NCBI GenBank assembly: GCA_947498025.1
Contig: CANMJR010000030.1
Span: 1-34,015, forward strand
DNA: 34,015 nt
Source of the DNA: Helicobacteraceae bacterium
GTDB lineage: Bacteria; Campylobacterota; Campylobacteria; Campylobacterales; Sulfurimonadaceae
Reading direction: 5' to 3'
Translations under genes and position numbers: made by a program
The notes under the pieces: generated by a model
The model's database searches: none
Told to the model about the DNA's origin: nothing
Seen by the model: only the letters and a program-made list of their open reading frames with translations
Shown here: positions 1 through 34,015 of the stretch, piece after piece
Layout of the letters: every line of letters starts with the position of its first letter
Position numbering within the stretch: the first letter of the stretch is position 1

Positions 1-276
1 AGTAAAAATATCCCCAAACTTTTTGTGGTCAACATTCATCACTACACGCCGTACTGTAGCGAAGGACGGCATCTTCTCTTTTTCTAGTTCAAGATACTCT
101 ACTATCTCTTTTTTATATCTTGTAGCAAAATCTCCTATTGCCCTATAACCTTGATAACCGCTCATTGTAGCCATTATTGTAATCATAAGCACTACATCTA
201 TTTTATGTTGTTGTGCCTGTCCTCGTCTGCTGTCTTTTAGTGTTTTTAGCTCTTGGCGTAGTTTAAATTCTTGCAT
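1..276 (-). mobile_element. ISAs1-family transposase, N-terminal part, cut by window edge
   Basis: Reading the minus strand from the ATG at 274-276 gives 92 uninterrupted codons that run off the left edge. The product begins MQEFKLRQELKTLKDSRRGQ and contains the pattern of the DDE_Tnp_1-associated N-terminal domain: a basic start, a hydrophobic stretch VVLMITIMATMSGYQGYRAI (residues 28-47), then KMPSFATVRRVV (residues 69-80). This arrangement is typical of ISAs1 / H-repeat-associated transposases, which move DNA by a DDE mechanism; the catalytic domain lies outside the window. The start codon is only three bases beyond the stop of the 98-codon gene at 280-576, so any left inverted repeat of an IS would have to lie within that gene's 3' end. 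Whether the copy is intact cannot be judged. Confidence 0.75.
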
Positions 277-279
277 AAC

Positions 280-576
280 TCACTTTAAGCAATAAGTGTT
301 CTTGTATGAAACAGCCATGTCATTATTTATAATAGTTATGCCATTGTTCATATCTATAAATTTTAATTTAGAGTTTTCTATAACCCTTGCATCACTTACC
401 GAGTTAAATTCTAGCTTTATAGTAATCCAGTCAAAACTTCTAGCGCTGTCTTGTCCTGCAAGGGTCATCACAATTTTAGTTGGAGAGATGACATCAATAG
501 AACGGATTTCACCACCTCTAAAGTTGTCAAATCTTTGTAAAAATGTATCTAGCTGAGTTGCTAAAAGCGGTTTCAT
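280..576 (-). CDS. small conserved-looking hypothetical protein, 98 aa
   Basis: I do not recognise this protein. It is 98 residues long, with no signal peptide or membrane segment, and looks like a small soluble alpha/beta domain (a central stretch TKIVMTLAGQDSARSFDW, then alternating hydrophobic residues). It starts 10 bases after the nrdA stop with a TAAGG-type ribosome binding site, so it is probably the last gene of a purB-nrdA-ORF transcript. Its stop lies three bases from the start of the ISAs1-like transposase. The C-terminal residues (about SYKNTYCLK) could therefore be encoded by the edge of an inserted element, making the native protein slightly different at its end. Function unknown. 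Confidence 0.6.
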   Translation of the reverse strand: MKPLLATQLDTFLQRFDNFRGGEIRSIDVISPTKIVMTLAGQDSARSFDWITIKLEFNSVSDARVIENSKLKFIDMNNGITIINNDMAVSYKNTYCLK

Positions 577-586
577 AACCTTAATC

Positions 587-2953
587 CTATTGACAACCTA
601 CGCACTCCATAGATCTGTCTTCTACATCGTGTGCAATTTCCGGCGACTGAGAGCGAAGATAGTAGGTCGATTTAAGACCTAGTTTCCATGCCAACATGTA
701 GATGTCATTGAGATACTTTCCGCTTGCTTTATCGAGAGTGATGAATATATTAAGACTCTGACCTTGGTCTAACCATTTTTGGCGAATTGCTGCTGCTCTG
801 ATGAGCACTCTTTGGTCTAAATCATAGGCAGGAGTGTAGTAGCTCCATGTCTCAGGAGAGAGATTTGGAACAACAACAGGGATTAGCCCTGATAGATTCT
901 CTTCAAACCACTTTCTTTTAAATACAGGTTCAATTGCTTGGGTAGTTCCCGTTAAAATTGAGATAGAGCTCGTAGGTGCGATAGCCATGAGATAACCGTT
1001 TCTCATACCTTGTTTTTTAACCTTAGAACGAAGTTCATCCCATGCGTAAGCTGAAGCAAAAAGTCCACCACGATCCACAAGGTTAATAACTTCCGCATTG
1101 GCATGATCCATGGGCATAATGCCTCTGCTCCATTTTGAACCTTCAAACTCAGGATATGCACCTTTTTCGAGCGCAATATCAGCAGATGCGGAGATAGTGT
1201 TATAGCTAACAGATTCCATAATCTCATCTATCTTATCAAAGTGCTCTTGGCTCCCCCATGCAATCGATTGCTCTGCTAACATCTGCGCTTCACCCATAAC
1301 ACCAAGTCCGATAGAACGGCTTCGCATGTTTGTGCGTTTTACTTTTTCAATAGGGTAAAAATTCAGATCAATAACATTATCTAAAGCACGAACGGCTATT
1401 GGAACAATTCTGTCAATCTCCTCTTTTGTGTTTATTCGTGAGAGGTTCACAGAGGCTAGGTTACAAACGGCAGTTGCTCCATTGACTTTTTCCTTCTCTA
1501 CAACATAGATTGGCACTCCGCCAAGAGAGTCAAGTGCAGTTACTTTTTTTGCAGCTTTTGTTAGTCCGCTATCAACTGTTACCAGTTCATCCTCTTCATA
1601 ACTAACACTCTCGCCGTTTTCAAAAATAAATTTTATTTTATAATGATTTGGTTCTGTATTTTGAAAAATTTCCGTACAGAGATTTGAGCTTCTAATAACA
1701 CCGTAATGGTCATTCGGGTTAGCTTTGTTAGCGTTATCTTTGAAGCAGAGAAAAGGACTTCCGGTCTCAAAATAGGAAGTTAATATCTTCTTCCATAAAT
1801 CTTTTGCTTTTAATTTCTCTTTGATAATACTTTCATCTTGTTCTAACTCTTCATATCTTTTGTTAAATTCTTTGCCATAAAGTTTAGGTAAATCGGGACA
1901 ATCATAAGGGTCAAAAAGTGTCCAGATAGCATCTTCTTGAACCCTCTGCATGAATAGGTCGTTGAGCCACATGGCAGGAAATAAATCATGTGCACGGCGT
2001 CTCTCTTCCCCTGAGTTTTTCTTCAAATCCAAAAAGTCATTTACATCAATGTGCCATGGCTCTAGATAAACAGCAATAGCACCTTTTCTAGTTCCCAACT
2101 GGTCAACTGCAATAGCGATGTCGTTTGTAATTTTGAGAAATGGAACTGTTCCACCTGCTGCATTTTTGTGTCCATCAATATAGGAACCCATAGAACGCAC
2201 ACCCGTCCAATCCCAACCAATTCCGCCGCCAAATTTAGAGAGCATTGCCATCTCTTGGTAGGAGTCAAAAATACCTTCGATATTGTCAGGAGTTGAACCG
2301 ATATAACATGAGCTAAGCTGGTGTCTTGTTGTTCTTGCATTTGAGAGCGTTGGAGTTGCTAACATGACTTCAAACAAAGAAATCATGTTATAAAATTTAA
2401 TCGCCCACTCCTCTTTTTTTTCTTCTCTTTGTGCTAGGAACATGGCAATTGCCATAAACATGTGTTGAGGAAGTTCAATCGGGTCTGAGTTTCTATCTTT
2501 GATTAAGTATCTGTCGTAAAGTGTTTTAACTCCAAGGTAGTTGAAGAGTAAATCTCTCTCCGGTTTGAGATGTTTTTCTAGTTCTTCAAGGTTGTACATC
2601 TCTCTTAAACCCAAAAGAATTCTTCCCTCTTTCTCGCCTCTGATAAAATATTTTTCAAGTGAACCATAACCCGAGTAACCATTCACTTGATGATAGAGGT
2701 TAAATAGAAAAAGTCTTGAGGCGACAAAAGTCCAGTTCGGTGCATCTATATCTATCTTGTCAACCGCAGTTTTAATAAGCGTTTGCTGAATCTCTTTGGA
2801 TGTTATTCCATCACGAAAGTGAATCTGCGCATCTACTTCTAATTCGCTTTGCGACACATTCGTTAAACCGGAAACAGCTGCAGAGGTGTATTTCTGAATT
2901 TTACTGATATCTAGTTTCTCTGTTCTGCCGTTTCTTTTTATAATTGTTATCAT
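587..2953 (-). CDS. nrdA: ribonucleoside-diphosphate reductase, alpha subunit (class Ia)
   Basis: Large subunit of class I ribonucleotide reductase, which reduces ribonucleoside diphosphates to deoxyribonucleotides in the cytoplasm together with the radical-bearing beta subunit NrdB. The 788-residue product has an N-terminal ATP-cone (about residues 1-90), the disulfide cysteine C216 in SSCY, the active-site motif NLCTE (N424, C426, E428), a second disulfide cysteine C497 in AVCNLA, the radical-transfer tyrosine pair Y764-Y765, and a C-terminal CVGC shuttle (C784, C787). Between C426 and C497 there are about 70 residues, where the E. coli enzyme has roughly 23, so an extra segment sits between catalytic and redox cysteines. 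It follows purB by 12 bases with an AGGA ribosome binding site, so both are probably cotranscribed. No nrdB is present in the window. Confidence 0.96.
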   Translation of the reverse strand: MITIIKRNGRTEKLDISKIQKYTSAAVSGLTNVSQSELEVDAQIHFRDGITSKEIQQTLIKTAVDKIDIDAPNWTFVASRLFLFNLYHQVNGYSGYGSLEKYFIRGEKEGRILLGLREMYNLEELEKHLKPERDLLFNYLGVKTLYDRYLIKDRNSDPIELPQHMFMAIAMFLAQREEKKEEWAIKFYNMISLFEVMLATPTLSNARTTRHQLSSCYIGSTPDNIEGIFDSYQEMAMLSKFGGGIGWDWTGVRSMGSYIDGHKNAAGGTVPFLKITNDIAIAVDQLGTRKGAIAVYLEPWHIDVNDFLDLKKNSGEERRRAHDLFPAMWLNDLFMQRVQEDAIWTLFDPYDCPDLPKLYGKEFNKRYEELEQDESIIKEKLKAKDLWKKILTSYFETGSPFLCFKDNANKANPNDHYGVIRSSNLCTEIFQNTEPNHYKIKFIFENGESVSYEEDELVTVDSGLTKAAKKVTALDSLGGVPIYVVEKEKVNGATAVCNLASVNLSRINTKEEIDRIVPIAVRALDNVIDLNFYPIEKVKRTNMRSRSIGLGVMGEAQMLAEQSIAWGSQEHFDKIDEIMESVSYNTISASADIALEKGAYPEFEGSKWSRGIMPMDHANAEVINLVDRGGLFASAYAWDELRSKVKKQGMRNGYLMAIAPTSSISILTGTTQAIEPVFKRKWFEENLSGLIPVVVPNLSPETWSYYTPAYDLDQRVLIRAAAIRQKWLDQGQSLNIFITLDKASGKYLNDIYMLAWKLGLKSTYYLRSQSPEIAHDVEDRSMECVGCQ

Positions 2954-2965
2954 GTTATGTCCTAT

Positions 2966-4294
2966 TTATTTAAAAACTCTTGCAAAAATTTTGTCCACAT
3001 TTTTAGTATAGTAGTCAAAGTTAAAACACTCACGAATCGCCTCTTCACTGAGTGAATTTCTTAACTCCTCATCTGCCAAAAGATGATTGAGATAGAGACT
3101 TTCACCTTTTTCATTTGTTGTAGGCTTGCCCTGCTGAATCTCTTCCCAAACTTTCATGGCATTTCTTTGAACGATTCTGTAAGCATCTTCTCTGCTAACA
3201 CCTTTGAGCGGAAGCTCTAAAAGTACCCTTTGAGAAAATACCAATCCGCCTGTAAGGTTTAGATTTTTCATCATATTTTGCGGATAAACAGTGAGGTTAG
3301 CTATAACACTGTTCATACGGTGCAACATAAAGTCAGTTGTTATAAATGAGTCCGGCAACCAGAATCTCTCGGTAGAGGAGTGGCTAATATCTCTCTCATG
3401 CCAAAGCGCAACATTCTCCATGGCAGGAATAGCATAGGCTCGAATCATTCGAGCCAAACCTGTTATGTTTTCTGTTAGTATTGGATTTCGTTTATGTGGC
3501 ATTGCAGAGGAGCCTTTTTGACCCTTTGCGAAATACTCTTCACACTCATAAACTTCGGTTCTCTGCCAGTGGCGCACTTGAACCGCAAACTTCTCAATTG
3601 AGCTTGCCATTAGTGCTAATGCAGTTGCTAACCTCGCATATCTATCTCGCTGAATGACTTGGTTGGATGCAGGAGCAGGTTTTAGCCCTAACTCTTCACA
3701 TGCATACTCTTCAAGCTCTAGCGGAGCATGTGCAAAGTTACCCATCGCACCGCTCACTTGCCCAACGCTTATGACAACAAGTGTTTGTTCCAAGTTTTCT
3801 AAATGTCTCGCCATCTCGTCATACCAAACAGCTAACACCAAACCGAATGTTATAGGTTCGCCATGTATTCCATGGCTTCTTCCAACCATAAGAGTCATCT
3901 TGTGTTCCATCGCTCTTTTTTTGATAGACTCCATAAGCATCTTTACATCTTCGATAACTAACTCTAAAGAGGATTTCATCTGAAGTGCTACGGCAGTGTC
4001 AACCGTATCAGAACTTGTCATTCCGTAGTGAAACCATCTGCTCTCTTCACCGAGAGATTCCGAAACACTTGTTGTAAATGCAATGAGGTCATGGCGAGTT
4101 ACGGCTTCTATCTCATCGATTCTTTTTATGTTAAATTGTGCATTGTCAACAATCTTAACAGCATCTACATCAGGAATAAGTCCCAACCTGTTCCATGCTT
4201 TTACAACTGCCAATTCTACATCTAGCCAAGCTTGATATTTTGCCTGCATTGTCCATTTAGAACTCATCTCTTCTCTGGAATATCTCTCAATCAT
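2966..4294 (-). CDS. purB: adenylosuccinate lyase
   Basis: Cytoplasmic fumarase/aspartase-superfamily enzyme acting twice in purine synthesis: it releases fumarate from SAICAR and from adenylosuccinate. The 442-residue product has the general-acid histidine region GRSHGIHGEP (H141 within residues 138-147) and the superfamily signature GSSAMPHKRNP (residues 261-271), whose serine lies on the mobile loop of the active site. Length is normal for bacterial PurB. It is the first gene of a minus-strand unit with nrdA (12-base gap) and the 98-codon gene, linking purine and deoxynucleotide supply. The 110-base gap upstream is shared with the divergent pseudouridine synthase gene and contains an inverted repeat. 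Confidence 0.96.
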   Translation of the reverse strand: MIERYSREEMSSKWTMQAKYQAWLDVELAVVKAWNRLGLIPDVDAVKIVDNAQFNIKRIDEIEAVTRHDLIAFTTSVSESLGEESRWFHYGMTSSDTVDTAVALQMKSSLELVIEDVKMLMESIKKRAMEHKMTLMVGRSHGIHGEPITFGLVLAVWYDEMARHLENLEQTLVVISVGQVSGAMGNFAHAPLELEEYACEELGLKPAPASNQVIQRDRYARLATALALMASSIEKFAVQVRHWQRTEVYECEEYFAKGQKGSSAMPHKRNPILTENITGLARMIRAYAIPAMENVALWHERDISHSSTERFWLPDSFITTDFMLHRMNSVIANLTVYPQNMMKNLNLTGGLVFSQRVLLELPLKGVSREDAYRIVQRNAMKVWEEIQQGKPTTNEKGESLYLNHLLADEELRNSLSEEAIRECFNFDYYTKNVDKIFARVFK

Positions 4295-4358
4295 ATATTA
4301 AACCTCATGCTAATTATCTTATGTATTATGTTAAAATTCACAAATTTAAAGTCATAGA

Positions 4359-4380
4359 TTTTACAGAAATTATTGTAAAA
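4359..4380. promoter_or_regulatory. inverted repeat between divergent purB and pseudouridine synthase genes
   Basis: TTTTACA (4359-4365), eight bases, then TGTAAAA (4374-4380) form a perfect 7+7 inverted repeat in the 110-base gap between divergent genes. The spacing suits a dimeric regulator, but the region is AT-rich and I do not recognise the site as that of a named regulator. It lies 65 bases upstream of purB and about 13 bases before the ribosome binding site of the plus-strand gene, so it could overlap that gene's promoter. Confidence 0.3.
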
Positions 4381-4404
4381 AATTGATTAAACAAGGATTG
4401 AAAT

Positions 4405-5316
4405 TTGCCATTTGTAATAAAGAAAATGTTTGCTCATAAAAAGCAAAAAGCCTTTTTGTATTTGATAAAAGAGTTAGACTACACACAAAAAGAGGCGCAA
4501 AGATTAATCGCTAAAGGTCGTCTCTTTATTGACGGTAAACCGATGACCAGAACTTCAGCTGAGATAGAGGGCGAGTTTGAATTTATATACTTTAAACCGA
4601 TTACAAAAGGTTTGATTCCACATGTTATACATGAGGAATTTGTTGTTTTTGATAAGCCGAGCGGAGTTCTCATTCATCCTCAAAATAGAAATACAGATTA
4701 TTCGCTGATAGATGAGTTAAAGTTTCAGTTTGGAAGAGATGCAAATATAGCACACCGTATTGACCAGGAGACAAGCGGACTTGTTTTGTGTGCAAGAAAC
4801 AAGGTAAGTGAGCGAGATATAAAAATGATGTTTCAAGAGCGAGATATGAAAAAGAAATATTTAGCGATGGTGCATGGAGAGTTTAAAGAAACGCTTTGTG
4901 TAGAAGCCCCACTTCTTCGAGCAGAAGATGATAGTGCAATTGTGAGAATGGTTGTAAAAGTACATGAAAGTGGAAAAGCGTCCAAAACAGATTTTGTACC
5001 TTTGAAGTATTTTCCACATGTTGATATGACTTTGGTTGAGTGTTCGCCATACACCGGAAGACAGCATCAAATTAGAGTGCATCTGTTCCACGTGAAACAT
5101 CCAATAGTAGGTGACCCGATTTATGGACAGAGTGAAGAAAATATTGTTAAGTTTTTGGATAAAGAGTTAGATGCCAAAGAGAGAATTGATAATAGTGGAG
5201 CGAGAAGATTGCTTCTCCATGCAAATGAATTAGAGTTTGAACTGTATGAAAAAACTTATAATATAAAAAGTAAAATTGATTTTGAGAAAGTTTGTTTAGA
5301 GTGCATAAAACAATAA
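4405..5316 (+). CDS. RluA/RluD-family pseudouridine synthase, TTG start
   Basis: Converts specific uridines in RNA (rRNA for RluD/RluC; some relatives act on tRNA) to pseudouridine. The 303-residue product has an S4-like RNA-binding domain (about residues 18-62), the catalytic motif HRIDQETSG with the nucleophilic aspartate D120, and the family motif PYTGRQHQIRVHL followed by GDPIYG near residues 215-245. The start is TTG at 4405, chosen because AAGGA at 4393-4397 lies seven bases before it; the next ATG is seven codons downstream without such a site. The target uridine cannot be read from sequence, so no symbol is given. The codons for LFHVKH (about residues 229-234) contain an exact parS chromosome-segregation 16-mer. 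The gene stands alone, divergent from purB and convergent with rlmN. Confidence 0.9.
   Translation: MPFVIKKMFAHKKQKAFLYLIKELDYTQKEAQRLIAKGRLFIDGKPMTRTSAEIEGEFEFIYFKPITKGLIPHVIHEEFVVFDKPSGVLIHPQNRNTDYSLIDELKFQFGRDANIAHRIDQETSGLVLCARNKVSERDIKMMFQERDMKKKYLAMVHGEFKETLCVEAPLLRAEDDSAIVRMVVKVHESGKASKTDFVPLKYFPHVDMTLVECSPYTGRQHQIRVHLFHVKHPIVGDPIYGQSEENIVKFLDKELDAKERIDNSGARRLLLHANELEFELYEKTYNIKSKIDFEKVCLECIKQ
5084..5099. other. exact parS-consensus site (ParB binding)
   Basis: The bases TGTTCCACGTGAAACA match the bacterial parS consensus TGTTNCACGTGAAACA at every position. parS is bound by ParB/Spo0J, which with ParA/Soj organises and segregates the replication origin region. The site lies inside the pseudouridine synthase gene, as chromosomal parS sites often do. 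A chance exact match to a 16-base word with one free position in 34 kb is very unlikely. parA and parB are not in the window. Confidence 0.75.
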
Positions 5317-5670
5317 ATAGTTTGAATTTTCAATGGAGTGGTGAATAAGTGCGACAGGCTTTTCAAAGACATTTTAACAAATAAAAAAACAGCCATCTAA
5401 ACAAGCAAAAAGCCCATAAATAGGCACTTTAACAGATGTTTAATAAAAGTAAGTTTCAGCCTACATTTATATAAATTAATTCTTAAGAAAGCAAAAAATT
5501 ATCAAATTTATCTTCTTTAAAGCTTCAGATATTCACAGGTTAGAGCAATGTGTGAATAATACACATTCTGAAGAAATTTGTATAAAATTTGCATGTTTAT
5601 ATTCTTTTTAAGAAGGGAAAAGAAGTTTTTGAAGATTATTTTTTTATAAGAAAACTAAGGTATCATTATG
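5317..5670. other. AT-rich intergenic region with DnaA-box-like words
   Basis: No convincing gene is seen in this gap. Its neighbours converge on it, so it need not hold promoters, yet it is long for such a compact genome. It contains TTATTCACC (complement of 5340-5348), ATATTCACA (5529-5537) and TTATTCACA (complement of 5551-5559), all close to DnaA boxes, and an inverted repeat AATGTGT...ACACATT (5547-5553 / 5561-5567) overlapping the last box. It lies 240-480 bases from the parS site. The rest is runs of A and T without a recognisable RNA gene. Confidence 0.35.
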
Positions 5671-5674
5671 CGTA

Positions 5675-5705
5675 TAAACGACCTCCCTGGAGCGTTGGTC
5701 GTTTA
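5675..5705. terminator. strong hairpin, probable terminator of the hisF-rlmN unit
   Basis: TAAACGACC (5675-5683) and GGTCGTTTA (5697-5705) form a perfect 9-bp stem with a 13-base loop, which itself contains CTCC/GGAG (5683-5686 / 5689-5692). It sits just after the stop of the microprotein gene on the minus strand. Neither side has a long T run beyond the stem end, so it could be a terminator, a 3'-end stabilising hairpin, or the end of an unrecognised RNA. Confidence 0.5.
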
Positions 5706-5709
5706 CTTC

Positions 5710-5805
5710 TTAATCCTCTTTTGTAGCAGCCTTAATAAAACCTACAACCCCAACTGCGAACACAAGTACTAAAAAAACTATTTGAAATATTTCTATGTAG
5801 CCCAT
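5710..5805 (-). CDS. 31-residue single-span membrane microprotein coupled to rlmN
   Basis: A 31-codon frame starts with ATG at 5803-5805, sharing one base with the rlmN stop (TAATG), and ends with TAA at 5710-5712. The product starts [20 protein letters not shown], continues with VGFIKA and ends TKED. Residues 4-24 form one hydrophobic span, with a short tail holding basic and acidic residues, as in many small membrane proteins. Stop-start overlap suggests translational coupling to rlmN, and a strong hairpin follows the stop. I do not recognise the family and infer no function. A chance open frame of this size is possible, but the exact junction, hydrophobic pattern and downstream hairpin make a real gene likely. 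Confidence 0.6.
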   Translation of the reverse strand: MGYIEIFQIVFLVLVFAVGVVGFIKAATKED

Positions 5806-6881
5806 TATAAATCCCTTTCTGTTTTTTCTTTTAATTGTCCACATGCTGCACTTATATCTATACCCTTAGAATCGCGTATTGTGCACAGTAATCCATGATT
5901 TATTAAATACTCTTGAAAAGCTACCATGTCGGCTCTTGATGGTCTCTCGTAGGTCGTTCCAAAATATGGATTAAAGTAGATAAGATTTACTTTTGCCTTG
6001 ATGTCACTTAAAAGCTTTACAAGGTTTTTGGCAGAAGCTATATCGTCGTTCTTATTTTTAATAACTAAATATTCAAACATAACTCTCTTTCTTGTATCAA
6101 TAGGAAATCTTTTTACAGCTTCTATTATCGAAGAGATATTATGAGCCTTGTTCATAGGAATTAATTCTGTTCTTAGTTCATCATCAACGGCATGAAGCGA
6201 GATGGCTATGTGGACGCCCAAGTCCATCTTTCCAAGCTTATCTATTTTACTGCTCAGTCCGCTTGTGGAGACTGTTTGTCTTTTTCCGGATATGCATAAG
6301 CCATCTTCGTCCTGAAATATCTCTATAGCTTTGGCCAAATTATCAAGATTATCAAGAGGTTCGCCCATTCCCATATAGACTATGTTTATCTTTCTGTTGT
6401 GTTTATGGTCGTTGTCTCGTTTGAGATTTACAACTTGGGCGACTATCTCTCCAGCGGTTAAATCTCTCGTAAATCCGCCTTTTGCCGTCAAGCAGAATGA
6501 ACACCCTACTTTACACCCTACTTGGGTTGAAACGCATATCGTATATTTGGCTTCTTGAGTTACATTTCCGGCTTCATCGGTTAACTCTTCTTTCATCTTC
6601 AACCAAACGGCTTCTACTGTTTTTCCATCCTGAAGCTCAAAAAGATACTTTATAGTTCCGTCCGTAGAAATCTCTTTTTTGACTATCTTCATTGGATTTA
6701 CAATATATTTTTGAGCCAACTCCTCTTTGAGAGCTTTTGGAATATTTTTCATATCCTCAAAATTTTTGGCGTATTGATGATAGAGCCAGCCATAAATCTG
6801 TTTAACTCTAAAGTTTGGTTTGATAAGTTCTAAAAGCTCTTTTTGAGTAAAGTCTAGTAATGATGGTTTTAATTTACCCAT
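5805..6881 (-). CDS. rlmN: dual-specificity 23S rRNA/tRNA adenine-C2 methyltransferase RlmN
   Basis: Radical-SAM methyltransferase that methylates C2 of adenosine 2503 in 23S rRNA and, in studied species, A37 of some tRNAs. The 358-residue product carries the CX3CX2C iron-sulfur motif (C123, C127, C130 in [10 protein letters not shown]), the SAM-binding GEP within YMGMGEP, and the conserved cysteine C347 in AACGQL that forms the methylated intermediate. Length is typical. Its ATG lies one base after the stop of the phosphorylase-like gene, and its stop overlaps the start of a 31-codon gene, so it is an internal gene of a compact minus-strand operon. Confidence 0.95.
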
Positions 6882-6882
6882 G

Positions 6883-7440
6883 TTATAAAGAATCCTTTGG
6901 ATTTGATGTAAGCTCTTTTACTCTTTTTTTCACATGCAAAGCTAAAAGCTCTTTTGCCTTTTCATGATTTTTTAAAAAGTCATTATGCGCATCTTTGTTC
7001 GTATAGTTTGTTATACAAAAAACTCCGCCAACAGGAATATTAAACTCCTGAGCAATTTTTAAAACTGCAAAAAACTCCATGTTCTCTATCTCTACACCGA
7101 GTTTTAAAAACTCTTTTGTTAGCTCTTGAGATGTAGAAATATAATTGGATGAGTTTACAATAACCTCTTTTTTATTTGTCATATTAGTTGAAATTACATT
7201 ATCAAGAGGTGTGTAAGCATCACCGTTCAAAAAAGCTAATTCTATGTTTGAAGCTGTTTTTGATTCAACTATGTCAAAAATATTATGATTTCCGTAGCTC
7301 CCTGCACTTCCGACAAAGAGTAAAAATTCAGGTTTATCAAAGAGGCAAAGTCTTGTTAAGTTCATGGTCGTCTCAATCAATCCAACTCCCATTGGAGTGG
7401 CGAAATCAAAAGTTTCATTATTTCCTGCACAAATTATCAT
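6883..7440 (-). CDS. purine-nucleoside phosphorylase-like (PNP/UDP superfamily) protein
   Basis: The 185-residue product resembles the PNP_UDP_1 nucleoside phosphorylase/hydrolase superfamily: [12 protein letters not shown] (about residues 39-50) fits the glycine-rich nucleoside/phosphate-binding region, and [16 protein letters not shown] near residues 117-132 fits the ME-containing ribose-binding segment. Members cleave N-glycosidic bonds in purine salvage, methylthioadenosine recycling or futalosine metabolism. At 185 residues it is shorter than a typical 230-280-residue enzyme, lacking N-terminal sequence, so substrate and even activity are uncertain. Its ATG overlaps the hisF stop by four bases (ATGA) and rlmN begins one base after its stop, implying translational coupling. 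Confidence 0.7.
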
Positions 7441-8195
7441 AGGCGAACCGGAATTCCATTTGCATGCAGGTAGTGTTTGAGATCCATTATATCAATCTCT
7501 TTATAGTGAAAGATACTGGCAGCTAATGCCGCATCGGCTCCATGTTCAAATGCTTCTTTTATATGCTCCATGGTTCCGGCTCCGCCACTTGCTATTACGG
7601 GGACATGCACTGCACGACTTATCAGCTGGGTAATGTTGAGCTCAAAACCTGCTTTTGTTCCGTCTGCATCCATGGATGTAAGAAGTATCTCACCGCTTCC
7701 ACGGCTTACTACCTCTTTTGCCCATTCTACAGCATCTAAACCGGTATCAACTCTTCCACCGTTTAAAAAAACATGGTACTTATCGCCAACTCTTTTTACA
7801 TCAATTGCGGTCACGATGCACTGAGAGCCAAATCTTTTTGCACCCTCATCGATTAACTCAGGTCTTTTAATAGCCGCTGAATTAACGCTTACCTTATCGC
7901 ATCCAACATTTAAAAGTTTATAGATGTCGTCGAGTTTTCTAATTCCGCCGCCTACTGTGAGCGGTATGAAAATCTCTCGTGCCACTTGAGCGACTATGTC
8001 AACTATAGTATCTCTGTTATCGCTAGAGGCGGTAATGTCTAAAAATGTAAGTTCGTCCGCACCCTCTTCGTTATAGCGCTTGGCAACTTCAACGGGGTCT
8101 CCTGCATCTTTGAGTCCTACAAAATTCACACCTTTTACAACGCGTCCATCTTTAACATCAAGACAGGGAATAATTCTTTTTGCAAAATAGTTCAT
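7437..8195 (-). CDS. hisF: imidazole glycerol phosphate synthase, cyclase subunit
   Basis: HisF is the (beta/alpha)8-barrel cyclase that uses ammonia from the glutaminase HisH to make imidazole glycerol phosphate and AICAR, joining histidine and purine synthesis. The 252-residue product has both catalytic aspartates in their usual settings: D13 in [14 protein letters not shown] and D132 in VTAIDVK. The phosphate-binding motifs TVGGGI (residues 80-85) and [12 protein letters not shown] are present. An AAGG ribosome binding site precedes the ATG. It appears to be the first gene of the minus-strand unit hisF, phosphorylase-like gene, rlmN, microprotein. No hisH or other his gene is nearby. Confidence 0.96.
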
Positions 8196-8226
8196 ATGTA
8201 ATTTTACCTTGATTATATTGTTTGAA

Positions 8227-8232
8227 ATTATA
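8227..8232 (-). promoter_or_regulatory. candidate -10 element upstream of hisF
   Basis: On the minus strand TATAAT lies 31 bases before the hisF start codon. A second TATAAT (8212-8217) is too close to the ribosome binding site to be a likely -10. I see no good -35, which is common in Campylobacterota promoters, where the -10 element dominates. Confidence 0.35.
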
Positions 8233-8269
8233 CACTTTGGTGCTTATATTAAGGTTATCATTTGATGTT

Positions 8270-8400
8270 ACGCACTAAAACGAATAAGTCCGTTTTAGTG
8301 GCAGGGAGAAATGTCCCTACAACCCCCTAAAGCTACAAAACAAGAGAATTGCTTTTTGCGAAGCGAAAATGTTTCATGTGAAACATTCTGCTGCATGTGA
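8270..8400. repeat. palindrome-rich intergenic element
   Basis: Three palindromes lie in a row between the divergent hisF and ksgA genes: CACTAAAACG / CGTTTTAGTG (8273-8282 / 8291-8300, 10 bp), AGGGA / TCCCT (8303-8307 / 8314-8318), and AATGTTTCA / TGAAACATT (8368-8376 / 8379-8387, 9 bp, two-base centre). The arrangement resembles a dispersed palindromic (REP-like) element, but no second copy is seen in this window. Confidence 0.4.
8370..8385. other. parS-like palindrome, one mismatch to consensus
   Basis: TGTTTCATGTGAAACA differs from the parS consensus TGTTNCACGTGAAACA only at the eighth position (T for C, in the central CG). It lies 3.3 kb from the exact parS site. A central mismatch may weaken or abolish ParB binding, so this is a candidate secondary site only. 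Confidence 0.4.
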
Positions 8401-8478
8401 AATTGAATTCTAAAAGAAATCTGAAATTTTATTTAAGTGTTAACTATTTATAAGCAAAATTATAATAAAATCGTCCTT

Positions 8479-9297
8479 ATGAAAATAAATAGCATTGTGG
8501 CTAAAAAGAAATTTGGACAGAATTTTTTAAAAGATCAGACTGTTTTAAGAAAAATCGTCGAAGCGATGCCCAAAACAAACAATAAAATTGTAGAAATTGG
8601 GCCTGGCTTAGGTGATTTAACTAAATTTTTAGTTGATGTCAAAAGTGTAGAAGCTTTTGAGGTAGATACCGATTTATGTAAATTGTTGCAAAGTATATTT
8701 AAAGAAGAGATTGCCACCAAGCGGCTTCACATAAATTGTGGAGATGTTTTGAACGCTTGGCAGAGTAGCCTTATTGATGAGCCTTATGATTTAGTGGCAA
8801 ATTTGCCCTATTATATAGCGACAAACATCATTTTAAAAGCACTCGCAGATCCAATGTGTAAAAATATACTTGTAATGGTACAACTTGAAGTAGCAGAAAA
8901 GTTTTGCGCTACACATGGGGAAAAAGTTTTTGGTTCTTTGAGTGTTATAACTCAGAGTTTAGGAGAGTCTCACATTATTGTGAAAGTTCCGCCAACTGCT
9001 TTTGAACCGCAGCCAAAAATTGATTCTGCTGTTTTTTTGATACAAAAAAACAGTAATAGAAGTGATGAGAATTTCGAGAACATGTTAAGAGTTGCATTCA
9101 AGCAACCTCGAAAAACTCTTATGAAAAATCTATCTGTTGTGTATGAAAAAACTTTGCTTCAAGAGGCTTATGAAGAGCTTGAACTTACATTAACCGTCCG
9201 ACCTCATGAACTCTCTACCCACGACTATCACCAACTCTATAAATTAACAAATACAAGGAGTTTGGATGGCAGAAGAGAATCAGGGTGTACAAGCTAG
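8479..9297 (+). CDS. ksgA: 16S rRNA (adenine1518-N6/adenine1519-N6)-dimethyltransferase
   Basis: RsmA/KsgA dimethylates two adjacent adenosines near the 3' end of 16S rRNA during small-subunit maturation. The product (272 residues from this start) shows the N-terminal KKKFGQNFL signature, SAM-binding VEIGPGLGDLT, and the catalytic NLPYYIAT motif characteristic of N6-adenine methyltransferases. The frame is open upstream to an ATG at 8437, but the ATG at 8479 is preferred because homologues begin just before the KKxxGQxFL motif. No clear ribosome binding site precedes either. The 3' end overlaps the start of the RNase J gene by 32 bases, which gives KsgA a non-typical C-terminal tail (about residues 258-272). 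It is the first gene of a plus-strand unit with rnj, folE and fliI. Confidence 0.93.
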   Translation: MKINSIVAKKKFGQNFLKDQTVLRKIVEAMPKTNNKIVEIGPGLGDLTKFLVDVKSVEAFEVDTDLCKLLQSIFKEEIATKRLHINCGDVLNAWQSSLIDEPYDLVANLPYYIATNIILKALADPMCKNILVMVQLEVAEKFCATHGEKVFGSLSVITQSLGESHIIVKVPPTAFEPQPKIDSAVFLIQKNSNRSDENFENMLRVAFKQPRKTLMKNLSVVYEKTLLQEAYEELELTLTVRPHELSTHDYHQLYKLTNTRSLDGRRESGCTS

Positions 9298-11236
9298 TAA
9301 TCCTCAGGAAAACCGTAAACCAAATACAAACAACAGAAGACCAAACAACAATCGTAAACCAGTTGCAAGTGAAAAAACAGAGGGTTCAAGCCCAACAGAT
9401 GCCACTAAGCCAAATAATAATCCAAACAGAAATAAAAATAGAAGCAGTGGTGGCGGAAGCAGTAGTAAAAATCGTCGTCAATTGGCTCCAATTGATGAAA
9501 ATCTTAAACTTTTTGTAACTAAAAATCAAGAGGCACATAAACAGAGATTAAATCCTCACTATAAATTGGATTTGAATTCTAATTCAAAAATTCGTATCAC
9601 TCCGCTTGGCGGTCTCGGTGAAATCGGTGGAAATATCACCGTTTTTGAAACAGAAAAAGAGGCAATTCTTGTAGATGTCGGTATGAGTTTTCCAGATGAG
9701 GATATGCATGGTGTTGATATTTTGGTGCCTGACTTTACTTACCTTCGAGAGATAAAAGATAAAATTGTTGCCGTAATTATCACACATGCCCATGAAGACC
9801 ATATTGGCGCAATGCCTTATCTTTATAAAGAGATGCAGTTTCCAATCTATGCAACACCGCTTCCTTTGGCTATGATTGGCAGTAAATTTGATGAGCATCA
9901 TCTTAAAGAATTCAGAAAATATTTCAATCCGATTGAGAAGAGACAAGTTTATAAAATTGGAAATGATTTTGAGATAGAGTGGATGCATATGACACACTCG
10001 ATTATTGACTCATCTTCACTAGCTATTACGACTGCGGCCGGGACTGTAATTCATACGGGTGACTTTAAAATAGACCATACCCCGGTGGATGGCTATACGG
10101 CAGATTTACACAGGCTGGCACACTATGGAGACAAAGGTGTTTTATGTCTTATGAGTGACTCGACAAACTCATACAATACTCTGCCTACACCATCAGAGCT
10201 GAGTGTTGCTCCTGCATTTGACAGAGTTTTCTCCAAGGCTGAGGGGAGAATTCTTCTCTCTACATTTAGCTCAAATATTCACCGTGTTTTTCAGGCTATT
10301 CAATATGGTATAAAATATGGCAGAAAAGTTTGTGTTATCGGTCGTTCAATGGAGAGAAATATAGAAATTGCCATGCAGTACGACTATATAAAATTTCCAA
10401 AAAATATATTTGTAGATGCGGATGAACTTGCACGAATGAATGACAAAGAGGTGCTTATTGTTACAACAGGTTCACAAGGCGAGCCTAACTCTGCACTCTT
10501 TAGAATGTCTATTGGCGAACACAGACATGTTAAAATCAAGCCGACAGACTTGATTGTACTCTCTTCCCGCGCTATTCCGGGCAACGAAAGTTCTATTTCT
10601 GGGATGTTAAACCATCTTCAAAGAGCTGGTGCAAAAGTGGCGACAGATAAAGATATACATGTTTCGGGACATGCGAGTATCGAAGAGCAAAAACTTATGC
10701 TTCGTCTTGTCAACCCTAAATTCTTTTTGCCGATTCACGGTGAGTACAACCATGTTATGAGACACAAAGAGACTGCTATGATGTGCGGTGTTCCTGAGAG
10801 AAATATCCTGCTTATGACAGATGGTGAGCAGATAGAAGTCTCTCCGAAATATATGAGAAAAGTTAAAACTGTTAAAACAGGTAAAACATATATTGATAAC
10901 CAAAATAATCATCAAATTGAAGATGACATAGTTCTTGACCGTCAAAAACTGGCAACAGACGGTATTGTTATGCTTGTCGCTCAGGTTGACGGACAGCATG
11001 GCAAAATGGTAGCTAAACCAAAAGTTACAAGTTTTGGCTTAGTTGCAGATAAGCAAGATAAGTATTTTGCCAAAGAGATGGAAGAGATATTAGAGCACTT
11101 CTTGCTTCATTTAAAAGAGGGGATGATTGAAAATCCTAGAGCCTTAGAGAATGATTTGCGTCAAATTGTAAGAAAACATATATTTAGAAAAATGAAGAAA
11201 TATCCTATGATAGTTCCTCATGTTTTAATTCAATAA
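9266..11236 (+). CDS. rnj: ribonuclease J with Asn-rich N-terminal extension
   Basis: Metallo-beta-lactamase/beta-CASP ribonuclease that combines endonuclease and 5'-3' exonuclease activity in RNA decay and rRNA maturation; in Helicobacter pylori RNase J works with the helicase RhpA. The 656-residue product has the metal-binding HAHEDH motif (residues 174-179), the later HTGDFKID and SGHAS motifs, and the HGEYNH motif near residue 490. Residues 1-105 are a low-complexity extension rich in Asn, Arg, Lys and Ser, as in the H. pylori enzyme, and probably disordered. The start at 9266 is supported by AAGGAG at 9256-9261. The gene begins inside the end of ksgA, and folE follows after 16 bases. Confidence 0.94.
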   Translation: MAEENQGVQASNPQENRKPNTNNRRPNNNRKPVASEKTEGSSPTDATKPNNNPNRNKNRSSGGGSSSKNRRQLAPIDENLKLFVTKNQEAHKQRLNPHYKLDLNSNSKIRITPLGGLGEIGGNITVFETEKEAILVDVGMSFPDEDMHGVDILVPDFTYLREIKDKIVAVIITHAHEDHIGAMPYLYKEMQFPIYATPLPLAMIGSKFDEHHLKEFRKYFNPIEKRQVYKIGNDFEIEWMHMTHSIIDSSSLAITTAAGTVIHTGDFKIDHTPVDGYTADLHRLAHYGDKGVLCLMSDSTNSYNTLPTPSELSVAPAFDRVFSKAEGRILLSTFSSNIHRVFQAIQYGIKYGRKVCVIGRSMERNIEIAMQYDYIKFPKNIFVDADELARMNDKEVLIVTTGSQGEPNSALFRMSIGEHRHVKIKPTDLIVLSSRAIPGNESSISGMLNHLQRAGAKVATDKDIHVSGHASIEEQKLMLRLVNPKFFLPIHGEYNHVMRHKETAMMCGVPERNILLMTDGEQIEVSPKYMRKVKTVKTGKTYIDNQNNHQIEDDIVLDRQKLATDGIVMLVAQVDGQHGKMVAKPKVTSFGLVADKQDKYFAKEMEEILEHFLLHLKEGMIENPRALENDLRQIVRKHIFRKMKKYPMIVPHVLIQ

Positions 11237-11252
11237 CTTTTAAGGCTTTATT

Positions 11253-11837
11253 TTGAGTAACCAACAAGAGAGAGATTTTGAAACTGCTGTAAAAACTATG
11301 ATGGTACATGTGGGTGAGAATCCGCAGAGAGAGGGTCTTTTGGACACTCCCTCAAGAGTCAGAAAGGCGTATGAATTTATTTATAGCGGATACAAAGAGA
11401 ACCCTAAAGAAATTTTAGCAAAAGCTCTCTTTACAAGCTCGAATGATGAGATGGTTCTTATAAAAGATATAGAGTTTTACTCTACATGCGAGCATCATCT
11501 TCTTCCTATTATCGGGCGTGTGCATGTTGCTTATATCCCTGATGGAAAAGTTGTCGGGCTTTCAAAGATTCCAAGAGTTGTAAATGTTTTTGCGCGTCGC
11601 ATGCAGATTCAGGAGCAACTCACAGAGCAGATTGCGGATGCAATCATGGAGGCAATTGAGCCAAAAGGTGTGGCGGTTGTGGTTGTAGCGCGTCACATGT
11701 GCATGGAGATGCGAGGCGTTGAGAAGATAAACTCTACAACAACATCTTCAGCTCTTCGCGGTCTTTTTAAAAAAGATCAAAAAACAAGAAGTGAATTTTT
11801 CTCTCTCATCAATTCACCTTCCGGCACGCGTTACTAA
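11253..11837 (+). CDS. folE: GTP cyclohydrolase I, TTG start
   Basis: Converts GTP to 7,8-dihydroneopterin triphosphate, the first step of folate synthesis and, in many bacteria, a source for queuosine. The 194-residue product has the zinc ligands C79 and H82 within [10 protein letters not shown] and C150 within [10 protein letters not shown], with the substrate-binding [10 protein letters not shown] between them. Length is typical of type IA enzymes. Translation seems to start at TTG (11253-11255) with AAGG about eight bases upstream; no in-frame ATG is near. It sits 16 bases after rnj and 13 before fliI, so all are probably cotranscribed. Confidence 0.95.
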
Positions 11838-11850
11838 ATAAAATCTTCCC

Positions 11851-13167
11851 ATGCCATTCAAATCACTTAAAGATAAAATCAAATCTAAAAGCTATTCGGT
11901 GGCATTTGGTGAAGTAGTTAAAATAAACGCTACTATCATTACGGCTGTAGGTCTGAAAGTGAGTATTAGCGACATGGTTAAAATTGTCTCAACGGATACC
12001 GCTCAAGAGACTTTCGGGATGGTTACAGAGATAGACGGGGCTACATTTTTTATAACTCCGTTTAGTTTTGTAGAGGGATTTTGCTCGGGCGATAGAGTTT
12101 TTTTAGACCAAACGGGAATGAATATTCCAGTTGGAGATGCGCTTCTTGGAAGAGTAGTTGACCCATTCATGCGACCAATCGACGGCAAAGGCAATATAAA
12201 CTGTTCGCAACTTTCTCCTATAATAAAAGCCCCAATTGCTGCCATGAAAAGGGGAATGATTGACGAAGTTTTTAGCGTCGGAGTAAAAAGTATTGATGGG
12301 CTTTTAACATGTGGAAAAGGGCAGAAGCTAGGTATTTTTGCAGGAAGCGGTGTTGGAAAATCTACGCTTATGGGCATGATTGTAAAGGGTGCGAATGCTC
12401 CTATAAAAGTTGTAGCACTCATAGGAGAGAGAGGAAGAGAGGTTCCTGAGTTTATAGAAAAAAACTTAGGAGGAAATCTTGAAAATACCGTGATTATTGT
12501 CGCGACCTCTGATGATTCGCCTCTTATGAGAAAGTACGGTGCTTTTGCTGCTATGAGCGTTGCGGAGTATTTTAAAGATAAGGGGCTGGATGTTCTTTTT
12601 ATTATGGATTCCGTTACAAGGTTTGCGATGGCTCAGCGTGAGATAGGTCTTGCTCTCGGGGAGCCTCCAACCTCAAAAGGTTATCCGCCATCATCGCTAA
12701 CTCTTCTTCCTCAACTTATGGAGCGAGCAGGAAAAGAGGAGGGAAAAGGTTCTATTACTGCTTTTTTTACGGTACTTATTGAGGGCGACGACATGAGCGA
12801 CCCAATCGCCGACCAATCCCGCTCTATTTTAGATGGGCATATCGTCCTCTCACGCGAACTTACGGATTTTGGCATCTATCCGCCTATTCACATACTCAAC
12901 TCAGCTTCTAGGGTTATGAATGACATTATTACGAAGGAACATCTCAAGGCTGTTTTGAAGTTTAGAAGGTTATATACACTTTTGAAAGAGAACGAGGTTC
13001 TAATTCGAATCGGTGCGTATAACAAAGGAACGGACAGAGAGCTTGATGAAGCTATAGATAAAAAAGAGGCGATGCAAGAGTTTTTAACTCAAGATGCACA
13101 GCTTCAAAATGAGTTTGGAGATACTATAAATAGCTTAATGACCATTATGGGGCTTAAAAACCAGTAA
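11851..13167 (+). CDS. fliI: flagellum-specific ATP synthase FliI
   Basis: ATPase of the flagellar type III export apparatus, a homologue of the F1 beta subunit that helps deliver rod, hook and filament proteins to the export gate with FliH and FliJ. The 438-residue product has Walker A GSGVGKST (residues 165-172), a Walker B region VLFIMDSVTRFA, and the family motif GEPPTSKGYPPS. Length is normal for FliI, and the C-terminal motifs lack the extra features of true F1 subunits. It ends the ksgA-rnj-folE-fliI unit and overlaps the 3' end of the converging propeller gene by 14 bases. The other export genes are elsewhere; the flagellin gene is 16 kb away in this window. Confidence 0.95.
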   Translation: MPFKSLKDKIKSKSYSVAFGEVVKINATIITAVGLKVSISDMVKIVSTDTAQETFGMVTEIDGATFFITPFSFVEGFCSGDRVFLDQTGMNIPVGDALLGRVVDPFMRPIDGKGNINCSQLSPIIKAPIAAMKRGMIDEVFSVGVKSIDGLLTCGKGQKLGIFAGSGVGKSTLMGMIVKGANAPIKVVALIGERGREVPEFIEKNLGGNLENTVIIVATSDDSPLMRKYGAFAAMSVAEYFKDKGLDVLFIMDSVTRFAMAQREIGLALGEPPTSKGYPPSSLTLLPQLMERAGKEEGKGSITAFFTVLIEGDDMSDPIADQSRSILDGHIVLSRELTDFGIYPPIHILNSASRVMNDIITKEHLKAVLKFRRLYTLLKENEVLIRIGAYNKGTDRELDEAIDKKEAMQEFLTQDAQLQNEFGDTINSLMTIMGLKNQ

Positions 13168-15283
13168 TTATTTCAGAATTAATCCAATTATCTCTAGCTC
13201 TTCTGCTGTTCTCTGTTATGGCTAGTTTGGCTTTTGTAGTAGCTTCATAAAGCCGCATTATCAACTTTATCTCTGTATCAACACCAAAGATATCTATGTA
13301 TGAATAGATCATATTTTCTGCACTCTTCATACTCTTTTTAGCTATAAGCATCTTGATTTTGGCATGAAAACTAACCCTTAAGAGGTCGCCTATTTTATCT
13401 CTTCTGGTATTAAGAAGAATAAGCTCCCCAAGCGTTGTTTTTATCTCTTTTATATTGCCCATGTATGCAAACTCCTCACAACTCTGCATGAGTTTTGACC
13501 AATGTTTATCTAGTAATATACCAAGTTGACTAAACTCCAAGCCTTTACATGTATCTAAAACTTCATAACATGATTTAAAATCATTCATCTCATAAGCATT
13601 TTTGAGTTTTTGCATACTTCTGCAATCTTCTCTGAGTGTATCGAGCTCTAAGGCTATTGATGGAAGTTCTTTAAATTTTTCTAAGGACTCAGTTGCCAAA
13701 TCAACTTCACCATATTTTATATAGTTTTGTATCTCAATTAAGCAATATTGCATACTTTTTTGAAGAGACTTATAAGTTGGAATTTTAGTAAAATCCTCAT
13801 GTGTCTTTGCAATTTCATTCACTTCTTGATACTCTTTTGCTTCGATTGCTTTTAAAAACTCTATAAATTTTTTGTTATGGTTTAAAATTAACTTTATCAT
13901 GGGTCGTTTGGAAATCACTGTCATGTATTCATAAAGTAGAGATTTTGCAATCTCATCTCTGCCAAGAAGAATTTGTTTTTGAGCATTCAAAAAAGCCTCC
14001 CTCCAAGATTCTTCCATCTTTTTGTACTCATGTGTGTGCTGAAGTGCGGGAAACGCAGTGCTTAAGATATAAGCGAGAGGATACTTTTTTTCTAAATAGA
14101 GAGATTGAAATCTAGGATAATTCTCGTAAGCCTTAAAGAGTAGTGCTATCTCCTCTTTTTTTGAAGGTACATGTTTAAATATATTCATTAGTTCGAGAGC
14201 ATACGTTTTTTGTTGTTTGATAAGCGCCTCTGAAGCCTGCGCATAAACTGTTTCATAACTTTTCTGAAGTTGTTTATACTCTTGTGAGTTTTTCATTGCA
14301 AAATCTTTATCACATAAATTAAAAGCTTCATCTAATAGGTTATGAAAAATAAGCGATTTAAGTTTTGCAAGGCTAGGCAATGTAACACGGAAGATATTTG
14401 AATTATCTGCAACGGCTATTAATGTTTCATTATTAACCAGTACTATTTTATTCACTTTACCGCTAAATTCTATGTATTTATTATGAACAATTTTATATTT
14501 TTTTATATCGTAAATTGAGACATGATTAGCATTTCCGCTCACCATCACATAATTAGGATTTGACATCAATACGATGTTGGATATAGTGGTAAAACCTGTA
14601 TCTATCTGCTTAGACTCTTTCCTATTGTCCAAATAGTTTATAAATAATTTTCCGTCTGCATTGCCGCTTATTAGCGTTCTTTCATCCAAAAAGCAGATGG
14701 TATTTACACGGGATTTAGAGTTTGATAGATGATTTTTATTGACACGAGAGTGTAAATCTACGATAAATATGTCACCATAATGGCTACCGCAAGCCAGTCT
14801 GTTTTTGTGAAATTGAAAGCTGCTTACAAAACTTTGTGTTAACATTTGTGTTTGGTTCGCTTGACTAAATGAGCAGAGTCTTGCAGGCAAGGATGAAGCG
14901 TCATACCGATATTGGAGTACTCTGCCTGCAGCCGTTCCCGCGATGATATACTTTGATTCTAAATCAAAAGAGAGTATTTCTATCTCTTCTTTATAGGTAT
15001 TTACTATTTGAATCAATATTTTGCTTGGTAGGTGGATTATATATATTTCTGCTTTAACACAAAATGCTAAATACTTTCCATTGGGGCTAAAAGCAGTGGC
15101 ATCTGCACTTGAAAAATTCTCATGAAGCATCTTTACATTCAACTTTATGGAACACTCTTCATGGCAAAAGATTCTTATGCCATGTGCCTTTGTGCTGTAT
15201 GCTATAAAATTGTTATTCAAAACTCTTAGTTCTGTTATTTCCGAACGATTCCTATGGCATTCAGAAACAGTTGGCATTATCAT
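13154..15283 (-). CDS. WD40-like beta-propeller plus helical-repeat protein
   Basis: The 709-residue product has two parts. Residues about 15-310 are rich in beta strands with WD40-like repeats (for example ATAFSPNGKYLAFC, IIAGTAAGRVLQYRYD, LISGNADGKLFINYLD, VMVSGNANHVSIYD). Residues about 312-709 are almost wholly predicted helices with repeated charged/hydrophobic periodicity, like a TPR/solenoid. There is no signal peptide or membrane span, so it is probably cytoplasmic. It may start at either ATG (15281-15283 or 15275-15277). Its 5' end overlaps the upstream lipoprotein gene by about 23 bases, implying coupled expression. Propeller-plus-solenoid proteins usually act as scaffolds. NapL of the nitrate reductase cluster is another Campylobacterota WD40 protein, but it is much shorter and exported. 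Function unknown. Confidence 0.7.
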   Translation of the reverse strand: MIMPTVSECHRNRSEITELRVLNNNFIAYSTKAHGIRIFCHEECSIKLNVKMLHENFSSADATAFSPNGKYLAFCVKAEIYIIHLPSKILIQIVNTYKEEIEILSFDLESKYIIAGTAAGRVLQYRYDASSLPARLCSFSQANQTQMLTQSFVSSFQFHKNRLACGSHYGDIFIVDLHSRVNKNHLSNSKSRVNTICFLDERTLISGNADGKLFINYLDNRKESKQIDTGFTTISNIVLMSNPNYVMVSGNANHVSIYDIKKYKIVHNKYIEFSGKVNKIVLVNNETLIAVADNSNIFRVTLPSLAKLKSLIFHNLLDEAFNLCDKDFAMKNSQEYKQLQKSYETVYAQASEALIKQQKTYALELMNIFKHVPSKKEEIALLFKAYENYPRFQSLYLEKKYPLAYILSTAFPALQHTHEYKKMEESWREAFLNAQKQILLGRDEIAKSLLYEYMTVISKRPMIKLILNHNKKFIEFLKAIEAKEYQEVNEIAKTHEDFTKIPTYKSLQKSMQYCLIEIQNYIKYGEVDLATESLEKFKELPSIALELDTLREDCRSMQKLKNAYEMNDFKSCYEVLDTCKGLEFSQLGILLDKHWSKLMQSCEEFAYMGNIKEIKTTLGELILLNTRRDKIGDLLRVSFHAKIKMLIAKKSMKSAENMIYSYIDIFGVDTEIKLIMRLYEATTKAKLAITENSRRARDNWINSEIITGF

Positions 15284-15773
15284 CCCAGACTATCTCTTTT
15301 AAAGACCATAAACTACTGTTTTTTTTAAAAACTAATACAATATTTTTAAATTTTTCTTGTTTACAGATGAGACTCTCTTTCAGCTCTTCGCATGTGGGAA
15401 AGTCCTCTTTATTATATGCATCGCCAATTTTAATATTAAAAGGATTTTCTACATAATCACTCGTAATTGATATACTTTTTATATATTGCTGAGAGTCGTC
15501 TTTTGGCTTAGTTGGAGTTATTATCATCACTTCACGCCCGTGATAACTTACTCTCATTATGCTTTTAGATTCTCCGCCTTCCAAAGCTGTAAAATTTGTT
15601 ATATCATAACCTAAGAGATTTGGAGTAATAGCATTTAGCGTAAATTGAGTCTTTGAAGTTAGAGAGTTAATACCAAATTCTGTCAGTACGGGCTTATTTA
15701 AAGGCATTTTATCTCTATTTGTACATCCGCTCAAGAGAAAAAGAGTTGTTAAAAAGAGTGTGATAATTTTCAT
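15261..15773 (-). CDS. putative lipoprotein, 170 aa
   Basis: The N-terminus is a type II signal peptide: basic start, hydrophobic core and lipobox LSGC with the modified cysteine at residue 17, followed by TNRDKMP. The protein is therefore expected to be lipid-anchored on the periplasmic side of a membrane. The mature part (about 154 residues) has mixed alternating strands and three further cysteines (two near residues 128-137 and one near the C-terminus). I do not recognise a named family. It overlaps the propeller gene downstream by 23 bases, so the two are probably made together, although one is periplasmic and the other apparently cytoplasmic. Confidence 0.7.
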   Translation of the reverse strand: MKIITLFLTTLFLLSGCTNRDKMPLNKPVLTEFGINSLTSKTQFTLNAITPNLLGYDITNFTALEGGESKSIMRVSYHGREVMIITPTKPKDDSQQYIKSISITSDYVENPFNIKIGDAYNKEDFPTCEELKESLICKQEKFKNIVLVFKKNSSLWSLKEIVWDDNANCF

Positions 15774-15842
15774 AGTTTATTATAAGTTAAAAAGATGATA
15801 TTGAGGCTTAATTTTGAAAAGAACGCAGAGTTTAGAGGGGGT

Positions 15843-15884
15843 TAAACCACTTTACCTTGTCAAGGCATAGGCTAAAGAGGTTTA
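15843..15884. terminator. nested hairpin between the cytochrome-like gene and the lipoprotein gene
   Basis: TAAACC (15843-15848) pairs with GGTTTA (15879-15884), then CTTTA (15850-15854) with TAAAG (15873-15877), across a single A-A mismatch; an inner CCTT/AAGG (15855-15858 / 15862-15865) forms its own small hairpin. It lies just downstream of the cytochrome-like gene on the minus strand. No T run follows, so it may be a factor-dependent terminator, an RNA-stabilising structure or an attenuator ahead of the lipoprotein gene. Confidence 0.4.
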
Positions 15885-15895
15885 GGATTATTTAA

Positions 15896-16234
15896 TTAAC
15901 CGCAAGAAGGAACATTTCCGCTGTCACTACCGTATTCGTGGAAAAAGTCAAAGTAATGATCCAAATAATCTGGTTTAACTGCACCATCCTTTACATTTGG
16001 ACAAATCTTTTTGATTTCATCAGCTAATTTGCCGCCTTCTTTAATTGCTTTCCATTCAGCCTGAGTATGTTTACCGGCCATTAATGCACCGGTTCCTATA
16101 TTCGCTTCAGAACATGAAGCTTTTAATTGTTTTAAATAAAGTTTTTGACCCTTTGCTACATCTGCACTTAGAGTTGTTACTCCCATGCTTAAAATAATTG
16201 TTGCACCAAGTGCAATTTTTACGATTTTATTCAT
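15896..16234 (-). CDS. secreted cytochrome c-like protein lacking the CXXCH haem motif
   Basis: A 112-residue product with a Sec signal peptide (residues 1-24, cleavage near TLSA/DV). The mature part has a cytochrome c-like layout (AKGQKLYLKQLKASC, then GKHTQAEW, then a C-terminal aromatic helix DYLDHYFDFFHEYGSDSG), but CXXCH is absent: C41 is not followed by a second cysteine and histidine, and the other cysteines are C78 and C111. Either haem binding was lost or the likeness is to a family that never bound haem. An excellent GGAG ribosome binding site precedes the ATG. It lies downstream of the SQR gene on the same strand, with a hairpin and about 135 bases between, and may serve as a periplasmic partner. 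Confidence 0.65.
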   Translation of the reverse strand: MNKIVKIALGATIILSMGVTTLSADVAKGQKLYLKQLKASCSEANIGTGALMAGKHTQAEWKAIKEGGKLADEIKKICPNVKDGAVKPDYLDHYFDFFHEYGSDSGNVPSCG

Positions 16235-16346
16235 TCAATCTCCTTCAAAATTTATGTATTTTAACGAAGTAAAAATAAAAATATAATTTTTATTAAAACC
16301 AGTACCGATAATTTATAGTTATTGTAACATTTTGGAAAATATAGCC

Positions 16347-16366
16347 TAACCCTCTTTCGAGGGTTA
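16347..16366 (-). terminator. rho-independent-like terminator after the SQR gene
   Basis: TAACCCTC (16347-16354) and GAGGGTTA (16359-16366) form a perfect 8-bp stem; on the minus strand the loop is GAAA, a stable tetraloop, and a TATATTTT stretch follows. It lies directly behind the SQR stop, so it probably ends or attenuates that transcript before the cytochrome-like gene. Confidence 0.6.
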
Positions 16367-16368
16367 AA

Positions 16369-17841
16369 TTATGCTTTGCCTGATAGCATACCATGTATTG
16401 TCATTGGCTTAAGTGCATAAACTTTTAATAACCACCATATCCATCTCTCTTTTGTTGGATCAAGTGGGAATGATGGAGTTGGCTTTGCACTCCAGTCAAA
16501 TTCAGCTAACATAACTGTACCAATGCTTGTAATAAGTGGACATACGGTGTATCCACCATAAGCAGCCGGCAATGTAGTTTTACCTTCCATCGCAGCTACC
16601 ATATTGTCAACTAAAACTTTGTATTGTTTACGGATAGAACCGCCTGTTTTAGCCATAGGAATTGCAGCAACATCTCCAATAGCCCATACATTTTTGAATT
16701 TAACATGTTGAAGAGTCTCTTTTGTAACAGGAACCCATCCTTTTTCAGAGCCAACCGGTGATTTAGCAACAACATCAGGAGCTTTCATCGGAGGTGTAAC
16801 ATGTATAAAGTCATACTTAACTTCAACTCTCTCATGTGTAGTAATCATTTCAGCTTCGCCGGTATCTGGATCTATCTTTCCTTTTACTTGTGCATGATGA
16901 TCAAATACGGCAACTTTATTTGCAGTATCTACTTCTGTCAGGTTATGAGAATAATTCCATTTGAAACCTCTAGTTTTAAATTGCTCAAGTATTGCATCAT
17001 GGTACTCAGCAACAGGAAACATTTTTCCGCCGTTTGGATAGAAAGTAAGTTCGACTTTATCAGCCACACCAGCTTCTTGAAGTCTTGCATGTGTTAGATA
17101 CATGATTTTTTTAGGAGCGCCGCCACATTTGACCGGTGTATGAGGATCTGTAAAAACAGCTTTTAATTTTTCAGAACCTGTATGAGCTTTAGCTTTTGCA
17201 ACTAATTCTTGAATACCGGCCCATGTGGCTTCTGCACCATCTTGAAAGTAGATAGAGTGAAGACCATCCTTACCAACTTGAGCTTTTGTAGCAGCATTAT
17301 CAGCACCGGATGAAGTGATAACACCGTTTAAGCCTTTGATTCCTGCAAAATTTAGTACGAGTCCCGTAGCAATAACTAGTTGGTCGTACGATATTTCTTC
17401 CTTCCCGTCAACCGTAACTTTGTTGTTGGCAGGATCAAATGCAGTAACGCTTCCCTTGATAAGTTTTACACCCTTTGGAAGATAGTCATCAGTCATATAA
17501 ACGATGTCGCTTTTTTTCCAAATACCTGCAGCAACAAGAGTTTGACCTGGCTGGTAAGAGACAGATTTAGGATCTGGTTCAATAACTGTAATTTCAGCAT
17601 TTGCTAAAGTGTTTTTAAGAAGAGCAGCTGTACTTATACCAGCCAATCCACCACCAACAATAACTATTTTACCTTTAGCATCAGACGCACTAACAGTAGT
17701 TGTCCCAACAGTAGCTCCTGCTAAAATTGATGCAGCCAACGGAGATACACTTAAATATTTTAAAGCCTCACGACGAGACATAATCTCCGGATGCTTGTCA
17801 ACTTCTGCCAGTATTTCTTCTAAAATTTTACTTTTCTTCAT
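16369..17841 (-). CDS. type II sulfide:quinone oxidoreductase-like flavoprotein with Tat-like signal
   Basis: FAD enzyme expected to oxidise sulfide and pass electrons to quinone. From the ATG at 17841 (ribosome binding site AGAGGG) it is 490 residues. A twin-arginine motif SRREALKYL (RR at 23-24) and hydrophobic stretch to about residue 52 suggest export by Tat to the periplasm. The FAD fold has GGGLAG (63-68). Two redox cysteines lie at C239 (KCGGAPKKIMYL) and C434 (GYTVCPL), and the C-terminal KERWIWWLLK...LKP pattern matches the human SQRDL/type II SQR group. The frame is open 14 codons further upstream, but that start has no ribosome binding site. A flavocytochrome c FccB is the main alternative; the type II motifs and lack of a haem-binding partner argue for SQR. 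Confidence 0.8.
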   Translation of the reverse strand: MKKSKILEEILAEVDKHPEIMSRREALKYLSVSPLAASILAGATVGTTTVSASDAKGKIVIVGGGLAGISTAALLKNTLANAEITVIEPDPKSVSYQPGQTLVAAGIWKKSDIVYMTDDYLPKGVKLIKGSVTAFDPANNKVTVDGKEEISYDQLVIATGLVLNFAGIKGLNGVITSSGADNAATKAQVGKDGLHSIYFQDGAEATWAGIQELVAKAKAHTGSEKLKAVFTDPHTPVKCGGAPKKIMYLTHARLQEAGVADKVELTFYPNGGKMFPVAEYHDAILEQFKTRGFKWNYSHNLTEVDTANKVAVFDHHAQVKGKIDPDTGEAEMITTHERVEVKYDFIHVTPPMKAPDVVAKSPVGSEKGWVPVTKETLQHVKFKNVWAIGDVAAIPMAKTGGSIRKQYKVLVDNMVAAMEGKTTLPAAYGGYTVCPLITSIGTVMLAEFDWSAKPTPSFPLDPTKERWIWWLLKVYALKPMTIHGMLSGKA

Positions 17842-17978
17842 GATTTCCCTCTTTTTATTAGATAAAGTTATACCATAGTACAAGTTTAAGCCTTAAGATT
17901 AGTTTTAAAGAATAGATTTTTTTAATAGGTGTATCTAAAGTAAACACATGTTGATTGTAAGTGTGTCTTTGAATGATT

Positions 17979-19568
17979 TTAGTAAATTTTATTGAGAAGA
18001 AGTTGAAGGGATACTCTATTGTTAAATTCATTTTTTATAACCGTGTAGCTGCAGGTAATTTTTTTATTTTCAGGCATTTCAAACACTCTTTTAAATGCTA
18101 TAAGTTCTAATGTTTTTACGGCGTTCGGAAATTGTTTAACTTCAATCTTTGAGTGTGATTTATCACTTCCCATCAATTTTATACTTATAATTTCTGCATC
18201 TTTTAGTAAAAATCTGGGGCGAAGGTTTGCTTCTCCAAAGGGCTCAAACCTCTCAAGTAAATTTAAAAGTTCAAAATCAATATCCTCAGTTGATAATATT
18301 CCGACTATGGAATCTTTTGGCATAAAATGAATAGGGGATAGTTGTGAGGCAGTTTTGTTAATGGCAACTCTAAAAGCGTCAATATTCTTCTCTTCAAGAC
18401 CGACTCCTGCTGCCATCTTATGACCGCCGAACTTTGTCAAATAGGAGCCATTGGCTTTTATAAGTTCATAAATACTTACTTCACCGATACTTCTTGCACT
18501 CCCCTTTGCAATGCCGTTTTCACAACTTAACACTATCGAAGGCTTACCAAAGTGTTCAACCAGCCTTGCTGCAACGATTCCAACCACGCCTTCATGCCAA
18601 TCTTCATGTGCTACAACTATTATATTCTGAGAATCATCAGCACTCTCTATAGCCTCTTTCGTGCACTCGGCTTCTGTCTCTTTTCTTAATTCATTCAATT
18701 TGCTAAGGAGTTCAAATTGCTTATATGCCTCATTTGTCGATGTCGCTGTAAAAAATTTCAGGGCAATGGAAGCATCTTCAAGTCTTCCTGCGGAGTTTAT
18801 TCTAGGCGCTATTGCAAAGGCAATATCCTCTGAAGTGATTACAGATTTATTTAAAAAATCTCTTATAATGATAGAAGAGGGTCTATTTGATGTTGTTAAA
18901 ACTTTTAAACCTTCCTGAACTAGTGTTCGATTTATATCAATGAGAGGCATAACATCCGCAATAATGGCAATAGATAGAATGTCTAAAAATTGTTTCATAT
19001 TTATTGAGAGATTTAACTCTTTTTTTAAGAGTGCTAAAAGTAACCATGCCACTTGTGCACCGCATATCTCTTTGAAGGGGTATTGACATGTAGAAAGTTT
19101 AGGATTAACTATAGAAAAAGCGTCCGGAAGCGTTTCTGATGGAGTGTGGTGGTCTGTTATTATTAATTCAATGTTTCTTTCTTTGCATATTTTTGCAGCT
19201 TCTATGGCAGTGATTCCGTTGTCAACGGTTATTAAGAGGTCGGTATCGACTCTATTTAAAACATTTGGGGAAACTCCGTAGCCGTCATTAAATCTATTTG
19301 GAATTATCGCTTCTAGCGGATAGGGAATCTGTCTAAAAAAATCAATCATAATGGCAGTTGAACTTACCCCGTCAACATCATAATCGCCAATTACTGCTAT
19401 TCTTTTGTTTTCTTTTATGGCAAGTGCAATTTTTTTTGCAGATTTTGTAGCATCACTCAGCAGTACAGGGTCTGGAATTTGAGATAACTTTTTATCTTCT
19501 GTTGGAAATCTTTGTGAGAGCAGCTCAAAAAGAGCTGATTTGTTTAATAATGGTATATCACTTAGCAA
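17979..19568 (-). CDS. recJ: single-stranded-DNA-specific exonuclease RecJ, TTG start
   Basis: 5'-3' single-strand exonuclease of the DHH phosphoesterase superfamily, acting in recombination, mismatch repair and base-excision repair. The 529-residue product has GDYDVDG (residues 61-67), TVDNG (115-119), DHH (139-141) and the DHHA1 motif GGHKMAAGVG near residue 390, all expected for RecJ. It starts at TTG (19566-19568), nine bases after the pyrG stop; no nearby in-frame ATG exists, and upstream sequence is taken up by pyrG. The close spacing suggests a pyrG-recJ operon, with recJ perhaps translated weakly from its rare start. Confidence 0.93.
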   Translation of the reverse strand: MLSDIPLLNKSALFELLSQRFPTEDKKLSQIPDPVLLSDATKSAKKIALAIKENKRIAVIGDYDVDGVSSTAIMIDFFRQIPYPLEAIIPNRFNDGYGVSPNVLNRVDTDLLITVDNGITAIEAAKICKERNIELIITDHHTPSETLPDAFSIVNPKLSTCQYPFKEICGAQVAWLLLALLKKELNLSINMKQFLDILSIAIIADVMPLIDINRTLVQEGLKVLTTSNRPSSIIIRDFLNKSVITSEDIAFAIAPRINSAGRLEDASIALKFFTATSTNEAYKQFELLSKLNELRKETEAECTKEAIESADDSQNIIVVAHEDWHEGVVGIVAARLVEHFGKPSIVLSCENGIAKGSARSIGEVSIYELIKANGSYLTKFGGHKMAAGVGLEEKNIDAFRVAINKTASQLSPIHFMPKDSIVGILSTEDIDFELLNLLERFEPFGEANLRPRFLLKDAEIISIKLMGSDKSHSKIEVKQFPNAVKTLELIAFKRVFEMPENKKITCSYTVIKNEFNNRVSLQLLLNKIY

Positions 19569-19577
19569 ATAGTTTTA

Positions 19578-21197
19578 TTACCAAACACCCAAAGATGCTT
19601 TAACAAATGCTAGTATAGATGGATTTGGGGTTTGAAGTCTTGAAGTAAATTCAGGATGAAACTGAACGCCTAAAAACCAAGGATGATTTTCAATTTCAAC
19701 AGTCTCAATAAGTCCATCCGATTCACCGGTAACAATCATTCCGGCTTTTTCTAGTGCCTCGCGGTAAGTCGGGTTTGCTTCATAACGGTGGCGGTGTCTC
19801 TCTAAAATAGTTTCGGCTCCGCCGTACGCTTTTCTCAAAATTGAGCCCTCTTTTGTATCACATGGATACTCTCCAAGTCTTAGAGTCCCACCCATCGGCG
19901 ATTTGTGCGTGCGGAGTTGTTTGTTGCCGCTTTGGTCTAAAAAGTTGTCTATGAGATAAACCATAGGGTAAGGTGTTTTTTCATCAAATTCTATAGAGTT
20001 CGCACCCTTAAACCCAAGAACATTTCTAGCATACTCTACAAGTGTTAACTGCATTCCAAGGCAGATTCCGAGGTATGGAATTTTGTTTTCACGCGCATAT
20101 TGAATAGCTTGAATTTTACCCTCAACTCCTCGGCTTCCGAATCCGCCGGCAACCAAAACAGAGTCACAATCTTTTAATAGTGCCTCTGCCCCTCTTTCTT
20201 CTACCTCTTCAGAATCCACCCAGTGTATATCTACTCTTGTATCTAAATGTGCACCGCAGTGAATAAGCGATTCGGTTAAAGATTTATACGCCTCTTTAAG
20301 CTGGAGATATTTGCCGACAAATCCTACAACAACTCTGTTTTTAGGCTGAACTATTTTTTTAACCAATGAATCCCATTCTTCCATGTCTGGATTTAATTCA
20401 CCTAAATTTAACTCTTTTGAGAGAGGTTTTAAAATATTTTGTCTTAAAAAAGAGATTGGCACATCATAAATAGTTGCTGCATCAAGTGCTTCTATAACGC
20501 TGTCTTGTGAAACATCACAACTCATCGCAAGTTTCTTCTTGAAAGTTTTAGGCATTGGATTTTCGCTTCTGGCAATAATCATCTGAGGAGTAATTCCGAT
20601 ACGGCGAAGCTCTTGAACAGAGTGTTGCGTCGGCTTAGATTTTAATTCACCCGCTGCTTTGATGTAGGGGATAAGTGTTACATGTATAAAAAATGTTCCC
20701 TCAACCTCATCATCATGTTTCATCTGGCGGATAGCTTCCATAAAAGGGAGCCCCTCGATGTCACCGACTGTTCCGCCAAGCTCTACAATTAGGATCTCAT
20801 GCCCTTCGCCAGCCTCTTTGATTCGCTTTACGATTTCGCCGACAATGTGAGGAATAACCTGAATTGTTTGCCCAAGATAGCCGCCTGCTCTCTCTCGTTC
20901 AATAACACTTAAATAAACCTGCCCCGTTGTGAAGTTGCTCGATTTTAAATAAGAGGTGTCCAAAAACCTTTCATAGTTTCCTATATCTAAATCAGTCTCT
21001 GCGCCATCCTTTGTAACAAAAACTTCACCATGTTCAAGCGGACTCATAGTCCCAGGGTCAACATTTATATAGGGGTCTATCTTTAACATGCCCACTTTTT
21101 TACCGGCGTGTTTGAGCAGTGTGCCAACACTCGCAGCCGTAATCCCTTTTCCAAGAGAACTTAAAACTCCGCCTGTAACAAAAATGTATTTAGTCAT
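19578..21197 (-). CDS. pyrG: CTP synthase
   Basis: Makes CTP from UTP, ATP and glutamine. The 539-residue product has the N-terminal synthase domain beginning [18 protein letters not shown] (ATP-binding loop) with [11 protein letters not shown] near residue 41, and a C-terminal class I glutamine amidotransferase domain with the nucleophile C379 in [10 protein letters not shown] and the oxyanion-hole GGFGSRG (351-357). Length and motif order are normal. It is the first gene of a minus-strand pair with recJ. Confidence 0.97.
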
Positions 21198-21233
21198 GCA
21201 AAAACTCCGTAATATAGTTAAATAATAGACGCG

Positions 21234-21239
21234 ATTATA
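21234..21239 (-). promoter_or_regulatory. candidate -10 element of the pyrG-recJ unit
   Basis: On the minus strand TATAAT lies 36 bases before the pyrG ATG, an appropriate distance. A -35 match at 16-18 bp is poor. The remaining sequence up to 21397 holds no convincing gene; the short open frame on the minus strand there has a composition expected from AT-rich non-coding DNA. Confidence 0.4.
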
Positions 21240-21397
21240 ATAGAAAATTACTTTTGAAAAGTTAAATAATGAAATTAGTTAGATGATTTTCAGTCTGTAT
21301 TTTAAGCCTCAAGCGTTTTACTTTAGAATTTGGGTTAGTTGTATATAACTCAACTTTCGCACTTAAATCCAAGCAATTCTTGAGTTGAATCTGCAAG

Positions 21398-21426
21398 TTG
21401 TTCGATAAAATGATTAATCTTATGCT
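21398..21426 (+). promoter_or_regulatory. candidate sigma-70 promoter of the type I secretion operon
   Basis: TTGTTC (21398-21403) and TATGCT (21421-21426) are separated by exactly 17 bases and match the -35 and -10 consensus at three and four positions. Transcription would begin near 21433, just before an AGGA ribosome binding site at 21448-21451. This places the mRNA start before the signal-peptide-coding region of the TolC-like gene. Confidence 0.35.
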
Positions 21427-21458
21427 AATATTGTAGAAAAATGCTTTAGGAAATTGAG

Positions 21459-22874
21459 ATAAAAAAACTATTTTTATTATTAATAATTGTTCATAATTTA
21501 ATTTATGCAAAGTCAATTTCTCTAAATGAAGCAGTTAGTATTGCTTTAAAAAATAATCCGAATTTAATAGTTTCATCATATATACCAAAATTATATAATA
21601 CTGATATATTAAAAGCAGGTAGTATGTTTGACGCAAAATTTAGCTCTAGTTATTTGCATACTGATTCTAAAGCTGCTATTGAACTTCAATCTAAAAAAGA
21701 CGCATTTAATCTCTCTCTTTCAAAACAGACTGTTCTTGGTTCTACTATAGGATTAAATTATTCACAAAATATTAATGATAATAATCCACCTCTAACTATA
21801 ATGTCATCAAGTGCCAAATTTGAAGCATCAACAGGTGTCTCTTTTTCACAAAATTTACTTAAAGATTTTGGTACAAAGGTAAACACTACAAAAATATTTG
21901 TTGCTTCTAAAATATATGATGGTATGAAATATAATTTTTTACAAGATGTACTAAATACGATATATAATGTTCAAGTTGCCTATTGGAATTTTTATGAGGC
22001 ACAGAAAAATTATGAATTAGAAACCTATGGTCTCACACTTCTTGAAGAGTTATTGAAGCAAAAAGAGAAAATGGTAGAACTAGGAGGATTTCCAAAAGCT
22101 TTAATACAAGAAATCGTTGCTTCAAGAGCCGATGTGTTAACTAGGATGGCAATTACAGAAAAAAATTTAAAAATAAATGAAATAAATTTCGAGTCTGTAT
22201 TGGGATCTTTAGACGATAAGTTTGAAGCAAGTGATTTACCATTTGAATATTCTATAAATAATTCAGAAGATGAAAGTGCCATACTTGAGAAACATCCTGA
22301 AATTTTGGCTAATAAAACTCAGGCAGACGCTTCAAGAAGGTTGTTGTCTTATTATGACAATCAACTATTACCCTCCCTGAATGTAGGTATAGATTATTCA
22401 TTGAATAATCCTAGTCCTGAGAAATCCAGTTTAAACCCATATACGAAAGATCATGATTCTTTTAGTACCGGACTCAAATTTTCAATGCCCATCGACAATT
22501 CATCTGCTATTGCAGATTTAGCAAGAACAAGACTTAGCTTAATGTCTGCAACAGCCAAAGAGGACAAAATTAAATATGATATAAAGATTAAAGTTAAAAA
22601 AGCCTTGTTAGAAATTGATACAATCAAGAATATAGTCAATTTTGCTAGAAATAGCGTGGAAGCTCAAGAAAAAATAATGCTAAATGAAGATAAAAAACTT
22701 GAGTTAGGCTTAACTACTATGAAAAATTATCTTGATAATATGAACTCACTTATAATTCGTAAAAAGCAGCTTCTCTCTTTTGAGTGTGACATGATGCGTT
22801 CTTTTGCAAGTTACTTTGAAGCCATAGGCCGTTCTCCTGAATTTTTAAATATCAATTTAAGTGAATACGAATGA
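21459..22874 (+). CDS. TolC-family outer-membrane efflux protein, apparent ATA start
   Basis: Outer-membrane channel of a type I secretion system. The in-frame region before the ATG at 21624 is open back to a stop at 21447-21449 and encodes a perfect signal peptide (KKLFLLLIIVHNLIYAKS) followed by SLNEAVSIALKNNPNL, the conserved TolC N-terminal helix. Starting at 21624 would remove both. The only possible start codons are ATA (21459) or ATT (21453); AGGA at 21448-21451 lies seven bases before the ATA. The full product is 471 residues, normal for the family, with two internally similar coiled-coil halves. Its stop overlaps the ABC exporter's start (ATGA), so the two are coupled. The ATA call is inference; a sequencing error or mutated ATG is the main alternative. 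Confidence 0.75.
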   Translation: MKKLFLLLIIVHNLIYAKSISLNEAVSIALKNNPNLIVSSYIPKLYNTDILKAGSMFDAKFSSSYLHTDSKAAIELQSKKDAFNLSLSKQTVLGSTIGLNYSQNINDNNPPLTIMSSSAKFEASTGVSFSQNLLKDFGTKVNTTKIFVASKIYDGMKYNFLQDVLNTIYNVQVAYWNFYEAQKNYELETYGLTLLEELLKQKEKMVELGGFPKALIQEIVASRADVLTRMAITEKNLKINEINFESVLGSLDDKFEASDLPFEYSINNSEDESAILEKHPEILANKTQADASRRLLSYYDNQLLPSLNVGIDYSLNNPSPEKSSLNPYTKDHDSFSTGLKFSMPIDNSSAIADLARTRLSLMSATAKEDKIKYDIKIKVKKALLEIDTIKNIVNFARNSVEAQEKIMLNEDKKLELGLTTMKNYLDNMNSLIIRKKQLLSFECDMMRSFASYFEAIGRSPEFLNINLSEYE

Positions 22875-25800
22875 AAGTGCCAGAATTACTAAAGTTACTA
22901 AAAAATAGTTTAATATTTGGATTTTTGGATGATGATTCAATTGAAGCATTAGGAGAAAAATTCATTTTACAGTTTTTTTCACATGGCGAATGTATTGTAG
23001 AATCTAATAGTGTTGATAATGATTTTTTTATTATCTTTAGCGGTACAGCAAAAGTAATTGTTCAAGAAAATGCAAAGATGAAAAATATTGCTACACTAAA
23101 AAGAGGTGATTTTTTTGGTGAGCACTCTATTTTAAATACTGAAAGTTTAACAGACCATCCTTCTGTTTTTGCTATAGGAGATCTTGTTGTAGCAAAGTTA
23201 AAAAGAGATGATTTTCTGGATTTAATGAATGATAGAAAAGAGTTCGCTAATTTTGTAGAGACTTTTTCTGCAAACCAAGCTTTACAATCATTCTTAAAAA
23301 ACTTTGGCTCTTTTGGCGCTTTAAGTTCAAAAGAGAGCGCAAAATGGCTGTCAGAACTTAAATATGAAAATATAAAAAATGATGGTGACATTGTTTTTTA
23401 TGAGGGCGACATAGGTGATAAATTTTATATTGTAGCTTCCGGTGGTATAGAAATAATTAAAAACATTAATGGTAATGATGTCCATTTAGTGACTCTTGGA
23501 GAGGGTAAATTCTTTGGGGAGATGGCACTTATGTCTGATGAGCCACGAGCTGCGACTGCAAAATGCGTTAATAAAACACAGCTTATTTCTATAGATAAAG
23601 ATAAATTTACGAACTTGGTAAATTCAAATCCTGCCATTGCAAATAAAATTAAAAATATCATTGACATGTATAGAGCTTCAGGTGTGCCAAAAGATGCTTT
23701 TCTTCAGTCAAAAGTAGTAATAAACAATAAGCTTACAGGTGATTTTTATCAGGATGATCAATTAGGTTCTAAATTTACTTTAGAAAAAGCAGCTACTTTT
23801 TTAGAATCAATGAAATCATGTACATCATTTTTATCTGATTTATTAAATATAAAAATAGATAAAATAAAACTTTCTGAAAATATATCTAAATATACTTTTG
23901 ATACATTGGAAGATTTGTTTGTTGATCTTTCTTCTGCAAAAGCTATATCTAAAAAATTAAAATATAAAGATTTAAAAAAATTAAAAACTCCGTACATCAC
24001 CAAATTAAAGAACTCCATAGTTGTAGTGTACTCAAAAGATAAAAAATCATTTAAAATAGCTGATCCTCTTAATGGATTTATAACACTTAATGAAAAAGAG
24101 TTCAAAAATGCATATGATGGCGATGTGATTTTTGTTAATGGAACTTCAAAAGAAGCTGATGGTATCCAGAAAATAACACTGCATTCATTCTTAAAAATAT
24201 TGCGTCCATATAAAAAAATACTTTTAGAGATATTTGGAACAAGTATATTTATTTCATTACTTGCCCTCTTGCCTCCAATCTTTATTAGCATTTTGATTGA
24301 TGATGTGTTGGTTCAAAGAAATGAAAATATGTTGATTGTGCTAATAGTTGCTCTTATCGTAGTTGCTGTTTTTACAGGTGTTTTAAATGCTCTTAGAAGT
24401 TATTTGCAATTTTTCATATCTGGCAAATTACAAGTAGAACTTCTGGGTAAATTTTTCAGTCACTTAGTTACATTGCCAGTTAGTTTTTTTATGAAAAAAC
24501 CAGTATCTGATATTATAGGTGAATTTGAATCTGGCAGTGCGGTTGAAAAACATATGTCTAAAATAATTTCAACAATACTTATAGACGGATCAACGGCAAT
24601 GGCATTTTTAATAGCCCTTTTTCTTTCAAATTCAAAATTATTTTTGGTATTTATTGGATTTGTATCTATCATCGGCGGTGCAATTTTTGCTTTCACCTAT
24701 TATGTTAGACAATATTTGCCAAAAACACTCTCAGAAGATTCCGATACAGATCGGCATACAACTGAGTCTATAAATAATATTGCAACAATAAAAGTTTTTT
24801 GTGCAGAAAATTTAACTAAAAAAAGATGGGAAACTATGTTTATTAACAATCTCCAAAATGTCAATAAATATATTATTCTTGGCTCCATCTCCAACTCTGC
24901 AGTAATAGCGATGAGAACTTTGACAACTGCCGTAATATTGGCATATGCGTCAATACTTGCTTTATCAAATGAAATAAGCATAGGTCAAGCTCTTGCATTC
25001 AATATGATAAGCATGCTTGCACTTGTTCCTTTGGGAAATATTGTACAGATATACCATGATATATCATCAGCGGATTATTATGCATCTGGACTTAATAAAA
25101 TTTACGGGGTAGAATCTGAAGGTGGAACAGATGACAAAAACAAACCTGATTTAAATTTAACAAGAACAGATGTTGAATTTAGAAACATCACATTTGCTTA
25201 CGAAAATAGCAAAACACCGATACTGAATAATTTTTCACTAAATGTAAATCATGGAGAATATGTTGCTATTATCGGTAAAATAGGAAGCGGTAAGTCAACA
25301 GTAATTAATATGCTGACAAGAGTTGCAAATCCTAATAGCGGTCATATACTTTTGGGCGGAACTGATATATCACAAGTGAATTTAACTTCTTTAAGATCGA
25401 ATGTAGGTGTTATTTTTCAAGAATTAAATCTATTTGCAGGAACAGTTAAAAATAATATCAGTTTTGGTATGCCTAATGCATCAATAGCAGAAATTGTAGA
25501 AGCAGCCACACTTGCCGGCGCACATGATTTCATCATTAATTTGCCTGGTGGCTATGATACCGTTATTGGTGAAAAAGGGATGGGACTCTCTGGCGGTCAA
25601 AAAAGACTTATTGCAATTTCAAGAGCTCTCGTATCAAATCCACCACTTATAATCATGGATGAACCTACAAACGATTTGGATATTGAAACAGAGCAAATTT
25701 TTAAAGATAATTTAAAGACAATAGGTTTTGGCAGAACAATGTTTATAATCACACACAGAGCATCGCTTATTAGAGATGCGGATAAAATCGTTGTGCTTGA

Positions 25801-25897
25801 TAATGGTGAAGTTGTAGAAGTTGGCACTCATTCAAAACTGATTGCTGACAAGGGATACTATTTTTATCTTTGTGCCAAACAGATAGCACTTTCATAA
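22871..25897 (+). CDS. type I secretion ABC exporter with two cyclic-nucleotide-binding domains and C39-like domain
   Basis: Inner-membrane exporter of 1008 residues. Domains in order: cNMP-binding 1 (about 15-135, core GDFFGEHSIL at 79-88), cNMP-binding 2 (about 150-265, core FFGEMALMSDEPRAATA at 214-230 with the phosphate-binding arginine R226), a degenerate peptidase C39-like domain (about 335-425, DPLNG but the expected catalytic histidine replaced near S382), six predicted membrane spans (450-740), and an ATPase with Walker A GKIGSGKST (802-810), signature LSGGQ (906-910), Walker B LIIMDEP (926-932) and H962. The C39-like domain probably binds cargo without cutting it. cNMP-binding exporters are known, mostly annotated as bacteriocin/lantibiotic exporters. 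Upstream start overlaps the tolC-like stop; the HlyD-like gene follows after nine bases. Ligand and cargo are unknown. Confidence 0.88.
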   Translation: MKVPELLKLLKNSLIFGFLDDDSIEALGEKFILQFFSHGECIVESNSVDNDFFIIFSGTAKVIVQENAKMKNIATLKRGDFFGEHSILNTESLTDHPSVFAIGDLVVAKLKRDDFLDLMNDRKEFANFVETFSANQALQSFLKNFGSFGALSSKESAKWLSELKYENIKNDGDIVFYEGDIGDKFYIVASGGIEIIKNINGNDVHLVTLGEGKFFGEMALMSDEPRAATAKCVNKTQLISIDKDKFTNLVNSNPAIANKIKNIIDMYRASGVPKDAFLQSKVVINNKLTGDFYQDDQLGSKFTLEKAATFLESMKSCTSFLSDLLNIKIDKIKLSENISKYTFDTLEDLFVDLSSAKAISKKLKYKDLKKLKTPYITKLKNSIVVVYSKDKKSFKIADPLNGFITLNEKEFKNAYDGDVIFVNGTSKEADGIQKITLHSFLKILRPYKKILLEIFGTSIFISLLALLPPIFISILIDDVLVQRNENMLIVLIVALIVVAVFTGVLNALRSYLQFFISGKLQVELLGKFFSHLVTLPVSFFMKKPVSDIIGEFESGSAVEKHMSKIISTILIDGSTAMAFLIALFLSNSKLFLVFIGFVSIIGGAIFAFTYYVRQYLPKTLSEDSDTDRHTTESINNIATIKVFCAENLTKKRWETMFINNLQNVNKYIILGSISNSAVIAMRTLTTAVILAYASILALSNEISIGQALAFNMISMLALVPLGNIVQIYHDISSADYYASGLNKIYGVESEGGTDDKNKPDLNLTRTDVEFRNITFAYENSKTPILNNFSLNVNHGEYVAIIGKIGSGKSTVINMLTRVANPNSGHILLGGTDISQVNLTSLRSNVGVIFQELNLFAGTVKNNISFGMPNASIAEIVEAATLAGAHDFIINLPGGYDTVIGEKGMGLSGGQKRLIAISRALVSNPPLIIMDEPTNDLDIETEQIFKDNLKTIGFGRTMFIITHRASLIRDADKIVVLDNGEVVEVGTHSKLIADKGYYFYLCAKQIALS

Positions 25898-25906
25898 GGA
25901 ATATAA

Positions 25907-26989
25907 ATGGGCGCAACTAACACGTTTTTACTCGAAAGACCTCATCTATTGGCAAGAGCTATATTTTACTCTTTTTCATTTTTAATAACTTTTATTATTG
26001 TATTGTCTTGGTTTGCTACTATAAATATTACTGCTGCCGGAAAAGGTATTATAACAACTGAAAATGGTGTAAAAGAGATATATATAAATTCAAATGGTGT
26101 AATTTTAGAAATGTTCATTAAAAAAGGGCAAAAAGTAAAAAAAGGGCAAGTACTAGCCACCATAAGCAGTGATGAAATAGAAATAGCAAATAGCATAGTC
26201 AAAAATACGGAGTTATCTTTTAAGATAGCCAAACAAGAACTAACTAGCATTGAGAATGTTAGTAAAATTGAAGAATTTGCAGCTGAACAAAGTTTATTAA
26301 GAGCAAAAGAACAAGAACAACTTTCTGAAAATCTCTATAAAGAGGGATTTACTACAAAAATAGCTTATTTAAAAGCAAAAGATTCTTTGGCAAATGCAGG
26401 TGCAAATCTTGAAAAGACAAAAAATGAAAATTTAAAAAATATGAATATGGCAAAAGCTAAACTAATAACCATAACAATGGAAAATCAAAATCAAAAACGC
26501 AAAGTTATTTTATCAAATGCAAACAGAGGTAATATAGATGCCTCGAGGGATGGGTTAGATGCCATATATTCGCCATGTGATGGAACAGTTTCTTTAGCAC
26601 AAACATGGGCTTCTAACATGAGAATAGATAGCAAATCACCGGCATTTGTGATAGTACCAGAGGATGAAGAGTTAATTGCAAAAATAGAGATTCCAACATC
26701 AAAAATGACTAGCGTCAATAAGAAACAAGATGTAAAATTAAAAATTGATGCTTACCCATTTAAACAGTTTGGTGTATGGCAAGGAGAACTAAACTACATA
26801 AGTGCAAGCAGCAAAATCAATCTAGCTGGAGATACTGTGTATGAAGCTATTGTAATATTGGATAAGAAAGATATGGCAGAGAAAACAAAATCTCTTCTTG
26901 TTGGACAAACTTTAAATGCTGAAATTGTTGTGGAGCGAAAAAGGATATTAATATATCTATTGGATTATCTACGCGGTGTTAGCAAATAG
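25907..26989 (+). CDS. HlyD-family membrane-fusion (adaptor) protein
   Basis: Periplasmic adaptor linking the ABC exporter to the TolC-like channel. The 360-residue product has a cytoplasmic N-terminus, one membrane span (about residues 16-36), a lipoyl-type half motif (NSNGVILEMFIKKGQKVKKG near 57-76 and SPCDGTVSL near 222), a long coiled-coil hairpin (about 80-175) and a beta-barrel C-terminal part ending with a short hydrophobic tail. An AAGGAATATAA ribosome binding site precedes the ATG. It is shorter than classical HlyD (about 480 residues), nearer to EmrA-type and bacteriocin adaptors. It is the last gene of the operon. Confidence 0.88.
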   Translation: MGATNTFLLERPHLLARAIFYSFSFLITFIIVLSWFATINITAAGKGIITTENGVKEIYINSNGVILEMFIKKGQKVKKGQVLATISSDEIEIANSIVKNTELSFKIAKQELTSIENVSKIEEFAAEQSLLRAKEQEQLSENLYKEGFTTKIAYLKAKDSLANAGANLEKTKNENLKNMNMAKAKLITITMENQNQKRKVILSNANRGNIDASRDGLDAIYSPCDGTVSLAQTWASNMRIDSKSPAFVIVPEDEELIAKIEIPTSKMTSVNKKQDVKLKIDAYPFKQFGVWQGELNYISASSKINLAGDTVYEAIVILDKKDMAEKTKSLLVGQTLNAEIVVERKRILIYLLDYLRGVSK

Positions 26990-26997
26990 TTTGCTAA
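26979..26997 (+). terminator. hairpin spanning the end of the HlyD-like gene
   Basis: TTAGCAAA (26979-26986) and TTTGCTAA (26990-26997) form a perfect 8-bp stem around the TAG stop of the HlyD-like gene. The following run is A rather than T on the plus strand, so it is not a canonical rho-independent terminator; it may protect the mRNA end. Confidence 0.4.
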
Positions 26998-27461
26998 AAA
27001 AACTAGGAATGAGTTAATCAAGAGTCACTGCATCAATCTCAGAGATATGCGGGCACCACTTTTCAATAATAGCACCTATCATAGTTATACTAATTCCCAT
27101 TAAACAAAAGAAAAGTGAACAGAATTTGCTGGTCACTGTTTATGAGAATAAAAATAGCAGAACACAACACAATCGATGAGATAGAAAACGAGATTAAAAA
27201 TGTATTGCCAGGCAGTAGGTGTCTTTTCTAAAACTCTCATTGCTTTGGTGCATAAAAGTGGCTATTTTTTTATTCATAACCAGCATATAGACAAAGTGCA
27301 ATACGATAAGATAGGGCTTTATATTGATGTTAACTGATTCTCAAGAGGAATAAAATAGTTTAGGTTAACTCTCTAAAATGTGGTGTTTTTTGACAGTTTT
27401 TGGCTAGAATTAGGTGCGAAAGCTCAGTATATAATATAACAAGAAAATAGAAAAGGTTCAA
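26998..27461. other. decayed intergenic region after the secretion operon
   Basis: No intact gene of useful size is seen. It holds a frameshifted gene remnant at 27142-27337 and, on the minus strand, a short frame of about 40 codons (27014-27136) with one hydrophobic stretch that I do not recognise. TATAAT at 27430-27435, with no good -35, may serve the antiporter gene that starts at 27462. The mix of fragments suggests past insertion or deletion. Confidence 0.45.
27142..27337 (+). pseudogene. remnant of a small (about 65 codon) gene with one frameshift
   Basis: From ATG at 27142 the frame reads MRIKIAEHNTIDEIENEIKN and on to VLPGSRCLF, then meets TAA at 27229-27231. The +1 frame continues without a break as SKTLIALVHKSGYFFIHNQ and ends DKIGLYIDVN before TGA at 27335-27337. 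Together the two parts form a plausible alpha/beta domain of about 65 residues interrupted by one extra base (or two missing) near 27220-27230. I do not recognise the family. It may be a true pseudogene or a sequencing error. Confidence 0.5.
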
Positions 27462-29084
27462 ATGGAATATTCAATATTTTACATCATAGCAGCATTAGGA
27501 ATATCAATAATTATTAATATTTTTTTAAAAAAATTCGGAATCTCTCAGATTATAGGATATATATTCACCGGCATAATAATAGCTTATGCTTTCGACTTAA
27601 GAGCTATGAGTGATTCACATGCACTTGGGCTTGTCGGTGAATTTGGTATAGTATTTTTGATGTTCACTATCGGTCTTGAAATATCTTTAGCAAAAATGGA
27701 TAGTATGAAAAAAGAGATATTTGGGAATGGACTTATGCAGGTTATTTTTACTGCTCTCGTTATTTATGCCATCAGCCACTATTTTTTTAATCTTGATCTA
27801 AAATCCTCTTTGATTATCTCTTTTGCATTTTCACTCTCCTCTACCGCGGTTGTTTTAAGTTATCTGAAAAGTTCAAAAGAGATACACACACCCTATGGGC
27901 AAAAAGCGACGGGAATACTTATATTTCAAGACATAGCGGTTATCCCTATTTTGATTCTTTTAACTTTTTTGGCAAGTGAAGGAAATGAGAGTATTTTTGT
28001 TCTTTTGCAAGATACGGTTGTAAGTGCTATTTTTGCATTTGGTCTTCTGTTTATTGTTGGAAAAAAGCTTATGAATTGGCTTTTACACTTTTCTGCTTCA
28101 TCGGAGCTTGATGAACTTTTTATGGGTTCAGTTTTGTTTATTGTAGTCAGTGCCTCACTTTTGGCGCATTACATAGGATTTAGCTACTCATTGGGTGCTT
28201 TTGTCGCCGGGATGATTATAGCTGAGACAAAGTACCATCACAGAGTGGAATCAGATATTGCACCCTTTAAAGATTTGCTTCTCGGCACGTTCTTTGTTGT
28301 TGTTGGAATGAAGATTGATGTAGCACTTTTTGTAGAAAAATTCGCACTTATAGTTTGGTTGTTTGTAATTGTGCTCGTTCTGAAAACGGCAATTATTTAT
28401 ATCATTTTAAGATTATCATCTTCTCATCCAGTCTCTTTTAAAGCGGCATTAGCACTCTCTCAGGTTGGAGAGTTTTCATTTGTAATATTTGCGGTTGCAA
28501 GTGCGGATGGTTTGCTTAATACTCATTTAACACAATTATTGGTTTTAGTCGTAATTCTCTCCATGATTGTCACTCCATTCTTTATTAGTAAAATCAGTAC
28601 TTTTGTTGAACTCTTTACAAAAGAGAAAGAGGATGATTCAGACATGTCGGCCTTGCAAAGCAGAGCAAATCACGTAATTGTCTGCGGCTACAGTATAGTC
28701 GGAAAATTTGTAACAAAAGAGCTGGATAAACTGAATGCTCCCTATGTCATTGTAGATAACTCCTACAAGCATGTTAAAGAGGCTCTCAATGACAACATGG
28801 AGGCGTATTTAGGAGATGCTTCAAAACACTCTATCCTAAATGCGCTGCATGTTGAAAAAGCAGCTGCCGTTATAGTTACACTTGATAATTTAGAGAAAAA
28901 ACGGCTGATTTGCGAAGCTGTTTTGAAGTATTCTAAAGATGTGAATCTGATTGTAAAAGTTGTCTCTTTAGAAGAGAAAGAAAAATTAGCAGATTTAAAT
29001 ATTTCTATTATTGTTGATGGAAAAGCAGAAGTGGCAAGAGTTTTAGTTGAGAGCATGCGAACATGTGAATTAAAAAGCCATTAA
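27462..29084 (+). CDS. Kef-type monovalent cation:proton antiporter (CPA2) with TrkA-N domain
   Basis: Inner-membrane antiporter of the CPA2 family, exchanging K+ or Na+ for protons in pH and ion balance. The 540-residue product has about 12 membrane spans (residues 1-385) with the CPA2-type segments GEFGIVFLMFTIGLE near 59-73 and QDIAVIPILILL near 155-166, then a cytoplasmic RCK/TrkA-N Rossmann domain (about 405-525, HVIVCGYSIVGKFV) that usually binds NAD(H) or other nucleotides and controls the pore. It resembles KefB/KefC but lacks a visible KefG/KefF partner, so glutathione control is not implied. It has an AAAGG ribosome binding site and seems to be transcribed alone. Confidence 0.9.
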   Translation: MEYSIFYIIAALGISIIINIFLKKFGISQIIGYIFTGIIIAYAFDLRAMSDSHALGLVGEFGIVFLMFTIGLEISLAKMDSMKKEIFGNGLMQVIFTALVIYAISHYFFNLDLKSSLIISFAFSLSSTAVVLSYLKSSKEIHTPYGQKATGILIFQDIAVIPILILLTFLASEGNESIFVLLQDTVVSAIFAFGLLFIVGKKLMNWLLHFSASSELDELFMGSVLFIVVSASLLAHYIGFSYSLGAFVAGMIIAETKYHHRVESDIAPFKDLLLGTFFVVVGMKIDVALFVEKFALIVWLFVIVLVLKTAIIYIILRLSSSHPVSFKAALALSQVGEFSFVIFAVASADGLLNTHLTQLLVLVVILSMIVTPFFISKISTFVELFTKEKEDDSDMSALQSRANHVIVCGYSIVGKFVTKELDKLNAPYVIVDNSYKHVKEALNDNMEAYLGDASKHSILNALHVEKAAAVIVTLDNLEKKRLICEAVLKYSKDVNLIVKVVSLEEKEKLADLNISIIVDGKAEVARVLVESMRTCELKSH

Positions 29085-29151
29085 TTTTGTTTTACTAAAT
29101 AGATGGTAAAATACAACTACAATCGTTATTTTAAAATACGAAGGATTTGAA

Positions 29152-29982
29152 ATGAGTTTTTCAATTAATACAAATGTGGCATCAATGAATGCTAATTTAC
29201 ATTCAAACTCTACAAATAGCGGAATCAACAAAGGTCTGTCGGCTCTTGCTTCCGGTTCTAAGTTAAACAGTGCGTCTGATAATACTTCAGGGCTTGGTAT
29301 TGCCGACAAGCTCTCATCTTATGTTTCTGGCTTGGGTCAGGCTATTATGAATGCAAACGAGAGTGTCGGTATGCTTCAAGTTGCGGACGGAGCACTGCAA
29401 GGGTATAGTGATAACTTGGATAAAGTTAGAGTTCTTACTCTGAAAGCTTCAAATGGAACTATGGGTTCAGATGATAGAGCAATTATTCAAAAAGAGATAG
29501 ACGGCTTACTAAAATCATCAGACGACATAGCGAAATCTACAAAGTATAATGGTATGAAGCTACTTGATGGAACCGGTGGAAGTTTTGGGAATGGCATGTT
29601 TGTCACGCAAACCGGTGCAGACGGCGGAGCAACGCAAAGTGTCACAATCGGTGATACTCAAGTCTCTTCCCTTGTTGGAAAAATAGATGTTACAACGCAA
29701 GCCGCTGCTTTGGGTGCAATGGATACTATTGAGAGTGCCATGAGTAAAATAGGCGATATTCGTTCCACTCTAGGCGCATCACAAAATCAGCTTGAATCAA
29801 CTATTAGAAATATATCTGTAACGCATATTAATTTAGCTTCAGCCGAGTCTCAAATGAGAGATGTTGATTTTGCGGCGGAGAGTGCTACCTTTTCACGACA
29901 AAATATTATGAATCAAATCGGCTCTTTTGCACAGAGCCAAGCGAATGCAGGTGCTTCAAATGTTGTAGGTTTATTGCAGTAG
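29152..29982 (+). CDS. flagellin, short form
   Basis: Filament subunit exported by the flagellar type III system. The 276-residue product has the conserved N-terminal D0/D1 helices (MSFSINTNVASMNANLH, ASGSKLNSASDNTSGLGIADKL) and C-terminal D1/D0 helices (AAESATFSRQNIMNQIGSFA, ending VVGLLQ), with only a small central region (about residues 140-190). That is far shorter than Campylobacter and Helicobacter flagellins (over 500 residues), so the variable D2/D3 domains are almost absent. A GAAGGATTTGAA ribosome binding site precedes the ATG. No clear sigma-28 or sigma-54 promoter is found in the 67 bases upstream. A bidirectional terminator follows. The fla/fli gene number cannot be assigned. Confidence 0.93.
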   Translation: MSFSINTNVASMNANLHSNSTNSGINKGLSALASGSKLNSASDNTSGLGIADKLSSYVSGLGQAIMNANESVGMLQVADGALQGYSDNLDKVRVLTLKASNGTMGSDDRAIIQKEIDGLLKSSDDIAKSTKYNGMKLLDGTGGSFGNGMFVTQTGADGGATQSVTIGDTQVSSLVGKIDVTTQAAALGAMDTIESAMSKIGDIRSTLGASQNQLESTIRNISVTHINLASAESQMRDVDFAAESATFSRQNIMNQIGSFAQSQANAGASNVVGLLQ

Positions 29983-30007
29983 AGAGTAAAGAGTTTTACT
30001 CTCTACT
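29978..30007. terminator. bidirectional terminator between flagellin and pyrE
   Basis: A perfect 13-bp stem is formed by 29978-29990 and 29995-30007 around a four-base loop GAGT. It overlaps the flagellin stop codon and lies five bases past the end of pyrE, between converging genes, so it can end both transcripts. Confidence 0.75.
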
Positions 30008-30011
30008 CTTG

Positions 30012-30620
30012 TTAATTTCCTCTCGAACCTGGCTTAATTGCTTCACTCCCATCTTGACAAAGCGGGCAATTATCTGGAGAGTGTATCTCAAATGTAAAGT
30101 CGGCCAGTGCAAAAAATGGAATATCTTGTGGCAGTTTACAATTAGTTTTAGTTGTAACGTCGCTATTCTTTCGTTTACAAAAACCACGATTTGCAAGTGC
30201 AGCAATAGCAACTATTTCGCCACCAAAATTCTCAACAACTTCCGCTGCTTCCATCGCAGAACCGCCAGTGGTAATAATATCTTCACACATTAACACTCTC
30301 TCGCCCTTCTTGATTTCAAAGCCACGACGAATACTCATTTTTCCCTCTACTCTTTCTGCAAAGATGTATCGACAATCAAGCGCTTGAGCAAGGGCGAAAC
30401 CGGCAATCAGACCACCAAGAGCTGGGGCACAAACAGTGTCAATTTTAACTCCGCTTGCTCTGATTTGCTTTGCAAGTTCATCCGCAAGTAGTTTTGCTGT
30501 TTTAGGGTTTTCTAATACCTTTGCAGATTGTAAATAAAATTGTGAGTGGTTTCCAGAACTTAGTTTAAAATGTCCCTCTAAAAGAGCATTTGCATCCATA
30601 TATATTTTTTTAATATTCAT
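30012..30620 (-). CDS. pyrE: orotate phosphoribosyltransferase
   Basis: Joins orotate to PRPP to give OMP, the fifth step of pyrimidine synthesis. The 202-residue product has the PRPP-binding loop [15 protein letters not shown], the N-terminal [16 protein letters not shown] typical of Campylobacterota PyrE, and the catalytic flexible-loop region after [14 protein letters not shown] precedes the ATG at suitable distance. It is the last gene in the order secG-frr-pyrE, which is also seen in Campylobacter, with 104 bases between frr and pyrE. Confidence 0.95.
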
Positions 30621-30724
30621 CTAAATTCCTAATGTTAGTATTTTTTATAGAACACCTTTTGTGTACAAGTATTTTGAGTTAACATAGTCAAAGAAAATAA
30701 TCCATTGATATGATGCAAAATAGC

Positions 30725-31282
30725 CTATACTTTTAAAATTTCTACTTCTTTATCTTTTAAAATTTGTTCAACATTCGCCGAATATTTATCTGTGATTTTT
30801 TGAATAGCTTCCTGAGCAGATTTTGATTCGTCCGCCGTTATCAATTTATCTTTTTCAAGTTTTTTAATTTTGTCGTTTGCATTTTTTCTATCATTTCTAA
30901 GAGAAACTTTTGCATGTTCACCCATCCCTTTCATCTGCTTAACGGATTCTTGCCTCTGTTCTACTGTCATAGCAGGAAAAAATAGTTTGATTTGTACTCC
31001 ATCATTATTTGGATTTGCTCCAACATTCGCTTTAGAGATAGCACTGTCAATGGCCGATAAAAGGTTTTTTTCCCAAGGATTGATTACAATTGTGGTAGCA
31101 TCAGTCGCTATAATTGAACCTACTTGATCAAGGGCAGTTAAGGTGCCATAATAGTCGATTCTTACATTATCCAAAACTGAAGTGGTAATTTTACCAGTTC
31201 TAAGTGTTTTAAAATCTCTTAACATGTGGTTTATGCTTAACTGCATTTTTGTTTCGCATTCGCTATATATTTCATTGAGCAT
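30725..31282 (-). CDS. frr: ribosome recycling factor
   Basis: RRF splits post-termination ribosomes with EF-G. The 185-residue product is full length and shows the family features: an N-terminal helix ending LRTGKITTSVLDNVRIDYYG, the hinge region VGSIIATDATTIVINPWEK, and the long helical bundle rich in charged residues (VSLRNDRKNANDKIKKLEKD) that mimics tRNA. It lies 115 bases behind secG, with a hairpin at the secG end, so it may also have its own promoter. Confidence 0.97.
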   Translation of the reverse strand: MLNEIYSECETKMQLSINHMLRDFKTLRTGKITTSVLDNVRIDYYGTLTALDQVGSIIATDATTIVINPWEKNLLSAIDSAISKANVGANPNNDGVQIKLFFPAMTVEQRQESVKQMKGMGEHAKVSLRNDRKNANDKIKKLEKDKLITADESKSAQEAIQKITDKYSANVEQILKDKEVEILKV

Positions 31283-31377
31283 TTTGTTTCCTTGTGTAAA
31301 TAATGGCGTAATTGTAGCAAGAAATATTTTAAATGATATAAAAGTGGCATTGTAGATGTTTTATAGGGAGGATTAGG

Positions 31378-31402
31378 AATAGTTGCAGTGAATGCAACTA
31401 TT
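31378..31402 (-). terminator. hairpin at the 3' end of secG
   Basis: AATAGTTGCA (31378-31387) and TGCAACTATT (31393-31402) form a perfect 10-bp stem with a five-base loop. It overlaps the secG stop on the minus strand. No T run follows on that strand, so termination before frr may be partial. Confidence 0.5.
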
Positions 31403-31745
31403 TTGTACTGTTTTGTTCGCTTTGCTGAGTTGGTGTAACAACAGTAGCTGTCGGTGCTACAATCGGTGCTACAACATTTGTTGTTTCTACAAGAGCGTCA
31501 ACCACAGATACATTTTTTGATTGTGAATAGAGATATCCTAAAACAACCGTATTTACAACAAATAGGAATCCTATTATAAAAGTAGCCTTTGCTAAAAAAC
31601 TAGCCGGACCTTTTGCCCCGAAAACAGACTCATTTGAGCCACTATATGCGCCAAGACCTATACTTGAGCTTTTTTGTAGTAGTACTGCTATCACGATGAA
31701 TACAACTAAAACAATTTGTACAATAAGTAAAAAACTAGTTGTCAT
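31398..31745 (-). CDS. secG: preprotein translocase subunit SecG
   Basis: Small inner-membrane subunit that stabilises SecYE during protein export. The 115-residue product has two membrane spans (about residues 4-25 and 52-73) joined by the typical cytoplasmic loop LLQKSSSIGLGAYSGSNES, and a Thr/Val-rich C-terminal tail, as in related SecG proteins. A TTAGGAATTAATAA ribosome binding site precedes the ATG. It heads the secG-frr-pyrE group, divergent from the methyltransferase gene. Confidence 0.93.
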   Translation of the reverse strand: MTTSFLLIVQIVLVVFIVIAVLLQKSSSIGLGAYSGSNESVFGAKGPASFLAKATFIIGFLFVVNTVVLGYLYSQSKNVSVVDALVETTNVVAPIVAPTATVVTPTQQSEQNSTK

Positions 31746-31810
31746 TTATTAATTCCTAAATATAAAAAGTTGCGAATTATATCTAAAAAAGTTAAGATTA
31801 CAAACTAGGG

Positions 31811-31816
31811 TATAAT
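31811..31816 (+). promoter_or_regulatory. candidate -10 element of the methyltransferase gene
   Basis: TATAAT preceded by GGG lies 35 bases before the ATG at 31852. A clear -35 is absent. The position makes the ATG at 31852, or the TTG at 31834, the only sensible starts of the gene. Confidence 0.4.
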
Positions 31817-31851
31817 TTTAGAAAGATAGCGTATTGTTGGTTGTAAATAAA

Positions 31852-32559
31852 ATGAAAATAAGTTCGGAATTCTCTAGGTATGCCATTCATTACGGCTCCA
31901 ATAATATAATACAAAATAAAGTTGTAAAAAAATTACTTCAAAAAGTAACATATAAACCTAAGTATATTTTAGACTTAGGTTGTGGTAGTGGGGCTTTGTG
32001 CAAAAGTATTGATTGGAATTATGAACATTTTTGCGGAGTTGATTTTTCATCTGGCATGCTAGAATTGCATCCTAAATCAAATAATATAGAGAGTTTCTAT
32101 GGTGATTTTAATGATGAAACTATTTTTGAAGTTCTTTTAAAAAAGAGATATGACGCTATTCTCTCTGCTTCAGCCTTGCAGTGGGCAGAAAATTTAGAAA
32201 ATGTATTTAGAAACATTAAACTTTTTAATGCTCCGATAGCTTTAGCCATTTTTACTTCAAACACTTTTAAAACATTGCATGAAACAGCATCACTTATTCC
32301 ACTGCTTAGAACTGCAAATGAAGTTTATGAGCTTCAAAAGAACTGTTTTGATGCAGATTTTGAGATAGTTGATTATAAGTTGGAGTTTAAATCTACTAGA
32401 GATATGTTTAAGTATATAAAACAAAGTGGTGTCAGTGGCTCGAGAAGCCTTTTAAATTATAAACAAATGAAAAAATTAATGAACGAGTATCCAGTCAATT
32501 ATTTGGAGTTCGAAGTAGTGTTTATTACTTCAAAAATCACCTCTTTTTCAAGAGTATAA
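31852..32559 (+). CDS. BioC-like SAM-dependent methyltransferase
   Basis: Class I methyltransferase of 235 residues. The N-terminal part EFSRYAIHYGSNNIIQNKVV (residues 5-24) matches the start of BioC, which methylates malonyl-ACP to begin biotin synthesis, and ILDLGCGSGALCKSI is SAM-binding motif I; ILSASALQWAEN follows at the motif IV position, as in BioC. Its C-terminal half is shorter and more divergent than in E. coli BioC. The start is set at the ATG; the frame extends six codons to a TTG at 31834 with no ribosome binding site. No other bio gene is here, so the role is a family inference. Its 3' end overlaps the converging ThiD2 gene by 61 bases. Confidence 0.75.
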   Translation: MKISSEFSRYAIHYGSNNIIQNKVVKKLLQKVTYKPKYILDLGCGSGALCKSIDWNYEHFCGVDFSSGMLELHPKSNNIESFYGDFNDETIFEVLLKKRYDAILSASALQWAENLENVFRNIKLFNAPIALAIFTSNTFKTLHETASLIPLLRTANEVYELQKNCFDADFEIVDYKLEFKSTRDMFKYIKQSGVSGSRSLLNYKQMKKLMNEYPVNYLEFEVVFITSKITSFSRV

Positions 32560-32942
32560 AGTTCATATCTTATATATTTAAAGTTTTCACTATAGTCGAG
32601 ATTGTAAAGCTTAAAGAGCTCTTCCAAAACTCTTGATGACTCTTGTGCTCTCTTAAAATTAGCTATGAGTATGCTTTTTACATCAGTACGAGTGAGTTCG
32701 CTTTTTATAGTTGGGCGGAGAACATCATTTATACTGTCACGATGTTCTAGCAGTAGCTCTTGTTCTTCAATACGGGATTTGTGTCTTAGCTGTTTAAGTT
32801 TTGAAGATAGCTTTTTATTGTTTTCTTGATACCTCATAATATCCTCAACAACTCTTATCCCCTCTTTGAGGCGATTAAGATTTGCATCAATCACCCGAAA
32901 AAGTTCGGGTGAGAAATTGCAAGTTGATGAATTATTCGTCAT
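32499..32942 (-). CDS. stand-alone ThiD2-domain protein (thiamine biosynthesis)
   Basis: The 147-residue product matches the ThiD2 domain that is fused to thiamine phosphate synthase in cyanobacteria and others: RVIDANLNRLKEGIRVVED in the N-terminal part, then LRHKSR, and ANFKRAQESSRVLEELFKL in the C-terminal part. ThiD2 is proposed to supply HMP-phosphate kinase function in place of ThiD. Here it stands alone, without a ThiE domain. The ATG at 32940-32942 is preferred to the TTG five codons upstream because GGA lies just before it and it overlaps the upstream stop by only 11 bases. It is coupled to the Bax-inhibitor-1 gene and converges on the methyltransferase. Confidence 0.7.
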   Translation of the reverse strand: MTNNSSTCNFSPELFRVIDANLNRLKEGIRVVEDIMRYQENNKKLSSKLKQLRHKSRIEEQELLLEHRDSINDVLRPTIKSELTRTDVKSILIANFKRAQESSRVLEELFKLYNLDYSENFKYIRYELYTLEKEVIFEVINTTSNSK

Positions 32943-33630
32943 TTCCAAAGATGCCAAATAGCTGTAAAAGAGCAGTAAAAATATTTAAGAAATCGAGATA
33001 AAGTGCAATTGCACCATCAATTGGGGTCTCATATGAGCCATTCATAATATTCTGAGTATCGTAGATAACCATAATACTAAATAGAATAACAACTACACCC
33101 GAGATAATAACATGTAGTATAGGATTACCAAGAAACATATTAAGAATCGAAAAACCAATAATTACAAAAAGTGCAATCATAAGTGGTTTGCCGTAGCTAG
33201 TAAAGTCTTTTGTTGTTTTAATAGCATAAAAACTCATAGCGCCAAATACTACAGATGTCATTGCAAAAGCATTGCCGATTATAGCTCCACCTCCACTCAT
33301 TCCAAGAGTGCGAGAAAGTAGAGGCGCAAGCATTAATCCCGTCATAAATACAAATCCGAACATAACTGCTAGGTTAATCCCCGGCTTATGCTTAACAAAG
33401 TGCAAGCCAATGAGTAAGCCTATTTCTAAAGCAAATAGCGGCCACATATATGCAGCAATGGTTGCAGCCATCGGCACACCAACATAGGCACCAACTGCCC
33501 CAGCCATCATTGAAGCTGCAAAAAGTTTATAAGTCTCTTTTACAAAAGAGATTATTTGTGTATCACTTTTAGAAGTATTTTCATAAGCAAAAGATTTACC
33601 TCTTGCATAATCGCGATTATATAGTCCCAT
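32932..33630 (-). CDS. Bax inhibitor-1/YccA family membrane protein
   Basis: Integral inner-membrane protein of the BI-1 (LFG/YccA) family. Members act as pH-sensitive calcium leak channels in some bacteria, or interact with FtsH as YccA does. The product (232 residues from this start) has seven predicted spans between residues 40 and 225, with the family segments FALEIGLLIGLHFVKHK and VIYDTQNIMNG near the C-terminus, where conserved aspartates lie. The ATG at 33628-33630 is preferred because AAGGA lies at suitable spacing; the frame is open 12 codons upstream. It overlaps the ThiD2 gene by 11 bases. Confidence 0.88.
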   Translation of the reverse strand: MGLYNRDYARGKSFAYENTSKSDTQIISFVKETYKLFAASMMAGAVGAYVGVPMAATIAAYMWPLFALEIGLLIGLHFVKHKPGINLAVMFGFVFMTGLMLAPLLSRTLGMSGGGAIIGNAFAMTSVVFGAMSFYAIKTTKDFTSYGKPLMIALFVIIGFSILNMFLGNPILHVIISGVVVILFSIMVIYDTQNIMNGSYETPIDGAIALYLDFLNIFTALLQLFGIFGNDE

Positions 33631-33666
33631 CATTATTCCTTTTTTTTGCATATAGTTAATACACAT

Positions 33667-33844
33667 TTGATTTTGATAGGGAATTTTATATATAAAGAGT
33701 TAATCAAAAGCAACAAATTCAGTATTGTGAGTAAAGTCAAGTTATTAATTCATTATATAATGTAAGACAAAAGTTTTATGCATAAGAAGATGTTATGAAA
33801 TGTAAACACTTTTGTATAAATATTCAAATTTCTTCAAAAAAGTA
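33667..33844. other. intergenic region before the rRNA-type promoter
   Basis: No gene is seen. TATAAT at 33756-33761 may be a -10 of a second upstream promoter, but its -35 is weak. The segment is AT-rich, as expected of an UP-element-like area ahead of an rRNA promoter. Confidence 0.35.
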
Positions 33845-33873
33845 TTGACATTAAAGTTTGATTTGTCTATAAT
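33845..33873 (+). promoter_or_regulatory. perfect sigma-70 promoter, rRNA-operon type
   Basis: TTGACA (33845-33850) and TATAAT (33868-33873) both match the consensus fully with the ideal 17-bp spacer. It is preceded by A/T-rich runs. Full consensus is rare for ordinary genes of this group and points to a stable-RNA operon. Confidence 0.85.
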
Positions 33874-33879
33874 TCCCGT

Positions 33880-34015
33880 CCACAAACACAGAGACCTAAA
33901 GTTTAGGACTAGAGAAACTTCAAGTAGAAGTCATCGGGATGAGTTTGAGATCATTGAAAACTGAGCAAGTAAATAGATTTAATAATAACTATTAAGTTGA
34001 AGTTACTTAGAAATA
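33880..34015 (+). ncRNA. probable 16S rRNA operon leader, cut by window edge
   Basis: The transcript after the promoter has no ribosome binding site or open frame. It contains a small hairpin CCTAAA/TTTAGG (33895-33900 / 33902-33907), and the sequence TCATTGAAAACTGAGCAAG, which resembles the boxA-like leader segments found before bacterial 16S rRNA. The rRNA itself would begin to the right. A tRNA or other stable RNA is the alternative. Confidence 0.6.

Follow-up and report, generated by a model that had tools for sequence, protein, structure and literature searches.

We found, in the 34,015-nucleotide stretch of DNA analysed here (the window), a gene for an ABC exporter with two N-terminal cyclic-nucleotide-binding domains (CNB1 and CNB2), lying between genes for a TolC-like outer-membrane factor and a HlyD-type membrane-fusion protein. 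The reading that we favour, with about an even chance of being right, is that of a HlyB-like type 1 exporter whose CNB2 binds cAMP and gates the export of cargo. The exporter frame ran through 1008 codons without an internal stop, and Pfam placed in it, in this order, CNB1, CNB2, a degenerate C39 peptidase-like domain, the ABC membrane domain and the ATPase domain, with cNMP_binding matching in two stretches at an E-value of 7.3e-36 for the whole protein. The original prediction of an exporter fused to two tandem CNBs was borne out, since both domains scored above the PF00027 cut-off of 27.5 bits when scanned singly; the C39-like domain, which it had omitted, was found here by Pfam. Reading of the ATPase domain showed Walker A (GKIGSGKST), LSGGQ and Walker B (IIMDE(P)) motifs, and H962 lies outside this domain, on its C-terminal side.

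Table 1. Features of the exporter operon, with positions in the window and the evidence for each
Feature	Position	Strand	Evidence
TolC-like outer-membrane factor gene	21459..22874	+	PF02321, E 9.3e-30 for 21624-22871
ABC exporter gene, two N-terminal CNBs, 1008 aa	22871..25897	+	ORF, Pfam, ortholog
CNB1, aa 39-129, degenerate phosphate-binding cassette	22985..23257	+	PF00027, 53.2 bits; no cassette Arg
CNB1 cassette region F82..S98 (FGEHSILNTESLTDHPS)	23114..23164	+	Sequence, alignment
CNB2, aa 172-260, intact	23384..23650	+	PF00027, 79 bits; model
CNB2 phosphate-binding cassette F215-T229 (FGEMALMSDEPRAAT), E217 and R226	23513..23557	+	Sequence, alignment
C39-like domain, aa 301-436	23771..24178	+	PF03412, 2.5e-7; 50-exporter alignment
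ABC transmembrane domain, aa 453-718	24227..25024	+	PF00664, 9e-35 for the protein
ABC ATPase domain, aa 785-934	25223..25672	+	PF00005, 2.9e-31
HlyD-type membrane-fusion protein gene, 360 aa	25907..26989	+	PF13437, 2e-12

That this ORF with its two N-terminal CNBs is real and not due to chance was confirmed by an ortholog (L002) in a second genome of the same genus (G009), which is 60-61% identical over residues 6-1008 and has the same architecture, operon order and split between an intact and a degenerate CNB, and by the conservation of CNB2, which between these two sequences equals that of the membrane domain whereas that of CNB1 is lower. The two orthologs were 71.5% identical in the ATPase domain, 66.4% in CNB2, 66.0% in the membrane domain, 46.9% in CNB1 and 37.5% in the C39-like domain, and the difference between CNB2 and CNB1 gave a Fisher p of 0.0014, for two sequences only. 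Amino-acid identity alone was used because synonymous sites are near saturation between the orthologs.

The stop of the TolC-like gene overlaps the ATG of the exporter gene by 4 nt, and the TolC–ABC–HlyD series supplies the three components that form a type 1 secretion system, as seen with Pfam in the window and from the sequence in G009. The HlyD-type protein scored 118.5 bits with TIGR01843, under the cut-off of 208.65. In the TolC-like frame a signal peptide is read from the ATA at 21459, six bases after AGGAA; the first canonical start is the ATG at 21624, with no ATG, GTG or TTG before it, and starting there removes the signal peptide. The ortholog of this gene in G009 starts with ATG, and the window gene either starts with ATA or has a start codon that was damaged. 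The operon is flanked by CTP synthase and RecJ genes on one side and by genes for a KefC-like antiporter and a flagellin on the other; in G009 the operon is complete with its gene order unchanged, and the flanks are different. The GC content of the operon (21459-26989) is 30.6% vs 36.4% for the rest of the window, where 71 segments of 5.5 kb all had at least 34.6% and one single gene reached 29.9%; the contrast is smaller in G009 (31.9% vs 34.3%). The operon was present in 2 of 135 genomes of the genus, the source genome of the window included, thus in one of the 134 others (G009). Among 397 sampled genomes of the phylum, a sample without G009 unlike the genus set, the CNB-CNB-C39 part matched in the source genome alone. 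The low GC content, the rarity and the different flanks in G009 point to a horizontal acquisition of the operon. None of 876 matching phage records covered 80% of the exporter query.

Both CNBs keep the FGE core exactly as predicted (F82-G83-E84 and F215-G216-E217). In CNB2 it is followed by P225-R226-A227-A228-T229, which makes a complete phosphate-binding cassette (FGEMAL…PRAAT), and with its PF00027 match and the cassette Glu and Arg, the domain is predicted to bind a ligand. CNB1 has TDHPS at the later positions and no cassette arginine in either ortholog, and so lacks the residue taken here as required for cNMP binding. The full cassette with R226 in CNB2, and TDHPS in place of the arginine in CNB1, had also been predicted and were found in both sequence and alignment. 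In the excerpts of PMC12422582, Glu and Arg are the conserved cyclic-nucleotide contacts, the residue after Arg is Thr in PKG and Ala in PfPKA-R, and two domains described there (named CNB1 and, after refolding, CNB4) bound neither nucleotide despite having the key residues, so that an intact cassette is no guarantee of binding. The residue after R226 in CNB2 of the window exporter is Ala, as in PfPKA-R.

We then placed these cassettes in an alignment of 50 exporter rows (the window protein, its G009 ortholog, L033-L035, L180-L186, 30 loci from a cyanobacterial scan and 8 of 30 from a scan of a gammaproteobacterial phylum; one protein is present twice, as L181 and L197). A CNB profile, biased toward CNB2-like domains by being seeded with CNB2 and its matches, found 55 domains in 43 of the rows, 7 rows being without a match. 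Twelve exporters had two CNBs, with starts 128-137 residues apart in all twelve. Glu, Arg and an Ala or Ser two after the Arg were found together in only 2 of the 55 domains, namely the CNB2 domains of the two orthologs. An arginine also stands in the cassette column of L222, L204 and L215, which were excluded from this count because their alignment is uncertain around gaps or because different residues follow. The columns appear to be the right ones, since 80 of 86 control CNB rows carry Glu, Arg and a small residue there; these rows were picked by similarity to CNB2 and two peptide patterns, and thus test the columns and give no base rate. The source genome has eight PF00027 matches, seven of them above the cut-off, and by eye the cassette arginine occurs only in CNB2 of the exporter and in a 184-aa frame on contig 49. 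G009 encodes an 818-aa protein (L143 4417-6870, reverse strand), with membrane and ferredoxin-like parts by eye and a C-terminal CNB with an intact cassette (FGEIALLGDTKRTAS), which from this sequence is possibly another cAMP effector.

The exporter N-terminus (residues 1-290) was modelled from 30 alignment rows, with a mean pLDDT of 74.4 and ten-residue means of 91-98 over residues 161-260. The CNB1 cassette region (residues 84-110) stayed below 50, which may reflect a lack of data, as CNB1 is well covered in no more than 7 of the 29 partner rows. The top Foldseek matches were tandem PKA regulatory subunits at an rmsd near 15 Å, so the domains match and their arrangement does not; by their PDB titles some of these are cAMP-independent regulatory subunits of trypanosome PKA, and one title names guanosine. 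Structural realignment, whose rows cover chiefly residues 124-278 and barely CNB1, aligned CNB2 with cAMP-bound SthK at Z 19.5 and 2.4 Å over 139 residues. SthK with cGMP (Z 19.4) tied with it, as did PKA, HCN-type and other domains, and cIMP- and cUMP-bound domains were also among the neighbours. The confident model thus agrees with the predicted cyclic-nucleotide domain, its best matches being of this kind with cAMP- and cGMP-bound forms tied, although a shared fold does not establish function.

In the C39-like domain, Peptidase_C39 matched at residues 356-425 with 31 bits for a cut-off of 22. Both orthologs have a serine (Ser313 in the window protein) for the catalytic cysteine (Cys of DCGAAC) and have lost the histidine; the window protein retains Asp-Pro 398-399. 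The peptidase cysteine is present in 42 of the 50 exporter rows and is also missing in L182, L183, L185, L186, L222 and L227. An active peptide-processing exporter was ruled out by the replaced Cys and the missing His. The exporter has the make-up used to recognise the HlyB type, a Cys-less C39-like domain fused to the membrane and ATPase domains, and by analogy this points to a HlyB-type, unprocessed cargo. According to excerpts of PMC8277102, Cys-less C39-like domains are linked to large RTX cargo that is left unprocessed, and active C39 domains to substrates up to about 10 kDa, and by this rule the cargo of the exporter would be large.

No cargo gene was recognised by eye beside the operon among window ORFs of at least 100 aa, nor beside the G009 operon among the ORFs of at least 90 aa of L146, and the gaps flanking the operon held only ORFs of 26-84 aa with no evident kinship. 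The RTX repeat (PF00353) matched one ORF of the source genome, on contig 16, which is not the contig of the exporter, and none in G009, and TIGR03661 matched in neither genome. Upstream of this RTX-repeat ORF lies one of 1754 aa (L174 8116-15338, reverse strand), and from their sequences the two look like fragments of a single large secreted adhesin, or like its neighbours. A further type 1 secretion operon of the source genome, LapB-like and without CNBs, lies on contig 13 (L175 2-10282); its ABC gene was identified by Pfam and the TolC- and HlyD-like neighbours by eye.

ABC exporters bearing CNBs are a known kind, with N-terminal-CNB relatives in cyanobacteria and Pseudomonadota. A five-sequence profile matched in at least 69 of 146 genomes of the phylum of Cylindrospermum (E<=1e-140, many frames of 900-1060 aa) and in at least 98 of 398 genomes of the phylum of a gammaproteobacterium, where at least eight places start at profile position 12 or earlier in frames of 1036-1098 aa; the counts are lower bounds because the scans scored 5 and 2 candidates per genome. 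Two more CNB-bearing exporters were found in records of Burkholderia and Caballeronia. Of 107 loci in a genome-contig scan, the best 80 were CNB proteins of other kinds, and among these, in ORFs of at least 250 aa, a CNB was joined to an ABC domain only in NBD-CNB fusions. These carry a C-terminal CNB after the ABC ATPase domain (L040, L048, L058, L077, L081, L095, L104, L109 and L111), another way of joining the two, in records titled Planctomycetes, Chloroflexi and Anaerolineae. In a quick tree of the membrane-ATPase core, without bootstrap, the two orthologs stood on an isolated long branch. A clade uniting them with 24 other rows, nearly all CNB-bearing, was neither rejected nor shown (p-AU 0.487); L229 was put into this clade and the cyanobacterial CNB-bearing rows L182, L183, L185 and L186, which stand apart from the other CNB-bearing rows, were left out, three of these four lying elsewhere than the clade in the AU-test tree as well. 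What is new in the window exporter is the combination of an intact cassette, a dead peptidase, a full type 1 operon and a genome with a class III cyclase.

In the open-access literature searched, the only characterised CNB-bearing exporter found was HetC of Nostoc PCC 7120, compared here through excerpts of its published description (PMC10986499) and absent as an identified row from the alignment. HetC has an N-terminal CNB followed by C39, ABC membrane and ATPase domains, as in the window protein, but one annotated CNB instead of two with one complete cassette, an active cysteine peptidase instead of lost peptidase residues, and no membrane-fusion gene nearby in place of TolC- and HlyD-type genes. 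Among the ligands tried on its N-terminus, cAMP being one of them, ppGpp was bound best (Kd 59 uM); HetC showed no interaction with c-di-GMP, and removal of the CNB region abolished its function. PMC8707875 does no more than name a 'cyclic nucleotide-regulated ABC bacteriocin/antibiotic exporter protein' in a table, and a term search of the NHLP paper PMC2887384 found no mention of cyclic nucleotides. The two-CNB exporters of Burkholderiaceae and other Pseudomonadota (L033, L034, L220-L227) have the same domain order as the window exporter, to which L033 and L034 are 27% and 26% identical; none of them has Glu, Arg and Ala or Ser in either CNB, 8 of 10 keep the peptidase cysteine, and PpiC-like, FHA and sigma-54 regulator genes are among those lying near them, as judged by eye. 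HlyB (PDB 7sgr, 8dck), in which excerpts of PMC8277102 give Tyr for the catalytic cysteine, shares the C39-like domain without this cysteine and the HlyD and TolC partners. Over residues 386-1001 the window exporter matched the C39-like, membrane and ATPase domains of HlyB with 348.7 bits, and it scored 456.6 with the HlyB model TIGR01846 (NCBIfam), below the cut-off of 725.55; HlyB differs in having no CNBs, and the window operon in having no recognised cargo gene beside it. SthK, PKA-R and HCN share the fold of CNB2, and PKA-R also the cassette residues, but their domains sit on channels or kinases and CNB2 on a secretion ABC exporter.

A ligand for CNB2 could be supplied within the genome. 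The class III cyclase model PF00211 matched in 35 of 60 related genomes, in 34 above the cut-off. The source genome has one such cyclase (114.5 bits), on a contig other than that of the exporter, with the order zinc ribbon-cyclase-AAA_16-TPR. G009 has three, all with CHASE2, one of them between FecR and GAF-HD-PDEase_II proteins. By eye all four keep the two metal aspartates and the active-site Lys, Asn and Arg, with Thr at the adenine-Asp position; these are the roles that we take the residues to have, and we take the cyclases to belong to class IIIb on this basis. Class IIIb cyclases include bicarbonate-stimulated members, and a class III signature by itself does not tell a cAMP-forming enzyme from a cGMP-forming one. 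The frame of the source-genome cyclase (L139 5286-1942, reverse strand) has no canonical start before the zinc ribbon, its first ATG being codon 121, and GAGGAG and ATC codons stand where the start would be expected; either the start is an unusual one or there is an error upstream. One CHASE2 cyclase gene of G009 is followed on the same strand by a gene for a 721-aa protein with cadherin-like repeats by eye (L141 15-4384, reverse strand).

The scarcity of cyclases in Campylobacterota noted in the original prediction stands for the phylum, as excerpts of PMC9239204 report a cyclase in 21% of the species, all with CHASE2, and no c-di-AMP system in the phylum, but it does not extend to the source genome, whose cyclase is of another type. 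A lack of cyclase was thus ruled out by one with catalytic residues intact by eye, and since both genomes encode class III cyclases the hint that the enzyme might be missing is no obstacle here. Of the two kinds of cyclase proposed for a search, class III was present in both genomes and the CD-NTase type in neither, SMODS (PF18144) matching in 0 of 2 genomes and in 3 of 14 control genomes in the same search. A RelA/SpoT protein was found in both genomes.

We propose that the exporter, with its TolC- and HlyD-type partners, would sense a cyclic nucleotide in the cytoplasm. CNB2 would bind it, most likely as cAMP from the class III cyclase of the genome; binding may move the C-terminal helices of CNB2 and, through the linker, reposition the C39-like domain, on whose peptidase-dead fold the unprocessed cargo would dock, so that export might be switched on or off after cargo synthesis. 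CNB1 would no longer bind cAMP and would act as a structural partner, CNB1 and the peptidase-like domain both presumably being structural or docking modules. Gating by cAMP is favoured by the conserved Glu and Arg of CNB2 with a PKA-like Ala after the Arg, by a conservation equal to that of the membrane domain and seen neither in CNB1 nor in the C39-like domain, by the restriction of the full cassette to the CNB2 of this exporter family, by the match of the model to cAMP-bound SthK, and by class III cyclases without SMODS matches in both genomes. Cargo docking as in HlyB is favoured by the replaced Cys and lost His, such domains pairing with unprocessed cargo in the excerpts of PMC8277102, and gating itself by the loss of HetC function without its CNB region reported in those of PMC10986499. 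Against cAMP weigh the lack of a cassette in most CNB-bearing relatives, the ppGpp preference of the HetC N-terminus together with RelA/SpoT in both genomes, the tied cGMP-bound structures, a cyclase on another contig, a single ortholog, the intact-cassette domains that bound neither nucleotide in the excerpts of PMC12422582, and the cargo search that recognised none beside the operon.

It is unlikely, in our view, that CNB2 binds cGMP, another cyclic mononucleotide or, as HetC does, ppGpp, which would still leave the exporter ligand-gated. The HetC affinity and the RelA/SpoT proteins speak for ppGpp, but the cyanobacterial CNB rows (HetC itself being outside the alignment) lack the cassette that CNB2 has; cyclase signatures that leave cGMP open and the cGMP-, cIMP- and cUMP-bound neighbours speak for the others, but Ala rather than Thr after R226 is PKA-like by the excerpts of PMC12422582. 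We also hold it improbable that both CNBs are ligand-free assembly or docking modules, with the CNB2 cassette kept for the fold or by descent from a cNMP-binding ancestor: most CNB-bearing exporters do keep the domain without the arginine, and CNB1 is clearly degenerate, yet the two orthologs, with CNB2 domains 66% identical, both have this cassette whole, whereas their CNB1 and C39-like domains have drifted. The trypanosome PKA-R titles, guanosine included, and the retained G83-E84 would suit a two-input sensor in which CNB1 also binds something such as a nucleoside, but the 15 Å rmsd, the low pLDDT of its cassette, even though few partners cover it, and its faster divergence between the orthologs make this very improbable. 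Returning to cAMP gating, a tentative and rather doubtful extension is that cAMP acts on the exporter allosterically and that, the sole cyclase found being class IIIb-like, secretion follows inorganic carbon via cAMP.

The usual view of type 1 secretion is that expression and cargo control it. If the proposed reading is true, a complete cassette on an exporter would mean direct second-messenger control of secretion, and with the best-preserved cassette of the examined set, the ligand question of CNB-bearing exporters becomes testable.
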